Below are positions 1 to 64,000 of a DNA stretch of 64,000 bases, piece by piece. This stretch comes from Streptomyces katrae (GTDB taxonomy: Bacteria; Actinomycetota; Actinomycetes; Streptomycetales; Streptomycetaceae), in the NCBI RefSeq assembly GCF_002028425.1, contig NZ_CP020042.1, positions 5,493,560 to 5,557,559 of the forward strand. The letters are read 5' to 3'. The notes below the pieces were generated by a model that was given only the letters and a program-made list of their open reading frames with translations, was not told the origin of the DNA and made no database searches. Within the stretch, counting starts at the first letter, position 1, and each line of letters starts with the position of its first letter. The translations under genes were made by a program, and so were the position numbers.

Positions 1-11
1 GAGTCTGAGCC

Positions 12-605
12 ATGGAAGCCTTCACCACCCACACCGGCCGCGCCGTCCCGCTGCGCCGCAGCAATGTCGACACCGACCAGATCATCCCGGCCCACTGGCT
101 GAAGAAGATCACCCGTGACGGGTTCGAGGACGGGCTCTTCGAGGCCTGGCGCAAAGACCCGGAGTTCGTCACCAACCGGCCCGAGCGCGCCGGTGCGACG
201 GTCCTGGTCGCCGGCCCCGACTTCGGCACCGGCTCCTCGCGCGAGCACGCCGTCTGGGCCCTGCAGAACTTCGGGTTCAAGGCGGTCATCTCCTCCCGCT
301 TCGCCGACATCTTCCGCGGCAACTCGCTGAAGAACGGTCTGCTGACCGTCGTCCTGCCGCAGGAGACCGTCGACCGGCTGTGGGAGCTCACCGAGGCCGA
401 CCCGACCGCCGAGATCACCGTCGACCTGGTCGACCGCAAGGTCCGAGCCGAGGGCGTCGAGGCGGAGTTCGAACTCGACGACAACGCGCGCTGGCGGCTG
501 CTGGAAGGACTGGACGACATCTCGCTCACCCTTCAGAACGAAGCCGACATCGACGCGTACGAAAGCACCCGACCCGCCTTCAAGCCGCGCACGATTCGCG
601 TCTGA
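12..605 (+). CDS. leuD: 3-isopropylmalate dehydratase small subunit
   Basis: This 197-residue protein is the small (swivel) subunit of isopropylmalate isomerase, which with LeuC converts 2-isopropylmalate to 3-isopropylmalate in leucine synthesis in the cytosol. The N-terminus carries the family motif [13 protein letters not shown], and [13 protein letters not shown] around residues 66-78 is the substrate-loop signature; the length is normal for the family. Only 11 bases precede the ATG and they include a TGA, so leuC probably ends just outside the window and the pair is likely one transcript. A GC-rich hairpin at 658-685 follows the stop. Confidence is high because motifs and length both agree. 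Confidence 0.96.
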
Positions 606-657
606 TTCCTGCCTGATCAGCGCTTATTCACCCTCGGGTGATCACATCGGCAACACT

Positions 658-685
658 GTGCCCCCTGCCTTCCGGCGGGGGGCAC
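658..685 (+). terminator. hairpin downstream of leuD
   Basis: GTGCCCCCTGCC and GGCGGGGGGCAC form a 12-bp stem with one G-T wobble and the loop TTCC. There is no T-run after it, as is common in Streptomyces. It lies 53 bases after the leuD stop and before the next gene. Confidence 0.6.
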
Positions 686-742
686 AGCCGTATGTTGAGG
701 CCCCGTGAGGCGACAACTCGCCCCAGATGGCACAATCTGTGC

Positions 743-970
743 ATGGAACGCGACAGTCAACTCGAGCTCTACGAACTCGTCGCGGACCGGTTGAAAGAAG
801 CACACACAAGGGTGCGCGCACTGCAAGTCCCGGAGGGCGTAAGGATGGCGCTGTCCCGGAAGCTGTTGGTCGTCACTGCCGCGGCGAAGCACGATCTCGC
901 CGACGCGGCAAGGCGCCTGGACAGGTTGATGAAGGACCTCGACGAGGGTCGATTCCCTGAAGGCGACTGA
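743..970 (+). CDS. small conserved-type hypothetical protein
   Basis: This 75-residue charged protein begins MERDSQLELYELVADRL and is predicted helical throughout, with no cysteines, signal peptide or membrane segment. I do not recognise a family with a known function. The ATG at 743 is preferred over upstream in-frame starts because the -10-like hexamer CACAAT (731-736) sits exactly six bases upstream. That spacing puts transcription start on the ATG, so the mRNA would be leaderless, and no Shine-Dalgarno sequence is visible. It lies between leuD and hupS on the same strand, with the leuD hairpin upstream, so it is probably transcribed alone. Codon use looks like its neighbours. Confidence 0.7.
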   Translation: MERDSQLELYELVADRLKEAHTRVRALQVPEGVRMALSRKLLVVTAAAKHDLADAARRLDRLMKDLDEGRFPEGD

Positions 971-1033
971 TGCGAAGGAACTCCGTAACGGCTCACATCG
1001 TTGCGGCACTAGGGTGATTAGCCCGTTTCGTGT

Positions 1034-1062
1034 TTGATTTGCGGTATATATCCGCCTAACGT
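1034..1062 (+). promoter_or_regulatory. putative hupS promoter
   Basis: TTGATT (1034-1039) and TAACGT (1057-1062) are separated by 17 bases, close to the vegetative consensus. The region is locally AT-rich (TATATAT inside the spacer). Transcription would start about 45 bases before the hupS GTG. Confidence 0.6.
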
Positions 1063-1114
1063 GCGAAATAAGCTTGAACACATTCGTTCTGGCGAGGTCT
1101 CCGAAGGGGAAGAC

Positions 1115-1798
1115 GTGAACAAGGCGCAGCTCGTAGAAGCGATTGCCGACAAGCTGGGCGGCCGCCAGCAGGCCGCCGACGCGGTCGACGCGGTACTGGA
1201 CGCGATGGTCCGCGCGGTCGTCGCGGGCGACCGGGTCTCGGTCACGGGCTTCGGCTCGTTCGAGAAGGTCGACCGCCCGGCCCGCTACGCCCGCAACCCG
1301 CAGACGGGTGAGCGCGTCCGGGTCAAGAAGACGTCCGTTCCCCGCTTCCGTGCGGGTCAGGGCTTCAAGGACCTGGTCAGCGGCACCAAGAAGCTCCCCA
1401 AGGGCGACGAGGTGGCCGTCAAGAAGGCCCCGAAGGGCAGCCTGACCGGCGGTGCCTCGGCCACGGTCAAGAAGGCCGCCGCCAAGAAGGCCACCACGGC
1501 CAAGAAGGCCGCCGCGAAGACCACGGCCACCAAGGCCGCCGCCAAGAAGACGACGGCGAAGAAGGCCGCCACGACCGTCAAGAAGACGGCCGCGAAGACC
1601 ACGGTCGCGAAGAAGGCCACGGCCACGGCCAAGAAGGCGACCCCGGCGAAGAAGGCCACGGCGGCGGCGAAGAAGACCACCGCCACCGCGAAGAAGACCG
1701 CCCCGGCGGCCAAGAAGGCCACCGCGACGAAGGCGCCCGCCAAGAAGACGGCGACGCGCAAGGCCACCGCGAAGAAGACCACCGCCCGCAAGAAGTAG
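1115..1798 (+). CDS. hupS: HU-family nucleoid protein with lysine-rich tail
   Basis: This 227-residue protein has an N-terminal HU fold (residues 1 to about 93) and a long basic C-terminal tail made of KKA, KKT and KKAT repeats. It therefore has the architecture of Streptomyces HupS, a spore-associated nucleoid protein, and of mycobacterial HupB. The HU domain shows the DNA-binding arm region with GFGSFEKV and RNPQTGE. The GTG at 1115 is chosen because MNKAQLVEAIADK is the family N-terminus and GAAGGGGA lies six bases upstream. The tail probably binds and compacts DNA, as in eukaryotic H1-like tails. A strong hairpin at 1818-1850 follows. The low-complexity tail opens long spurious frames on both strands. 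Confidence 0.95.
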   Translation: MNKAQLVEAIADKLGGRQQAADAVDAVLDAMVRAVVAGDRVSVTGFGSFEKVDRPARYARNPQTGERVRVKKTSVPRFRAGQGFKDLVSGTKKLPKGDEVAVKKAPKGSLTGGASATVKKAAAKKATTAKKAAAKTTATKAAAKKTTAKKAATTVKKTAAKTTVAKKATATAKKATPAKKATAAAKKTTATAKKTAPAAKKATATKAPAKKTATRKATAKKTTARKK

Positions 1799-1817
1799 GG
1801 GCACGAGTCACACACGC

Positions 1818-1850
1818 CGGGCCGGCTTCCCCCCGGGGGAAGCCGGCCCG
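1818..1850 (+). terminator. hairpin between hupS and cofC
   Basis: CGGGCCGGCTTCCCC (1818-1832) pairs perfectly with GGGGAAGCCGGCCCG (1836-1850). It lies in the convergent space 20 bases after the hupS stop and may stop transcription from both directions. Confidence 0.65.
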
Positions 1851-1905
1851 CGGTGCGTTCCTCCGCTGGTCACAGGGGTCGCGGACCCCCGCGGGCCTAC
1901 AGGGG

Positions 1906-2787
1906 CTAGAACGTCTGCAGGGTGACCAGGGTGATCCGCAGGCCGGCGCCCTCGCCGTCCGTCTCGATGCGCACCCGCTGCCCGGGACGCAGCATCAGCA
2001 GGCCGCCGGCGTCGAAGGCCTCGGCCCCGAAGGGCACCGGGGTGCCGTCGTCCAGCAGCACGCTGCCGCTGCGGGTCTGGGAGTCGTACGTGTACGCGGT
2101 CGCCTGCATAAGCGCACTGTATCGGGCCGTGTGCCGGCCCACGCCGAGGGAGAGGGCCCTGCGCAGGTCCGGTCCCGTGTCCACGTCCCGGCGCACGCTC
2201 TCGACGTCGGCCAGGGATATTTCCACCGCCCCCGAAGCGGAATGGCGGGCCCGGGACGGGCCGCCGAACGCGGGTGCCAATTCCACGTCCGGGCCGGCGG
2301 AAAGGAGCGTCGTCCCGATTCCCGCCGCATCCGCCAGAAATGCCCGGGGAAATGCGGAGGCGATATCGAGCACACGTAGCAATTCCGGCGGGCGCAGCGC
2401 GGGCAGGTCCGCGTTCATCGCGGCCAGCCGCGCCCCCGGCCGCCCCGCGCGCACGGCCCGCGCTCCGTGGTCCAGCGCGGCGTTGAGCCCCGCGCCCGGA
2501 GCGTCCGGCAGGATCCGCGCCCCGAGCCGGGCCAGTTCCGCCCCGGCCACCGCGTCGTCCGTGACGACCACCACATCCGCGACCGAAGCACAGGCCAGCG
2601 CCCCCGCCACCGTGTCCTGCGCGAAGGCCAGGGCCAGCCCCGGACGGGAAGCCCCCACGGCGGCCGCCAGCCGGCTCTTGGCCAGCGCCAGGGGTTTCAG
2701 CGGGACCACCAGGCTCCAGACGGCGTTCGTGGCGGACTCCTTCGCTCCGGTGCGCGGCCGCACCCGTCCCGGCCAAGGACGGGTCAC
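1906..2787 (-). CDS. cofC: CofC-type phospholactate/phosphoenolpyruvate guanylyltransferase fused to a cold-shock-like module
   Basis: The first 215 or so residues are CofC/FbiD, which activates the three-carbon side-chain precursor with GTP during coenzyme F420 synthesis. WSLVVPLKPLALAKSRL is the nucleotide-binding start of the family, and NADLPALRP and RRDVDT follow. CofC proteins normally end soon after this; here the frame continues without a stop into a roughly 67-residue module (ATAYTYDSQTRSG ... ITLVTLQTF) that looks like a cold-shock/S1-type beta barrel. The start is uncertain. GTG codons at 2787 and 2763 have no Shine-Dalgarno, whereas GAAGGAG lies six bases before an ACG at 2730 that matches the family N-terminus. 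The module may also start separately at the ATG at 2109, preceded by TACAGT at leaderless spacing. Confidence 0.85.
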   Translation of the reverse strand: MTRPWPGRVRPRTGAKESATNAVWSLVVPLKPLALAKSRLAAAVGASRPGLALAFAQDTVAGALACASVADVVVVTDDAVAGAELARLGARILPDAPGAGLNAALDHGARAVRAGRPGARLAAMNADLPALRPPELLRVLDIASAFPRAFLADAAGIGTTLLSAGPDVELAPAFGGPSRARHSASGAVEISLADVESVRRDVDTGPDLRRALSLGVGRHTARYSALMQATAYTYDSQTRSGSVLLDDGTPVPFGAEAFDAGGLLMLRPGQRVRIETDGEGAGLRITLVTLQTF

Positions 2788-2979
2788 GGCCCGGTCATCA
2801 GTCGGCCCATTGTCGCCTCAGACCGGCAGCAGGGGGGCCCGCCGGTCCGGGCGGGGCGTACGGTGTTCTCGACAGAGACCGGACGCGGGGCGACACTTGT
2901 CCGGCCCACGAGGTGCCGAGCTCCCCCAGCCACCGCTGGGAGGTGCCCCACGCCCCGGTCCTAGAGGAAGGTGCTCCGA

Positions 2980-3732
2980 GTGTCCCGCCGCAGAATCGGC
3001 TTCTGGTACCGCCTGGCGGCGGTCATCGCAAAACCGCCGCTGGTAGTGCTCTTCAAGCGGGACTGGCGGGGAATGGAGCACATTCCGGCCGACGGCGGAT
3101 TCATCACCGCCGTCAATCACAACTCGTATCTGGACCCGCTGTCCTACGCGCACTTCCAGTACAACACCGGCCGGGTGCCCCGGCTGCTCGCCAAGGCCGG
3201 GCTCTTCAAAGTGCCTTTCGTCGGCGCGATCCTCCGCGGATCGGGACAGATCCCCGTCTACCGCGAGACCACCAACGCCCTGGACGCGTTCCGGGCCGCC
3301 GTGGCCGCAGTCGAGCGCGGCGAATGCGTCGCGTTCTACCCCGAGGGCACCCTCACCCGCGACCCGGAGATGTGGCCGATGGCCGGCAAGAGCGGTGTCG
3401 CCCGCGTGGCGCTGATCACCCAGGCTCCCGTCATTCCGGTGGCCCAGTGGGGCGCCAACCTCGTGATGCCGCCGTACGCCAAGGAGAACAAGGTCCGCCT
3501 GTTCCCCCGCAAGACCCTCCAGGTCCTCGCGGGCCCGCCCGTGGACCTCTCGGCCTTCTACGGCAAGGAACCGACGCCGGAGGTCCTCAAGGGGGCCACC
3601 GAGGCGATCATGGCCGACATCACCCGGCTCCTGGAGGAGCTGCGCGGCGAGAAGGCCCCCGACCAGCCGTACGACCACCGCAAGGCCCGCGCGCAGCAGC
3701 GGCGCAAGGCCGCGGGGGAGGGTTCCAAGTGA
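2980..3732 (+). CDS. plsC: 1-acyl-sn-glycerol-3-phosphate acyltransferase
   Basis: This 250-residue membrane-associated enzyme is expected to acylate lysophosphatidic acid to phosphatidic acid. It contains the PlsC acyltransferase blocks: NHNSYLDP (the HX4D catalytic motif) near residue 46 and YPEGTLTRD around residue 122. The GTG at 2980 is preferred to the GTG at 2971 because GAGGAAG (2964-2970) is directly adjacent to the latter but nine bases from the former. The last codons overlap the gpsA start in a GTGA arrangement, so the two phospholipid genes are translationally coupled. The C-terminus is short and basic. Divergently placed cofC lies upstream. Confidence 0.92.
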   Translation: MSRRRIGFWYRLAAVIAKPPLVVLFKRDWRGMEHIPADGGFITAVNHNSYLDPLSYAHFQYNTGRVPRLLAKAGLFKVPFVGAILRGSGQIPVYRETTNALDAFRAAVAAVERGECVAFYPEGTLTRDPEMWPMAGKSGVARVALITQAPVIPVAQWGANLVMPPYAKENKVRLFPRKTLQVLAGPPVDLSAFYGKEPTPEVLKGATEAIMADITRLLEELRGEKAPDQPYDHRKARAQQRRKAAGEGSK

Positions 3733-4739
3733 CGCGTCCCGTCAAGGCAGCCGTCTTCTCCGCGGGCTCCTGGGGTACCGCCTTCGGCATGGTGCTGGCC
3801 GACGCGGGCTGCGAGGTCACCCTGTGGGCCCGCCGCCCGGAGGTCGCCGACGCCATCAACACCGGCCGCACCAACCCGGACTACTTCCCCGGCGTGGAGC
3901 TCCCCGCGAACCTGCGGGCGACCACCGACCCGGCCGAGGCCGCCCGCGGCGCGGACTTCACGGTGCTGTCCGTGCCCTCCCAGACCCTGCGCGGCAACCT
4001 CGCCGCCTGGGCCCCCCTGCTGGAGCCCGACACCGTCCTCGTCTCCCTGATGAAGGGCATCGAACTCGGCACCGCCAAGCGGATGAGCGAGGTCATCGAG
4101 GAGGTGGCCAAGGTCCCCGCCGAGCGCGTCGCCGTGGTCACCGGCCCCAACCTGGCCCGCGAGATCGTCGCCCGCCAGCCCGCCGCCTCCGTCGTCGCCT
4201 GCGTGGACGAGGCCGTGGCCCAGCGGCTCCAGGCCGCCTGCCACACCCCGTACTTCCGGCCGTACACCAGCACCGACGTCATCGGCTGCGAGCTCGGCGG
4301 CGCCGTCAAGAACGTCATCGGCCTCGCCGTCGGCATCGCCGACGGCATGGGCCTGGGCGACAACACCAAGGGCTCGCTCATCACCCGGGGCCTGGCCGAA
4401 GCCACCCGTCTGGGCCTGGCGATGGGCGCCGACCCGCTCACCTTCTCCGGCCTCGCGGGCCTCGGCGACCTCGTCGCCACCTGCTCCTCGCCGCTCTCCC
4501 GCAACCACACGTTCGGCACGAACCTGGGCCGCGGGATGACCCTGGAGGAGACCATCGCGGTCACCAAGCAGACCGCCGAGGGGGTCAAGTCCTGCCAGTC
4601 CGTGGCGGATCTGGCCCGCCGCCACGGAGTGGACATGCCGATCACCGACACGGTCGTCGACATCGTCCACCACGGCAAGCCCACGCTGGTCGCGCTGAAG
4701 GAACTCATGGGCCGCAGCGCCAAACCGGAACGACACTGA
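3729..4739 (+). CDS. gpsA: glycerol-3-phosphate dehydrogenase [NAD(P)+]
   Basis: This 336-residue cytosolic enzyme reduces dihydroxyacetone phosphate to glycerol-3-phosphate, the backbone for phospholipids, and so supplies the pathway served by the adjacent plsC. The Rossmann motif reads AGSWGTAF near the N-terminus (SAGSWGT rather than the more usual GAGSWGT), and the catalytic region GAVKNVIGLAVGIADG with GDNTKGSLITRG is intact. The GTG at 3729 overlaps the plsC stop by four bases and follows GGGAG at a workable distance. Length is normal. Stop-to-start distance to ddlA is 39 bases, so read-through into ddlA is possible. Confidence 0.95.
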   Translation: MTRPVKAAVFSAGSWGTAFGMVLADAGCEVTLWARRPEVADAINTGRTNPDYFPGVELPANLRATTDPAEAARGADFTVLSVPSQTLRGNLAAWAPLLEPDTVLVSLMKGIELGTAKRMSEVIEEVAKVPAERVAVVTGPNLAREIVARQPAASVVACVDEAVAQRLQAACHTPYFRPYTSTDVIGCELGGAVKNVIGLAVGIADGMGLGDNTKGSLITRGLAEATRLGLAMGADPLTFSGLAGLGDLVATCSSPLSRNHTFGTNLGRGMTLEETIAVTKQTAEGVKSCQSVADLARRHGVDMPITDTVVDIVHHGKPTLVALKELMGRSAKPERH

Positions 4740-4778
4740 CACCTTTCCGGACGCTTGAGCGGGTACCCTCGTGGCGAT

Positions 4779-5936
4779 ATGAGCAGCGAGAACCTCCCCC
4801 AGACCCCTGAGCAGCAGGGCCGCAAGCCCCGCGTGGCCGTCGTCTTCGGCGGCCGCAGCTCGGAACACGCCATCTCGGTCGTCACCGCGGGCGCCGTGCT
4901 GCGCTCCATCGACCGCTCCAAGTACGAGGTGCTGCCCATCGGCATCACCACGGACGGCCGGTGGGCCCTGACCGCCGACGCACCCGAGCGCATGGCCATC
5001 GCCGACCGCCGGCTCCCCGACGTGGCGTCGCTGGCGGAGTCCCCGGACGGCACCGTCGTGCTGCCCGTGGACCCCGCCAGCCGCGAGGTCGTCTACACCG
5101 AGCCGGGATCCGTCCCCAAGGCACTGGGTGAGGTCGACGTCGTCTTCCCCGTGCTGCACGGCCCCTACGGCGAGGACGGCACCCTCCAGGGCCTCCTGGA
5201 GCTCTCCGGGATCCCGTACGTCGGCTGCGGCGTCCTCGCCTCGGCCGTCGGCCAGGACAAGGACTACATGAAGCGGGTGTTCACCTCCTTCGGGCTGAAC
5301 GTCGGCCCGTACGTGACCATCCGCCCCCGTGAGTGGGAGGCCGACCAGGACGCCGCCAGGGCCAAGGTCCTGGACTTCGCCGCCGAGCACGGCTGGCCGC
5401 TGTTCGTGAAGCCCGCCCGCGCCGGCTCCTCCATCGGCATCACCAAGGTCGACGACGCCTCCGGGCTCGACGCCGCCATCCGCGAGGCCCGCCACCACGA
5501 CCCCAAGGTTATCGTGGAGGCCCTGCTGCGCGGCCGCGAGATCGAGTGCGGCGTCCTGGAGTTCGAGGACGGGCCGCGCGCGAGCGTGCCCGCGGAGATC
5601 CCGCCGGTCTCCAGCCACGACTTCTACGACTTCGAGGCGAAGTACATCGACTCCGCCGCCGGCCTGGTGCCCGCCCCGCTCACCCCGGAGCAGACCGCCG
5701 AGGTGCAGCGGCTCGCGGTCGAGGCCTTCGAGGCCGCGTCCTGCGAGGGACTGGTCCGCGCCGACTTCTTCCTCACCGAGGACGGCACCTTCGTCATCAA
5801 CGAGATCAACACCCTGCCCGGGTTCACGCCGATCTCGATGTACCCGCGCATGTGGCAGGAGTCGGGCATCGAGTACCCGGAGCTGGTGGACCGCCTGATC
5901 CAGGCCGCCCTGCGCCGCTCCACCGGCCTGCGCTAG
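4779..5936 (+). CDS. ddlA: D-alanine-D-alanine ligase
   Basis: This 385-residue ATP-grasp ligase joins two D-alanines for the peptidoglycan stem peptide. Visible motifs are VVFGGRSSEHAISV near the N-terminus, VLHGPYGEDGTLQG, FVKPARAGSSIGI, and the metal/ATP site EINTLPGFTPISMYP near the C-terminus. The ATG at 4779 is chosen because it gives the usual start before RKPRVAVVFGG. A -10-like TACCCT lies at 4764-4769, nine bases before the ATG, so the gene may have its own promoter with a very short leader besides read-through from gpsA. A 12-bp hairpin at 5989-6018 follows. Confidence 0.95.
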   Translation: MSSENLPQTPEQQGRKPRVAVVFGGRSSEHAISVVTAGAVLRSIDRSKYEVLPIGITTDGRWALTADAPERMAIADRRLPDVASLAESPDGTVVLPVDPASREVVYTEPGSVPKALGEVDVVFPVLHGPYGEDGTLQGLLELSGIPYVGCGVLASAVGQDKDYMKRVFTSFGLNVGPYVTIRPREWEADQDAARAKVLDFAAEHGWPLFVKPARAGSSIGITKVDDASGLDAAIREARHHDPKVIVEALLRGREIECGVLEFEDGPRASVPAEIPPVSSHDFYDFEAKYIDSAAGLVPAPLTPEQTAEVQRLAVEAFEAASCEGLVRADFFLTEDGTFVINEINTLPGFTPISMYPRMWQESGIEYPELVDRLIQAALRRSTGLR

Positions 5937-5988
5937 ACGCCTCCACCGGGCTTCCGTCCGGGGGAGCCCCGGGGTCCCGTACAGCCGA

Positions 5989-6018
5989 CCGCCCGCCAGG
6001 AGGAACCCTGGCGGGCGG
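5989..6018. terminator. hairpin between ddlA and the DUF3515 gene
   Basis: CCGCCCGCCAGG and CCTGGCGGGCGG form a perfect 12-bp stem with a six-base loop. It sits between convergent genes and could act on both strands. There is no T-run. Confidence 0.6.
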
Positions 6019-6041
6019 CGGTGTGCGCGGGTGGGGGCGGG

Positions 6042-6536
6042 TCAGTAGGAGGAGATCCCGGCCGGCACGGCCTTGGCCACCGCGGCGGACAGACCCACGA
6101 GCATGCCCGCGTCCGTGGCATGCTCCTTGTCGATCCAGACCTCCGTGTAGGCCAGGCGCGACCCGGTGGTGAACTTCAGACCGCCGTCGGCCGGCCGTTC
6201 CACCAGCCAGCCGACGCCGTTCACCTCCACTCCGTCCGCCTTCGGATCGGCCATCTTGGCGGGCTTGGGGATGCCGCACCGCAGTACGATCGCCGAACCG
6301 CCCCACGCGGCGGTCAGGTCCGACTCCGGTTCGGTGGCGGTCCGGTCCAGCCCGGACACCGTCGCCGGGAGGTCCTTGTGCAGCGCGGCACAGAGCCCCG
6401 CGACGTCGGCGGGCGGCGCGGGCGGCGGAGTCACCCGGGCCTCGGAGGTCCCGGGGGCACAGCCCGCCAGGGCCAGGCCCGCCGACAGGACGGGCAGGGC
6501 CAGTACACGCAGGGGCCGACGGTGCGAAGACATCAC
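6042..6536 (-). CDS. DUF3515 family lipoprotein
   Basis: This 164-residue protein has a signal peptide ending in the lipobox LALAGC (Cys near residue 26), so it should be lipid-anchored on the outer face of the membrane. The mature part fits the actinobacterial DUF3515 family: LCAALHKDLPATVSG, then AAWGGSAIVLRCG and GVGWLVERP. Function is unknown. Two starts are possible, GTG at 6536 and ATG at 6533. The hexamer TACTCT on the minus strand (6548-6543) lies six bases before the GTG, giving leaderless geometry, so GTG is used here. It is convergent with ddlA and may share cell-envelope context. Confidence 0.85.
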   Translation of the reverse strand: MMSSHRRPLRVLALPVLSAGLALAGCAPGTSEARVTPPPAPPADVAGLCAALHKDLPATVSGLDRTATEPESDLTAAWGGSAIVLRCGIPKPAKMADPKADGVEVNGVGWLVERPADGGLKFTTGSRLAYTEVWIDKEHATDAGMLVGLSAAVAKAVPAGISSY

Positions 6537-6556
6537 CGGCCAAGAGTAGACGGGGG

Positions 6557-6790
6557 CTACAGATGGACCACGGGGCAGGTCAGGGTGCGGGTGATCCCCT
6601 CCACCTGCTGCACCTTGGCGACCACCATGCGGCCGAGATCGTCGACGGTGTCGGCCTGGGCGCGCACGATGACGTCGTACGGCCCCGTCACGTCCTCGGC
6701 CTGGATCACCCCCGGGATGTTCCCGATGGACTCGGCGACGACCGACGCCTTGCCCACCTCGGTCTGGATGAGGATGTACGCCTGTACCAC
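6557..6790 (-). CDS. stand-alone Lrp/AsnC ligand-binding domain protein
   Basis: This 77-residue protein is a single ACT-like RAM domain of the Lrp/AsnC family without a DNA-binding domain. It begins VQAYILIQTEVGKASVV and contains GPYDVIVRAQADTVDDLG. Such proteins are known in many actinobacteria; they form oligomers and may sense amino acids or partner with full-length regulators, but no function can be read here. The GTG at 6790 is chosen because GGAGG lies just upstream and the domain begins there; the open frame continues upstream without homology. It is divergent from thiL, with the spaced repeats GTTGACG at 6958 and 6970 between them. Confidence 0.85.
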   Translation of the reverse strand: MVQAYILIQTEVGKASVVAESIGNIPGVIQAEDVTGPYDVIVRAQADTVDDLGRMVVAKVQQVEGITRTLTCPVVHL

Positions 6791-7035
6791 GGAACCTCCA
6801 GGGCGGCCACGAGGATCATTTCCCCTAACCTTCGGGTGGGCCCGACAGAATCGGAAGGGCCGGGGGAAGAAGGGACGCCACGGTACCGCGTCGCCGGGTG
6901 CCACGGGGAGACCCGCAGACCAGGCGCCACGCACAGCGGGGCGTACGCAGACCAGAAGTTGACGTATCTGTTGACGGTACCCAGAGCTGTGACGGCTCGC
7001 GACCGCAAGCGGACTTGCCAAGAAGGGGCACAGCG

Positions 7036-8016
7036 ATGAAGGGCACTGTGGGCGAGCTGGGGGAATTCGGGCTCATCAGGGAGCTCACCTCACGGCTCAC
7101 CACCACCCCGGCGGTCCGGCTCGGACCGGGCGACGACGCCGCGGTCGTGTCGGCCCCCGACCGGCGGGTCGTGGCCAGCACGGACATCCTGCTGGAGGGC
7201 AGGCACTTCCGGCGCGACTGGTCCACCGCCTACGACGTCGGCCGCAAGGCCGCCGCGCAGAACCTGGCCGACATCGCCGCCATGGGCGCCGTGCCGACCG
7301 CCCTCCTGCTCGGCCTGGTGGTCCCGGCGGAGCTGCCGGTCACCTGGCCCACCGAGCTCATGGACGGCATCCGCGACGAGTGCCAGGTCGCCGGCGCGGC
7401 CGTGGTCGGCGGCGACGTCGTCCGCGGGGACACCATCACCGTCTCCATCACCGCCCTCGGCGACCTGCGCAACCACGAGCCCGTGCTGCGCTCCGGCGCC
7501 CAGCCCGGCGACGTGGTGGCCGTCACGGGCTGGCTCGGCTGGTCCGCCGCCGGCTACGCGGTGCTCTCGCGCGGCTTCCGCTCCCCGCGGGCCTTCGTCG
7601 AGGCGCACCGGCGCCCCGAGCCGCCGTACCACGCGGGCCCGGCGGCCGCCGGACTCGGCGCCACCGCCATGACCGACGTCAGCGACGGCCTGATCGCCGA
7701 CCTCGGGCACATCGCCGAGGCCAGCCACGTACGGATCGACCTGCGCTCGGGGGCCGTGGACATCCCGACCCAGATGCACGACATCGGCCAGGCCGTCGGC
7801 GTGGACCCGCTCCAGTGGGTGCTGACCGGGGGAGAGGACCACGCCATCGTGGCGACCTTCCCGCCCGACGTGAAGCTCCCGGCCCGCTGGAAGGTCATCG
7901 GGGAGGTCCAGCACCGCTCGGCGCTGCCCCAGGTGACCGTGGACGGCGCCCCCTGGACCAGCACCGGCGGCTGGGACCACTTCGGGGGCGACCCGGCCGA
8001 GGGCGAGACCCCGTGA
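7036..8016 (+). CDS. thiL: thiamine-monophosphate kinase
   Basis: This 326-residue kinase phosphorylates thiamine monophosphate to the active cofactor thiamine diphosphate. It belongs to the AIR-synthase (PurM-like) fold: GPGDDAAVV near residue 33 is the ATP/Mg site, with [22 protein letters not shown] and [14 protein letters not shown] following. The ATG at 7036 follows AGAAGGGG and gives the usual N-terminus [12 protein letters not shown]. The stop overlaps the thiD GTG by four bases, which couples the final two thiamine-salvage activities. No TPP riboswitch was recognised upstream. Confidence 0.95.
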
Positions 8017-8822
8017 GCCGGGCCGGCGGGGCCCCGCCGCTGTGCCTGACCGTCGCCGGATCCGACTCCGGCGGCGGTGCGGGCATCCAGGCCGACCTCA
8101 AGACGATGCTGGCGCTCGGGGTGCACGGCATGAGCGTGGTCACCGCCGTGACCGCCCAGAACTCCCTCGGGGTGCGGGGGGCCTGGGAGCTGCCCGCCGA
8201 GGCCGTCACGGCCCAGTACCGGGCCGTCGTGGACGACATCGGGGTCCAGGCGGTCAAGACCGGGATGCTCTCCTCCGCCGTCCTCGTGGAGACCGTCGCG
8301 GAACTGCTTGCCGGCACCGACGCCCCGGTGGTGGTGGATCCCGTGGGGGTCTCCAAGCACGGGGACCCGCTGCTCGCGGCCTCCGCGCTGGACGCCGTAC
8401 GCGGGGAGCTGCTGCCCCGGGCCACGGTGGCGACGCCCAACCTCGACGAGGTGGCGCAGCTGACCGGTCTGGCCGTCGAGGACGAGGACGGCATGCGGCG
8501 GGCCGCCGCCGCGGTCCTCGGCTTCGGGCCCCGCTGGGCGCTGATCAAGGGCGGCCACCTCGCCGCCCACGGCGGGGAGGCCGTGGACCTGCTCACCGAC
8601 GGCTCCGAGGAGCTGTGGCTGCGGGCGCCCCGCCACGACAACCGGCACACCCACGGCACCGGCTGCACCCTCGCCGGCGCCGTGGCGGCGGGCCTGGCCA
8701 AGGGGCTGTCCGTCCCGGAGGCCGTCACGGCGGCCAAGGAGTACGTCACCGGTGCCATCGCCGCGGGCTTCGCGCTCGGCGGCGGGATCGGCCCGGTGGA
8801 CCACGCCTGGCAGTGGCGCTGA
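8013..8822 (+). CDS. thiD: hydroxymethylpyrimidine (phosphate) kinase
   Basis: This 269-residue ribokinase-fold enzyme phosphorylates HMP and HMP phosphate to the pyrophosphate used by thiamine phosphate synthase. The start [20 protein letters not shown] is the family signature, [12 protein letters not shown] follows, and [18 protein letters not shown] near the C-terminus is the anion-hole motif with the catalytic Asp position replaced in the usual TGCT context. Translation probably begins at the GTG at 8013, overlapping the thiL stop. A short hairpin at 8834-8858 lies 12 bases after the stop. Length is normal for a single-domain ThiD. Confidence 0.94.
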
Positions 8823-8833
8823 ACCCGTCAGGA

Positions 8834-8858
8834 GCAGCCCTTGACCGTCGAGGGCTGC
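8834..8858 (+). terminator. hairpin after thiD
   Basis: GCAGCCCT (8834-8841) pairs with AGGGCTGC (8851-8858) around a nine-base loop. It is followed by another hairpin that belongs to rpmB on the other strand. Confidence 0.55.
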
Positions 8859-8881
8859 CCCTCCGGGGCCCCGGACAAGGC

Positions 8882-8914
8882 AAAAGGCCGGTCCACCAGA
8901 GGTGAACCGGCCTT
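8882..8914 (-). terminator. rho-independent terminator of rpmB
   Basis: On the minus strand AAGGCCGGT...CACC pairs with GGTG...ACCGGCCTT (one internal mismatch) and is followed by TTTT. It lies 42 bases after the rpmB stop and is one of the few terminators here with a clear T-run. Confidence 0.75.
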
Positions 8915-8955
8915 CTTGGCAACCGGAAAGGGCTGCGCTACGACGACGGGAGGCG

Positions 8956-9141
8956 TCAGCGCGAGACCTTGCCGGCCTTGATGCACGAGGTGCAGGCGTT
9001 GAGGCGCTTCGGCGTCCCATTGACCACGGCACGGACGCGCTGGATGTTCGGGTTCCAGCGACGCGAGGTGCGGCGGTGCGAGTGGGAGATGTTGTTGCCG
9101 AAGCTCGGCCCCTTGGCGCAAACGTCGCAGTTGGCAGCCAC
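8956..9141 (-). CDS. rpmB: 50S ribosomal protein L28, zinc-ribbon form
   Basis: This 61-residue large-subunit protein begins [12 protein letters not shown] and contains [14 protein letters not shown], typical of L28. Two CxxC pairs (CDVC near the N-terminus, CTSC near residue 51) are intact, so this is the zinc-binding form rather than a cysteine-free paralogue. Streptomyces usually also carry zinc-independent paralogues elsewhere that are induced by zinc starvation. The GTG start at 9141 follows GGAG. Upstream there is a structured leader (9155-9208) and a possible -10 TATGCT at 9258-9253. A T-run terminator follows. Confidence 0.96.
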
Positions 9142-9154
9142 AGGTCACTCCAAG

Positions 9155-9208
9155 ACTTCAGATGCAATTACGGTGGAATCCGGCGCACCGGAATCAGAGA
9201 TCTGAAGT
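9155..9208 (-). promoter_or_regulatory. structured leader upstream of rpmB
   Basis: On the transcribed strand ACTTCAGAT and ATCTGAAGT form a perfect 9-bp stem enclosing 36 bases, within which TCCGG and CCGGA form a second stem. The structure ends 13 bases before the rpmB GTG, next to the Shine-Dalgarno. It could be a translational control element for the ribosomal protein, but no known leader family was recognised. Confidence 0.5.
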
Positions 9209-9382
9209 GGCTTGCCGGACGAATGACCCGACTCTCGACGGGCAACCTGAGCAGCATACAACGACTGCTTGGGTCCGAGAAAACTACCATGACGGGGCCG
9301 GGCTCCGCCCCGGGGTCCCGGGCGGACGGCCGCCCTTCGTTACCCTGCGGTGAACCCTGGCCCGCACAAGGAGGAACGCCCG

Positions 9383-11062
9383 GTGGCGCACGAGCCCGAG
9401 CCGCAGCCCGCCGACGAGTTCGACGCCGAAGCGGTGCGCACCTGGAGCTCCCTGGCCCTGGCCGCACTGGGCCGGGCCCGCACGGACATCGACGCGATCA
9501 ACGTCTACCCCGTCGCCGACGCCGACACCGGGACCAACCTCTACCTGACGGCCGAATCCGCCCACCGGGCCCTGACCGAGGCCTTCGCCCCCACCGCTCC
9601 CGGCGTGAGCGACGGCACAGCCCCGGCCACCGCGACGGCCACCGCGACGGCCTCCCTCCCGGAGGCCGTACGGGCTTACGCGCACGGCGCGCTCATAGGC
9701 GCCCGCGGCAACTCCGGGACGATCCTCGCCCAGCTCCTGCGCGGCATCGCCGACGTCCTCGGCGCCGCCCCCGCGGGCCACGCCCCCGGCCCGCTGCTGG
9801 CCCAGGCCCTCACCCGGGCCGCCGAGGAGGCCTACCAGGCCGTCGCCCACCCCGTCGAGGGGACGATGCTCACCGTCGCCGGAGCCGCCGCCCGTGCCGC
9901 GCAGGCCGCCCCGGGAACCGCCGCCGACGTGGCCCGCGCCGCCTACGACGGGGCCCGCGCGGCCCTTGCCGAGACCCCCGGGCAGCTGGCCGCCCTCGGC
10001 AAGGCCGGGGTGGTCGACGCGGGGGGCTGCGGGCTGGTCGCCGTACTCGGGGCGCTGTGGCAGGCGCTGTCCGGCCGGGAGCCCGAGCCCGAGCCGGTCC
10101 AGGGGCCGGCCGAGCCCGTGGAGCGCGTCCCGGAGCCCTGCGCCCAGGAGGAGGGCGGGCCCGGCTACGAGGTGGTCTACCTGCTGGAGGCCGCCGAGGA
10201 GGCCGTCGACCGGCTGCGCACCGCCCTCGACGGGCTCGGCGACTCCCTCGTGGTGGTCGGCGGCGACGGGCTGTGGAACGTCCACGTGCACGTCGACGAC
10301 CCCGGCGCGGCCGTCGAGGCCGGAGTGGAAGCCGGCCGGCCGTACCGGATCCGCATCACCCACTTCGGTGACGAACGCCGCCGCGCGAGCGCCCCGCGCG
10401 CCCAGCGGGCCGTCGTGGCCGTGGTCCACGGCGAGGGGCTGGCCGCACTGTGCGGGGAGGCCGGCGCGACCACCGTCCCGGCCAGGGCGGGCGAGCCCCC
10501 GGCCGTCGCCGACCTGCTCGACGCGATCCGCCGGGCCCACGCCCGCGAGGTGGTCCTGCTGCCCGGCGGCGCCGAAATCCGCGCGGCCGCCGGCGCCGCC
10601 GCGGAGCAGGCCCGCGCCGACGGCGTGCGCGTCGCGGTGATCCCGACCCGCTCCGCCGTCCAGGCCCTGGCCGCCCTCGCCGTGCACGACCCGGAGGCCG
10701 GCTTCGACGAGGACGTCGTCGCCATGACCGCCGCCGCCGGAGCCACCCGGTACGGGGAACTGGCCGTCGCCGAGCGGCAGTCCTTCACCTCCGCCGGCAT
10801 CTGCCAGGCCGGCGACGTCCTCGGGCTCATCGACGGCGACGTCGCCGTCATCGGCGCGGGCCTGCCCGAGACGGCCGAGGCGGTCCTGGAGCGGATGCTC
10901 GGCTCCGGCGGCGAACTGGTCACCCTCGTCCTGGGCCCCGAGGCCCCCGACACCCTCGCCGCGCGCCTGGAGGCGTACGTCCAGCAGCGGCACCTCGCCG
11001 TGGACACCGTCACCTACAGCGGCGGCAGGCACTCCGCGCCCCTGCTCATCGGAGTCGAATAG
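9383..11062 (+). CDS. DAK2 (DhaL-like) and DegV-like protein, FakA family
   Basis: This 559-residue cytosolic protein has an N-terminal DhaL-type ATP-binding domain (INVYPVADADTGTNL near residue 37; ALIGARGNSGTILAQLL around 105) and a C-terminal half of the YloV/FakA type (TYGG-like segments, LPGGAEIRAAA, TRSAVQALAALAVHDP). In Firmicutes the homologue FakA phosphorylates fatty acids bound by FakB. The same role is plausible here but no fakB is adjacent. The GTG at 9383 follows AAGGAGGA by seven bases. An Ala/Thr-rich insertion (PATATATATAS) interrupts the kinase domain. It lies 26 bases upstream of recG, so they may be co-transcribed. Confidence 0.88.
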   Translation: MAHEPEPQPADEFDAEAVRTWSSLALAALGRARTDIDAINVYPVADADTGTNLYLTAESAHRALTEAFAPTAPGVSDGTAPATATATATASLPEAVRAYAHGALIGARGNSGTILAQLLRGIADVLGAAPAGHAPGPLLAQALTRAAEEAYQAVAHPVEGTMLTVAGAAARAAQAAPGTAADVARAAYDGARAALAETPGQLAALGKAGVVDAGGCGLVAVLGALWQALSGREPEPEPVQGPAEPVERVPEPCAQEEGGPGYEVVYLLEAAEEAVDRLRTALDGLGDSLVVVGGDGLWNVHVHVDDPGAAVEAGVEAGRPYRIRITHFGDERRRASAPRAQRAVVAVVHGEGLAALCGEAGATTVPARAGEPPAVADLLDAIRRAHAREVVLLPGGAEIRAAAGAAAEQARADGVRVAVIPTRSAVQALAALAVHDPEAGFDEDVVAMTAAAGATRYGELAVAERQSFTSAGICQAGDVLGLIDGDVAVIGAGLPETAEAVLERMLGSGGELVTLVLGPEAPDTLAARLEAYVQQRHLAVDTVTYSGGRHSAPLLIGVE

Positions 11063-11088
11063 CGGCCCTGTCACAGGCATGGTGTGCA

Positions 11089-13290
11089 ATGGAACACGTG
11101 CCCGCGCTCGACGAAGACCTCAAGAAGACCCTCGGCCCCGCCACCGCCAAGGTGCTCGCCGAGCAGCTCGGCCTGCACACGGCCCTGGACCTGCTCCACC
11201 ACTACCCCCGGCGGTACGCCGAGCGCGGCGAGCTGACCTCGCTCGCGGACCTCGCCGACCAGCTCGACGAGCACGTCACGGTCGTCGCCCAGGTCGCCGA
11301 CGCCCGGATCCTGACCTTCAACGGGGGCCGCGGCAAGCGGCTGGAGGTCACCATCACCGACGGCAGCGGCCGCCTCCAGCTGGTCTTCTTCGGCGCGGGC
11401 GTCCACAAACCGCACAAGGAACTGCTGCCCGGCAGCCGCGCGATGTTCGCGGGCAAGGTCTCCCGGTTCAACCACAAGCTCCAGCTCGCGCACCCGGCGT
11501 ACGAACCCCTCGGCGCCGATGCCTCCGACCGGGACGCCGCCACCGCCTTCGCCAACCAGCTGATCCCGATCTACCCGGCCTGCGCCAAGCTGGAGTCCTG
11601 GAAGATCGCCAAGTGCGTGGACGCCGTCCTGCCCCGGGCGCAGGAGGCCCTGGACCCGCTCCCGCCCGCCCTGCGCGACGGCCGCGGACTGGTCCCGCTC
11701 ACCGACGCCCTCCTCAAGATCCACCGCCCGGCCACCAAGGCCGACATCGAGGACGCCCGCCGCCGCCTGAAGTGGGACGAGGCCTTCGTCCTCCAGGTCG
11801 CCCTCGCCCGCCGCAGGCACGCCGACTCCCAGCTCCCGGCCGTCGCCCGCCGCCCGGCCCCCGGCGGCCTCCTCGACGCCTTCGACGCGAAGCTCCCCTT
11901 CACCCTCACCGAAGGCCAGCAGAAGGTCTCGGGGGAGATCTTCGACGACCTGGCCACCAGCCACCCCATGCACCGCCTCCTCCAGGGCGAGGTCGGCTCG
12001 GGCAAGACGATGGTGGCGCTGCGGGCCATGCTCGCCGTCGTCGACTCCGGGGGACAGGCCGCGATGCTCGCCCCCACCGAGGTCCTCGCCCAGCAGCACC
12101 ACCGTTCCGTCACCGAGATGATGGGCGAGCTCGCCGAGGGCGGCATGCTCGGGGGGGCCGACCTGGGCACCAAGGTGGTCCTGCTCACCGGCTCCATGGG
12201 GACGGCCGCCCGCCGCCAGGCCCTGCTCGACCTGGTCACCGGCGAGGCCGGGATCGTCATCGGCACCCACGCCCTGATCGAGGACAAGGTCCAGTTCCAC
12301 GACCTCGGCCTGGTCGTCGTCGACGAACAGCACCGCTTCGGCGTCGAGCAGCGCGACGCCCTGCGCTCGAAGGGCAAGCAGCCGCCGCACCTGCTGGTCA
12401 TGACCGCCACCCCCATCCCGCGCACCGTCGCCATGACCGTCTTCGGCGACCTGGAGACCTCCGTCCTCGACCAGCTGCCCGCCGGCCGCTCCCCGATCGC
12501 CACCCACGTGGTGCCCGCCAAGGACAAGCCGCACTTCCTCGCCCGCGCCTGGGAACGGGTCCGCGAGGAGGTCGAGAACGGCCACCAGGCGTACGTCGTC
12601 TGCCCGCGCATCGGCGATGGCGAGGACGACCCGAAGGGCAAGAAGAAGGCCTCCGCCGAGGACGAGGCCGAAAAGCGCCCGCCGCTGGCCGTCCTGGAGA
12701 TCGCCGAGCAGCTCGTCCGCGGCCCCCTCGCCGGGCTCTCCGTCGAGGTGCTGCACGGGCGGATGGACCCCGCCGACAAGGACGACGTGATGCGCCGCTT
12801 CGCCGCCGGCGAGGTCAAGGTGCTCGTCGCCACCACCGTCATCGAGGTCGGTGTGAACGTCCCCAACTCCACCGTCATGGTGATCATGGACGCCGACCGC
12901 TTCGGCGTCTCCCAGCTCCACCAGCTCCGCGGCCGCGTCGGCCGCGGCTCCGCCCCCGGCCTGTGCCTGCTGGTCAGCGAGATGCACGAGGCCAGTCCCG
13001 CCCGCGCCCGGCTCGCAGCCGTCGCCGCCACCCTCGACGGCTTCGAGCTCTCCCGCATCGACCTGGAACAGCGCCGCGAGGGCGACGTCCTCGGCCAGGC
13101 CCAGTCCGGCGTCCGCTCCTCGCTGCGCATGCTCGCCGTCATCGAGGACGAGGAGGTCATCGCCGAGGCCCGGGAGGAGGCCGCCCGCGTCGTGGCCGCC
13201 GACCCCGAACTGGAGCACCTGCCCGGACTGCGCACCGCCCTCGACGCCCTGCTGGACGCCGAGCGCGAGCAGTACCTGGAGAAGGGCTGA
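11089..13290 (+). CDS. recG: ATP-dependent DNA helicase RecG
   Basis: This 733-residue helicase remodels stalled replication forks and branched DNA. Domain order is normal: an N-terminal wedge with an OB fold (VTVVAQVADARIL), then helicase motifs GEVGSGKT (residues 300-307), DEQH (412-415), MTATPIPRT, and QLRGRVGRG near the C-terminus. The ATG at 11089 fits the family N-terminus, although no clear Shine-Dalgarno precedes it. A lysine/glutamate-rich stretch (KGKKKASAEDEAEKR) is inserted between the two RecA-like lobes. It stands between the DAK2 gene and rsmD, all on one strand. Confidence 0.96.
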   Translation: MEHVPALDEDLKKTLGPATAKVLAEQLGLHTALDLLHHYPRRYAERGELTSLADLADQLDEHVTVVAQVADARILTFNGGRGKRLEVTITDGSGRLQLVFFGAGVHKPHKELLPGSRAMFAGKVSRFNHKLQLAHPAYEPLGADASDRDAATAFANQLIPIYPACAKLESWKIAKCVDAVLPRAQEALDPLPPALRDGRGLVPLTDALLKIHRPATKADIEDARRRLKWDEAFVLQVALARRRHADSQLPAVARRPAPGGLLDAFDAKLPFTLTEGQQKVSGEIFDDLATSHPMHRLLQGEVGSGKTMVALRAMLAVVDSGGQAAMLAPTEVLAQQHHRSVTEMMGELAEGGMLGGADLGTKVVLLTGSMGTAARRQALLDLVTGEAGIVIGTHALIEDKVQFHDLGLVVVDEQHRFGVEQRDALRSKGKQPPHLLVMTATPIPRTVAMTVFGDLETSVLDQLPAGRSPIATHVVPAKDKPHFLARAWERVREEVENGHQAYVVCPRIGDGEDDPKGKKKASAEDEAEKRPPLAVLEIAEQLVRGPLAGLSVEVLHGRMDPADKDDVMRRFAAGEVKVLVATTVIEVGVNVPNSTVMVIMDADRFGVSQLHQLRGRVGRGSAPGLCLLVSEMHEASPARARLAAVAATLDGFELSRIDLEQRREGDVLGQAQSGVRSSLRMLAVIEDEEVIAEAREEAARVVAADPELEHLPGLRTALDALLDAEREQYLEKG

Positions 13291-14436
<1,146 letters not shown>

Positions 14437-14538
14437 GCAAGCAGCGGCCGGGCTGAGTTCCCCGGCCCGTCCCGCGCGTCCCCCCGGTGGCCCTACAGTC
14501 GTCCCGTCAGTCCGAGGCGAAGAGAGCGCGAGCCACCC

Positions 14539-15585
14539 ATGGACGTACAGAAGAAGCTGGACGAGATCGTCGCGGCCGTCGGCGGCGCCCGGTCGATGCC
14601 CATGTCGGCCTCCTGCGTGGTCAACCGCGCGGAGCTGCTCGCACAGCTCGAAGAGGTACGCCAGGCCCTGCCCGGCTCGCTGGCACAGGCCCGGGAACTC
14701 ATCGGCGGCCGGGACCAGATGGTCGAGGAGGCCCGCCGGGAGGCCGACCGGATCATCGCCTCCGCGCACGCCCAGCGCGGCTCCCTGATCTCGGACACCG
14801 AGATCGCGCGCCGCTCGCAGGACGAGGCGGACCGGATCCTGGCCGACGCCCGCCGGGAGGCCGCCGAGATCCGGGCCGAGGCCGACGACTACGTGGACAG
14901 CAAGCTCGCCAACTTCGAGGTGGTCCTCAGCAAGACCATCGGCGCCGTGGACCGCGGCCGCGAGAAGCTGCTGGGCCGCGGACCCGGCCTGGACGAACGG
15001 GGCCACGACGACAGCGGCGCCCCCGAGCCCAGCCCCGACCCGCAGGCCCGGCGGGAGCAGGCGGACGCGTACGTGGACACCAAGCTGGCCACCGTCGAGG
15101 CGGTGCTCGCCAAGACCCTGGAGGCCGTCGGCCGGGGCCGCCAGAAGCTGCTGGGCCGGGTGCCCACCGACGACCTCGGCGCGCACATGGCCGCCCAGGA
15201 CGCGGCCGGGGACCAGCAGGTCCGCCCGTCGAGCGACGCGGAGTTCCTGGCCGGGCTGGCCGAGCCCGAGCCGCCGGCGCTCCCCGCCCAGGCGGCGCCG
15301 GTCTACGAGGACTACGCCGCGGCGGCCTACGCGCCCTACGCGGCGCAGCCGCCGCAGCAGATCCAGCCGCCCCAGCAGGACGCCTACGCGTACCAGGACC
15401 CGTACGCGGGCTACCAGCAGCAACCGGACCCCTACGGCGGCTACCAGCAGCCCGACCCCTACGCCGCCTACCAGCAGCCCCAGCAGCCCCACCACCCGCA
15501 GCAGCCCGCGCTCGACGAGACCAGCTTCTTCGACACGAGCATGATCAACCTGGATCAGCTGCGCCAGTACGAACAGGGTCGCTAG
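14539..15585 (+). CDS. coiled-coil protein, DivIVA/ATP-synthase-b-like, with duplicated segment
   Basis: This 348-residue cytosolic protein is mostly charged helix. From about residue 50 to 145 it resembles DivIVA and ATP synthase subunit b coiled coils (ARREADRIIASAHAQR, DEADRILADARREAAEI), which explains its frequent naming as a cell division initiation protein. A 32-residue block (residues 116-147) recurs at 176-207 with about 22 identities (YVDSKLANFE versus YVDTKLATVE, both ending KLLGR). The last 90 residues are a Pro/Gln/Tyr-rich tail with PDPYGGYQQ-like repeats. No membrane segment is seen. Function is not established; a link to polar growth or septation is only an inference. Confidence 0.8.
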   Translation: MDVQKKLDEIVAAVGGARSMPMSASCVVNRAELLAQLEEVRQALPGSLAQARELIGGRDQMVEEARREADRIIASAHAQRGSLISDTEIARRSQDEADRILADARREAAEIRAEADDYVDSKLANFEVVLSKTIGAVDRGREKLLGRGPGLDERGHDDSGAPEPSPDPQARREQADAYVDTKLATVEAVLAKTLEAVGRGRQKLLGRVPTDDLGAHMAAQDAAGDQQVRPSSDAEFLAGLAEPEPPALPAQAAPVYEDYAAAAYAPYAAQPPQQIQPPQQDAYAYQDPYAGYQQQPDPYGGYQQPDPYAAYQQPQQPHHPQQPALDETSFFDTSMINLDQLRQYEQGR

Positions 15586-15695
15586 GCCGGATTGGGCTCA
15601 GAGCGAAGCGCCGGGTATCCTGGCTGTTCGGTCGCGCCTATGCGCCGCGATCCATGCTGCCCTAGAGCGGCGAAATTTTCGATCTTCAGCGATCT

Positions 15696-16364
15696 GTGAA
15701 AGCAGGAACGGCCCTGAACACCCGCCTCGACCACCGCAACCCCCTCGTGTTCGACACGCACGAGCTGGGCCGGCGTCCTGGTGCCATGCAGCGGCTGTCC
15801 CGTGAGATCGAGGCGCCGGCGGACTTCGGTCTCGTCGACGTCATCGGGGTACCGGAAGGCGCCCCGGTGAAGATCGACCTCCGCCTGGAGTCGGTCATGG
15901 AAGGGGTGCTTGTCACAGGCACCGTCCGTGCAAAGGCCGTGGGGGAGTGCGTAAGGTGTCTGGAGACCGTCGAGCGCGAGCTCAAGGCGGACTTCCAGGA
16001 GATGTTCTCGTACCCTGACGCCGACGACCGGAGCCGCTCCAAGGCGGAGCCGGCCGACGACGCCGAGGACGACGAGGACATGCTCTTCCTCGAGGACGGC
16101 TTGTTCGACCTCGAACCCGTGCTGCGGGACACGGTGGTGCTCGCACTGCCCATGCAGCCGGTGTGCCGGGAGGACTGTCTCGGACTGTGCCCCGATTGCG
16201 GGGTCAGCCTGAACGACGACCCGGAGCACCACCACGACGCCGTCGACATCCGTTGGGCGGCATTGCAGGAACTCGTCGTGACCGATCAGGACGGCGAGAA
16301 GGACAACATGAGCGGCACTGCATCTGACGGAGTTCAGAGCGCCGCCGAGAAGCAGGAGAAGTAG
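15696..16364 (+). CDS. DUF177 / YceD family protein
   Basis: This 222-residue protein belongs to the YceD family, whose genes almost always precede rpmF, as here (stop to rpmF start is two bases). A role in 23S rRNA accumulation has been shown for plant and bacterial members. Conserved features are [15 protein letters not shown] at the N-terminus, VGECVRCLE, and the C-terminal [13 protein letters not shown] knuckle. An acidic stretch follows residue 110. GTG 15696 is the longest start; a CTG at 15714 preceded by AGGAA is an alternative. A -10-like TATCCT sits at 15616-15621 in the upstream gap. Confidence 0.88.
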
Positions 16365-16366
16365 CC

Positions 16367-16540
16367 GTGGCTGTTCCGAAGCGGAAGATGTCGCGCAGCA
16401 ACACGCGCCACCGCCGGTCGCAGTGGAAGGCTGCGGTCCCCACCCTGGTTTCGTGCGAGCGTTGCCAGGAGCCGAAGCTCCAGCACATCGCGTGCCCGAG
16501 CTGCGGCACCTACAACAAGCGCCAGGTCCTCGAGGTCTGA
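16367..16540 (+). CDS. rpmF: 50S ribosomal protein L32, zinc form
   Basis: This 57-residue protein begins [17 protein letters not shown], the L32 signature, and carries two CxxC pairs (CERC and CPSC) that would bind zinc. The GTG at 16367 follows AGGAGAA by six bases and lies two bases after the yceD stop, so translation is coupled. The rnc gene follows 19 bases later. The yceD-rpmF-rnc order is a widespread actinobacterial arrangement, and the three genes are presumably one transcript. Confidence 0.96.
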
Positions 16541-16559
16541 GCGGCTGGTGAGAGGCGCA

Positions 16560-17369
16560 ATGTCTGAGCTGTCCAACGCTGAGAAGCAGGCAGACAGTAA
16601 CAACGCGGCCTCGTCCCACACGCTTCTGGAAGGGCGGCTCGGGTACCAACTCGAGTCCGCCCTTCTGGTGCGTGCGCTGACCCACCGTTCGTACGCGTAC
16701 GAGAACGGCGGTCTGCCCACCAACGAGAGGCTGGAGTTCCTCGGGGACTCCGTCCTGGGCCTGGTGGTCACCGACACGCTGTACACCACCCACCCCGACC
16801 TGCCGGAAGGCCAGCTGGCCAAACTGCGGGCCGCGGTGGTCAACTCGCGTGCACTGGCGGAGGTCGGCCGCGGCCTCGACCTGGGCTCCTTCATCCGGCT
16901 CGGCCGGGGCGAAGAAGGCACGGGCGGCCGGGACAAGGCCTCCATCCTCGCCGACACCCTCGAAGCGGTGATCGGCGCGGTCTACCTCGACAAGGGCCTC
17001 GACGCGGCCTCCGAGCTGGTCCACCGGCTCTTCGACCCGCTCATCGAGAAGTCCTCGAACCTCGGCGCCGGCCTGGACTGGAAGACCAGCCTCCAGGAGC
17101 TCACGGCGGCCGAAGGCCTCGGCGTTCCCGAGTACCTGGTCACCGAGACCGGTCCGGACCACGAGAAGACCTTCACCGCTGCCGCCCGCGTCGGTGGTGT
17201 CTCGTACGGCACCGGCACCGGCCGCAGCAAGAAGGAAGCGGAACAGCAGGCGGCGGAGTCCGCGTGGCGCGGGATCCGTGCCGCCGCGGACGAGCGGAAG
17301 GCCGCCGAAGCGGCGTCCGCCGCGGCCGAGGGGGCGCAGGCCCCCGCCGACCCGGCGGCCAAGGCCTGA
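16560..17369 (+). CDS. rnc: ribonuclease III (AbsB-type)
   Basis: This 269-residue endonuclease cleaves double-stranded RNA, processing rRNA and specific mRNAs. In Streptomyces coelicolor the orthologue AbsB is a global regulator of antibiotic production. The RNase III signature [15 protein letters not shown] is near residue 54, the catalytic acidic region [13 protein letters not shown] near 123, and a C-terminal dsRNA-binding domain follows ([14 protein letters not shown] ... [16 protein letters not shown]). The ATG at 16560 is preceded by GAGAGG. An Ala/Glu-rich tail after the dsRBD is non-conserved. A strong hairpin follows at 17393-17425. Confidence 0.95.
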
Positions 17370-17392
17370 CCGGAACTTCCTTCGGGCACCTC

Positions 17393-17425
17393 CCGCCCGC
17401 TCCTGCCACCGGCAGGGGCGGGCGG
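17393..17425 (+). terminator. hairpin after rnc
   Basis: CCGCCCGCTCCTGCC and GGCAGGGGCGGGCGG form a 15-bp stem with one wobble pair and the loop ACC. It is 23 bases beyond the rnc stop and lacks a T-run. Confidence 0.65.
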
Positions 17426-17548
17426 TCCCGTTTCCGGGCGGGGCCCCTGCCGCCCCGGGCCGCCCGGTAGGCTCGCGGCAGAGCCGGACGCCCGCGCCCC
17501 CGTGCCCCCGCGTCCCGCGAAGCCCGCTTTCCCCTCCGGAGGATCACC

Positions 17549-18418
17549 GTGCCCGAGCTGCCCGAAGTCGAAGTGGTGCGGCGCGGCCTGGAACGCTGGG
17601 TGGCCGGGCGGACCGTCTCCGCCGTGGAGGTGCTCCACCCCAGGGCCGTGCGCCGCCACCCGGCGGGCGGGGCCGACTTCGCGGCGCGCCTGGCCGGCGG
17701 GACCATCGGGGTGGCGCGCCGGCGCGGGAAGTACCTGTGGCTGCCGCTGGAGGGCCGGGACCTGTCCGTCCTCGGCCACCTCGGGATGAGCGGGCAGCTG
17801 CTGGTGCAGCCGGCCGGCGCCCCCGACGAGAAGCACCTGCGCATCCGGATCCGCTTCGCCGACGACGCCGGGACCGAGCTGCGCTTCGTCGACCAGCGGA
17901 CCTTCGGCGGGCTCTCCTTGCACGAGGTCGCCCCCGGCAGCGAGGAGGGGCTGCCCGACGTCATCGCGCACATTGCCCGCGATCCCCTGGATCCCCTGTT
18001 CGACGAGGGCGCCTACCACCTGGCGCTGCGCGCAAGGCGGACCACCCTCAAGCGGGCCCTCCTGGACCAGTCGCTCATCAGCGGGGTGGGCAACATCTAC
18101 GCCGACGAGGCCCTGTGGCGCGCGAAGCTGCACTACGAGCGCCCCACCGCCACCCTCACCCGCCCCCGGAGCGCGGAACTCCTCACCCACGTGCGGGAGG
18201 TCATGAACGCCGCGCTCGCGGTCGGCGGGACCAGCTTCGACAGCCTGTACGTCAACGTGAACGGCGAGTCGGGCTACTTCGACCGGTCCCTGGACGCCTA
18301 CGGGCGCGAGGGCGAGCCCTGCCGCCGCTGCGGTACGCCGATGCGGCGCAGGGCCTGGATGAACCGGTCCAGCTACTTCTGCCCCCGCTGTCAGAGGCCG
18401 CCGCGCGCGGCGTCGTAG
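17549..18418 (+). CDS. mutM: formamidopyrimidine-DNA glycosylase (Fpg)
   Basis: This 289-residue base-excision repair enzyme removes 8-oxoguanine and formamidopyrimidines. The N-terminal [13 protein letters not shown] provides the catalytic Pro and Glu after Met removal. HLGMSGQL and [14 protein letters not shown] (helix-two-turn-helix) are present, and the C-terminal zinc finger has four cysteines (CRRCG and CPRCQR). The GTG at 17549 follows GGAGG. The last 28 bases overlap the 3' end of the convergent HxlR gene, an unusually deep tail-to-tail overlap in which the zinc finger codons also encode the regulator's C-terminus. Confidence 0.95.
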
Positions 18419-18807
18419 GACTGCCGCGAGCCGAGGACCTCGTCCATGCTGCCCTCCACGAAGTGGATCAGGGCGAGCAGCCGGTCGGCGATCTCCCGCC
18501 CGAGCGGGGTCAGCTCGTAGTCCACCCGGGGAGGGTTGGTCGGCTGGGCCTCGCGCGTGACGATGCCGTCGCGCTCCAGCGCGTGCAGGGTCTGGGAGAG
18601 CATCTTCTCGCTCACCCCGTCGACCCGGCGGCGCAGCTCGTTGAAGCGGCGGGGGCCGTCGCGCAGGGCGCCCACGGTGAGGCTGCCCCAGCGGCCGGTG
18701 ACGTGCTCCAGGGTCTCCCGGGAGGGGCAGGCGCGCGCGAAGACGTCGAACGGCAGGTCGGCCGCGACGCTCTCGGTGCAGACGTCGGTACGGGCAGGGG
18801 TCTCCAT
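18391..18807 (-). CDS. HxlR-family transcriptional regulator
   Basis: This 138-residue winged-helix regulator matches the HxlR family: a cysteine near the N-terminus ([16 protein letters not shown]), [27 protein letters not shown] as the recognition helix region and [14 protein letters not shown] as the wing. HxlR proteins of this type (for example QorR, HypR, YodB) often sense quinones or electrophiles through the N-terminal cysteine, here C27. It is divergent from a flavodoxin-type reductase gene with an inverted repeat between them, so it most likely represses that gene and itself. The start METPARTD is chosen over a longer frame because it matches the family N-terminus. Confidence 0.88.
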
Positions 18808-18828
18808 GCACCCAGCGTACCCCCGGGT

Positions 18829-18868
18829 AGCGCTAACCGTCTGCTTGCGCTTTCCAAAAGTTAGTGCT
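18829..18868. promoter_or_regulatory. putative operator between HxlR and flavodoxin genes
   Basis: AGCGCTAAC (18829-18837) and GTTAGTGCT (18860-18868) form an inverted repeat matching at eight of nine positions, with centres 31 bp apart (three helical turns). It lies in the 125-bp divergent space where a dimeric HxlR regulator would be expected to bind. Confidence 0.55.
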
Positions 18869-18932
18869 TCTCTGTTCCTGTCGCACCGCGGCGTACCGCG
18901 GCGCACTGGAACCGCCCTCTAGGAGTAGAGCC

Positions 18933-19544
18933 ATGTCTGCCACCATCCCCGCCCCCGTCGTCTCGATCGCCTACCACTCGGGTTACGGCCACACCGCCGT
19001 CGTCGCCGAGGCCGTGCGGGCCGGCGCCGCCGCGGCCGGGGCGACCGTGCACGTCGTCAAGGTCGACGAGATCACCGACGCCGAGTGGGAACTCCTCGAC
19101 GCCTCCGACGCGATCGTCTTCGGCTCCCCGACCTACATGGGCACCGCGTCCGGCGCCTTCCACGTCTTCGCCGAGGCCACCTCGAAGCGCTGGTTCGGCG
19201 ACGCCTGGCAGGACAAGGTGGCGGCGGGCTTCACCAACTCCGCCTCCAAGTCCGGCGACAAGCTCAACACCCTGCAGTACTTCCAGATGCTGGCCTCGCA
19301 GCACGGCATGAGCTGGGTGAACCTCGGCCTGAAGCCGGGCTGGAACTCCTCCACCGGCAGCGAGTACGACCTCAACCGCCTCGGCTTCTCCTCCGGCGCC
19401 GCCGCCCAGACCAACGCCGACGAGGGCCCGGAGGCCGTGCACAAGGCCGACATCGCGACCGCCGAGCACCTCGGCCGCCGGGTCGCCGAGCACACCCGTG
19501 TGGTCATCGCGGGCCGTGCGGCGCTGGCGGCGGCCGCGGCCTGA
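18933..19544 (+). CDS. WrbA-like flavodoxin / NAD(P)H:quinone oxidoreductase
   Basis: This 203-residue flavodoxin-fold protein is expected to bind FMN and reduce quinones by two electrons. VSIAYHSGYGHTAVVAEAV is the phosphate-binding loop region, DAIVFGSPTYMGTASGAF the second FMN loop, and VAAGFTNSASKSGDKLNTL the third. The ATG at 18933 follows AGGAG by seven bases; an in-frame upstream start at 18864 lies inside the inverted repeat and is unlikely. The divergent HxlR regulator and the palindrome between them suggest induction by electrophiles or quinones. The Ala-rich C-terminus is not conserved. Confidence 0.88.
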   Translation: MSATIPAPVVSIAYHSGYGHTAVVAEAVRAGAAAAGATVHVVKVDEITDAEWELLDASDAIVFGSPTYMGTASGAFHVFAEATSKRWFGDAWQDKVAAGFTNSASKSGDKLNTLQYFQMLASQHGMSWVNLGLKPGWNSSTGSEYDLNRLGFSSGAAAQTNADEGPEAVHKADIATAEHLGRRVAEHTRVVIAGRAALAAAAA

Positions 19545-19570
19545 CCCCGCTGCGGGGCCGGCGGCCGGTT

Positions 19571-20422
19571 CTAGAAGCCGAAGTCCTGGGTCCACCAGGG
19601 GCCGCCGGCGCCGAAGTAGACGCCCACGCCGAGGGTGCGGAATTCGCAGTTGAGGATGTTCGCGCGGTGGCCCGGGCTGTTCATCCAGGACTCCATCACG
19701 GTCTTCGCGTCACCCTGGCCGCGCGCGATGTTCTCGCCGCCCATTCCGGTGATCCCGGCGTTCTGCGCCCGCTGCCAGGGGGTGTTGCCGTCGGGGTCCG
19801 TGTGGTCGAAGAAGCCCCGTACGGCCATGTCCTTGCTGAAGGCGGCGGCCAGCGCGGCCAGCGGCGGGTTCGCCCGCACCGGGACGCAGCCCGCCTGGGC
19901 GCGCTCCTGGTTGACCAGGGCGAGGACCTCCGCCTCCGCGGACGGGTTCGCGACCCCGGCGGCCGGCGGCTTGGGCGCCGCGGGCTTGGGGGCGGCCGCC
20001 TTCGGGGGCTGCGGGGCGGTGGTCCTCTCCGGCTCCTTGGCGGAGGCCGACGGGGTGGGCGTCGGCGTCGGTGTCGGTGTCGGCGAGGCCGAGGGGGACG
20101 GCGAGGCCGAAGGGCTCGGGGAGGCCGGGGCGGACGCCGACGGGGTGCCCGCGCCGGGGCCGTCGGAGGCGCGGCCGGACAGGTTGGCGAGGCCGCCCTG
20201 CTCCAGCCCGCGCTCCGGGCTCGGGGTGGGCTTCGCCCGGGCCTCGGTCCGGTCGGCGGAGCCCGTGCCGACGTACGGGAAGGAGCCGCCCACCGGTACG
20301 AAGCCGGTCGTGACGGCCGCCGTGCCGAGGGCCACGGCCACGGAGACGCCGAGCAGCCCGTTGCGCACGGCGGCGCGCCTGACACCGCGGCGCGGCGCGG
20401 CGTGGAGTCGGTGGCGTCCCAT
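19571..20422 (-). CDS. secreted CAP-domain (SCP/PR-1-like) protein
   Basis: This 283-residue protein has a basic N-terminus and a hydrophobic segment (GLLGVSVAVALGTAAVTTGF, residues 22-41) that acts as signal peptide or anchor. A Ser/Pro/Thr-rich linker (SPSPSASPTPTPTP) covers about residues 90-130, and a C-terminal CAP domain starts at VLALVNQERAQAGC. The domain has FSKDMAVRGFFDHTDPDG, GGENIARG and the SPGHRANILNCEF signature, so the putative metal-site histidines are present. The linker suggests cell-wall crossing and exposure. Function of bacterial CAP proteins is poorly defined. A palindrome lies 35 bases upstream. Confidence 0.9.
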   Translation of the reverse strand: MGRHRLHAAPRRGVRRAAVRNGLLGVSVAVALGTAAVTTGFVPVGGSFPYVGTGSADRTEARAKPTPSPERGLEQGGLANLSGRASDGPGAGTPSASAPASPSPSASPSPSASPTPTPTPTPTPSASAKEPERTTAPQPPKAAAPKPAAPKPPAAGVANPSAEAEVLALVNQERAQAGCVPVRANPPLAALAAAFSKDMAVRGFFDHTDPDGNTPWQRAQNAGITGMGGENIARGQGDAKTVMESWMNSPGHRANILNCEFRTLGVGVYFGAGGPWWTQDFGF

Positions 20423-20456
20423 CGGTCGCGGCCCCTCTTTGCAGGATCAACGTTTG

Positions 20457-20474
20457 CTCACCCGAACGGGTGAG
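20457..20474. promoter_or_regulatory. perfect palindrome upstream of CAP gene
   Basis: CTCACCCG-AA-CGGGTGAG is a perfect 8-bp inverted repeat between the divergent CAP and acyP genes. In the CAP mRNA it would form a compact hairpin shortly before the Shine-Dalgarno. It could equally be a protein-binding site. Confidence 0.4.
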
Positions 20475-20552
20475 TCATTGGTGGGGGACTGTAGCCCATG
20501 CCGCAAGGGGGGCGAGGGGATCAAGAGGCCTTTGCCCGGTTAGCGTTCTTGC

Positions 20553-20834
20553 ATGAATGAAGATGTCCGCATGACCGCGTGGGTGCGCGGCCGTGTACAG
20601 GGAGTGGGCTTCCGCTGGTTCACCAGGGCCAATGCCCTGGAGATCGGCGGCCTGTCCGGCTTCGCGCTCAACCTCGACGACGGCCGGGTGCAGGTGGTGG
20701 CCGAAGGTCAACGTGAGAATTGCCACCGGCTGCTCGACTGGCTCCGCGACGGCGACACGCCCGGGCGGGTGGACGGGGTGACGGAGATATGGGGCACTCC
20801 GCGCGGCGGCTACGACGGCTTCGAGATCCGGTGA
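20553..20834 (+). CDS. acyP: acylphosphatase
   Basis: This 93-residue enzyme hydrolyses carboxyl-phosphate bonds. The catalytic arginine is in [13 protein letters not shown] and the catalytic asparagine in [10 protein letters not shown]. The ATG at 20553 has the -10-like TAGCGT (20541-20546) exactly six bases upstream, suggesting a leaderless mRNA; a second ATG at 20571 (MTAWVRG) is possible. It stands upstream of a small ORF and smc on the same strand, an arrangement common in Streptomyces. A 359-bp space follows. Confidence 0.93.
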
Positions 20835-21193
20835 GCTATCGACTGATCATGAACTGATCAGATCCCCGGAGCGTCCGCACCTGGTCGGAACTGCGCATTC
20901 GCCGTCGACCCGTTGCCGTCGGCGGCGAACCGTGGAAGGCTCGGAGATGAGGATGATCTCCACGCCCCCCGCGGGGGCCGGGATGCCCGCCGATACGGGG
21001 CGTGATCGTGTTGACCGTCAAACTTTTTGGTGAGACGCTGGAAGCCCCGCGCACCTGAGCTGTTTGGCAGTGCTGGCAGTAGGCGGCGTTAGCGAGTGCA
21101 GTGACTGACAGTCGCTGCCGGACATCCGCGGGTGCGATTCCCTCACGACCCACACCGCTTCGGTCGGTCACTCAGTGTGGAGGACCATCCATC
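20835..21193. other. 359-bp intergenic region with several small repeats, no gene seen
   Basis: No convincing ORF is seen. The octamer ACTGATCA occurs twice (20842 and 20853). CCCCCGCGGGGG (20966-20977) is a palindrome. TTGAC-C-GTCAA (21011-21021) overlaps a possible -35 TTGACC. CCACAC (21150-21155) could pair with GTGTGG (21175-21180), partly covering the Shine-Dalgarno of the next gene. A T-arm-like sequence at 21128-21144 does not belong to a complete tRNA. A small RNA here is possible but not shown. Confidence 0.5.
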
Positions 21194-21409
21194 ATGGCAA
21201 AGGCGCTTCTCGGTTACGTCGGCGGTTCAGACCCGCGGCTCCTCGCCGAGATGCGACGGCTTCAGCAGCGCGTCCAGGACCTCGAGTCCGAGCTCGGACG
21301 GATCCAGTCCGAGAACGACGCCCTGACCGCGGCCGCCGCTCAGCACGGGGACTCGCTGCTCGGCAGCATGGACCTCGACGTATCCCAGGCGGAGCCTGCG
21401 CTCACCTGA
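21194..21409 (+). CDS. small coiled-coil hypothetical protein
   Basis: This 71-residue protein begins MAKALLGYVGGSDPRLLAEMRRL and continues as an amphipathic helix (LQQRVQDLESELGRIQSENDAL) with an acidic, non-conserved end. I do not recognise a family with a known function; its position between acyP and smc suggests a conserved Streptomyces gene. The ATG at 21194 is supported by GGAGGA nine bases upstream. The helical repeat pattern suggests a dimeric coiled coil. A clear terminator follows at 21476-21502, so it is transcribed separately from smc. Confidence 0.75.
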   Translation: MAKALLGYVGGSDPRLLAEMRRLQQRVQDLESELGRIQSENDALTAAAAQHGDSLLGSMDLDVSQAEPALT

Positions 21410-21442
21410 TCCGCGACTCACCCGTCGTACGACTACAGCCCG

Positions 21443-21478
21443 GCACGATCTGCAAGGGCCCCGCACGATCTGCAAGGG
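21443..21478 (+). repeat. tandem 20-bp direct repeat
   Basis: GCACGATCTGCAAGGG occurs at 21443-21458 and again at 21463-21478, giving a period of exactly 20 bp. The second copy runs into the terminator stem at 21476. Confidence 0.7.
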
Positions 21479-21502
21479 ACGCTCCGGCGTCCCTTCTTTC
21501 TT
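21476..21502 (+). terminator. rho-independent terminator of the 71-residue gene
   Basis: GGGACGC and GCGTCCC form a 7-bp stem with loop TCCG followed by TTCTTTCTT. It separates the small upstream gene from smc. Confidence 0.75.
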
Positions 21503-21663
21503 GCGGCTCTCTTCCTCGTGGGACCTTCCCCTGTGGCGGTCCGACCACCGGCCCGGTGCGCCTGAGGCGCATTGGGCCAGGTGGGGGGGCTGATTCCTTT
21601 AACGTCTGATCTGCCCTGCACCTTCATGGGTGAAACCGAACGTGAAAGGTAGAGTCCGGCGGC

Positions 21664-24600
21664 GTGCACCTCAAGTCCCTGACCCTGCGCGGCTTCAAAT
21701 CCTTCGCCTCCGCCACCACCCTCCGCTTCGAGCCGGGCATCACCTGTGTCGTGGGCCCCAACGGTTCGGGCAAGTCCAACGTGGTGGACGCGCTGTCCTG
21801 GGTCATGGGGGAGCAGGGGGCCAAGTCCCTGCGCGGCGGCAAGATGGAAGACGTCATCTTCGCCGGCACCACGGGCCGGCCGCCCCTCGGCCGCGCCGAG
21901 GTCTCCCTCACCATCGACAACTCCGACGGCGCCCTGCCGATCGAGTACGCCGAGGTCACCATCACGCGGATCATGTTCCGCGGCGGCAGCAGCGAGTACC
22001 AGATCAACGGGGACACCTGCCGGCTCCTCGACATCCAGGAACTCCTCTCCGACTCCGGCATCGGCCGCGAGATGCACGTCATCGTCGGCCAGGGCCAGCT
22101 CGACTCCGTCCTGCACGCGGACCCGATGGGCCGCCGCGCCTTCATCGAGGAGGCCGCCGGCGTACTGAAGCACCGCAAGCGCAAGGAGAAGGCGCTGCGC
22201 AAGCTCGACGCGATGCAGGCCAACCTCGCGCGGGTGCAGGACCTCGCCGACGAGCTGCGCCGGCAGCTCAAGCCCCTGGGACGGCAGGCGGCGGTGGCCC
22301 GGCGGGCCGCCGTCATCCAGGCGGACCTGCGCGACGCCCGGCTGCGGCTGCTCGCCGACGACCTGGTCGCGCTGCGGGCCGCGCTGGACGCCGAGATCGC
22401 CGACGAGGCGGCCCTGAAGGAACGCAAGGAATCGGCCGAACGGGACCTCGCGGAGGCGCTGCGCCGTGAGGCCGCGCTGGAGGAATCGGTACGGCGCCTC
22501 GCGCCCCGGCTCCAGCGGGCCCAGCAGACCTGGCACGAGCTCGCGCAGCTGGCCGAGCGGGTGCGCGGCACCGAGTCCCTGGCCCTGGCACGGGTCAAGA
22601 GCGCGTCGGCGCCGGTGGAGGAGGAGCGGCGCGGCCGTGACCCGGAGGACATGGAGCGGGAGGCCGCGCGGATCCGGGAGCAGGAGGCGGAGCTGACCGC
22701 CGCGCTCGAAGCCTCCGAACGGGCGCTGGAGGACACCGCCGCGCACCGGGCCGAGCTGGAGCGGGCCCTCGCGCAGGAGGAGCGGCGGCTGCGGGACGCC
22801 GCGCGGGCCGTCGCCGACCGGCGCGAGGAACTGGCCCGGCTGACCGGGCGCCTGGGCGCGGCCCGCTCCCGGGCGGGGGCGGCGCAGTCGGAGATCGACC
22901 GGCTCGTGGCGGCCCGGGACGGGGCACGGGTGCGGGCCGAGGAGGCCCGGGAGGAGTACGAGGCACTGGCCGAGGAGGTCGGCGGGCTGGAGGAGACCTC
23001 CTCGGACGAGGGGGAGTACGAGGCCGCGCGGGCCGGGCTGGAGGAGGCGGAGGCCGCCCTGGCGGCGGCCCGGGAGGCCCGGACCTCGGCCGAACGGTCC
23101 CACGCGGCGGTCTCGGCACGGCGGGACGCGCTCGCACTGGGGCTACGGCGCAAGGACGGCACCGGGGCGCTGCTCGCGGTGCGGGAGCGGCTGGAGGGGG
23201 TGCTGGGGCCGGCGGCGGAGCGGGTGTCGGTCGAGGCGGGGTACGAGGTGGCGGTGGCCGCGGCCCTCGGCTCCGCCGCGGATGCGGTGGCCGTGGCCTC
23301 GGCGGGGGCGGCGGCCGGGGCCATCCGGCACCTGCGGGAAGCCGACGCGGGCCGGGCCACGTTCCTGATCGCCCCGGCCCCGGCCCCGGGCTCCACCCCG
23401 GCCCCGGGTTCCGGCCCGGCCCCGGTCCCGGGCTCCACCCCGGCCCCGGCCTCGGGTTCCGGCCCGGTCCCGGCCGTGGTGCCGGAGCAGGTTCCGGGTT
23501 CGGGTTCCGGTCCGGCCCCGGTCGTGGTTCCAGGGCAGGCGCCGGGACCGGACGGCGTTGCCACGGACGGTGCCGGCCTGCCCGGGCAGGCCCAGGGGCC
23601 GGAGGACTTCCCCCACCCCGCCCCTTCCCGAAACTGGGGCTCCGCCCCAGACCCCGCGCCTCAAACGCCGGCGGGGCTGGAAGTGCGGGGCTCCGCCCCA
23701 GACCCCGCGCCTCAAACGCCGGCGGGGCTGGATGTGCGGGGCTCTGCCCCGGGCCCGGCGCCTCAGATGCCGGCGGGGCTGGATGTGCGGGGCTCTGCCC
23801 CGGGCCCGGCGCCTCAAACGCCGGCGGGGCTGGATGTGCGGGGCTCTGCCCCGGGCCCGGCGCCTCAAACGCCGGCGGGGCTGGATGTGCGGGGCTCTGC
23901 CCCGGGCCCGGCGCCTCAGATGCCGGCGGGGCTGGATGTGCGGGGCTCTGCCCCGGGTCCGGCTCAAACGCCGGCGGGGCCGGATGTGCCGGGCTTGGTG
24001 GCTGGTGCCGGGTCTCGCGGGGCCTCCGGGGTTGTCGAGGTGGCGTACCGCGAGGCCGCCGGGCTGGTGCGCGGGGATGCCGAGGTCGTGCGGGCCGTCG
24101 CGTGGGTGCTGCGGGGGTATGTGGTCGTCGGGACCTTGGCGGAGGCTGAGGGTGTCGTCGCCGAGCGGCCCGAGCTGGTCGCCGTGACCGCCGAGGGGGA
24201 CGTGCTCGGGGCGCACCTCGCGCACGGGGGGTCCGCCGGGGTGCCCAGTCTCATCGAGGTGCAGGCCGCCGTGGACGAGGCCGGCGCGGAGCTGGAGCGG
24301 CTGGAGCTGGAGTGCCGGGAGTCGGCCGCGCGGGAGGAGGCCGCCCGGGTGCGGCGGGCCGGCGCCGCGGCCCGCGTCGAGGAGCTGGCCGAGCTGCGCC
24401 GGGCCGGGGAGCAGGCCCGGGCCGGGGCGGCGCAGCAGCTCGGGCGGCTCGCCGGGCAGGCGAAGGCGGCCCTGGGCGAGGCCGAGCGCGGCGCCCTGGC
24501 CGTGGCCACCGCCGAGGAGGCCCTGGAGCGCGCACGGGTCGACGTAGAGGAGTGCGCGGAGCGGCTCGCGGCCGTGGAGGAGATGCCGGTCGCGGAGGAA

Positions 24601-25845
24601 CCCGACACCTCCGCCCGGGACCGGCTCGCCGCCGACGGGGCCAACGCACGGCAGACCGAGATGGAAGCCCGGCTCCAGCTGCGTACCCACGAGGAGCGGG
24701 TCAAGGGCCTCGCGGGCAGGGCGGACGCCCTCGACCGGGGGGCCCGCGCCGAACGGGAGGCGCGGGCGCGAGCCGAGCGGCGCCGCCGGCGGATGCGGCA
24801 CGAGGCCGAGGTCGCCCGGGCCGTCGCCGACGGGGCCCGGCAGCTGCTGGCGCACCTGGAGGTGTCCGTCGCCCGGGCGGAGCGGGAGCGTACGGCCGCC
24901 GACGAGGCCAAGGCGGTGCGTGAGCGGGAGCTCGGGGAGGCCCGTGGCCTGGGCCGCGACCTCAAGGGCGAGCTCGACAAGCTGACCGACTCCGTGCACC
25001 GGGGCGAAGTGCTCGGCGCCGAGAAGCGGCTGCGCATCGAGCAGCTGGAGACCCGCGCCCTGGAGGAGCTGGGCGTGGAGCCGGCGGCGCTGGTGGCGGA
25101 GTACGGGCCCGACCAGCCGGTCCCCCCGTCCCCGCCCGCCGAGGGCGAGGAGCTTCCGGAGGACCCCGACCACCCCCGCAACCGCCCCGGCCCCTTCGAC
25201 CGGGCCCGGCAGGAGAAGCGGCTCAAGGCGGCCGAGCGCGCCTACCAGCAGCTCGGCAAGGTCAACCCGCTCGCGCTGGAGGAGTTCGCCGCCCTGGAGG
25301 AGCGCCACCGGTTCCTCAGTGAGCAGCTGGAGGACCTGAGGAAGACGCGCGCCGACCTCCTTCAAGTGGTGAAGGAAGTAGACCAGCGGGTCGAGCAGGT
25401 CTTCACCGAGGCCTACCGGGACACCGCCCGTGAGTTCGAGGGGGTGTTCTCGCGGCTGTTCCCCGGCGGCGAGGGGCGCCTGGTGCTCACCGACCCGGAG
25501 AACATGCTGGCCACCGGCGTGGACGTCGAGGCCCGGCCGCCCGGCAAGAAGGTCAAGCGGCTGTCCCTGCTCTCCGGCGGCGAGCGGTCCCTGACGGCCG
25601 TGGCGCTGCTGGTCTCCATCTTCAAGGCGCGCCCCAGCCCGTTCTACGTGATGGACGAGGTCGAGGCCGCGCTGGACGACACCAACTTGCAGCGGCTGAT
25701 CCGGATCATGGAGGAGCTCCAGGAGAGCTCCCAGCTGATCGTCATCACCCACCAGAAGCGGACCATGGAGGTCGCGGACGCCCTCTACGGCGTGTCGATG
25801 CAGGGCGACGGGGTGTCGAAGGTGATCAGCCAGCGTCTCCGCTGA
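21664..25845 (+). CDS. smc: chromosome segregation protein SMC with enlarged hinge
   Basis: This 1393-residue ATPase is the core of the SMC-ScpAB condensin that organises and segregates chromosomes. It has Walker A GPNGSGKS (residues 31-38), long coiled coils, the ABC signature LSLLSGGERSL (1300-1310) and Walker B with VMDEVEAALDD near 1330. Streptomyces SMC is usually near 1190 residues; the excess is a block of about 218 residues (roughly 571-788) inserted in the hinge between RATFLIAP and VVEVAYREAAG. The block is Pro/Gly/Ala-rich, and its second half is seven tandem 17-residue repeats. Both hinge halves look intact. The GTG at 21664 has TAGAGT eight bases upstream and no Shine-Dalgarno, so a near-leaderless start is possible. 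Confidence 0.95.
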   Translation: MHLKSLTLRGFKSFASATTLRFEPGITCVVGPNGSGKSNVVDALSWVMGEQGAKSLRGGKMEDVIFAGTTGRPPLGRAEVSLTIDNSDGALPIEYAEVTITRIMFRGGSSEYQINGDTCRLLDIQELLSDSGIGREMHVIVGQGQLDSVLHADPMGRRAFIEEAAGVLKHRKRKEKALRKLDAMQANLARVQDLADELRRQLKPLGRQAAVARRAAVIQADLRDARLRLLADDLVALRAALDAEIADEAALKERKESAERDLAEALRREAALEESVRRLAPRLQRAQQTWHELAQLAERVRGTESLALARVKSASAPVEEERRGRDPEDMEREAARIREQEAELTAALEASERALEDTAAHRAELERALAQEERRLRDAARAVADRREELARLTGRLGAARSRAGAAQSEIDRLVAARDGARVRAEEAREEYEALAEEVGGLEETSSDEGEYEAARAGLEEAEAALAAAREARTSAERSHAAVSARRDALALGLRRKDGTGALLAVRERLEGVLGPAAERVSVEAGYEVAVAAALGSAADAVAVASAGAAAGAIRHLREADAGRATFLIAPAPAPGSTPAPGSGPAPVPGSTPAPASGSGPVPAVVPEQVPGSGSGPAPVVVPGQAPGPDGVATDGAGLPGQAQGPEDFPHPAPSRNWGSAPDPAPQTPAGLEVRGSAPDPAPQTPAGLDVRGSAPGPAPQMPAGLDVRGSAPGPAPQTPAGLDVRGSAPGPAPQTPAGLDVRGSAPGPAPQMPAGLDVRGSAPGPAQTPAGPDVPGLVAGAGSRGASGVVEVAYREAAGLVRGDAEVVRAVAWVLRGYVVVGTLAEAEGVVAERPELVAVTAEGDVLGAHLAHGGSAGVPSLIEVQAAVDEAGAELERLELECRESAAREEAARVRRAGAAARVEELAELRRAGEQARAGAAQQLGRLAGQAKAALGEAERGALAVATAEEALERARVDVEECAERLAAVEEMPVAEEPDTSARDRLAADGANARQTEMEARLQLRTHEERVKGLAGRADALDRGARAEREARARAERRRRRMRHEAEVARAVADGARQLLAHLEVSVARAERERTAADEAKAVRERELGEARGLGRDLKGELDKLTDSVHRGEVLGAEKRLRIEQLETRALEELGVEPAALVAEYGPDQPVPPSPPAEGEELPEDPDHPRNRPGPFDRARQEKRLKAAERAYQQLGKVNPLALEEFAALEERHRFLSEQLEDLRKTRADLLQVVKEVDQRVEQVFTEAYRDTAREFEGVFSRLFPGGEGRLVLTDPENMLATGVDVEARPPGKKVKRLSLLSGGERSLTAVALLVSIFKARPSPFYVMDEVEAALDDTNLQRLIRIMEELQESSQLIVITHQKRTMEVADALYGVSMQGDGVSKVISQRLR
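23636..23989 (+). repeat. seven tandem copies of a 51-bp unit inside smc
   Basis: Units begin GGGGCTC at 23636, 23687, 23738, 23789, 23840, 23891 and 23942; the first six are 51 bp and the last 48 bp. Each encodes a 17-residue unit such as GLDVRGSAPGPAPQTPA. Copies 1-2 carry CCGCCCCAGACCCCGC and copies 3-7 carry CTGCCCCGGGC, which shows stepwise duplication. The unit resembles the intergenic repeat at 38473-38499. Confidence 0.92.
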
Positions 25846-25864
25846 AGGTGATCATTTAAGAAAT

Positions 25865-25940
25865 GAAGTCAATATCCGCGGCTTGAACCTCATGTGACCT
25901 TCACATCGACTATTGACTTCAGGAAATGAACACATAGGCT
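25865..25940 (+). promoter_or_regulatory. glcP promoter with nested inverted repeats
   Basis: TTGACT (25913-25918) and TAGGCT (25935-25940) are 16 bases apart and form a good promoter. GAAGTCAATA (25865-25874) is the exact inverse of TATTGACTTC (25911-25920), which covers the -35. Between them ATGTGA-CCT-TCACAT (25892-25906) is a second perfect inverted repeat. The AT-rich composition contrasts with the surroundings. Confidence 0.65.
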
Positions 25941-26027
25941 CTGGGCTGTCTCCCGGCTCCGGGTGGTGCCCGATCTTGACCTGTGCGCCACTAGGAGAAC
26001 GGACAGAACCCCCCCACGGAGCACACC

Positions 26028-27464
26028 TTGACCAGCAGTACAGCGCAGTCAGCGGCGTCGGGCGGCGGCGGAAACGCGTCCCAGCCCGAGCACCTCGGCC
26101 ACGTCATCTTCATCACCGCGGCCGCCGCGATGGGCGGCTTCCTCTTCGGATACGACAGCTCCGTGATCAACGGTGCCGTCGTCGCCATCCGCGACCGATT
26201 CGACATCGGCTCCGGCGCCCTCGCCCAGGTGATCGCCGCCGCGCTGATCGGCTGTGCCATCGGCGCCGCCACCGCCGGCCGGATCGCCGACCGGATCGGC
26301 CGTATCCGCTGCATGCAGATCGCGGCTGTCCTGTTCACCGCGAGCGCCATCGGCTCGGCACTGCCCTTCGCCCTCTGGGACCTCGCGGTCTGGCGCGTGA
26401 TCGGCGGCTTCGGCATCGGCATGGCCTCCGTCATCGGCCCCGCCTACATCGCCGAGGTCTCCCCGCCCGCCTACCGCGGCCGGCTCGCCTCCTTCCAGCA
26501 GGCCGCGATCGTCATCGGCATCGCCATCTCGCAGCTGGTCAACTGGGGCATCCTGAACCTCGCCGACGGCGACCAGCGCGGCAAGCTCGGCGGCCTGGAA
26601 GCCTGGCAGTGGATGCTCGGCGTGATGGTCGTCCCCGCCGTGCTCTACGGGCTGATGTCCTTCGTCATCCCGGAGTCCCCGCGCTTCCTGATCTCCGTCG
26701 GCCGTACGGACGAGGCCCGCAAGGTGCTCGCCGAGGTCGAGGGCGCGCGCACGAACCTCGACGTGCGCGTCGCCGAGATCGAGACCGCCATGCGCTCCGA
26801 GCACAAGTCCACCTTCAAGGACCTGCTCGGCGGCCGCTTCGGCCTGCTGCCCATCGTCTGGGTCGGCATCGGCCTCTCGGTCTTCCAGCAGCTCGTCGGC
26901 ATCAACGTGATCTTCTACTACAGCTCCTCGCTGTGGCAGTCGGTCGGCATCGACCCGAGCAGCTCGTTCCTCTACTCCTTCACCACGTCGATCATCAACA
27001 TCATCGGCACGGTGATCGCGATGATCTTCGTCGACCGCATCGGCCGCAAGCCCCTCGCGCTGATCGGCTCGGCCGGCATGGCGGTCTCGCTGGGCCTGTG
27101 CGCCTGGGCGTTCTCCTACAAGAGCGATGTCGCCGGCGAGATCTCCATCCCCTCGGCCCAGGGCACCGTCGCGCTGATCGCCGCGCACGCCTTCGTCCTC
27201 TTCTTCGCCCTCTCGTGGGGCGTGGTGGTCTGGGTGCTGCTCGGCGAGATGTTCCCCAACCGCATCCGCGCCGCCGCGCTCGGTGTGGCCGCGGCCGCCC
27301 AGTGGGTCGCCAACTGGCTGATCACCGTCACGTTCCCGACGCTCTCGGACTGGAACCTGTCGGGCGCCTACGTCATCTACACGGTCTTCGCCGTGCTCTC
27401 GATCCCCTTCATCCTCAAGTGGGTGCCGGAGACCAAGGGCAAGGCGTTGGAGGAGATGGGGTAA
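26028..27464 (+). CDS. glcP: MFS sugar porter, GlcP-type glucose permease
   Basis: This 478-residue membrane protein has twelve predicted helices and the sugar-porter signatures: GGFLFGYDSSVINGA in helix 1, ADRIGR loops, PESPRFLI after helix 6, QQLVGINVIFYYSS in helix 7 and VPETKGKALEE at the C-terminus. In Streptomyces coelicolor the protein at this locus, GlcP, is the main glucose-proton symporter, so glucose uptake is the likely role. The start is TTG at 26028 with GGAG six bases upstream. The promoter carries two nested inverted repeats, implying regulated expression. A 16-bp hairpin follows the stop. Confidence 0.9.
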   Translation: MTSSTAQSAASGGGGNASQPEHLGHVIFITAAAAMGGFLFGYDSSVINGAVVAIRDRFDIGSGALAQVIAAALIGCAIGAATAGRIADRIGRIRCMQIAAVLFTASAIGSALPFALWDLAVWRVIGGFGIGMASVIGPAYIAEVSPPAYRGRLASFQQAAIVIGIAISQLVNWGILNLADGDQRGKLGGLEAWQWMLGVMVVPAVLYGLMSFVIPESPRFLISVGRTDEARKVLAEVEGARTNLDVRVAEIETAMRSEHKSTFKDLLGGRFGLLPIVWVGIGLSVFQQLVGINVIFYYSSSLWQSVGIDPSSSFLYSFTTSIINIIGTVIAMIFVDRIGRKPLALIGSAGMAVSLGLCAWAFSYKSDVAGEISIPSAQGTVALIAAHAFVLFFALSWGVVVWVLLGEMFPNRIRAAALGVAAAAQWVANWLITVTFPTLSDWNLSGAYVIYTVFAVLSIPFILKWVPETKGKALEEMG

Positions 27465-27495
27465 CCCCACCCCGCCACCACCCCTCCCCTCCGCG

Positions 27496-27532
27496 GTGCT
27501 GCCCCGGCTCAGTCCCTGAGCCGGGGCAGCAC
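27496..27532. terminator. 16-bp perfect hairpin shared by convergent genes
   Basis: GTGCTGCCCCGGCTCA (27496-27511) pairs perfectly with TGAGCCGGGGCAGCAC (27517-27532) around GTCCC. It follows glcP by 31 bases and includes the last codons and stop of the convergent oxidoreductase gene. Confidence 0.7.
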
Positions 27533-28495
27533 CCGTTCGCACAGCAGCCGCAGGCTGCGCCACCCCTCCTCGGGCGGCATGCCGCCGCACAGCGGGTGCA
27601 GTACCAGGTTCCCCGCCCCGCCCGCCTCCCGGCCGAAGGCCACCGCCTCCTCGGGGGAGAGGATCCGGTAGACCCCCTCCGCCCGCAGCTCCTCCACCGT
27701 GCGGGCGCCGGAGCGCACCGCCGAGCGGATGTCCTTGGACTGCCAGGAGGCGTACATGCCCGCCTCGTGCAGGAAGTGCTGCCCGTACTGCACCCAGGCC
27801 CGGTCCGGGTCCTCCGCGACGTGCAGCAGCGGCGTCCGCTCCGCCGGCATCATGCAGAAGCCCTCGGTGCCGTACTCGGCGAGCCGCTCCCCGTAGTACG
27901 CCTCCAGCTCCGGCAGGTGCGCGCTCGGGAAGAACGGCAGCCCCAGCCGCGCCGCCCGCCGCGCCGCCGCCTTCGAGCTCCCGCCCACCAGCAGCATCGG
28001 GTGCGGCTGCGTGAAGGGCACCGGGGTGACCTTCACCGTGCGGCCCCGGAACTCGAAGGGCTCGCCCGTCCACGCCTTGAGCAGCGTCTCCAGGAGCTCG
28101 TCCTGGAGCCGGCCGCGCCGCCCCCACTCCACCCCGTGCTGCTCGTACTCCTCGGGCCGGTAGCCGATCCCCGCGACCGTCACCAGCCGGCCGCCGCCGA
28201 TCAGGTCCAGCACGGCGATGTCCTCGGCCACCCTCAGCGGGTCGTGCAGCGGGCCGATGATCGCCGAGACGGTGACCGCGATCCGGCGGGTGGCGCCGAG
28301 CACCGCGCCCGCGAACGCGAAGGGGGAGGGCAGCCAGTGGTTGTCCGTGCCGTGGTGCTCCTCCGTCTGGATCGTGTCGATCCCGTGCTCGTCGGCGTAA
28401 CGGGCCATCTCCACCGCCGCCTGGTAGCGGGCGGCGAGGCTCGCGGGGGTGCCGTTCGGGTCGACGAGGTTGAAGCGGGCCACGGTGATGGGCAT
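27509..28495 (-). CDS. LLM-class (luciferase-like) flavin-dependent oxidoreductase
   Basis: This 328-residue TIM-barrel protein belongs to the bacterial luciferase-like superfamily, which uses FMN or F420. Visible features are ARYADEHGIDTIQTEEHHG near residue 30, VSAIIGPLHDPLRVAEDIAVLD, GGRLVTVAGIGYRPEEYE and PMLLVGGSSKAAARRAARLG. The substrate cannot be told from sequence, nor can FMN be separated from F420. It is 65 bases downstream of an NCS1 permease on the same strand, so the two may handle a common nucleobase-like or hydantoin-like compound. The gap holds the inverted repeat CTGACG-GAG-CGTCAG. The final codons lie inside a terminator-like hairpin. Confidence 0.85.
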   Translation of the reverse strand: MPITVARFNLVDPNGTPASLAARYQAAVEMARYADEHGIDTIQTEEHHGTDNHWLPSPFAFAGAVLGATRRIAVTVSAIIGPLHDPLRVAEDIAVLDLIGGGRLVTVAGIGYRPEEYEQHGVEWGRRGRLQDELLETLLKAWTGEPFEFRGRTVKVTPVPFTQPHPMLLVGGSSKAAARRAARLGLPFFPSAHLPELEAYYGERLAEYGTEGFCMMPAERTPLLHVAEDPDRAWVQYGQHFLHEAGMYASWQSKDIRSAVRSGARTVEELRAEGVYRILSPEEAVAFGREAGGAGNLVLHPLCGGMPPEEGWRSLRLLCERVLPRLRD

Positions 28496-28549
28496 GGAGG
28501 GGTTCCCCTTCGCCGGATGCGGGGTCGGTCGGGCGAAGGGGGAGGCTAG

Positions 28550-28564
28550 CTGACGGAGCGTCAG
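28550..28564. promoter_or_regulatory. inverted repeat after the NCS1 permease stop
   Basis: CTGACG-GAG-CGTCAG is a perfect 6-bp inverted repeat that includes the permease stop codon and lies upstream of the oxidoreductase gene. A second stem in the same gap pairs CCCCTTCGCC with GGCGAAGGGG. Either could be an operator or an attenuator. Confidence 0.4.
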
Positions 28565-30024
28565 TTGGACAGGGCCCCGGCGGGCTCGCGCCCGGGCTCC
28601 ACGGCCGTCTCTCCCGCCGCCGGGGCGGGGGAGGCCGTGCCGGGCAGTACGGCGTACAGCCCGCCGGAGGTGAGGATGCCGGCCACCCAGCCCAGGCCGT
28701 TCTCGCCGATCCAGGTCGTCGCGAGCGGCCCGGTGAACCAGTCCACTTTGGTGAACAGCGTGCCCACCACCAGCGCCGTGCCCCAGGCCGTCATCGCCTG
28801 CCAGGCGAAGCCGCCCCGGTACCAGTAGGCGCTGGTGCGCGTGGTGTCCAGCAGTGCCGCGCCGTCGTAGGAGGTGCGGCGCAGCATGTCCACGCCGAAG
28901 ACCCCGATCCAGGCGGAGAAGGCCACGGCCAGCAGGGTCAGGAAGGAGATGAACGAGCCGAAGAAGCCGGTCGCCACCACCATCAGCAGGAAGCCGAAGA
29001 CCAGGCTGATGACGGCGTTGACGCTGACCGCCCAGGCGCGCGGCACCTTGATGCCGAGCGTCTGCGCGGTGAAGCCGGCGGAGTACATCGACATCGAGTT
29101 GATCAGCAGCATGCCGAGGAGGGCGATCAGCAGGTAGGGGACCGCGATCCAGGTCGGCAGCAGCTCACCGATGAAGGAGACCGGGTCCTGGGCGCCGGCC
29201 AGGTCCGGGGTCCCGACGGCCATCACCGCACCCATCAGCACCATCGGCAGCACCACCACGCCCGCGCCGCCGATCGTCGCGCCGACCACGCCCTTGGCGG
29301 AGGCGGTCCGGGGCAGGTAGCGGGTGAAGTCCGGGCCGGAGGGCACCCAGCTGATGCCGCCCGCCGCGATGGTGCCGATGCCCGCGATCATCATCGCCGT
29401 GGAACCGGCCGGCTTGCCGAGGACGGCGGACCAGTCGGTGGTGAAGAGCAGATAGCCGAGCACCAGCACGCTGAAGGCGCCGAAGAGGTACGTCGACCAG
29501 GTCGAGCAGACCCGCAGCGCCTTGATCCCGAGCCCGGAGACCACGAAGGTGCAGCCCACGAAGAACAGCAGGGTGACCACGATCAGGGCGGTGTTGCTCT
29601 TGACGCCGAAGAGCAGGTCGAGCACGGTCAGGACGGCGTAGGCGCCGCTGACCGCGTTGATCGTCTCCCAGCCCCAGCGGGCCACCCAGATCAGCGCCCC
29701 GGGGAAGAGGTTCCCGCGCTGGCCGAAGACGGCCCGCGAGAGCGCCATGCCGGGGGCGCCGCCGCGCTTGCCCGCGAGCGAGATCAGCCCGACGAGCCCG
29801 TACGAGACCACCGGCGCGGCGACCGCGACGACCAGCACCTGCCAGATGTTGAGCTCGTTGAAGATCACCAGGCCCGCGCCCATGGTGAGCAGCAGCACGC
29901 TGATGTTCGCGGCCACCCAGGTGGGTATGAGCTCGCGGACCCGACCGCCGCGCTCGCCGTCCGGGACGGGCTCCAGGCCCCGGCTCTCGACTGCGCCGTC
30001 GGCGGCCTTCTCTTCAGCAGGCAT
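28561..30024 (-). CDS. NCS1-family nucleobase permease (cytosine permease-like)
   Basis: This 487-residue membrane protein has about twelve hydrophobic segments and the NCS1 pattern: LIPTWVAANISVLLL in helix 1, AGKRGGAPGMALSRAVFGQRGN after helix 2, and WVPSGPDFTRYLP in the middle. It resembles CodB-type cytosine/purine symporters, but the substrate cannot be assigned. GGAG lies five bases before the ATG at 30024. The luciferase-like oxidoreductase downstream may be co-transcribed. The C-terminal 35 residues are a non-conserved Ala/Glu/Pro tail. Confidence 0.88.
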   Translation of the reverse strand: MPAEEKAADGAVESRGLEPVPDGERGGRVRELIPTWVAANISVLLLTMGAGLVIFNELNIWQVLVVAVAAPVVSYGLVGLISLAGKRGGAPGMALSRAVFGQRGNLFPGALIWVARWGWETINAVSGAYAVLTVLDLLFGVKSNTALIVVTLLFFVGCTFVVSGLGIKALRVCSTWSTYLFGAFSVLVLGYLLFTTDWSAVLGKPAGSTAMMIAGIGTIAAGGISWVPSGPDFTRYLPRTASAKGVVGATIGGAGVVVLPMVLMGAVMAVGTPDLAGAQDPVSFIGELLPTWIAVPYLLIALLGMLLINSMSMYSAGFTAQTLGIKVPRAWAVSVNAVISLVFGFLLMVVATGFFGSFISFLTLLAVAFSAWIGVFGVDMLRRTSYDGAALLDTTRTSAYWYRGGFAWQAMTAWGTALVVGTLFTKVDWFTGPLATTWIGENGLGWVAGILTSGGLYAVLPGTASPAPAAGETAVEPGREPAGALSN

Positions 30025-30165
30025 GGGTACTCCGTGGAAGCGGGTGGGGACAATCCGCCCATCATCGTAGAAGTGGCGTTAAGACCACAAATGGCGGACC
30101 GGCACCTGGTGGGAACGTCCAAGGTCCGGGGGTGGGGGTGGCCCGTGGCAGATACTGGGGTGGTT

Positions 30166-31386
30166 ATGGAAATCCTGATCCTTGCTGTAGTCATCGCCCT
30201 GGTCGCGGTCGGCGCGATCAGCGGGCTCGTGGTCAGCAGCCGCAAGAAGAAGCAGCTGCCCCCCACGGCACCGTCGAGCACGCCGACCATCACTGCCCCG
30301 CCTGCCGAACCGCAGGTGGGGGAGGACGCCGTAGAGACGGCGGAAGAACCGCGCCGCACCATCGAGGAGGTCGGGCTCCCGGAGGCGGAGGCCGAGGCTG
30401 CTCCGGTGGAGGCGCCGGCCGCGGAGCCCGAGGCCCCGGCCGCCCCCGAGATCGAGGTGCCCGAGCCCACGGCCGGCCGCCTGGTCCGGCTGCGCGCGCG
30501 GCTCGCCCGTTCGCAGAACTCCCTCGGCAAGGGCCTGCTCACGCTGCTCTCGCGCGAGCACCTCGACGAGGACACCTGGGAGGAGATCGAGGAGACCCTC
30601 CTCATCGCCGACGTCGGTGTCACCCCCACCCAGGAGCTGGTGGAGCGGCTGCGCGAGCGGGTCAAGGTGCTCGGCACCCGCACCCCCGCCGAACTGCGCG
30701 GCCTGCTGAAGGAGGAGCTGGTCGCCCTCGTCGGCACCGACTTCGACCGCGCCGTGAAGACCGAGAGCGGTACCGACACCCCGGCCGTCGTGATGGTCGT
30801 CGGCGTCAACGGCACCGGCAAGACCACCACCACCGGCAAGCTCGCCCGCGTGCTCGTCGCCGACGGCCGCAGCGTGGTCCTCGGCGCCGCCGACACCTTC
30901 CGCGCCGCCGCCGCCGACCAGCTCCAGACCTGGGGGGAGCGCGTCGGGGCCCGTACCGTGCGCGGTCCCGAGGGCGGCGACCCCGCTTCGATCGCCTACG
31001 ACGCGGTCAAGGAGGGCATCGCCGAGGGCGCCGACGTCGTGCTCATCGACACCGCCGGCCGGCTGCACACCAAGACCGGCCTCATGGACGAGCTCGGCAA
31101 GGTCAAGCGCGTCGTGGAGAAGCACGGCCCGCTGGACGAGGTCCTGCTGGTCCTCGACGCCACCACCGGCCAGAACGGCCTGACCCAGGCGCGCGTGTTC
31201 GCCGAGGTCGTGGACATCACCGGCATCGTGCTCACCAAGCTCGACGGCACCGCCAAGGGCGGCATCGTCGTCGCCGTCCAGCGCGCGCTGGGCGTCCCGG
31301 TCAAGCTGATCGGCCTCGGCGAGGGCGCCGACGACCTGGCCCCCTTCGAGCCGGAGGCGTTCGTGGACGCCCTGATCGGCGACTGA
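30166..31386 (+). CDS. ftsY: signal recognition particle receptor FtsY
   Basis: This 406-residue GTPase docks SRP-ribosome complexes at the membrane. The N-terminus is a membrane helix (MEILILAVVIALVAVGAIS), followed by an acidic Ala/Glu/Pro linker to about residue 100, the N domain, and the G domain with GVNGTGKT (213-220), DTFRAAAADQL, DTAGR and LTKLDGTAKGG. The ATG at 30166 is chosen because it starts the membrane segment; upstream in-frame codons are non-conserved. Its partner Ffh is encoded at 38.6 kb in this window. A perfect 13-bp hairpin follows. Confidence 0.95.
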   Translation: MEILILAVVIALVAVGAISGLVVSSRKKKQLPPTAPSSTPTITAPPAEPQVGEDAVETAEEPRRTIEEVGLPEAEAEAAPVEAPAAEPEAPAAPEIEVPEPTAGRLVRLRARLARSQNSLGKGLLTLLSREHLDEDTWEEIEETLLIADVGVTPTQELVERLRERVKVLGTRTPAELRGLLKEELVALVGTDFDRAVKTESGTDTPAVVMVVGVNGTGKTTTTGKLARVLVADGRSVVLGAADTFRAAAADQLQTWGERVGARTVRGPEGGDPASIAYDAVKEGIAEGADVVLIDTAGRLHTKTGLMDELGKVKRVVEKHGPLDEVLLVLDATTGQNGLTQARVFAEVVDITGIVLTKLDGTAKGGIVVAVQRALGVPVKLIGLGEGADDLAPFEPEAFVDALIGD

Positions 31387-31410
31387 GCGGCCGCACCTGC
31401 CCCGCAGACG

Positions 31411-31449
31411 AGTGCCCCCGCGTCCGGAACTCCGGTACGCGGGGGCACT
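31411..31449. terminator. hairpin between ftsY and the convergent Prim-Pol-like gene
   Basis: AGTGCCCCCGCGT (31411-31423) pairs perfectly with ACGCGGGGGCACT (31437-31449), and the loop can itself pair CCGG with CCGG. It lies between convergent stops. Confidence 0.7.
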
Positions 31450-31470
31450 GCCGTATGCCGGGGGAGGCCG

Positions 31471-32139
31471 TCAGCGCCGGAAGCGGTGACAGGTGTAGGC
31501 GAGGGTGCCCAGCAGGAGCCGGGCCTGCGGGGGCCCGCCCGCACAGTCCAGTGCGGGCCCGCGCAGCCAGACCGCCGGGCCGAGGCCCGCGTGGTCGCAG
31601 GGCGGGGCCGTCAGGAAGGAGCCGTGGCCGAGGGCGCGCAGGTCCAGGTCCGCGTCGTCCCAGCCCATCCGGTACAGCAGCTCGGGCAGTTCGGCCGCGG
31701 CGCCGGGGGCCACGAAGAACTGGGCCCGGCCGTCCGGGGTCGCGGTCACCGGACCGAGCGGCAGCCCCATCCGCTCCATGCGGACCAGGGCGCGCCGGCC
31801 GGCCTCGGCGGAGACCTCGATGACGTCGAAGGTGCGGCCGACGGGGAGCAGGATCGCCGCGCCCGGGTACTCGCCCCAGATCTCGGTGACCTCGTCCAGG
31901 GTGGCGCCGCCCGGCACGGTGGGAGCGAAGTCCAGCGGATGCGCCCCCGGCATGAGGCAGTTCGCATGACCGCAGGAGCAGTCGCGGGCCGGAGCCGCGG
32001 CGCGGGCGCCGGGGACCGCGTCCCAGCCCCAGAGGCCGGTGTACTCCGCCACCGTCGTGCACTCCGAGGTGCGGCCGCGGCGCCGGACGCCGGAACGGAA
32101 TTCCTTGGTGCTGCGGCTGCCGCCGATCGTGAAGCCCAT
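31471..32139 (-). CDS. Prim-Pol-like (bifunctional DNA primase/polymerase N-terminal type) protein
   Basis: This 222-residue protein has the start seen in primase-polymerase N-terminal domains: GLWGWDAVPGARAA, then a cysteine pair segment DCSCGHANCLMPGAHPLDF and later FDVIEVSAEAGRRALVRMERMG. It lacks any helicase domain. The first acidic motif reads FDVIEV rather than a clear D-x-D, so catalytic activity is uncertain. The ATG at 32139 is preferred because GGAGG lies about seven bases upstream, while the ATG at 32145 is too close. It is divergent from nsdA. Similar stand-alone proteins are common in Streptomyces, and their role is unknown. Confidence 0.78.
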   Translation of the reverse strand: MGFTIGGSRSTKEFRSGVRRRGRTSECTTVAEYTGLWGWDAVPGARAAAPARDCSCGHANCLMPGAHPLDFAPTVPGGATLDEVTEIWGEYPGAAILLPVGRTFDVIEVSAEAGRRALVRMERMGLPLGPVTATPDGRAQFFVAPGAAAELPELLYRMGWDDADLDLRALGHGSFLTAPPCDHAGLGPAVWLRGPALDCAGGPPQARLLLGTLAYTCHRFRR

Positions 32140-32546
32140 GCCCATGCCCCCTCCAACGGGTCGGACGCGCCGGTGGTTACGACGTCGGCGAGACCTCTCG
32201 GGAGCCGGGTGAAGCACGCCTTCCACCCGGGGCCGCCCGGCGCACTCCTCGCCGCGCGCGCCCCGGCCGCGCTCCCGTCCAACCGTTCCGTTTCGCCTTC
32301 CTGTCAAGTGAATCGCGCCCGGCCGGTGGCGAGTTCATTCGAAGGGGTGGCGAATGGTGGCGTTTCTCGAAGCGATGTCGCCGACGGGGTGATCGTAGGA
32401 TTACTTTCGGTGCACGAAACCCGGAGGCAGGCCCATTCGTGGGTATGCCGGAGGCAATGTGTGGAGGACCTGTGAAGGTCCCAGGCGGCAGGGGCCGCCC
32501 CGGCCAGGGTTTCGTCTGAAGAGGCGATGCGGATGGGGGCGTTCCA
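32140..32546. other. 407-bp divergent regulatory region upstream of nsdA
   Basis: No ORF is convincing. TAGGAT (32396-32401) is a possible -10 for nsdA without a good -35. GGACCT-GTGA-AGGTCC (32466-32481) forms a 6-bp stem with a GNRA-type loop in the nsdA leader. The first part carries GC-rich sequence upstream of the Prim-Pol-like gene. The long leader suggests nsdA is regulated. Confidence 0.5.
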
Positions 32547-34025
32547 GTGAGCGGCAGCGGCGCAAGCGGAACGAGCGGGGAATCGGCCGCCCGCAACGAA
32601 CAGCTGACCTCGTGGTTCGTCCGCAGCGGCTGGTCCAAGGGCGAGCTCGCCCGCCAGGTCAACCGCCGGGCCCGGCAGATGGGTGCCCACCACATCAGCA
32701 CCGACACCTCCCGCGTCCGCCGCTGGCTCGACGGCGAACAGCCCCGCGAACCCGTGCCGCGCATCCTCTCGGAACTCTTCTCCGAACGCTTCGGCGCCGT
32801 CGTCGCCATCGAACAGCTCGGCCTGCGCAGCGCCCACCAGACCCCCTCCGTCTCCGGCGTCGACCTGCCCTGGGCGGGCCCGCAGACCGTGGAACTGCTC
32901 AGCGAGTTCTCCCGCAGCGACCTCATGCTGGCCCGCCGCGGCTTCCTCGGCACCTCCCTCGCCCTCTCCGCCGGCCCCGCCCTCATCGAGCCCATGCAGC
33001 GCTGGCTCGTCCCGGCCCCGGCCGCCGACCCCGGGCCGCGCGAACCGGACCCCTCCGGCTACCGGCCGCCCCGGCTCTCCGACCCGGAACTCGACCTCCT
33101 CGAAGCCACCACCGTGATGTTCCGCCAGTGGGACGCCCAGTGCGGCGGCGGACTGCGCCGCAAGGCCGTCGTCGGACAGCTCCACGAGGTCACCGACCTG
33201 CTCCAGGAGAACCACCCGGCCCCCGTCATGAAGCGGCTCTTCAAGGTGGCCGCCGAACTCGCCGAACTCGCCGGCTGGATGAGCTACGACGTCGGCCTGC
33301 ACCCCACCGCCCAGAAGTACTTCGTCCTCGCGCTGCACGCCGCGAAGGAGGCCGGGGACAAGCCGCTGGGCTCGTACATCCTCTCCGGCATGAGCCGCCA
33401 GATGATCCACCTCGGCCGCCCCGAGGACGCCCTGGAACTCATCCACCTCGCCCAGTACGGCAGCCGCGACTGCGCCGGACCCCGCACCCAGGCCATGCTC
33501 TACGCCATGGAGGCCCGCGCCTACGCCAACATGGGCCAGCCCAGCCGCTGCAAGCGGGCCGTGCGCATGGCCGAGGACACCTTCGGCGACGTCGGCTTCG
33601 ACGGCGAACCGGAACCGGACTGGATCCGCTTCTTCTCCGAGGCCGAACTCAACGGCGAGAACTCCCACTCCTACCGGGACCTGGCCTACGTCGCCGGGCG
33701 CAGCCCCACCTACGCCTCCCTCGCCGAACCCGTCATGGAACGGGCCGTCGAGCTCTTCGCCAAGGACGGGGAGCACCAGCGCTCCTACGCCCTCAACCTC
33801 ATCGGCATGGCCACCGTCCACCTGCTCCAGCGCGAACCCGAGCAGGCGGCCGTCCTCGTCGACCAGGCCCTCGACGTGGCGCGAAAAGTGCGCTCCGAAC
33901 GGGTGAACACCCGGCTCCGCAAGACCGTCGACACCGCCGCCCGTGAATACGGCGACGTCGCCGAGGTGGTCCGGCTGACCGACCTCCTCGCCTCCCGCCT
34001 CCCCGAGGCCGCCGAGGCCGTCTGA
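32547..34025 (+). CDS. nsdA: NsdA-type negative regulator of differentiation
   Basis: This 492-residue protein matches NsdA, which in Streptomyces coelicolor represses sporulation and antibiotic production. The N-terminus holds a helix-turn-helix-like region (WSKGELARQVNRRARQMG ... TSRVRRWLDGEQP), followed by LARRGFLGTSLALSAGPALI and a helical TPR-like array to the C-terminus (AGWMSYDVGLHPTAQKYFVLAL, ARAYANMGQPSRC). Such an architecture fits a cytosolic regulator that binds DNA or partner proteins. The GTG at 32547 is used; no strong Shine-Dalgarno is present. It is followed by the ammonium-transport operon. Confidence 0.9.
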   Translation: MSGSGASGTSGESAARNEQLTSWFVRSGWSKGELARQVNRRARQMGAHHISTDTSRVRRWLDGEQPREPVPRILSELFSERFGAVVAIEQLGLRSAHQTPSVSGVDLPWAGPQTVELLSEFSRSDLMLARRGFLGTSLALSAGPALIEPMQRWLVPAPAADPGPREPDPSGYRPPRLSDPELDLLEATTVMFRQWDAQCGGGLRRKAVVGQLHEVTDLLQENHPAPVMKRLFKVAAELAELAGWMSYDVGLHPTAQKYFVLALHAAKEAGDKPLGSYILSGMSRQMIHLGRPEDALELIHLAQYGSRDCAGPRTQAMLYAMEARAYANMGQPSRCKRAVRMAEDTFGDVGFDGEPEPDWIRFFSEAELNGENSHSYRDLAYVAGRSPTYASLAEPVMERAVELFAKDGEHQRSYALNLIGMATVHLLQREPEQAAVLVDQALDVARKVRSERVNTRLRKTVDTAAREYGDVAEVVRLTDLLASRLPEAAEAV

Positions 34026-34125
34026 GCCGCCCCGCGCCCCCGGCGCCCCGCCTGACGGGCACCCGAGACCCGCCTGACCCTCACCTGACACGGACCGGAC
34101 CCGGACCTTACCGGTTCATTCAGGC

Positions 34126-35971
<1,846 letters not shown>

Positions 35972-35990
35972 CGGACCACGGGAGCCACCG

Positions 35991-38426
35991 GTGACGAGCG
36001 TCGAAGAGACCACGGAAGACCCCACCGGCCCCGGACCCGGCGGATACGCCGCGGCCCGGCTGCGACTCCTGCAGGAGGAGTCGCGGTCCGGGCCGTCCCG
36101 ACGTTCCGGCCTGTCCGCCCTGACCGACCGGTGGCTGAACGAGCTGTTCGCGACCGCCGCGCAGGAGACCGGGGTACGCGGCGCGGCCCTCGTCGCCGTC
36201 GGCGGCTACGGACGCGGCGAACTCTCCCCGCGCAGCGACCTCGACCTGCTGCTGCTCCACGACGGCAAGGCCCGCCCCCAGGCGCTGGGAGCCCTCGCCG
36301 ACCGCCTCTGGTACCCCGTCTGGGACACCGGGGTCGCCCTCGACCACTCCGTACGGACCCCCGGCGAGGCCCGCAAGGTCGCCGCCGAGGACCTCAAGGC
36401 CCACCTCGGGCTGCTCGACGCCCGGCTCGTCGCCGGCGACGCCGGCCTGCTCGCCGGACTGCGCACCTCCGTGCTCGCCGACTGGCGCAACCAGGCCCCC
36501 AAGCGGCTGCCGCAGCTGCACGCCCTGTGCCGGGAGCGGGCCGACCGGGCCGGGGAGCTGCGCTTCCTGCTGGAGCCCGACCTCAAGGAGGCGCGCGGCG
36601 GCATCCGCGACGCCACCGCCCTGCGGGCCGTCGCCGCCTCCTGGCTGGCCGACGCCCCCCGCGAGGGGCTCGACGGGGCCCGGCGCCGGCTGATGGACGC
36701 CCGGGACGCCCTGCACCTGGTCACCGGCCGGGCCACCGACCGGCTCTCCCTCCAGGAACAGCCCCAGGTCGCCGCCCGGCTGGGGCTGCTCGACGCGGAC
36801 GCGCTGCTGCGCGAGGTGTACGAGGCCGCCCGGGTGGTCGCCTACGCGGGCGACGTCACCTGGCGGGAGGTCGGACGGGTCCTGCGGGCCCGGGCCGCCC
36901 GGCCGAGGCTGCGGGGGCTGCTGGGCACCCGGGGCGCGGCGGCCGCCGCCGAGCGGGCGCCGCTGGCCGAGGGGGTCGTGGAGGCCGAGGGGGAGGCCGT
37001 GCTGGCGCTGGCCGCCCGGCCGGAACGGGACCCCGTGCTGCCCCTGCGGCTGGGTGCGGCCGCCGCACAGGCCGGGCTGCCCGTCTCGCTGCACGCCGTA
37101 CGCCGGATCGCGGCCCAGGCCCGGCCGCTGCCCGTGCCCTGGCCGGCCGAGGCGCGGGAACAGCTGCTGACCCTGCTCGGCGCGGGGGAGCCGATGGTGG
37201 CCGTGTGGGAGGCGCTGGAGGCCGAGGGGCTGATCAGCCGGCTGCTGCCCGACTGGGAGCGCGTGCGCTGCCGCCCCCAGCACAACCCCGTGCACACCTG
37301 GACCGTGGACCGGCACCTGATCGAGACGGCCGTACGGGCCTCCGCGCTGACCCGCCGGGTCGGCCGGCCCGACCTGCTGCTGATGGCGGCCCTGCTGCAC
37401 GACATCGGCAAGGGCTGGCCCGGAGACCACTCCGTCGTCGGCGAGACCATCGCCCGCGACATGGCCGCGCGGGTGGGCTTCGACGCCGCGGACACCGCGG
37501 TGCTGGGCACCCTCGTACGCCACCACCTGCTGCTCGTGGACACCGCGACCCGTCGCGACCTCGACGACCCGGCGACCGTCACCGCGGTGGCCCGGGCCGT
37601 CGGCTCCACCGGCACCCTGGAGATCCTGCACGCCCTGACCGAGGCCGACGCCCTCGCCACCGGGCCGGCGGCCTGGAGCACCTGGCGGGGTTCCCTGGTG
37701 GCCGACCTGGTGCGGCGCGTCGCCGCCGTGCTGAGCGGGGCCCCGCCCGCCGACCCCGAGCCCGACCTCCCCACCGCCGAGCAGGAGCGCCTGGCACTGG
37801 AGGCCCTGCGCACCGGGGAACCCGTGCTCACCCTGCACGCCCGGCAGGAGGAGGAGGACGACGCCGTCGGGGTCGAGCTGGTCGTGGCCGTCCCGGACCA
37901 GCCCGGCGTGCTCCCGGCGGTGTCCGGGGTGCTGGCGCTGCACCGGCTGACCGTACGGGCGGCGGACCTGCGGTTCCTGGAACTGCCGGACCACCTGGGG
38001 GAGGTGCTGGTGCTGCGGTGGCGGGTGGCGGCGGAGTACGGGGCGCTGCCGCAGGCGGCCCGGCTGCGGACGGACCTGGTACGGGCGCTGGACGGCTCCC
38101 TCGACGTCCCGGCGAAGCTGGCCGCCCGCGAGGCGGCGTACCCGCGCCGGCGGGGGGTCGTCCCCCCGCCGCCCCGCGTCACGGTGGTCCCCGAGGTCTC
38201 CCCGCTGGCCACGGTCCTGGAGGTCCGCGCCCCCGACGCGGTGGGGCTCCTCCACCGGATCGGCCGGGCCCTGGAGTCGTCCGGGGTCCGGGTGCGCAGC
38301 GCGCACGTCTCCACCCTGGGGGCGAACGCGGTGGACACCGTCTACGTGGTCGACCCGGACGGCAAACCCCTGCCGCCGCCGGCGGCGTCCGCCGTCGCCA
38401 CGTTGATCGAGGCCGCCCTGACGTAG
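35991..38426 (+). CDS. glnD: PII nucleotidyltransferase / deadenylylating enzyme GlnD
   Basis: This 811-residue bifunctional enzyme modifies and demodifies GlnK; in Streptomyces it acts as an adenylyltransferase. The nucleotidyltransferase motif is GGYGRGE at residues 71-77 followed by SDLDLLLL. The HD hydrolase motif is LLHDIGKG near 470, and two ACT domains (from LVVAVPDQPGVLPA and from LEVRAPDAVGLLHRIG) sense glutamine at the C-terminus. The GTG at 35991 follows GGGAG by seven bases. It is the last gene of the amtB operon, closed by a 12-bp hairpin directly after the stop. Confidence 0.95.
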   Translation: MTSVEETTEDPTGPGPGGYAAARLRLLQEESRSGPSRRSGLSALTDRWLNELFATAAQETGVRGAALVAVGGYGRGELSPRSDLDLLLLHDGKARPQALGALADRLWYPVWDTGVALDHSVRTPGEARKVAAEDLKAHLGLLDARLVAGDAGLLAGLRTSVLADWRNQAPKRLPQLHALCRERADRAGELRFLLEPDLKEARGGIRDATALRAVAASWLADAPREGLDGARRRLMDARDALHLVTGRATDRLSLQEQPQVAARLGLLDADALLREVYEAARVVAYAGDVTWREVGRVLRARAARPRLRGLLGTRGAAAAAERAPLAEGVVEAEGEAVLALAARPERDPVLPLRLGAAAAQAGLPVSLHAVRRIAAQARPLPVPWPAEAREQLLTLLGAGEPMVAVWEALEAEGLISRLLPDWERVRCRPQHNPVHTWTVDRHLIETAVRASALTRRVGRPDLLLMAALLHDIGKGWPGDHSVVGETIARDMAARVGFDAADTAVLGTLVRHHLLLVDTATRRDLDDPATVTAVARAVGSTGTLEILHALTEADALATGPAAWSTWRGSLVADLVRRVAAVLSGAPPADPEPDLPTAEQERLALEALRTGEPVLTLHARQEEEDDAVGVELVVAVPDQPGVLPAVSGVLALHRLTVRAADLRFLELPDHLGEVLVLRWRVAAEYGALPQAARLRTDLVRALDGSLDVPAKLAAREAAYPRRRGVVPPPPRVTVVPEVSPLATVLEVRAPDAVGLLHRIGRALESSGVRVRSAHVSTLGANAVDTVYVVDPDGKPLPPPAASAVATLIEAALT

Positions 38427-38427
38427 A

Positions 38428-38458
38428 CCGCTGCGCGGCTGGAATTGCCGCGCAGCGG
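38428..38458 (+). terminator. hairpin after glnD
   Basis: CCGCTGCGCGGC (38428-38439) pairs perfectly with GCCGCGCAGCGG (38447-38458) around TGGAATT. It starts immediately after the glnD stop and has no T-run. Confidence 0.7.
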
Positions 38459-38472
38459 TAGCCGGGGGAGCG

Positions 38473-38499
38473 TGAGGCGCGGGTCTGGGGCGGAGCCCC
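38473..38499 (-). repeat. Streptomyces-type intergenic repeat, inverted relative to smc copies
   Basis: On the minus strand the segment reads GGGGCTCCGCCCCAGACCC then GCGCCTCA, matching the first part of the smc repeat unit except for one missing C. It lies in the glnD-ffh gap. This is direct evidence that the smc unit also exists as non-coding DNA in this genome. Confidence 0.7.
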
Positions 38500-38630
38500 G
38501 GGAAACGGTGAAAGGGCGGCTGGAGGACCGCTCCGCGCAGCGGCCCTGTGACCCCGCCCCCGGGGAGCGGCGGGGGCGGATACCCTGGGGGGCGACCATC
38601 ACGCCCCCGACCCGAGGAATCGCGACCACC

Positions 38631-40205
38631 GTGTTCGATACGCTTTCCGACCGCCTCAGCGCGACCTTCAAGTCCCTCCGGGGCAAAGGCCGCCTCTCCG
38701 AGCAGGACATCGACGCTGCGGCGCGGGAAATCCGTATCGCCCTCCTCGAGGCCGACGTCGCGCTCCCCGTCGTCCGCTCCTTCATCGCGAACGTCAAGGA
38801 AAGGGCCCGCGGCGAGGAGGTCAGCAAGGCGCTGAACCCCGGCCAGCAGGTCCTGAAGATCGTCAACGACGAGCTGGTCTCGATCCTCGGCGGCGAGACC
38901 CGCCGCCTGCGCTTCGCCAAGACCGCGCCGACCGTCATCATGCTGGCCGGTCTCCAGGGTGCCGGTAAGACCACCCTCGCCGGAAAGCTCGGCCTCTGGC
39001 TCAAGGGGCAGGGCCACTCCCCGCTCCTCGTCGCCTGCGACCTCCAGCGCCCCAACGCCGTCAACCAGCTCAGCGTCGTCGCCGAGCGGGCCGGCGTGGC
39101 CGTCTACGCGCCCGCGCCCGGCAACGGCGTCGGCGACCCGGTCCAGGTGGCCAAGGACTCGATCGAGTACGCGCGCACCAAGCAGTACGACATCGTCATC
39201 GTCGACACCGCCGGCCGCCTCGGCATCGACGCCGAGCTGATGCAGCAGGCCGCGGACATCCGCGACGCCGTCAGCCCCGACGAGATCCTCTTCGTCGTCG
39301 ACGCCATGATCGGCCAGGACGCGGTCAACACCGCCGAGGCCTTCCGTGACGGCGTCGGCTTCGACGGCGTGGTGCTCTCCAAGCTCGACGGCGACGCCCG
39401 CGGCGGTGCCGCGCTCTCCATCGCGCACGTCACCGGCAAGCAGATCATGTTCGCCTCGAACGGCGAGAAGCTCGACGACTTCGACGCCTTCCACCCGGAC
39501 CGCATGGCGGGCCGGATCCTCGACATGGGTGACATGCTCACCCTCATCGAGCAGGCCGAGAAGACCTTCTCGCAGGCCGAGGCCGAGAAGATGGCGGCCA
39601 AGCTCGCCAAGGGCCCCAAGGAGTTCACGCTCGACGACTTCCTGGCCCAGATGGAGCAGGTCCGCAAGATGGGCTCCATCTCCAAGCTCCTCGGCATGCT
39701 GCCGGGCATGGGCCAGATCAAGGACCAGATCAACAACATCGACGAGCGCGACGTGGACCGCACCGCCGCGATCATCAAGTCGATGACCCCGGCCGAGCGC
39801 CAGGACCCGACGATCATCAACGGCTCGCGCCGCGCCCGTATCGCCAAGGGTTCCGGCGTCGAGGTCAGCGCCGTGAAGAACCTCGTCGAGCGGTTCTTCG
39901 ACGCCCGCAAGATGATGTCCCGCATGGCCCAGGGCGGCGGCATGCCGGGCATGCCCGGCATCCCCGGGATGGGCGGCGGCCCCGGCCGGCAGAAGAAGCA
40001 GGTCAAGCAGGCCAAGGGCAAGCGCAAGAGCGGCAACCCGATGAAGCGCAAGGAAGAGGAGGCCGCGGCAGCGGCCCGGCGCGAGCAGGGCGCCCAGCCC
40101 GCGCTCCCCGCCGCCGGCGGCAACCCGTTCGGCCTCCCGGCGGGCGGCGGCCAGCCCGGCCAGGACTTCGACCTGCCGGACGAGTTCAAGAAGTTCATGA
40201 AGTAG
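38631..40205 (+). CDS. ffh: signal recognition particle protein Ffh
   Basis: This 524-residue GTPase binds signal peptides and 4.5S RNA and delivers ribosomes to FtsY. The N domain starts MFDTLSDRLSATFKSLRGKG, the G domain has GLQGAGKTT (from residue 107), DTAGRLG and LSKLDGDARGGAA, and the M domain ends with a Met/Gly-rich segment (GGGMPGMPGIPGMGGG) and a basic region. The GTG at 38631 matches the family start and GAGGAA lies upstream. A -10-like TACCCT is at 38581-38586. A 17-bp hairpin follows the stop. Confidence 0.96.
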   Translation: MFDTLSDRLSATFKSLRGKGRLSEQDIDAAAREIRIALLEADVALPVVRSFIANVKERARGEEVSKALNPGQQVLKIVNDELVSILGGETRRLRFAKTAPTVIMLAGLQGAGKTTLAGKLGLWLKGQGHSPLLVACDLQRPNAVNQLSVVAERAGVAVYAPAPGNGVGDPVQVAKDSIEYARTKQYDIVIVDTAGRLGIDAELMQQAADIRDAVSPDEILFVVDAMIGQDAVNTAEAFRDGVGFDGVVLSKLDGDARGGAALSIAHVTGKQIMFASNGEKLDDFDAFHPDRMAGRILDMGDMLTLIEQAEKTFSQAEAEKMAAKLAKGPKEFTLDDFLAQMEQVRKMGSISKLLGMLPGMGQIKDQINNIDERDVDRTAAIIKSMTPAERQDPTIINGSRRARIAKGSGVEVSAVKNLVERFFDARKMMSRMAQGGGMPGMPGIPGMGGGPGRQKKQVKQAKGKRKSGNPMKRKEEEAAAAARREQGAQPALPAAGGNPFGLPAGGGQPGQDFDLPDEFKKFMK

Positions 40206-40215
40206 CGGTCGTACC

Positions 40216-40253
40216 GCGAAGGCCCCGCCGTGCACGCACGGCGGGGCCTTCGC
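40216..40253 (+). terminator. 17-bp perfect hairpin after ffh
   Basis: GCGAAGGCCCCGCCGTG (40216-40232) pairs with CACGGCGGGGCCTTCGC (40237-40253) around CACG. It begins 10 bases after the ffh stop. Confidence 0.75.
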
Positions 40254-40321
40254 GCTGCGCGGGCAAGGGTGCGGTTTGTCCCTTATGGTCGGCTGGGAGG
40301 ACGGCATAAGGAGGCGCCCCC

Positions 40322-42253
40322 GTGCCCAGCCCCACCCCCGTACCGCCACGCGACCGGGCCGACACCCCCTGGCGCTCCGAGGGCGCCCCGCCCAGCCCAC
40401 CGCCCCGCAAGAAGATGCCCGGCGGCTGGCGCGGGCTGATCCTCGCCGCCCTGATCGTCTACCTGATCACCAACGTCGTGCTGGGCTTCTTCAACGAGGG
40501 CGACGGGCCGACGATCTCGTACACCGAGTTCAGCAAGCAGGTCACCGACGGCAACGTCCAGAAGATCTACTCCAAGGGCGACGCCATCCAGGGCGAGCTC
40601 AAGACCAAGCAGCCCGCCCCCGGCGGCCACGGCGACTACCGCAAGTTCGTCACCCAGCGCCCCGCCTTCGCCGACGACCAGCTGTGGACCGGCCTGACCT
40701 CCAAGGGCGTCACCGTCACCGCCTCCCCGGTCGTCGAACAGCGCAGCTTCCTCGCCAACCTGCTGATCTCCCTCGCCCCCATGCTGCTGATCGTGGCCCT
40801 GTGGCTGCTCATCGCCCGCCGGATGGGCTCCGCCCTGGGCGGGGCCGGCGGGTTCGGCCGCAAGGCGCCGCCCAAACCCGTCGAGCTGGAAGGCGCCAAA
40901 CGCACCACCTTCGAGGACGTGGCCGGGATCGACGAGGTCGAGGGCGAGCTCAGCGAGGTCGTGGACTTCCTCAAGAACCCCCACCAGTACCACCGGCTCG
41001 GCGCCCGCATGCCCGGCGGCGTGCTGCTCGCCGGCCCGCCCGGCACCGGCAAGACCCTCCTCGCCCGCGCCGTCGCGGGCGAGGCCGGGGTGCCCTTCTT
41101 CTCGGCCTCCGCCTCCGAGTTCATCGAGATGATCGTCGGCGTCGGCGCCTCCCGGGTGCGCGAGCTGTTCGCCGAGGCCCGCAAGGTCGCCCCGGCGATC
41201 ATCTTCATCGACGAGATCGACACCATCGGGCGGGCCCGCGCCGGCTCCGCCGGCATGGGCGGCCACGACGAGCGCGAGCAGACCCTCAACCAGATCCTCA
41301 CCGAGATGGACGGCTTCTCCGGCTCGGAGGGCGTGGTCGTCCTGGCCGCCACCAACCGCGCCGACGTCCTCGACCCCGCCCTGACGCGCCCCGGCCGCTT
41401 CGACCGCACCGTCGCCGTCTCCCCGCCCGACCGGGCGGGCCGCGAGGCCATCCTGCGCATCCACACCCGCGACATCCCCCTGGGCCCGGACGTGGACCTG
41501 GCCCAGGTGGCCCGCACCACCCCCGGGATGACCGGCGCCGAGCTGGCCAACCTCGCCAACGAGGCCGCCCTGCTGGCCGTCAAGCGCCGCCAGGACGCGG
41601 TCACCCAGGCCGACCTCTCCGACGCCCTGGAGAAGGTCCAGCTGGGCGCCGAGCGCCCGCTCGTGATGCCCCAGGAGGAACGCCGCCGCACCGCCTACCA
41701 CGAGAGCGGCCACGCCCTGCTGGGCATGCTCCAGCCGGGCGCCGACCCCGTCCGCAAGATCACCATCGTGCCGCGCGGCCGCGCGCTGGGCGTCACCCTC
41801 TCCACCCCCGACGCCGACCGCTACGCGTACACCGAGCCCTACCTGCGCGGCCGCATCATCGGGGCGCTCGGCGGCATGGCCGCCGAGCACGTGGTCTACA
41901 ACGTGATCACCACGGGCGCCGAGAGCGACCTCGAACAGGTCACCAACATCGTCCGCGGCATGGTCGGCCGCTGGGGCATGAGCGAGCGCGTCGGCCGCCT
42001 CACCGCGATCCCGTCCGACGGCCAGGGCCCCTACGGCCTGACCGCCGCCCCCGCCACCCTGGACGCCGTGGACCACGAGATGCGCCGGATCGTGGACGAG
42101 TGCTACGAGGAGGCCTGCCGCCTGCTGGCCGAGAACCGCCCGAAGCTCGACGCCCTGGCGGAGGCCCTGCTGGCCGCCGAGACCCTGGACGAGCGCGCGG
42201 CGTACGAGGCGGCCGGCATCCCCCGCCTCGCCAAGGACCACGGCACGGGCTGA
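40322..42253 (+). CDS. ftsH: FtsH-type ATP-dependent zinc metalloprotease
   Basis: This 643-residue membrane protease degrades misfolded and regulatory membrane proteins. Two membrane helices (about residues 37-57 and 145-165) flank a short extracytoplasmic domain. The AAA domain has GPPGTGKT (238-245), FIDEIDTIGR and RPGRFDR, and the protease site is HESGH at 460-464 with the third-ligand region TGAESDLEQVTNI. Streptomyces usually have a main FtsH elsewhere, so this is likely the second paralogue. The GTG at 40322 follows AAGGAGG. The next gene is convergent with only three bases between stops. Confidence 0.93.
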   Translation: MPSPTPVPPRDRADTPWRSEGAPPSPPPRKKMPGGWRGLILAALIVYLITNVVLGFFNEGDGPTISYTEFSKQVTDGNVQKIYSKGDAIQGELKTKQPAPGGHGDYRKFVTQRPAFADDQLWTGLTSKGVTVTASPVVEQRSFLANLLISLAPMLLIVALWLLIARRMGSALGGAGGFGRKAPPKPVELEGAKRTTFEDVAGIDEVEGELSEVVDFLKNPHQYHRLGARMPGGVLLAGPPGTGKTLLARAVAGEAGVPFFSASASEFIEMIVGVGASRVRELFAEARKVAPAIIFIDEIDTIGRARAGSAGMGGHDEREQTLNQILTEMDGFSGSEGVVVLAATNRADVLDPALTRPGRFDRTVAVSPPDRAGREAILRIHTRDIPLGPDVDLAQVARTTPGMTGAELANLANEAALLAVKRRQDAVTQADLSDALEKVQLGAERPLVMPQEERRRTAYHESGHALLGMLQPGADPVRKITIVPRGRALGVTLSTPDADRYAYTEPYLRGRIIGALGGMAAEHVVYNVITTGAESDLEQVTNIVRGMVGRWGMSERVGRLTAIPSDGQGPYGLTAAPATLDAVDHEMRRIVDECYEEACRLLAENRPKLDALAEALLAAETLDERAAYEAAGIPRLAKDHGTG

Positions 42254-42256
42254 GCG

Positions 42257-42964
42257 CTACGCCACCCGGGCGATGACGTAGCGCAGGATGTTCGGCAGCC
42301 AGACGGCGCCGTCGGCCCGCTCGTACGGGTGAAGCGCCTCCGCCAGCTCCTTCTCTGCCAGCGCCGGGTCCGCCGCCGCGCAGGGCCCGGCCCCGGTCCC
42401 CGCGACGGGGTACAGCCCGGTCGACAGCAGCCCGCGCACGGCGCTGTCCGCGTCGGCGTACCCGAACGGGCAGAACACCCGCCCCGACCCGTCCGGCACC
42501 AGCCCGGCCCCCTCGGCCACCGCGTCCAGGTCCCGGGCCACCGGCCCGCCGCCGAGCACCGCCGGCACCGTGCACCGCTCGGCCGGACCCCAGCCCGCCA
42601 GCACCACCGCGCCGCCCCGCCGCACCGAGGGCAGGGCCGCCGCCAGGGCGCCCGCGCCGGGCTCGAAGGCCAGCAGCACGTCGTAGGGGCGCGCCGCGGG
42701 CACCGGGGGAGCGGCCACCACCTCCAGCAGCCGCTCCCGGGCCAGCGCCCGCAGGGCCGGGTCGGCCTCCACGCCCGTGGCGGCGGCGCCCCGTCCGGCG
42801 GCCAGCAGCAGGGGCAGCCCGGCCCCGCAGCCCAGGCCCAGCAGCCGGGTGCCCGGCCCGACCTCCAGCCGGTCGTAGACCGCCTCGTACAGCGGTACCA
42901 GCATCCGTTCCTGGATCTCCGCCCAGTCCCGGGCGACGAGCGTCGCCGTCGGCGTCGGTGTCAT
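42257..42964 (-). CDS. class I SAM-dependent methyltransferase-like protein
   Basis: This 235-residue protein begins MTPTPTATLVARDWAEIQERML and contains the SAM-binding motif RLLGLGCGAGLPLLLAAG near residue 44, with ATGVEADPALRALA as the second strand. The rest of the fold is consistent with a small-molecule methyltransferase, but the substrate is not evident. The ATG at 42964 follows AGGAG by ten bases; a longer in-frame extension upstream is non-conserved. It is divergent from proS and almost abuts ftsH at the 3' end. Confidence 0.75.
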   Translation of the reverse strand: MTPTPTATLVARDWAEIQERMLVPLYEAVYDRLEVGPGTRLLGLGCGAGLPLLLAAGRGAAATGVEADPALRALARERLLEVVAAPPVPAARPYDVLLAFEPGAGALAAALPSVRRGGAVVLAGWGPAERCTVPAVLGGGPVARDLDAVAEGAGLVPDGSGRVFCPFGYADADSAVRGLLSTGLYPVAGTGAGPCAAADPALAEKELAEALHPYERADGAVWLPNILRYVIARVA

Positions 42965-43082
42965 CGAAAGAGCGCTCCTGATTCCGTCTCGCCCCCTTGC
43001 CCCCGTTGCCAGAGAACTCCCCATCGGCCCCCGCGTCCAGAGGAGTGCGCCACCCGATTCACGCATCCGGGGCCCGGCGCCG

Positions 43083-43096
43083 TACCATTCGCGCCA
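43083..43096 (+). promoter_or_regulatory. leaderless-type -10 of proS
   Basis: TACCAT (43083-43088) lies seven bases before the proS ATG. TTCACG at 43058-43063 is a possible -35 with a 19-base spacer. No Shine-Dalgarno is visible. Confidence 0.45.
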
Positions 43097-44508
43097 TGGC
43101 AAAGGCACCCGTTCTCACCCCGCAGGCGGAGGATTTCCCCCGCTGGTACCAGGATCTGATCAACAAGGCCGAGCTGGCCGACAACGGTCCGGTCCGCGGC
43201 ACCATGGTCATCCGGCCGTACGGCTACGGCCTGTGGGAGCGGATGCAGCAGGAGATGGACGCCCGGATCAAGGAAGCCGGCGCCCAGAACGCCTACTTCC
43301 CGCTGTTCATCCCGCAGTCGTACCTGACGAGGGAGGCGGAGCACGTCGAGGGCTTCGCCCCCGAGCTCGCGGTCGTCACCCACGGCGGAGGCAAGGAGCT
43401 CGAGGAGCCGGTCGTCGTCCGGCCCACCTCCGAGACGATCATCAACGACTACTTCTCCAAGTGGGTCCAGAGCTACCGCGACCTGCCCCTGCTGATCAAC
43501 CAGTGGGCCAACGTCGTCCGCTGGGAGATGCGCCCCCGCGTCTTCCTCCGTACGAGCGAGTTCCTCTGGCAGGAGGGCCACACCGCCCACGCCACGTACG
43601 AGGACGCCCGCGACTACGCCGCGCACATCCACCGCAACGTGTACGGCGACTTCATGACCAACGTGCTCGGCATCGACGTCGTGCTCGGCCGCAAGACCCC
43701 CAAGGAGCGCTTCGCCGGCGCCATCAACACCCTCACCCTCGAGGGCATGATGGGCGACGGCAAGGCCCTGCAGATGGGCACGAGCCACGAGCTCGGCACC
43801 AACTTCGCCAAGGCCTTCAACACCTCCTACCTCTCCAAGGAGGGGCAGCAGGAGCTGGTCTGGCAGACCTCGTGGGGCGTCTCCACCCGCATGGTCGGCG
43901 GCCTGATCATGTCCCACGGCGACGACAACGGCCTGCGCGTCCCGCCGCGCCTGGCGCACGTCCAGGTCGTCGTCATGGCGATCAAGGGCGACGAGGCCGT
44001 GGCCAAGGTCCGCGAGCTGGGCGCCCAGCTGAAGGCCTCGGGCCTGCGCGTGCACGTGGACGACCGCGTCGACACCCCCTTCGGCCGCCGCGCCGTGGAC
44101 TGGGAGCTCAAGGGCGTACCGGTCCGCATCGAGATCGGCCCCCGCGACCTGGAGAACGGCACCGCGATGCTGGCCCGCCGGATCCCCGGCGGGAAGGAGC
44201 CGGTGCAGATCGAGGCGCTGGCCGACCTGCTGCCCAAGGTCCTCGACGAGGACCAGGCCCAGCTGCTGCGCGAGTCCCGCGAGCGCCGGATCTCCCGGAC
44301 GAGCGACGTGGCCACCATCGAGGAGGCCGCCGAGGCCGCCCTCGCCGGCGGCTGGGCGCGGATCCCGTGGAGCGTCCTGGGCCCGGAGGGCGAGGCCAAG
44401 CTCGGCGAGCAGGCCGTGACCGTCCGCTGCCTGGTGGCCGAGGACGGGTCGGTTCCGGAGGCCGACGACGCTCCCGGTACCCTCGCGATCGTCGCGCGCT
44501 CGTACTGA
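43096..44508 (+). CDS. proS: prolyl-tRNA synthetase, short (eukaryote/archaea-like) type
   Basis: This 470-residue class II synthetase charges tRNA-Pro. It lacks the roughly 180-residue editing insertion of the long bacterial form, so it is the short type with a C-terminal extension, starting FPRWYQDLINKAELAD. Class II motifs are visible: motif 2 with RWEMRPRVFLRTSEFLWQEGHTAH and motif 3 with GGLIMSHGDDNGLRVPPRLA. The ATG at 43096 is supported by a leaderless-type promoter. A strong terminator with a T-rich end follows. The gene is monocistronic and divergent from the methyltransferase gene. Confidence 0.95.
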   Translation: MAKAPVLTPQAEDFPRWYQDLINKAELADNGPVRGTMVIRPYGYGLWERMQQEMDARIKEAGAQNAYFPLFIPQSYLTREAEHVEGFAPELAVVTHGGGKELEEPVVVRPTSETIINDYFSKWVQSYRDLPLLINQWANVVRWEMRPRVFLRTSEFLWQEGHTAHATYEDARDYAAHIHRNVYGDFMTNVLGIDVVLGRKTPKERFAGAINTLTLEGMMGDGKALQMGTSHELGTNFAKAFNTSYLSKEGQQELVWQTSWGVSTRMVGGLIMSHGDDNGLRVPPRLAHVQVVVMAIKGDEAVAKVRELGAQLKASGLRVHVDDRVDTPFGRRAVDWELKGVPVRIEIGPRDLENGTAMLARRIPGGKEPVQIEALADLLPKVLDEDQAQLLRESRERRISRTSDVATIEEAAEAALAGGWARIPWSVLGPEGEAKLGEQAVTVRCLVAEDGSVPEADDAPGTLAIVARSY

Positions 44509-44518
44509 GTTCCAGCTC

Positions 44519-44566
44519 CAGCCCCCGGCGCGCGGCTCCGCCCGCGCGCCGGGGGCTGGTTCTTTT
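44519..44566 (+). terminator. rho-independent terminator of proS
   Basis: CAGCCCCCGGCGCGCGG (44519-44535) pairs perfectly with CCGCGCGCCGGGGGCTG (44542-44558), followed by GTTCTTTT. It is the strongest terminator in the window. Confidence 0.85.
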
Positions 44567-44709
44567 GGCCGGCGTTACGTACCGACTCCTCCTGGGATCG
44601 GCGCACCCGTCCTCGTCAGGACGCATGAGACTGAACTGACTGGTACGTGCAAAAAATTTGGAATGGCCCGGAATCGGAACACCGGGGCACCCCGGCTCGT
44701 TGTCACGAC

Positions 44710-45306
44710 GTGAGCACGACACCACCTGTTCTCGCCGCAGAGCTGGCGCAGGCGTGGGCCGACATTCAGCGGTACCACCCCGAGCTGCCTGACCTTGCCG
44801 CGCCCGAGTCCCTGATCGGAGAGTCCTCGTCCGCCTGCGGCGCCGAGCTCTCCTTCGAGCGACTGCTGCACGAGGCAGTCCACGGCATCGCGGCCGCCCG
44901 CGGAGTGCGTGACACCTCGCGAGCGGGCCGCTACCACAACCGCAGATTCCTCGCGATCGCCGAGGAGATGGGGCTGGACCACTCCGAGGAGCCGCACGCC
45001 AGCAGCGGGTTCTCCCTGGTCTTCCTCAATGCCGAGGCCAAGAAGCGCTACCGCCCCACGATCGAGCGGCTCCAGCGCGCCCTCAAGGCGCACACCGCCG
45101 CGACGGCCGCCGACACCAAGCGCAGCTTCCGCGGTCCGGCCGCCCGGCACGGCTCCTCGGGCGGCGGCGTACGCGTCAAGGCCGTCTGCGACTGCGGGCG
45201 CAACGTCCGGGTCGTGCCCTCCGTACTGGCGCAGGCGCCGATCGTGTGCGGCGGCTGCATGAAGCCGTTCCGCATCCCCGAGGTCGCTACCGCGGCGGCG
45301 TCCTGA
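44710..45306 (+). CDS. SprT-like zinc metalloprotease-type protein with zinc ribbon
   Basis: This 198-residue protein has HEAVH at residues 54-58 (an HExxH zinc site) and a histidine at 76 in RYHNRRFLAIAEEMGL, the arrangement seen in SprT/Spartan proteins, which cleave DNA-protein crosslinks in eukaryotes. A C-terminal ribbon with CDCG and CGGC follows a basic region (KRSFRGPAARHG). The catalytic Glu is present. It is smaller than eukaryotic Spartan and lacks its other motifs. The GTG at 44710 starts the conserved part, but no Shine-Dalgarno is visible. An AT-rich patch (GCAAAAAATTTGG at 44648) lies upstream. Function in Streptomyces is not known to me. Confidence 0.72.
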   Translation: MSTTPPVLAAELAQAWADIQRYHPELPDLAAPESLIGESSSACGAELSFERLLHEAVHGIAAARGVRDTSRAGRYHNRRFLAIAEEMGLDHSEEPHASSGFSLVFLNAEAKKRYRPTIERLQRALKAHTAATAADTKRSFRGPAARHGSSGGGVRVKAVCDCGRNVRVVPSVLAQAPIVCGGCMKPFRIPEVATAAAS

Positions 45307-45508
45307 CGCGGCGCCCCCGGCGGGCGGTGGTGGTGATCCTCCCCGCTCGGAGGCGTCGCGGGCATGTGGCACAATGGGCAGCTGTACTCGACAGTCGCAC
45401 AGGACCCCTCTCTCCTCCGGCTGACGCGTCCATCGGGCACCCGAGTACCGCAACCCCACGTGGCATCTCAAGTGCCCAACCACGTCAAGTTCAGGAGACA
45501 CCACTCCA

Positions 45509-45946
45509 GTGGCAGTCAAGATCAAGCTCAAGCGCCTCGGTAAGATCCGCTCCCCTCACTACCGCATCGTCGTCGCCGACGCCCGCACCCGCCGGGACGG
45601 CCGCGCGATCGAGGAGATCGGCATCTACCAGCCGACGTACAACCCCTCGCGCATCGAGGTCAACGCCGAGCGCGCGCAGTACTGGCTCTCCGTGGGCGCC
45701 CAGCCCACCGACGCCGTTCTCGCCATCCTGAAGCTCACCGGTGACTGGCAGGCGCACAAGGGCCTCCCGGCCCCCGCGCCGCTGCTGCAGCCGGCGACGA
45801 AGGAAGACAAGCGTCGCTCCTTCGACGAGTTCGCCAAGGCCCTCGAGGGCATCGGCGAGGCCAAGGGCGAGGCCATCACCCAGAAGAAGAAGGCCGACAA
45901 GAAGGCGGACGAGGCTGACGCCGCCGCCGAGTCGACCGAGGCCTGA
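45509..45946 (+). CDS. rpsP: 30S ribosomal protein S16
   Basis: This 145-residue small-subunit protein begins [20 protein letters not shown], the S16 signature, with a long acidic/lysine tail after residue 90 that is typical of actinobacteria. The GTG at 45509 follows AGGAG by 11 bases. The upstream 202 bases hold a possible -10 CACAAT (45370-45375) and a leader of about 130 bases. It heads the rpsP-khpA-rimM-trmD-rplS cluster, in which ribosomal proteins are joined with 16S and tRNA maturation enzymes. Confidence 0.96.
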
Positions 45947-45948
45947 GC

Positions 45949-46188
45949 ATGCTCGAGGAGGCTCTTGAGCACCTCGTAAAGGGCATTGTGGACAACCCCG
46001 ACGACGTGCAGGTCGCCTCGCGCAACCTGCGCCGCGGGCAGGTGCTCGAGGTCCGGGTGCACCCCGAAGACCTCGGGAAGGTGATCGGCCGCAACGGCCG
46101 CACCGCGCGTGCACTGCGTACCGTCGTGGGCGCCATCGGCGGGCGGGGGATCCGCGTCGACCTCGTCGACGTGGACCAGGTCCGCTGA
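45949..46188 (+). CDS. khpA: KH-domain RNA-binding protein KhpA
   Basis: This 79-residue protein is a single KH domain ([20 protein letters not shown], with the GxxG loop GRNG). It starts two bases after the rpsP stop and is therefore translationally coupled. In Firmicutes KhpA pairs with KhpB/Jag and influences cell division and mRNA levels. A jag homologue is expected elsewhere in the genome. A long hairpin follows before rimM. Confidence 0.92.
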
Positions 46189-46205
46189 GCAGTTGAATCA
46201 CCGGC

Positions 46206-46243
46206 ACGGGCCGGGGAGGGCATACGTGCCCGCCCCGGCCCGT
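46206..46243 (+). terminator. hairpin between khpA and rimM
   Basis: ACGGGCCGGGG (46206-46216) pairs with CCCCGGCCCGT (46233-46243), and inside it GGGCA pairs with TGCCC. It may attenuate read-through or act as an RNA processing site rather than stop transcription fully. Confidence 0.55.
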
Positions 46244-46273
46244 CGTCGTCTGGACACGAGAGGCACAAACACA

Positions 46274-46867
46274 GTGGAGCTGGTAGTCGCGCGGATCGGC
46301 CGCGCCCACGGCATCAAGGGTGAGGTCACCGTCGAGGTGCGCACGGACGAGCCCGAGCTGCGGCTCAGCCCCGGCGCCGTGCTCCGCACCGACCCGGCGT
46401 CGGTGGGTCCCCTGACCATCGAGACGGGCCGGGTGCACAGCGGCCGCCTCATGCTGCGGTTCGCGGGCGTCAAGGACCGCACCGCGGCCGAGGCGCTGCG
46501 CAACACCCTCCTCATCGCGGACGTGGACCCCACGGAGCTGCCGGAGGAGGAGGACGAGTACTACGACCACCAGCTGATGGACCTGGACGTCGTGCTGGAG
46601 GACGGCACCGAGATCGGCCGGATCACCGAGATCTCCCACCTGCCCTCGCAGGACCTCTTCATCGTCGAGCGCCCGGACGGCTCCGAGGTGATGATCCCCT
46701 TCGTCGAGGAGATCGTCGCGGAGATCGACCTGGAGGAGCAGCGCTGCGTCATCACGCCGCCGCCGGGGCTGATCGACGACCGCGCCGAGGTCGCCTCCGC
46801 GCGTGACGCCGAGGCCGAGGCCGAGGCCGCCGGCTCGGAGGCCGCGCGCACCGGGGACGACGCCTGA
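46274..46867 (+). CDS. rimM: ribosome maturation factor RimM
   Basis: This 197-residue protein assists late maturation of the 30S head and binds S19. [19 protein letters not shown] is the N-terminal signature, and the PRC-barrel half contains [16 protein letters not shown] and [21 protein letters not shown]. The GTG at 46274 is preferred because it starts this domain. The acidic Ala/Glu tail after residue 170 is non-conserved. The stop overlaps the trmD ATG by one base (TGATG), so the pair is translationally coupled. Confidence 0.95.
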
Positions 46868-47688
46868 TGCGGCTCGACGTCGTCACGATCTTCCCCGAGT
46901 ACCTGGAGCCCCTGAACGTCTCCCTCGTCGGCAAGGCGCGGGCCCGCGGGCAGCTCGACGTCCACGTGCACGACCTGCGGGACTGGACGTACGACCGGCA
47001 CAACACGGTCGACGACACCCCGTACGGCGGCGGCCCGGGCATGGTCATGAAGACCGAGCCGTGGGGCGAGGCCCTGGACGCGGCGCTGGCCGCCGGCTAC
47101 GAGTCCGGCGCGCACGGCCCCGTCATGGTCGTCCCCACCCCCAGCGGCCGGCCGTTCACCCAGGAACTGGCCGTCGAGCTCTCCGAGCGCCCGTGGCTCA
47201 TCTTCACCCCCGCCCGGTACGAGGGCATCGACCGCCGCGTCATCGACGAGTACGCCACGCGCATGCCCGTCTACGAGGTCTCCATCGGCGACTACGTGCT
47301 GGCGGGCGGAGAGGCGGCCGTCCTGGTCGTCACCGAGGCCGTGGCCCGGCTGCTGCCCGGGGTCCTCGGCAACGCCGAATCGCACCGCGACGACTCCTTC
47401 GCCCCCGGCGAGATGGCCAACCTGCTGGAAGGCCCCGTCTACACCAAGCCCCCGCGGTGGCGCGGGCGGGAGATCCCCGAGGTGCTGCTGAGCGGCCACC
47501 ACGGGAAGATCGCCCGCTGGCGCCGGGACGAGGCCTTCCGGCGCACCGCGCAGAACCGGCCCGACCTGATCGAGCGCTGCGAGGCCTCCGGCTTCGACAA
47601 GAAGGACCGCGAGATCCTGAGCATCCTCGGCTGGAAACCATCCGGAGACGGCCGATTTTGGCGCAGGCCGGAGGTCGTGGAAGAATAG
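46867..47688 (+). CDS. trmD: tRNA (guanine37-N1)-methyltransferase
   Basis: This 273-residue SPOUT enzyme makes m1G37, which prevents frameshifting. [16 protein letters not shown] starts the protein, DDTPYGGGPGMVMK and the knot region IGDYVLAGGEAAVLV are intact, and RWRGREIPEVLLSGHHGKI is the C-terminal signature. It begins at the ATG overlapping the rimM stop. The gap to rplS is 132 bases and contains a hairpin CCCCTG-CCA-CAGGGG (47713-47727). Length is slightly above the usual 240-260 residues. Confidence 0.95.
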   Translation: MRLDVVTIFPEYLEPLNVSLVGKARARGQLDVHVHDLRDWTYDRHNTVDDTPYGGGPGMVMKTEPWGEALDAALAAGYESGAHGPVMVVPTPSGRPFTQELAVELSERPWLIFTPARYEGIDRRVIDEYATRMPVYEVSIGDYVLAGGEAAVLVVTEAVARLLPGVLGNAESHRDDSFAPGEMANLLEGPVYTKPPRWRGREIPEVLLSGHHGKIARWRRDEAFRRTAQNRPDLIERCEASGFDKKDREILSILGWKPSGDGRFWRRPEVVEE

Positions 47689-47820
47689 GCGGCTGCTGTG
47701 TGCTCGCGGACGCCCCTGCCACAGGGGGATCGTCGTCCGCCGGGTGACACGGCTCTCGAATTCTCTACGGAAACCCGCACCGGCGACCTGTGGCGTCGTG
47801 CGAAGAAAGCAGACGAACTC

Positions 47821-48171
47821 ATGTCTCACCTGCTCGATGGCGTCAACTCCGCCTCCCTGCGTACGGACGTCCCGGCCTTCCGCCCGGGTGACACGATCAA
47901 CGTGCACGTCCGCGTGATCGAGGGCAACCGCTCCCGTATCCAGCAGTTCAAGGGTGTTGTCATCCGCCGCCAGGGCTCCGGCGTCTCGGAGACCTTCACG
48001 GTCCGCAAGGTCTCCTTCAGCGTCGGCGTGGAGCGTACCTTCCCGGTCCACTCCCCGATCTTCGAGAAGATCGAGCTCGTCACCCGCGGTGACGTGCGTC
48101 GCGCCAAGCTGTACTTCCTCCGTGAGCTCCGCGGCAAGGCCGCGAAGATCAAGGAGAAGCGCGACCGCTGA
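47821..48171 (+). CDS. rplS: 50S ribosomal protein L19
   Basis: This 116-residue protein starts [18 protein letters not shown] and contains [21 protein letters not shown] and [21 protein letters not shown], typical of L19. The ATG at 47821 is the family start. The long space after trmD with a hairpin suggests a regulated leader. Signal peptidase genes follow 44 bases later, with their own -10-like TAGGCT (48202-48207). Confidence 0.96.
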
Positions 48172-48215
48172 TCTCCTCTCCGGGTCCACGGGAAGGCCGG
48201 ATAGGCTCCACCCCG

Positions 48216-48941
48216 ATGGACACCGAAGCAGAGCTCACACAGCGCGGCCACTCCTCTCCCGAACAGGGGGAGGGGCGGTCGCGCTCTGCTGTTTCCAGGT
48301 CCTGGCGGCGGGCCGGGGTGCTCGGCGTGGTCTGCACGGTCTTCCTGCTGCTGGTCGCCAACCTCGTGGTCCAGCCCTTCCTGATCCCGAGCCGTTCCAT
48401 GGAGCCGACCCTGGAGGTCGGCGACCGGATCCTGGTGAACAAGCTGGCGTACCGTTTCGGCGCGACGCCGCAGCGCGGGGACGTGGTGGTCTTCGACGGC
48501 ACCGGGTCCTTCGTACGGGAACCCGCCCGCGGCAACCCGGTCGGCGACGCCCTGCACGGGGCCGCCTCGGCGCTGGGGCTGGCCGATCCCTCCGACACCG
48601 ACTTCGTGAAGCGGGTCGTGGGAGTCGGCGGGGACGACGTGGTGTGCTGCGACGCGGGCGGCCGGATCCAGGTCAACGGGGTGCCCGTGGCGGAGCCGTA
48701 CCTGTACCCCGGGGACACCCCCTCGGAGGTGCCCTTCCGGATCGTCGTCCCGCTGGGGACCCTGTGGGTGATGGGCGACCACCGTTCCCAGTCCCGGGAC
48801 TCGCGGGACCACCTCGGCGAGCCGGGCGGGGGGATGGTGCCGGTGGAGAAGGTGATCGGGCGGGCCGACTGGATCGGCTGGCCGGCGTCCCGCTGGGGCT
48901 CCCTGCCGCCGGCGCCCGCCACCGGGGGCCCGCATGGGTAG
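48216..48941 (+). CDS. sipW: type I signal peptidase (SipW-type)
   Basis: This 241-residue membrane protease removes signal peptides. One N-terminal membrane helix (residues about 33-52) precedes the catalytic Ser61 in PSRSMEPTL, and the catalytic Lys is 132 in DFVKRVVGVGGD. Box E reads MGDHRSQSRDSRDH. No C-terminal membrane helix is seen, unlike the third and fourth copies. The next gene starts within its last eight bases. In Streptomyces coelicolor and S. lividans the four adjacent paralogues are named SipW, X, Y and Z; the naming here follows gene order. Confidence 0.9.
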   Translation: MDTEAELTQRGHSSPEQGEGRSRSAVSRSWRRAGVLGVVCTVFLLLVANLVVQPFLIPSRSMEPTLEVGDRILVNKLAYRFGATPQRGDVVVFDGTGSFVREPARGNPVGDALHGAASALGLADPSDTDFVKRVVGVGGDDVVCCDAGGRIQVNGVPVAEPYLYPGDTPSEVPFRIVVPLGTLWVMGDHRSQSRDSRDHLGEPGGGMVPVEKVIGRADWIGWPASRWGSLPPAPATGGPHG

Positions 48942-49749
48942 CCGGGGGCGCCCGCCGGCGCCTGCCGAGGGCGGGGGGCGGGCCCAGCGGCGCCGGATGG
49001 CGCGCAAGCTGCGCCGGCGCCGGCGCACCCGGCGGGTCGGCGAGCTGCCGCTGCTGGTGGCGGTGGCCCTGTGCATAGCCCTTCTCCTCAAGACCTTCCT
49101 GGTCCAGGCGTTCTTCATCCCGTCCGGCTCGATGGAGCAGACGATCCGGATCGGCGACCGGGTGCTGGTGGACAAGCTGACCCCGTGGTTCGGCTCCAAG
49201 GTCGAGCGGGGGGACGTCGTCGTCTTCAAGGACCCCGGAGGATGGCTCAAGGGCGAGGCGGCGCGGCCGGCCCCGGACCCGGCCGGCGTGAAGCAGATCA
49301 AGCAGACCCTGACCTTCATCGGCCTGCTGCCCTCCGCCGACGAGCAGGACCTGATCAAGCGCGTCATCGGCATCGGCGGCGACACCGTGGCCTGCTGTGA
49401 CAACCGGGGGCGGGTGACCGTCAACGGCCGTCCGCTCGATGAGCCTTACGTGTCACCCGGGAACTCGCCCTCCGACATCCCCTTCGAGGTGCACGTCCCC
49501 GCCGGGCGGCTCTTCGTGATGGGCGACCACCGGGCCAACTCGGCCGACTCCCGCTACCACCTCGACGAGGCGTTCGACGGCACCATCGACGAGAAGGGCG
49601 TGGTGGGACAGGCCGTGGTGATCGCCTGGCCGTTCGGGCACTGGCGCCGGCTGGAGCAGCCCGCGACCTTCCTCGACGTTCCGGACCCGGTCCGCACCGG
49701 GCGGCGGCAGCGGCCCGGCCGTCGCCGCCGGGGCACCGCGTTCGCATAG
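48934..49749 (+). CDS. sipX: type I signal peptidase (SipX-type)
   Basis: This 271-residue paralogue has a very basic N-terminus (RRRRRTRR), a membrane helix at about residues 39-58, catalytic Ser66 in PSGSMEQTI and Lys142 in DLIKRVIGIGGD. Box E is MGDHRANSADSRYH. The C-terminus is Arg-rich without a clear membrane segment. The ATG at 48934 overlaps the previous gene by eight bases, so translation is coupled. About 104 bases separate it from the third copy. Confidence 0.9.
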   Translation: MGSRGRPPAPAEGGGRAQRRRMARKLRRRRRTRRVGELPLLVAVALCIALLLKTFLVQAFFIPSGSMEQTIRIGDRVLVDKLTPWFGSKVERGDVVVFKDPGGWLKGEAARPAPDPAGVKQIKQTLTFIGLLPSADEQDLIKRVIGIGGDTVACCDNRGRVTVNGRPLDEPYVSPGNSPSDIPFEVHVPAGRLFVMGDHRANSADSRYHLDEAFDGTIDEKGVVGQAVVIAWPFGHWRRLEQPATFLDVPDPVRTGRRQRPGRRRRGTAFA

Positions 49750-49853
49750 TGTGTTCCCGGTCTCCCGCGCCTTAGGGAACTCCCGCTCGTTAAGGGAGGG
49801 GAGGGCCCGCTCCCGATCCGGCGCGGGCGGTCGTTTCCGAGTGAGGAGTGGAT

Positions 49854-50759
49854 GTGGGGGATGTGGCGGTAGGCGCTCGATCCGGACGCGACGAGGGCGA
49901 GGAGCGGCCGGACGATGCCGTCACGCACGACACCGACGAGGCGGCTGCGGAGGAGAGGCAGCACCGTTCCTTCTGGAAGGAGCTCCCGCTCCTCATCGGC
50001 ATCGCCCTGGTGCTGGCCCTGCTGATCAAGACCTTCCTGGTCCAGGCGTTCTCGATCCCGTCCGACTCGATGCAGAACACCCTGCAGCGCGGTGACCGGG
50101 TGCTGGTGGACAAGCTGACCCCCTGGTTCGGCTCGGAGCCCGAGCGCGGCGAGGTCGTCGTCTTCCACGACCCCGCGCACTGGCTGGAGGGGGAGCCCAC
50201 CCCGGAGCCCAATGTCGTGCAGAAGGTCCTCAGCTGGATCGGCCTGATGCCGTCCGCCGAGGAGAAGGACCTGATCAAGCGGACCATCGCCATCGGCGGG
50301 GACACCGTGGAGTGCAAGCGGGGCGGCCCGGTCGTGGTCAACGGCAAGCCGCTGGACGAGCCCTACATCTTCCCCGGCAACACCCCCTGCGACGACGCGC
50401 CGTTCGGGCCGGTCACCGTGCCCAAGGGCAAGATCTGGGTGATGGGCGACCACCGTCAGAACTCCCAGGACTCCCGCTACCACATGCAGGACTCCACCCA
50501 GGGCTTCGTACCCGTCAAGGACGTCGTCGGGCGGGCCGTCGTCGTCGCCTGGCCGGTCACCCGCTGGGCCACCCTGCCGGTCCCGGACACCTTCGACCAG
50601 AAGGGCATCGACAAGCAGCTCCCGGCGCCCCGGCACTCGCCGCAGGCCTCCGGCCCCGGCGTGGCCGACGTCAACTCGGCGGCCCTGGGGCTCGTGGGCG
50701 CCGTGCCCCTCGTCCTGTGGCGCCGCAGGAGGCTGACCCAGGGCTCTACCGCCCGGTAG
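49854..50759 (+). CDS. sipY: type I signal peptidase (SipY-type)
   Basis: This 301-residue paralogue has an acidic N-terminus, a membrane helix at about residues 44-64, catalytic Ser72 in PSDSMQNTL and Lys142 in DLIKRTIAIGGD, with MGDHRQNSQDSRYH as box E. A second membrane helix near the C-terminus (ALGLVGAVPLVLW) is followed by RRRR, giving two anchors. GTG 49854 is preferred to GTG 49848 because GAGGAG ends right at the latter. In S. lividans SipY is the major enzyme, which I infer may hold here. Confidence 0.9.
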   Translation: MGDVAVGARSGRDEGEERPDDAVTHDTDEAAAEERQHRSFWKELPLLIGIALVLALLIKTFLVQAFSIPSDSMQNTLQRGDRVLVDKLTPWFGSEPERGEVVVFHDPAHWLEGEPTPEPNVVQKVLSWIGLMPSAEEKDLIKRTIAIGGDTVECKRGGPVVVNGKPLDEPYIFPGNTPCDDAPFGPVTVPKGKIWVMGDHRQNSQDSRYHMQDSTQGFVPVKDVVGRAVVVAWPVTRWATLPVPDTFDQKGIDKQLPAPRHSPQASGPGVADVNSAALGLVGAVPLVLWRRRRLTQGSTAR

Positions 50760-50819
50760 GGTGCCGCCCAGGCCGGCCATCGCCGGGTGGTGGCCATCTC
50801 CGGGTATGGGGGCGCACCA

Positions 50820-51581
50820 ATGGGCGGAACACAGGCAATACGCGCGAGCGGCAGAGACGGCCGCGGCGGCCTCGGCAACACGTTGTCGGGCATCGCCGTG
50901 GCCATCGGTTTCGCGCTCTTCCTCGGCGGCTTCGTCTGGGGGGCGCTGGTGTACCAGCCCTACACGGTGCCGACGAACTCCATGGTCCCCACCGTGCAGC
51001 CCGGTGACCGGGTGCTGGCGCAGCGGATCGGCGGCGCCGAGGTGCACCGCGGGGACGTGGTCGTCTTCAAGGACGCCCAGTGGAGCGACTCGCCCATGGT
51101 CAAGCGGGTCGTGGCCGTCGGCGGCGACACCGTCGGCTGCTGCGGGCAGGGCGGCAGGCTGACCGTGAACGGAAAGCCGCTGGAGGAGCCCTACGTGGAC
51201 CGGGCCGGGCACGACGCGCTGGCCGCGGGGACGACGAACTTCGAGGTCAGGGTGCCCGAGGGCAACCTCTTCCTGATGGGCGACCGGCGCTCGGGCTCCC
51301 TGGACTCGCGGGCCCACCTCCAGGACGCCGGCCAGGGGACCGTGCCCCGGTCGGCCGTCGAGGCCCGGGTCGACGCGCTGGCGTGGCCGAACCCGGGGAT
51401 GCTGGACCGGCCGCAGGCGTTCGCCGCCCTGCCCGGCGGGACCTCGCAGCCCGGGCCGCTGCGGCTCCAGGTGGCCGCGGTGGTGGCCGGTGCCGCCCTC
51501 GTCGTCCTGGGGGCCGCCTACGGGCCGGTCGCCCGGGTGCTGGGGCGGGGACGGTCGCGGGGGCGCTCCGGTGGACGCTGA
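50820..51581 (+). CDS. sipZ: type I signal peptidase (SipZ-type)
   Basis: This 253-residue paralogue has a membrane helix at about residues 23-43, catalytic Ser54 in PTNSMVPTV and Lys95 in MVKRVVAVGGD, with a diverged box E (MGDRRSGSLDSRAH). A C-terminal helix (AAVVAGAALVVLGAAYG) is followed by an Arg-rich end. The extracytoplasmic domain is shorter than in the other three. The ATG at 50820 is used. The Nudix gene starts inside its last 11 bases, so these two are coupled. Confidence 0.88.
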   Translation: MGGTQAIRASGRDGRGGLGNTLSGIAVAIGFALFLGGFVWGALVYQPYTVPTNSMVPTVQPGDRVLAQRIGGAEVHRGDVVVFKDAQWSDSPMVKRVVAVGGDTVGCCGQGGRLTVNGKPLEEPYVDRAGHDALAAGTTNFEVRVPEGNLFLMGDRRSGSLDSRAHLQDAGQGTVPRSAVEARVDALAWPNPGMLDRPQAFAALPGGTSQPGPLRLQVAAVVAGAALVVLGAAYGPVARVLGRGRSRGRSGGR

Positions 51582-52074
51582 GCGGGGCGAGCGCCCGCCG
51601 CGGAAGGTGTCCCGGGTGATCCTGCTGGACCCCGACGACCGGATCCTGCTGCTGCACGGCTTCGAGCCGGACGACCCCCGCGAGACGTGGTGGTTCACCC
51701 CGGGCGGCGGGCTGGAGGGCGACGAGACCCGCGAGCAGGCCGCGCTGCGCGAACTCGCGGAGGAGACCGGGATCACCGAGGTGGAGCTGGGGCCCGTGCT
51801 GTGGCACCGCTACTGCTCCTTCCCCTTCGACGGCAGGCGCTGGGAGCAGGACGAGTGGTACTTCCTGGCCCGGACCGCCCAGACCGGGACCGCCCCGGCC
51901 GGGCTCACCGAGCTGGAGCGGCGCAGCGTCACCGGGGCGAGGTGGTGGACCTCCGAGGAACTTCTCGCGGCCCGTGAGACGGTGTACCCGACCAAGCTCG
52001 CCGGGCTGCTGAGGACGCTGCTCGACGACGGTCCCCCGGATGCTCCGGTGGTCCTGCCCCCGGAAATCGTTTAG
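51571..52074 (+). CDS. Nudix hydrolase
   Basis: This 167-residue protein carries an intact Nudix box, G-x5-E-x7-REUxEExGU, seen as GGLEGDETREQAAL followed by RELAEETGI. Such enzymes cleave nucleoside diphosphate derivatives; the substrate cannot be read. It starts at the GTG at 51571 within the end of sipZ. VSRVILLDPDDRILLLHG is the first strand of the fold. It is followed by the DUF2469 gene after 55 bases. Confidence 0.9.
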   Translation: MDAERGERPPRKVSRVILLDPDDRILLLHGFEPDDPRETWWFTPGGGLEGDETREQAALRELAEETGITEVELGPVLWHRYCSFPFDGRRWEQDEWYFLARTAQTGTAPAGLTELERRSVTGARWWTSEELLAARETVYPTKLAGLLRTLLDDGPPDAPVVLPPEIV

Positions 52075-52129
52075 GGGTGCACGGCGCTGGCGCACAATAG
52101 GGGGACGCACGGCTGAAGGGGAACATGCC

Positions 52130-52438
52130 ATGAGCGCCGAGGACCTCGAGAAGTACGAGACCGAGATGGAGCTGAAGCTCTATCGGGAGTACCGCGACGT
52201 CGTCGGGCTGTTCAAGTACGTGATCGAGACGGAACGCCGTTTCTACCTCACCAACGACTACGAGATGCAGGTGCACTCGGTCCAGGGGGAGGTGTTCTTC
52301 GAGGTCACGATGGCCGACGCCTGGGTCTGGGACATGTACCGGCCCGCCCGCTTCGTCAAGCAGGTGAGGGTGCTGACCTTCAAGGACGTGAACATCGAGG
52401 AGCTCAACAAGAGCGACCTCGAACTGCCGGGCGGCTGA
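52130..52438 (+). CDS. DUF2469 family protein
   Basis: This 102-residue acidic protein starts MSAEDLEKYETEMELKLYREY and contains VIETERRFYLTNDYEMQVH and WVWDMYRPARFVKQVRV, the actinobacterial DUF2469 signature. Function is unknown. The ATG at 52130 follows GAAGGGGAA. A hairpin CTCACCC-GTGA-GGGTGAG lies 30 bases after the stop. In actinobacteria it commonly sits beside yraN and comM, as here. Confidence 0.9.
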   Translation: MSAEDLEKYETEMELKLYREYRDVVGLFKYVIETERRFYLTNDYEMQVHSVQGEVFFEVTMADAWVWDMYRPARFVKQVRVLTFKDVNIEELNKSDLELPGG

Positions 52439-52468
52439 GCCGGCCGAGGGGCCCTTCACGGCCCTCCT

Positions 52469-52486
52469 CTCACCCGTGAGGGTGAG
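52469..52486 (+). terminator. small hairpin with GNRA loop after the DUF2469 gene
   Basis: CTCACCC and GGGTGAG form a perfect 7-bp stem with the loop GTGA. No T-run follows. The stem sequence recurs upstream of the CAP gene. Confidence 0.45.
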
Positions 52487-52572
52487 CGCTCCCTCCACAA
52501 CGCCCGGGTTGTCCACCAAGATCCACTCGGTGGGCCGGGACGCGCGATCGTCGGTGCCGGAGGTGGTGCCGG

Positions 52573-52944
52573 ATGAACGCGAAGGGCGTGGCACGACAGG
52601 CATTGGGGCGCTACGGCGAGGAGCTCGCCGTACGGCGGCTCACCGAGTCGGGAATGACGGTGATCGCCCGGAACTGGCGGTGCCGGGGCGGGGAGATCGA
52701 CATCGTCGCGCGGGACGGGGACGCCCTCGTCGTGTGCGAGGTCAAGACCCGCCGCGCGGGGGACTTCGAACACCCCATGGCCGCCGTCCGGGCCGGCAAG
52801 GCCGAGCGGCTGCGCCGGCTCGCCGGGCGCTGGCTCGCCGACCACGGGGGGCCGCCGCCGGGCGGGGTGCGGATCGACCTGGTCGGGGTCCTGCTGCCCC
52901 GGCGCGGCGCGCCCGTGGTGGAGCATGTCAGGGGGGCCGCCTGA
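52573..52944 (+). CDS. UPF0102 (YraN) endonuclease-like protein
   Basis: This 123-residue protein has the YraN pattern: [14 protein letters not shown], then [17 protein letters not shown] and VVCEVKTRR, which correspond to the E-x-D...E-x-K core of Holliday-junction-resolvase-like folds. Activity of the family is not well established. The ATG at 52573 follows GGAGGTG by eight bases. The stop overlaps the comM ATG (TGATG), and dprA overlaps comM in turn, so yraN-comM-dprA is a coupled operon connected to DNA processing. Confidence 0.9.
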
Positions 52945-54569
52945 TGGGGTTCGCGCGGACGTGCTCGGTGGCCCTGGTGGGCGTCGAGGGCGTCGTGGTG
53001 GAGGTCCAGGCCGACCTCGAACCGGGCGTGGCGGCCTTCACCCTGGTGGGGCTGCCCGACAAGACCTTGGTCGAGAGCCGGGACCGGGTACGGGCCGCGG
53101 TGGTGAACTCCGGCGCGCCCTGGCCGCAGAAGAAGCTCACGGTCGGACTCAGCCCGGCCTCCGTCCCGAAGTCCGGGGCCCATTTCGACCTGGCCGTCGC
53201 GGCGGCCGTCCTGGGCGCCGCCGAGGTGCTCGACCCCGGGGCGATCGCCGACCTCGTGCTGATCGGGGAGCTGGGCCTGGACGGCCGGGTCCGCCCGGTG
53301 CGGGGGATCCTGCCGGCCGTGGTCGCCGCCGCCGAGGCGGGGTACCGGCAGGTGGTGGTGCCGCAGCAGTGCGCCGCCGAGGCCACCCTGGTCCCGGAGG
53401 TGTCGGTGCTGGGCGTGCGCAGCCTGCGGCAGCTGATCGCCGTGCTGACCGACGCACCGGTCCCCGAGGAGGACCCGCCGGAGGGGGAGGGGCGCCCCGA
53501 CCCGATGCTCGCCGGCCTGGTCCTGCCCGGCGCCGGACTGGGGGCGGGCCTGGCCCGGGGCGGGCAGGAGGGCCCGGACTTCCCCGACCTCGCCGACGTG
53601 GCCGGCCAGCACAGCGCCCGCCGGGCCCTGGTGGTGGCCGCCTCCGGGGGCCACCACCTCTTCCTCAGCGGGCCGCCGGGCGCCGGCAAGACGATGCTCG
53701 CCGAGCGGCTGCCCTGGATCCTGCCGCCGCTCACCCGACAGGACTCCCTGGAGGTGACGGCCGTCCACTCGGTCGCGGGAATCCTGCCGCCCGGCGAACC
53801 GCTCGTCTCCCGGCCCCCGTACTGCGCCCCCCACCACTCGGCGACCATGCAGTCCCTGGTCGGCGGCGGCGCCGGGATTCCCAGGCCCGGGGCGGTCTCC
53901 CTGGCCCACAAGGGGGTGCTCTTCCTGGACGAGGCGGCCGAGTTCAGCGGCAAGGTGCTGGACGCCCTGCGCCAGCCCCTCGAAGCCGGGCACGTGGTCA
54001 TCGCCCGGGCCGCCGGGGTGGTAAGGCTGCCCGCCCGCTTCCTGATGGTCCTCGCGGCCAACCCCTGCCCCTGCGGCCGGCACACCCTGAACGGGGCCGG
54101 CTGCGAATGCCCCTCCTCCGTGATCAGGCGCTACCAGGCCCGGCTGTCGGGCCCGCTGCTCGACCGGGTGGACCTGAGGGTCGAGGTGGAGCCGGTCACC
54201 CGCTCCGACCTGCTGGGCCGGGGCGGCCGGGGCGAGGCCACGCGGGTCGTCGCCGACCGGGTCCGGGAGGCCCGCGAGCGGGCCGCCGCCCGGTACGGGG
54301 GCACCCCCTGGCGGCTCAACGCCGAGGTGCCGGGACACGAGCTGCGCACCCGCTGGCCGGCCGGTCCCGGTGCCCTGGCACAGGCCGAGCGGGAGATGGA
54401 GCGCGGGCTGCTGACCGCCCGGGGGCTGGACCGGGTGCTCCGGGTCGCCTGGACCGTGGCCGACCTGCGCGGCCGCGACCGCCCGGAGGCGCTGGACGCG
54501 GCCGTGGCGCTGGAGCTGCGCACCGGGATCGCCCGCGGGGCGGCGCTGGCCCTGGGGAGTGGGCCGTGA
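52944..54569 (+). CDS. comM: YifB/ComM-family Mg-chelatase-like AAA+ ATPase
   Basis: This 541-residue protein starts with the Lon-like N-terminal part (GFARTCSVALVGVEGVVVEVQ; SPASVPKSGAHFDLAVAAAVL) and continues with an AAA+ domain: GPPGAGKTMLAERLPWILPP, FLDEAAEFSGKVLDALRQPLE and NPCPCGRHTLNGAGCECP. In Vibrio, ComM is a branch-migration helicase for natural transformation; in Streptomyces the role is unknown. It is coupled to yraN upstream and dprA downstream by overlapping starts. Length is normal. Confidence 0.93.
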   Translation: MGFARTCSVALVGVEGVVVEVQADLEPGVAAFTLVGLPDKTLVESRDRVRAAVVNSGAPWPQKKLTVGLSPASVPKSGAHFDLAVAAAVLGAAEVLDPGAIADLVLIGELGLDGRVRPVRGILPAVVAAAEAGYRQVVVPQQCAAEATLVPEVSVLGVRSLRQLIAVLTDAPVPEEDPPEGEGRPDPMLAGLVLPGAGLGAGLARGGQEGPDFPDLADVAGQHSARRALVVAASGGHHLFLSGPPGAGKTMLAERLPWILPPLTRQDSLEVTAVHSVAGILPPGEPLVSRPPYCAPHHSATMQSLVGGGAGIPRPGAVSLAHKGVLFLDEAAEFSGKVLDALRQPLEAGHVVIARAAGVVRLPARFLMVLAANPCPCGRHTLNGAGCECPSSVIRRYQARLSGPLLDRVDLRVEVEPVTRSDLLGRGGRGEATRVVADRVREARERAAARYGGTPWRLNAEVPGHELRTRWPAGPGALAQAEREMERGLLTARGLDRVLRVAWTVADLRGRDRPEALDAAVALELRTGIARGAALALGSGP

Positions 54570-55723
54570 CCGCCGCCGGGCCGCCGGACCCCGTCCTCCT
54601 GGCCCGCGCCGCGCTCACGAGGGTCCTGGAGCCGGGCGACGAACACGGCGGGCGCTGGCTGCGGGAGCTCGGCCCCGTCGCCCTGATACACCACCTGACA
54701 CGGACCGGGGACGGCGGGGAGGCCGGCCCGCTGACCGGGGCGGGCCCCGAGCGGCTCGCCGGGTACCGCAGGCGGGCGGTGCTCGCGGAGCCCGCCCGGG
54801 ATCTGGAACGGGCCGCCGCCGAGGGCGTCCGGTTCGTCTGCCCGGGCTCGGCGGAGTGGCCGACCCAGCTGGACGACCTCGGCGACGCCCGGCCCGTCGG
54901 ACTCTGGCTGCGGGGCCGGCCGAACCTGCGGACCTGGGCCCTGCGCTCCGTCGCCGTGGTCGGGGCCCGCGCCTGCACCCCGTACGGGGCCCACATGGCG
55001 CAGACCCTGGCCGCCGGGCTCGCCGAGCGGGGCTGGGTGGTGGTCTCCGGCGCCGCGTACGGGATCGACGGCGCCGCCCACCGCGGGGCCCTCGCCTCCG
55101 GCGGAGCCACGGCCGCGGTGCTGGCCTGCGGCGTGGACACCGTCTACCCGCGCGGACACGCCGGGCTGCTCGGCCGGATCACCCGCCAGGGGCTGGTCCT
55201 GGGCGAGCTGCCGCCCGGCAGCCATCCCACGCCCAGCCGGTTCGTCCTGCGCAACCGCGTCATCGCCGCCCTCACCCGGGGGACCGTGGTCGTGGAGGCC
55301 GCCCGGCGCAGCGGCTCCCTCGTCACCGCCCGCCGCGCCCAGGCCCTGGGCCGCCTCACCATGGGCGTCCCCGGCCCCGCCACCAGCGGCCTCTCCGCCG
55401 GGGTGCACGAGCTGCTGCGGGGCGAGGCGGTCCTGGTCACCGACGCCGCCGAGGTGATCGAACTGGTCGGCGCCATGGGCGAACTGGCCCCCGTCCCGCG
55501 CGGGCCCGTCCTCGCCCGCGACCTGCTCGACCCCGCGGCCGCGCGGGTGCTCGAAGCGCTCCCCGCCGGCCGCCCCGCCGACGTGGACGAGATCTCCCTC
55601 GCCGCGGGCACCGGCACCGATGAAGTCATCGGCAGACTGTACGAACTTCACTCTCTGGGGTTCGTCGAACGGCAGGGCGACGCCTGGCGGTTGGCCCGCC
55701 CCGGACCAAAGGGGGAGGCGTAA
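54566..55723 (+). CDS. dprA: DNA-processing protein DprA
   Basis: This 385-residue protein loads RecA on single strands in transformable bacteria. The Rossmann-like core has VAVVGARACTPYGAHMA, VVSGAAYGIDGAAHRGAL and FVLRNRVIAALTRGTVVVEAARRSGSLVTA, and a C-terminal winged helix (RVLEALPAGRPADVDEIS ... GFVERQGDAWRL). An N-terminal SAM-like extension precedes the core. The GTG at 54566 overlaps the comM stop by four bases. Streptomyces are not known to be naturally competent, so another recombination role is likely. Confidence 0.94.
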   Translation: MTAAGPPDPVLLARAALTRVLEPGDEHGGRWLRELGPVALIHHLTRTGDGGEAGPLTGAGPERLAGYRRRAVLAEPARDLERAAAEGVRFVCPGSAEWPTQLDDLGDARPVGLWLRGRPNLRTWALRSVAVVGARACTPYGAHMAQTLAAGLAERGWVVVSGAAYGIDGAAHRGALASGGATAAVLACGVDTVYPRGHAGLLGRITRQGLVLGELPPGSHPTPSRFVLRNRVIAALTRGTVVVEAARRSGSLVTARRAQALGRLTMGVPGPATSGLSAGVHELLRGEAVLVTDAAEVIELVGAMGELAPVPRGPVLARDLLDPAAARVLEALPAGRPADVDEISLAAGTGTDEVIGRLYELHSLGFVERQGDAWRLARPGPKGEA

Positions 55724-55962
55724 TCCGTGGCCGCACGGCGAGGCGGTCGTTGACCTGGGGCGTTCCGGTGAAAGAGTGAAGGCGATGAGAGACGCGGTCT
55801 TCCCCGAGGCGGCCGCCCGGACCGTGCGCGAGGCGCCGGACCCGGGCCGCCCGCCCGGGTCCGGGCGCTCCTGCGGCCCTGCGCCATCCCGTACTCTTCG
55901 CGCACCGCGACTCTTCCGTCACGCTACGCTCCCAAGGAATCCCGCTCCGGCAAAGGCGAAGC

Positions 55963-56799
55963 ATGCCCCAGCACACCTCAGGGTCCGACCGCGCTTCGGT
56001 GCCACCCGCTGCCCGTGGCGGCGTGCGGTCCACCGAGCCCTCGTCCCTGGAGCTGCTCTGGCGCTCATACAAGGACTCGGGTGACGAGCGGCTGCGGGAG
56101 CAGCTGATCCTGCACTACTCGCCGCTGGTCAAATACGTGGCGGGCCGGGTCAGCGTCGGTCTCCCGCCCAACGTGGAACAGGCCGACTTCGTCTCCTCCG
56201 GGGTCTTCGGACTGATCGACGCGATCGAGAAGTTCGACATCGAGCGGTCCATCAAGTTCGAGACGTACGCGATCACCCGCATCCGCGGCGCGATGATCGA
56301 CGAGCTGCGGGCGCTGGACTGGATCCCGCGCTCGGTCCGCCAGAAGGCCCGCGCCGTGGAACGCGCCTACGCCACGCTGGAGGCCCAGCTGCGGCGCACC
56401 CCCACGGAGGGCGAGGTCGCGGGGGAGATGGGCATCGGGGTCGAGGAACTCCACACCGTCTTCAGCCAGTTGTCCCTGGCCAACGTGGTCGCCCTGGAGG
56501 AACTGCTGCACGTCGGCGGGGAGGGCGGCGACCGCCTCTCCCTGATGGACACCCTGGAGGACACCGCCGCCGACGACCCGGTGGAGGTGGCCGAGGACCG
56601 GGAGCTGCGCCGGCTGCTCGCCCGGGCCATCAACACCCTCCCCGAGCGGGAGAAGACCGTCGTGACCCTCTACTACTACGAGGGCCTGACCCTCGCCGAG
56701 ATCGGCAACGTCCTGGGCGTCACCGAGAGCCGGGTCAGCCAGATCCACACCAAATCCGTGCTCCAGCTGCGCGCCAAACTCGCGGACGTCGGCCGCTGA
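55963..56799 (+). CDS. whiG: sporulation sigma factor WhiG
   Basis: This 278-residue FliA-like sigma factor directs early aerial-hypha sporulation genes. Regions 2 ([44 protein letters not shown]), 3 ([14 protein letters not shown]) and 4 ([37 protein letters not shown]) are all complete. The ATG at 55963 begins after a 239-base upstream space that holds no convincing gene but does include TACGCT (55927-55932) as a possible -10. Its activity is controlled by RsiG with c-di-GMP in studied species; rsiG is not visible here. Confidence 0.95.
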
Positions 56800-56854
56800 G
56801 CCGCCCCCGGGCGCAGCGGCCGGGCGGAGCCGCCGGGGAGCTTGCGCACCTCCG

Positions 56855-56867
56855 TACAGTGGTGACG
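56855..56867 (+). promoter_or_regulatory. leaderless-type -10 of the TetR gene
   Basis: TACAGT (56855-56860) lies six bases before the GTG at 56867, so the mRNA would begin on the start codon. The -35 region has no good match. Confidence 0.5.
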
Positions 56868-57448
56868 TGCCCAGGATTCGAGCGGCCTCCGTGGCCGAGC
56901 ACCGGTCGATGCAGCGCGGCGCCCTGTTGGACGCGGCGCGTTCCCTGCTGTCGGAAGGCGGGACCGAGGCCCTGACCTTCCCCGCCCTCGCGGAGCGCAC
57001 CGGTCTCGCCCGGTCCTCCGTGTACGAGTACTTCAAGTCGCGCGCGGCCGTGGTCGAGGAGCTGTGCGCCGTGGACTTCCCCGTCTGGGCCGCCGAGATC
57101 GAGGCGGCCATGGAGGCCGCGCCCACGCCCGAGGGGAAGATCGAGGCGTACGTGCGCAGCCAGCTGGAGCTGGTGGGCGACCGCCGGCACCGGGCGGTGG
57201 TGGCCATCTCCGCCGGGGAGCTGGACGCGGGCGCGCGGGAGAAGATCCGCGCCGCGCACGGCGGCCTCGTCGCCATGATCGGCGAGGCGCTGGAGGCCCT
57301 CGGGCAGCCGGAACCGCGGCTGGCCGCCCTGCTGCTCCAGGGGGTCGTGGACGCCGCGGCCCGCCGGATCGAGCTCGGCGCCGCCGAGGAGCCCGCCGTG
57401 ATCACGTCCACCGCGGTGGCCATGGCCCTCCGCGGTATCAGCGGCTAG
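56867..57448 (+). CDS. TetR/AcrR-family transcriptional regulator
   Basis: This 193-residue regulator has the TetR DNA-binding domain (GALLDAARSLLSEGGTEALTFPALAERTGLARSSVYEYFKS, spread over residues 18-58) and an all-helical C-terminal ligand domain. The target is unknown. The GTG at 56867 is supported by TACAGT at leaderless spacing. It is convergent with the M23-like gene, and the two stops share the four bases CTAG (57445-57448). It lies between whiG and rpsB, a conserved place in Streptomyces. Confidence 0.88.
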   Translation: MPRIRAASVAEHRSMQRGALLDAARSLLSEGGTEALTFPALAERTGLARSSVYEYFKSRAAVVEELCAVDFPVWAAEIEAAMEAAPTPEGKIEAYVRSQLELVGDRRHRAVVAISAGELDAGAREKIRAAHGGLVAMIGEALEALGQPEPRLAALLLQGVVDAAARRIELGAAEEPAVITSTAVAMALRGISG

Positions 57449-57963
57449 CGGGGCGGGGCCTGCGGGCCGGGTGCGGACGGCAGCAGGCGGGGCGTGGCCC
57501 CGGGGAGCAGGGCCAGCGGGTTGCGGTAGGAGTCCTCGCCCGCCAGGAGGCCCCAGTGCAGACAGGGTCCCGGGCAGTGGGAGCCCTCCGTGAGCACCGC
57601 CACCACCTGGCCCGCCGTGACCGCCTCCCCCTCCGCCACCAGCGGCCGCACCGGCTCGAAGGTGGTCCGCAGCCCGCCAGGGAGGGTCAGGGACAGCACG
57701 CCCCGCCCCGCGACCTGCCCCGCGTAGTGGACCCGCCCCGGCCCCACGGCCCGGACCTCCGCTCCCGCCGGGGCCGACAGGTCCACCCCCCGGTGCCCCG
57801 CCGCGTACGGGGTCGGGGGCGGGTCCCACCACCGGGCGACGGACAGCGGCGCCGGCAGTGGCCGGACCGCCCGGAAGGCCCCCTCGGCGGGGACGCCGGC
57901 GGGAGCCGGGACCAGCGCCCCGGACAGGGCGAACAGCAGGGTGAGCAGCAGCGTCGTCGTCAT
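57445..57963 (-). CDS. secreted M23 (LytM-like) peptidase-family protein with altered active site
   Basis: This 172-residue protein has a signal peptide ([20 protein letters not shown]) and an M23 domain: [12 protein letters not shown] gives zinc ligands H57 and D61, and [14 protein letters not shown] gives H136 as the third. In active LytM the motif is HxH; here the first position is Cys134, so the catalytic histidine is missing while the metal ligands are kept. It may bind peptidoglycan or metal, or activate an amidase as EnvC does, rather than cleave. The ATG at 57963 is chosen for the signal peptide. It is divergent from rpsB. Confidence 0.82.
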
Positions 57964-58004
57964 GCGCCCAGGGTCCCGCGCGGGACCCGCGGCCCGCCCG
58001 TGCC

Positions 58005-58031
58005 TGTGGACGGGCGAAAGGGTGTGGACAA
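58005..58031 (-). promoter_or_regulatory. two DnaA-box-like sequences
   Basis: On the minus strand TTGTCCACA (58031-58023) is a perfect Streptomyces DnaA box, and CCGTCCACA (58013-58005) fits the relaxed form YYGTCCACA. They have the same orientation and lie 18 bp apart, between the M23 gene and rpsB. Confidence 0.5.
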
Positions 58032-58213
58032 GGGCGTCACCCGGCATACCGCCGGGTCCCGTACACTTCTTGTGGCGATCCGGGTCACCGGGTCGACTTC
58101 GCACGCCCCAGCGCCGACCGGTTCCGGTCGGGTGGCAGCGCCTCTCGGTCCCTTCATGGGGCAGGGCGCGGCGGGGCGTCAGGAACCAAAACCGAGAAAC
58201 CAAGGAGATGGCC

Positions 58214-59092
58214 ATGGCCGTCGTAACGATGCGGGAGCTGCTGGAGAGCGGCGTCCACTTCGGTCACCAGACCCGTCGCTGGAACCCGAAGATGAAGCGC
58301 TTCATCTTCACCGAGCGCAACGGCATCTACATCATCGACCTGCTCCAGTCGCTGTCGTACATCGACCGCGCCTACGAGTTCGTGAAGGAGACCGTCGCGC
58401 ACGGCGGTTCCATCATGTTCGTCGGTACGAAGAAGCAGGCGCAGGAGGCCATCGCCGAGCAGGCGACCCGCGTCGGCATGCCGTACGTCAACCAGCGCTG
58501 GCTGGGTGGCATGCTCACCAACTTCTCGACCGTCTACAAGCGCCTTCAGCGTCTGAAGGAGCTCGAGGCGATCGACTTCGAGGACGTCGCGGCCTCGGGT
58601 CTCACCAAGAAGGAGCTCCTGGTCCTCTCCCGCGAGAAGGCCAAGCTGGAGAAGACCCTCGGTGGTATCCGCGAGATGTCGAAGGTTCCCAGCGCCGTCT
58701 GGATCGTCGACACCAAGAAGGAGCACATCGCCGTCGGTGAGGCGCGCAAGCTGCACATCCCGGTCGTCGCGATCCTCGACACCAACTGCGACCCCGACGA
58801 GGTCGACTACAAGATCCCGGGCAACGACGACGCCATCCGCTCCGTCACCCTGCTCACCCGCGTGATCGCCGACGCCGTCGCCGAGGGCCTCATCGCCCGT
58901 TCCGGCGCTGCGACCGGTGACTCGAAGCCGGGCGAGAAGGCCGCCGCCGAGCCGCTCGCCGAGTGGGAGCGCGACCTGCTCGAGGGCGAGAAGAAGGCTG
59001 ACGCCGAGGCCCCCGTGGCCGAGGCCCCGGCTGCCGAGGCCCCCGCGGCCGAGGCTCCCGCTGCCGAGGCTCCGGCCGCCGAGCAGGCCTGA
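58214..59092 (+). CDS. rpsB: 30S ribosomal protein S2
   Basis: This 292-residue protein starts [25 protein letters not shown] and has [15 protein letters not shown] and [22 protein letters not shown], the S2 signatures. The ATG at 58214 is preferred because AAGGAG directly touches the ATG at 58208. The C-terminus is an Ala/Glu/Pro tail with EAPAA repeats (residues 267-290), longer than in E. coli. A possible -10 TACACT occurs at 58062-58067, giving a leader of about 140 bases. Two hairpins separate it from tsf. Confidence 0.96.
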
Positions 59093-59104
59093 CCCACTGA
59101 GAGC

Positions 59105-59185
59105 GCCCGGCGTTCATCCGCCGGGCACTCGCAGCACGGACGATGACGGCGGGGGAGCCGCGCCACGAGCGCGCTCCTCCGCCGT
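59105..59185 (+). terminator. two successive hairpins between rpsB and tsf
   Basis: GCCCGGCG (59105-59112) pairs with CGCCGGGC (59119-59126). Further on ACGGCGGGGGAGC (59146-59158) pairs with GCTCCTCCGCCGT (59173-59185) over 13 bp with one wobble. They could attenuate or process the rpsB-tsf transcript. No T-run follows. Confidence 0.55.
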
Positions 59186-59226
59186 TCACCCGTAGATCTA
59201 CGACTTCGAGAGAGAATCACAGACTC

Positions 59227-60063
59227 ATGGCGAACTACACCGCCGCTGACGTCAAGAAGCTCCGCGAGCTCACCGGCGCCGGCATGCTGGACTGCAAGAA
59301 CGCGCTCGTCGAGGCCGACGGCGACGTCACCAAGGCCAACGAGATCCTGCGCGTCAAGGGCCTGAAGGGTGTCGCCAAGCGCGAGGGCCGTTCCGCCGAG
59401 AACGGTGCCGTCACCTCCCTGATCTCCGAGGACGCCACCTCCGGCGTGCTCGTCGAGCTCAAGTGCGAGACCGACTTCGTGGCCAAGAGCCCGAAGTTCC
59501 TGGCCGTCGCCGACCAGCTCGCCGCCCACGTGGCCGCCACCAAGCCCGCCGACATCGAGGCGCTGCTGGCGTCCGAGATCGAGCCCGGCAAGACCGTCCA
59601 GGCGTTCGTGGACGAGGCCAACGCCAACCTCGGCGAGAAGATCGTCCTGGACCGCTTCGCGGCGTACGAGGGTGCCTTCGTGGCCTCCTACATGCACCGC
59701 ACCATGCCCGACCTGCCGCCGCAGATCGGTGTCCTGGTCGAGCTGGACAAGGCCGACGCCGACCTGGCCAAGGGCATCGCCCAGCACATCGCCGCCTTCG
59801 CGCCGAAGTACCTCACCGCCGAGGACGTCCCGGCCGAGATCGTCGAGTCCGAGCGCCGCGTCGCCGAGGAGACCACCCGCGCCGAGGGCAAGCCCGAGGC
59901 CGCGATCGCCAAGATCGTCGAGGGTCGCGTCAACGGCTTCTTCAAGGACGCCACGCTGCTCGGCCAGCCGTACGCGCTGGACAACAAGAAGTCCGTCCAG
60001 AAGGTTCTGGACGAGGCCGGTGTCACCCTGAAGCGCTTCGCCCGCATCAAGGTCGGCATCTGA
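59227..60063 (+). CDS. tsf: translation elongation factor Ts
   Basis: This 278-residue protein is the nucleotide exchange factor of EF-Tu. [30 protein letters not shown] is the N-terminal UBA-like part, shown here by its first residues [16 protein letters not shown], and [16 protein letters not shown] is the TDF motif that contacts EF-Tu. The ATG at 59227 is the family start. Two hairpins precede and a terminator follows, so its expression may be adjusted relative to rpsB and pyrH. Confidence 0.96.
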
Positions 60064-60151
60064 GTCCGTCCGTACGCGACGGACACCGGACCCCGATAGG
60101 GTCTGAGGCAGTCGTCCACGCTTGCGCCGGACGACCGCAGATCTGACGAGG

Positions 60152-60203
60152 AGGCCATTGCCGCAGAGGGAACCGCGAGGACCCACCGGCAATGGCCTTC
60201 TTC
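60152..60203 (+). terminator. terminator between tsf and pyrH
   Basis: AGGCCATTGCCG (60152-60163) pairs perfectly with CGGCAATGGCCT (60187-60198), followed by TCTTCGT. A -10-like TAGGGT (60097-60102) lies upstream of it, so the hairpin sits within a possible pyrH leader. Confidence 0.65.
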
Positions 60204-60225
60204 GTATGTGCACGAGGAGATCTCC

Positions 60226-61005
60226 ATGAATCAGGGCGTGGACCCCCACACCGCATCCCACGACAAGAGCGACCACGACAAGAAGGGTCGCCGCTTCATG
60301 CTGAAGCTGTCCGGCGAAGCCTTCTCCGGCGGCGGCGGGCTGGGTGTCGACCCTGACGTCGTGCACGCCATCGCCCGCGAGATCGCGGCCGTGGTCCGAG
60401 ACGGCGCCGAGATCGCGGTCGTCATCGGCGGCGGCAACTTCTTCCGCGGCGCCGAGCTGCAGCAGCGCGGCATGGACCGGGCGCGGTCCGACTACATGGG
60501 CATGCTCGGCACCGTCATGAACTGCCTCGCCCTCCAGGACTTCCTGGAGAAGGAGGGCATCGACAGCCGCGTCCAGACCGCCATCACCATGGGCCAGGTC
60601 GCGGAGCCGTACATCCCGCTGCGCGCCGTCCGCCACCTGGAGAAGGGCCGCGTCGTCATCTTCGGCGCCGGTATGGGCATGCCGTACTTCTCCACCGACA
60701 CCACGGCCGCCCAGCGTGCCCTGGAGATCGACGCCGAGGCCCTGCTCATGGGCAAGAACGGCGTCGACGGGGTCTACGACTCCGACCCGAAGACCAACCC
60801 GGACGCGGTGAAGTTCGACGCGCTGGGGTACAACGAGGTGCTGTCCCGGGACCTCAAGGTCGCCGACGCCACGGCCATCACGCTGTGCCGCGACAACCTG
60901 CTGCCGATCCTGGTCTTCGAACTGCTCGCCGAGGGCAATATCGCCCGCGCCGTCAAGGGTGAGAAGATCGGCACGCTCGTGAGCGACCAGGGCACCCGGG
61001 CCTGA
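60226..61005 (+). CDS. pyrH: UMP kinase
   Basis: This 259-residue hexameric kinase converts UMP to [24 protein letters not shown] is the amino-acid-kinase start (seen in parts as [11 protein letters not shown]), [11 protein letters not shown] the substrate loop, and [18 protein letters not shown] the ATP site. The ATG at 60226 follows GAGGAGA by five bases. The N-terminal 25 residues are a charged actinobacterial extension. The frr gene follows after 93 bases. Confidence 0.95.
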
Positions 61006-61098
61006 GCCCGTCGCACCGGGCCCCCCGGGGCCCGGTCCGGGCGGCCCGCACCGCCCCGCCCGCCTGAACCATCCATATCTGACATGCAGGAGCACGTG

Positions 61099-61656
61099 GT
61101 GATCGAAGAAATCCTCCTCGAGGCCGAGGAGAAGATGGAGAAGGCCGTCGTCGTCGCCAAGGAAGACTTCGCCGCGATTCGCACGGGCCGTGCGCACCCG
61201 GCGATGTTCAACAAGATCGTGGCGGACTACTACGGTGCCATCACGCCCATCAACCAGCTCGCCTCCTTCTCGGTGCCCGAGCCGCGCATGGCCGTCGTGA
61301 CCCCGTTCGACAAGAGCGCCCTGCGCAACATCGAGCAGGCCATCCGCGACTCCGACCTGGGCGTCAACCCCAGCAACGACGGCAATATCATCCGGGTGAC
61401 CTTCCCCGAGCTGACGCAGGACCGCCGCAAGGAGTACATCAAGGTCGCCAAGAACAAGGCCGAGGACTCCCGCGTCTCCATCCGCTCCGTGCGCCGCAAG
61501 GCCAAGGACGCCCTCGACAAGCTGGTCAAGGACAAGGAGGCCGGCGAGGACGAGGTGCGCCGCGCCGAGAAGGAGCTCGACGACACCACCGCGAAGTACG
61601 TCGCGCAGGTGGACGAGCTGCTCAAGCACAAGGAAGCCGAGCTCCTCGAGGTCTGA
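61099..61656 (+). CDS. frr: ribosome recycling factor
   Basis: This 185-residue tRNA-mimic releases ribosomes after termination with [20 protein letters not shown] starts the protein, [19 protein letters not shown] and [20 protein letters not shown] are the family signatures, and it ends [13 protein letters not shown] place the start at GTG 61099, six bases after AGGAG, which gives the standard length; the ATG at 61084 would add five residues. The stop overlaps the cdsA ATG by one base (TGATG). Confidence 0.95.
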
Positions 61657-62732
61657 TGAACGACTCTCCCTGGGCCGCTGAGCCGGTACCGGCGGGTCCC
61701 GCATACGATGCGCTGGTGGGCCCGCAGACTGCGCCCATGCCCATCGTGCCCGATGCCGCCGGCCGTGCGTTCGACGACCGGGAAGCACGCGATCGGGGGG
61801 CCGCCTTCGCCGGCGGCCCCCCGCTCCGTACCGAGATGCCGTTGCAGGAGCCCATGCCCAGCCCCCCGCCCCCGCCTTCGCAGGCACCGCAGGACGCCTC
61901 GCCCCCGCCGCAGAAGAAGCGCGCGGGGCGGGATCTGCGGGCCGCCATAGGGGTCGGCGTCGGCCTCGGCGCGGTGATCTTCGCTTCGCTGTTCATCGTC
62001 AAGGCCGTCTTCGTCGGCGTGATCGTCGTCGCCGTCGTCGTCGGTCTGTGGGAGCTCACCTCCCGGCTCCAGGAGAAGAAGGGCATCAAGGCCCCGCTGG
62101 TCCCGCTCGCGGTCGGCGGCGCGGCGATGGTCATCGCCGGCTTCGTCCGGGGGGCCGAGGGCGCCTGGGTCGCAATGGCCCTGACCGCGCTGGCGGTGCT
62201 CGTCTGGCGGATGACGGAACCGCCCGAGGACTACCTCAAGGACGTCACCGCGGGCGTCTTCGCGGCGTTCTACGTGCCCTTCCTGGCCACGTTCGTCGCG
62301 ATGCTGCTCACGGCCGAGGACGGCCCGCAGCGGGTGGTGACCTTCCTCCTGCTGACCGTCGTCAGCGACACCGGGGCGTACGCCGTCGGCTGGCGCTTCG
62401 GCAAGACCAAGCTGGCACCCCGCATCAGCCCCGGGAAGACCCGCGAGGGACTCCTCGGCGCCGTGGCCTTCGCCATGGGGGCCGGTGCGCTGTGCATGGA
62501 GTTCCTGATCGACGGGGGCTCCTGGTGGCAGGGCCTGCTGCTGGGCCTGGCCGTCGCCGTCAGCGCCACCCTGGGCGACCTGGGCGAGTCGATGATCAAG
62601 CGCGACCTCGGCATCAAGGACATGGGGACGCTGCTCCCGGGCCACGGCGGCATCATGGACCGCCTCGACTCGCTGCTCCCGACGGCCCCGGTCGTCTGGC
62701 TGCTGCTGGCGGCCTTCGTCGGCACCGGCTGA
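61656..62732 (+). CDS. cdsA: phosphatidate cytidylyltransferase
   Basis: This 358-residue membrane enzyme makes CDP-diacylglycerol from phosphatidic acid, continuing the pathway of PlsC and GpsA in this window. A Pro-rich cytosolic extension covers the first 85 residues, followed by about eight membrane helices. The signature SMIKRDLGIKDMGTLLPGHGG and DRLDSLL is complete near the C-terminus. It is coupled to frr by a TGATG overlap. A T-containing hairpin follows at 62758-62788. Confidence 0.95.
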   Translation: MNDSPWAAEPVPAGPAYDALVGPQTAPMPIVPDAAGRAFDDREARDRGAAFAGGPPLRTEMPLQEPMPSPPPPPSQAPQDASPPPQKKRAGRDLRAAIGVGVGLGAVIFASLFIVKAVFVGVIVVAVVVGLWELTSRLQEKKGIKAPLVPLAVGGAAMVIAGFVRGAEGAWVAMALTALAVLVWRMTEPPEDYLKDVTAGVFAAFYVPFLATFVAMLLTAEDGPQRVVTFLLLTVVSDTGAYAVGWRFGKTKLAPRISPGKTREGLLGAVAFAMGAGALCMEFLIDGGSWWQGLLLGLAVAVSATLGDLGESMIKRDLGIKDMGTLLPGHGGIMDRLDSLLPTAPVVWLLLAAFVGTG

Positions 62733-62757
62733 CGGGTCCGGGCCGGGTTATCCTGGA

Positions 62758-62788
62758 GGGCGCGCCGCTTTCACGCGGCGCGCCCTTT
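62758..62788 (+). terminator. terminator after cdsA
   Basis: GGGCGCGCCGC (62758-62768) pairs perfectly with GCGGCGCGCCC (62775-62785), followed by TTT. A -10-like TATCCT (62749-62754) lies just before it and could serve rlmN with the hairpin in its leader. Confidence 0.65.
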
Positions 62789-62869
62789 CCGTCCGGCGGC
62801 CGAGAGCCGCAGCGGACCGGCCCTGCACGCGCGGGGTGACCCCCACCCCGTCGTACCGAGGAGTACCGC

Positions 62870-63985
62870 ATGGCCCCCCGTCCCGCTCCGGGTGAGCTCA
62901 CCTTCGTCGCTCCGCGAGGGGCCAAGAAGCCGCCCCGGCACCTGGCCGACCTCACCCCGGCCGAGCGCCGCGAGGCGGTCGCCGCGATCGGCGAGAAGCC
63001 GTTCCGGGCCAAGCAGCTCTCCCAGCACTACTTCGCCCGCTACGCCCACGACCCGGCGGAGTGGACCGACATCCCGGCGGCCTCGCGCGAGAAGCTCCAG
63101 CAGGAGCTGCTCCCCGAGCTGATGAACGTCATCCGGCACATCAGCTGCGACGACGACACGACCCGCAAGACCCTGTGGAAGCTGCACGACGGCACCCTCG
63201 TGGAGTCCGTCCTGATGCGCTACCCGGACCGGGTCACCATGTGCATCTCCTCGCAGGCCGGCTGCGGTATGAACTGCCCGTTCTGCGCCACCGGCCAGGC
63301 CGGCCTCGACCGCAACCTCTCCACCGCCGAGATCGTGCACCAGATCGTCGACGGCATGCGCGCCCTGCGTGACGGCGAGGTCCCCGGCGGCCCGGCCCGC
63401 CTGTCCAACATCGTCTTCATGGGCATGGGCGAGCCGCTCGCGAACTACAACCGCGTCGTCGGCGCCATCCGCCGGCTCACCGACCCCGAGCCCGACGGGC
63501 TGGGCCTGTCGCAGCGCGGCATCACGGTCTCCACCGTCGGCCTGGTCCCGGCCATGCTGCGGTTCGCCGACGAGGGCTTCAAGTGCCGCCTCGCCGTCTC
63601 ACTGCACGCCCCGGACGACGAGCTGCGCGACACCCTCGTCCCCGTGAACACCCGCTGGAAGGTCCGTGAGGTCCTCGACGCGGCCTGGGAGTACGCCGAG
63701 AAGTCCGGCCGCCGGATCTCCATCGAGTACGCCCTGATCCGCGACATCAACGACCAGGCCTGGCGCGGCGACCTCCTCGGCCGCCTGCTCAAGGGCAAGC
63801 GGGTGCACGTCAACCTGATCCCGCTGAACCCGACGCCCGGCTCGAAGTGGACCGCCTCGCGCCCCGAGGACGAGAAGGCCTTCGTCGAGGCCATCGCCCG
63901 GCACGGCGTGCCCGTGACCGTCCGGGACACCCGCGGCCAGGAGATCGACGGAGCGTGCGGACAGCTCGCGGCGAGCGAGCGGTAG
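62870..63985 (+). CDS. rlmN: 23S rRNA (adenine-2503-C2)/tRNA-A37 methyltransferase RlmN
   Basis: This 371-residue radical SAM enzyme methylates C2 of A2503 in 23S rRNA and A37 of some tRNAs. The cluster motif C-x3-C-x2-C is at residues 132, 136 and 139 ([13 protein letters not shown]). [10 protein letters not shown] follows, and the C-terminal [15 protein letters not shown] holds the catalytic cysteine. The ATG at 62870 follows GAGGAG. It is complete, with 15 bases of the window remaining. Confidence 0.95.
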
Positions 63986-64000
63986 TCTGGCCCGCGTACA

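Follow-up and report, generated by a model that had tools for sequence, protein, structure and literature searches.

Probable in-frame capture and tandem expansion of a dispersed extragenic repeat in a variable hinge linker of Streptomyces SMC

The window (the whole 64,000-nucleotide stretch of Streptomyces katrae DNA that was analysed) contains smc, whose neighbours, as read from their translations, encode RNase III, MutM and an acylphosphatase, with a sugar transporter gene following smc. The smc frame is free of stop codons throughout, and its product clearly passes the cut-off of the SMC equivalog profile TIGR02168 (895.5 bits against 567.35). GPNGSGKS, LSGGERSL and DEVEAALDD, which we take to be the ATPase motifs, are all present in the translation, while Pfam PF06470 covers the first part of the hinge only. 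The features at the locus are as follows:

21664..25845, + strand: smc, chromosome segregation ATPase, 1393 aa (open frame, TIGR02168)
23194..23391, + strand: first half of the SMC hinge, PF06470, residues 511-576 (Pfam; predicted to be folded)
23374..24042, + strand: hypervariable hinge linker, 223 aa, Pro/Gly/Ala-rich, predicted to be disordered (aligned flanks, composition, structure prediction)
23374..23609, + strand: Pro/Gly-rich block of the loop that precedes E1, with short irregular repeats of its own (TRF)
23610..23635, + strand: left part of the dispersed element E1, CCCCCACCCCGCCCCTTCCCGAAACT (26 bp; recurrence in genome G074)
23636..23989, + strand: seven tandem units of E1, six of 51 bp and a final one of 48 bp (TRF, unit alignment)
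24043..24273, + strand: second half of the hinge, the flank that delimits the loop (alignment; structure prediction)

A first-pass annotation of this DNA had described a frame running unbroken from GRATFLIAP to VVEVAYREAAG through seven in-frame tandem units, the last of them shorter, and both descriptions hold: no stop codon interrupts the 218 residues between these two motifs (223 between the aligned hinge flanks), and TRF and unit alignment confirm the array. Over the loop, TRF reports a period of 51, 7.1 copies, 93% matches and a score of 587 (23636-23995); an example of the peptide encoded by the block is GSAPGPAPQTPAGLDVR. Unit 4 is identical to unit 5 and unit 3 to unit 6, which suggests recent duplication. 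The window has tandem repeats elsewhere as well: an HU-like protein (ORF 1115-1798) has Lys/Ala-rich ones in its tail (1461-1792), and a 15-bp repeat (59003-59083) ends an ORF (58208-59092) read as ribosomal protein S2-like.

In the AlphaFold prediction, the hinge fold is kept and the loop is disordered. Comparison by VIA-align 2 with the bacterial SMC hinges of PDB entries 5h69, 1gxj, 1gxl and 3nwc likewise finds their fold in the window SMC both before and after the loop, the difference lying in its disordered linker of 223 aa, compared with about 29 residues between the aligned stretches in 5h69. Of the two outcomes proposed earlier, an effect on condensin function or a tolerated loop, the second fits these predicted structures better.

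The hinge loop was compared across the genus. Matches to smc were found in 79 genomes and a loop was obtained from 72 (G028, G050, G002 and the loci L058, L078, L125 and L126 were left out); with each genome counted once, the loop spans 11-330 aa with a median of 43.5, that of the window being the third longest. A wider set of 156 loci gave, after removal of 12 that failed and 6 duplicates, 138 distinct loops. The median over its 121 Streptomyces rows is 31 aa, with 62 loops longer than 30 aa, whereas its 17 other actinobacterial rows have loops of 9-21 aa and none above 30 aa. The measurement covers loops with both flanks in one frame, so that the frequency of frame-breaking loops is beyond its reach. 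Close relatives differ in both length and sequence of the loop, many species have one of only 11-20 aa, and a search for relatives returned no strain closer than those in the genus sample. On these alignments, a variable hinge loop is a trait of the genus Streptomyces, in which the site is normal and only what fills it differs. The supposition that an insertion at this site is abnormal is thus not supported for the genus, whose loops vary widely. The related expectation that Streptomyces SMC is usually some 200 residues shorter stands insofar as the window SMC is long, but no fixed shorter length exists given this range. Relatives with such a block as an ordinary part of the hinge, an observation that would have counted against the original reading, do occur as regards the site and not as regards this particular sequence. 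In the assemblies of G010 (L273), G046 (L126, L271) and G039 (L270), the smc hinge loop coincides with or lies close to a break or a run of N. In G012, smc is found in two halves, each with an open frame, that lie on opposite strands of one contig and are separated by about 2.56 Mb (L154, about 2030-4200, and L272); the break falls within the loop and may represent a rearrangement or a misassembly.

The first-pass annotation made no mention of the dispersal of the unit over the genome, mostly between genes. When up to 3 mismatches are allowed, the E1 core, GCCTCAAACGCCGGCGGGGCTGGA, matches the 8.06-Mb genome 64 times, of which 7 matches fall within smc and 57 elsewhere, while the reversed core gave no match in the same genome at the same threshold. 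When pattern matches and blast places were combined, E1 was located at 52 places outside smc, many of its genomic copies forming head-to-head pairs. A test based on ORFs and codon usage classed 44 of these places as intergenic, 6 as lying at the edge of a gene and 2 as within genes; for 2000 random stretches of the window, the same test gave 510 intergenic, 428 edge and 1062 coding. The test is blunt, and some of the 44 places could be coding, because the E1 copy that is known to be in frame in the smc loop of G074 (L238) came out as intergenic; furthermore, for L131, L136, L139 and L149 the midpoint of the stretch was scored rather than the element, although the elements of L136 were later confirmed by frame reading. 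RAYT mobilisation of E1 was rejected, since a search of its own genome for the Y1 transposase (PF01797) gave 0 matches, with 5 of 14 control genomes positive.

Across the genus, E1 (at most 2 mismatches) occurs in 49 of 81 genomes, many of which have only a variant with CTCC and GGAG ends, and the reversed pattern gave a single match over all 81 taken together. The eight highest counts (200 to 36, with 62 in the own genome at this threshold) all belong to the clade of the window, of which G071 is a member with only 1 match. A 53-bp stretch running from the left part of E1 into unit 1 is present exactly at two places in G074, one of them its smc loop. Among the matches listed for G039, E1 recurs outside smc at 51-bp intervals in at least three places and at intervals of 31 or 52 bp in further ones; this spacing suggests that the 51-bp period belongs to E1 itself and is not imposed by the smc frame. 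We infer that, 51 being a multiple of three, this period let E1 grow in smc.

In-frame capture of E1 is not unique to smc. The two places inside genes of the window's genome are in hemA and in an acyl-CoA carboxylase alpha gene (both named from their translations). The latter (L136, 1469-1840) holds two in-frame copies in opposite orientation between domains. For hemA (L137, glutamyl-tRNA reductase), 80 genomes gave a match, and among the best 30 of these loci an E1-derived insert is present in 8 of 10 from the window's clade and in 0 of 20 others.

A different repeat occupies the same site in other strains. Loops such as RGAGNCATSHNEPADA are translations of a second repeat, E2 (AGGGGCGCGGGGAACTGCGCGACCAGCC), which occurs in 43 of 81 genomes with up to 519 copies per genome and a reversed-pattern control of 0. 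Of 182 matches in three genomes, 30 were classed (the first ten exact matches of each), and 21 of these are intergenic, 5 at an edge and 4 coding, the last within three genes. In-frame E2 copies (G009, G011; L240, L262, L265/L268) lie in genes read as baseplate-like, an RNase H/phosphatase fusion and phosphoribosyltransferase-like, and the E2 copy in the smc loop of G009 is one mismatch away from the pattern.

A loop was counted as a carrier when its element score was at least 36 and above all 100 codon shuffles of that loop. By this measure, an element is present in 19 of 138 distinct loops (3 with E1, 16 with E2), all in the same orientation; 17 score 48-137, and the last two (42 and 40) are weak, as shuffles of other loops reach 47. 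In none of the 138 did the smc sequence flanking the loop, covered over up to 2.25 kb, contain E1 or E2. On visual inspection, the G046 loop, too, can be read as E1, and there are possible remnants in the loops of G039 and G012. The remaining 119 loops have no recognisable element, and other processes therefore build loops as well. In an SMC tree of 134 of the 138 rows, obtained by a quick method, the E1 carriers fall within a 10-row clade (support 99); the E2 carriers belong to a 52-row clade (support 100), in which they all fall within a group of 40 rows (support 82). The tree requires 3 changes for E1 and 6-7 for E2, gains and losses counted alike. As E1 and E2 are different repeats, at least two acquisitions are implied. 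The single orientation of all 19 loop copies would be as expected from a few old insertions followed by descent, not from many new ones, and that E2 is still recognisable across its clade could reflect constraint.

The explanation that we favour, with a probability of roughly 0.8, is that extragenic repeats were captured in frame in a tolerant SMC hinge linker and then expanded by unit-wise duplication. The linker between the hinge halves would be tolerant by nature. In the lineage of the window, an E1 copy would have passed from extragenic DNA into this linker, i.e., from intergenic to coding sequence, where it would be translated instead of killing the gene because a GC-rich repeat has few stop codons. 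The 51-bp core would then have been duplicated in tandem, gain or loss of units keeping the frame because 51 is a multiple of three, and the unrelated extragenic repeat E2 would have entered the same linker in a separate Streptomyces clade. The outcome would be an intact hinge bearing a disordered tether that is in all likelihood neutral or close to it. Counting against this explanation are the empty search for a Y1 (RAYT-type) transposase as insertion machinery, the bluntness of the ORF and codon-usage test, the shuffle-level folding of single smc units, the uniform orientation of the loop copies, the persistence of E2 across its clade, the 119 loops without an element and the two weakest carrier scores.

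Alternatively, the loop may be functional: a disordered tether would be selected for hinge opening, partner binding or condensate formation, with repeats as cheap raw material. The excess of loops above 30 aa in Streptomyces over other actinobacteria is what this would predict, but length and sequence vary among close relatives, many species manage with the short loops noted above, and the net charge of the window loop (-7) gives no hint of DNA binding, so that we consider selection on the loop unlikely. More speculatively, the linker might be a recurrent landing pad for extragenic repeats, providing a strain-variable tether that tunes the hinge and recombination points inside smc, with G012 as a natural split SMC; this extended scenario is a long shot.

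A third possibility is that the repeats act as RNA or DNA. REP sequences between genes form hairpins that slow translation or set mRNA stability, and hairpins in the smc message might do likewise. Two intergenic head-to-head E1 pairs indeed surpass shuffled sequences in folding by a wide margin (z -9.45 and -7.23), as no other folded stretch does; the E1 copy of G074 reaches z -1.59. The smc units, however, are arranged head-to-tail, and the two single units that were folded remain at shuffle level (z -0.13 and 0.55); the smc unit was thus rejected as an RNA hairpin, and a role at this level is very unlikely.

Even less probable is an assembly artefact, affecting either the array as such or the number of its copies. 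The nearest protein, P0001 (1342 aa), shows no substitution relative to the window SMC and lacks 51 aa, i.e., exactly three units. This agrees with the earlier proposal that whole 51-bp units can come and go without loss of frame, and E1 copies may indeed do so between near-identical strains, although the array of P0001 could be collapsed in assembly, or that of the window expanded. The smc of G046 is moreover split across contigs close to the loop. On the other hand, the window sits inside a 7.5-Mb contig, and similar tandem units are found in P0002 (8 substitutions and 31 gap columns relative to the window SMC), P0006, P0009 and further proteins. Finally, replication slippage of GC-rich codons alone, with a merely compositional likeness to intergenic repeats, would suit the short irregular repeats of the block 23374-23609 and the 119 loops without a recognised element, but it is the least credible option in view of the 19 loops that beat all 100 of their own shuffles (17 with scores of 48-137), the exact 53-bp match joining the G074 loop to another place in that genome, and the near-empty reversed-pattern controls (over 81 genomes, one match for E1 and none for E2).

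In-frame capture with subsequent expansion, as favoured here, suggests that a chromosome-folding protein can take in repetitive spacer DNA while keeping its frame and predicted fold. Within the genus, SMC hinges form a natural series whose linkers measure 11-330 aa and either contain repeats or do not, and since Streptomyces is engineerable, the load that this part of the hinge tolerates is directly testable. The results also carry a warning for annotation, as Pro/Gly-rich inserts in Streptomyces proteins (e.g., HemA, the carboxylase and the RNase H fusion) can be translated repeats rather than domains.

Several known repeat systems resemble the present one in part. The REP/REPIN sequences, which are associated with RAYT transposases, are short GC-rich repeats that are mostly intergenic and often form inverted pairs. 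E1 shares all of these properties; it differs in that no Y1 transposase was found in the window's genome and that E1 is here part of coding sequence. PARCEL repeats are palindromic coding units (PMC2996958) that, like the units of the E1 array, stand in tandem and vary in number; they encode an amphipathic motif of 25 residues, in ORFs to which no function is assigned, whereas here a disordered linker is encoded within a conserved housekeeping protein. ERIC (127 bp) and the Yersinia palindromic sequence (about 168 bp) are small mobile repeats that are fused in frame to conserved genes, as here; they are enterobacterial, and no tandem arrays of them were seen in the excerpts of PMC2229807. For Wolbachia and an archaeon, too, in-frame palindromic inserts are cited, and PARCEL proteins have the tandem coding repeats described above; neither in-frame capture nor tandem growth is therefore new per se. 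The accessible portions of the open-licence literature contained no description of E1 or E2, of in-frame repeats in Streptomyces genes or of a Streptomyces hinge loop; what appears to be undescribed is the meeting of in-frame capture and tandem growth in an SMC hinge, in actinobacteria and with one site serving two repeat families. The closest parallel is offered by the Rickettsia palindromic elements (RPE), which, in the available parts of their descriptions, are dispersed short repeats found between genes and, in frame and translated, within conserved genes (PMC2229807, PMC3733652, PMC10969869). E1 and E2 are also dispersed between genes and present in frame in conserved genes. Rickettsia, however, belongs to another phylum, and its elements are described there as single inserts of about 105-150 bp, unlike the tandem 51-bp core found here and the use of one gene site by two unrelated repeats; the likeness is one of description, E1 and E2 having been sought in Streptomyces only. 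By analogy, the capture in smc would work like that of the RPE, but in an actinobacterium and with tandem growth at a re-used site.
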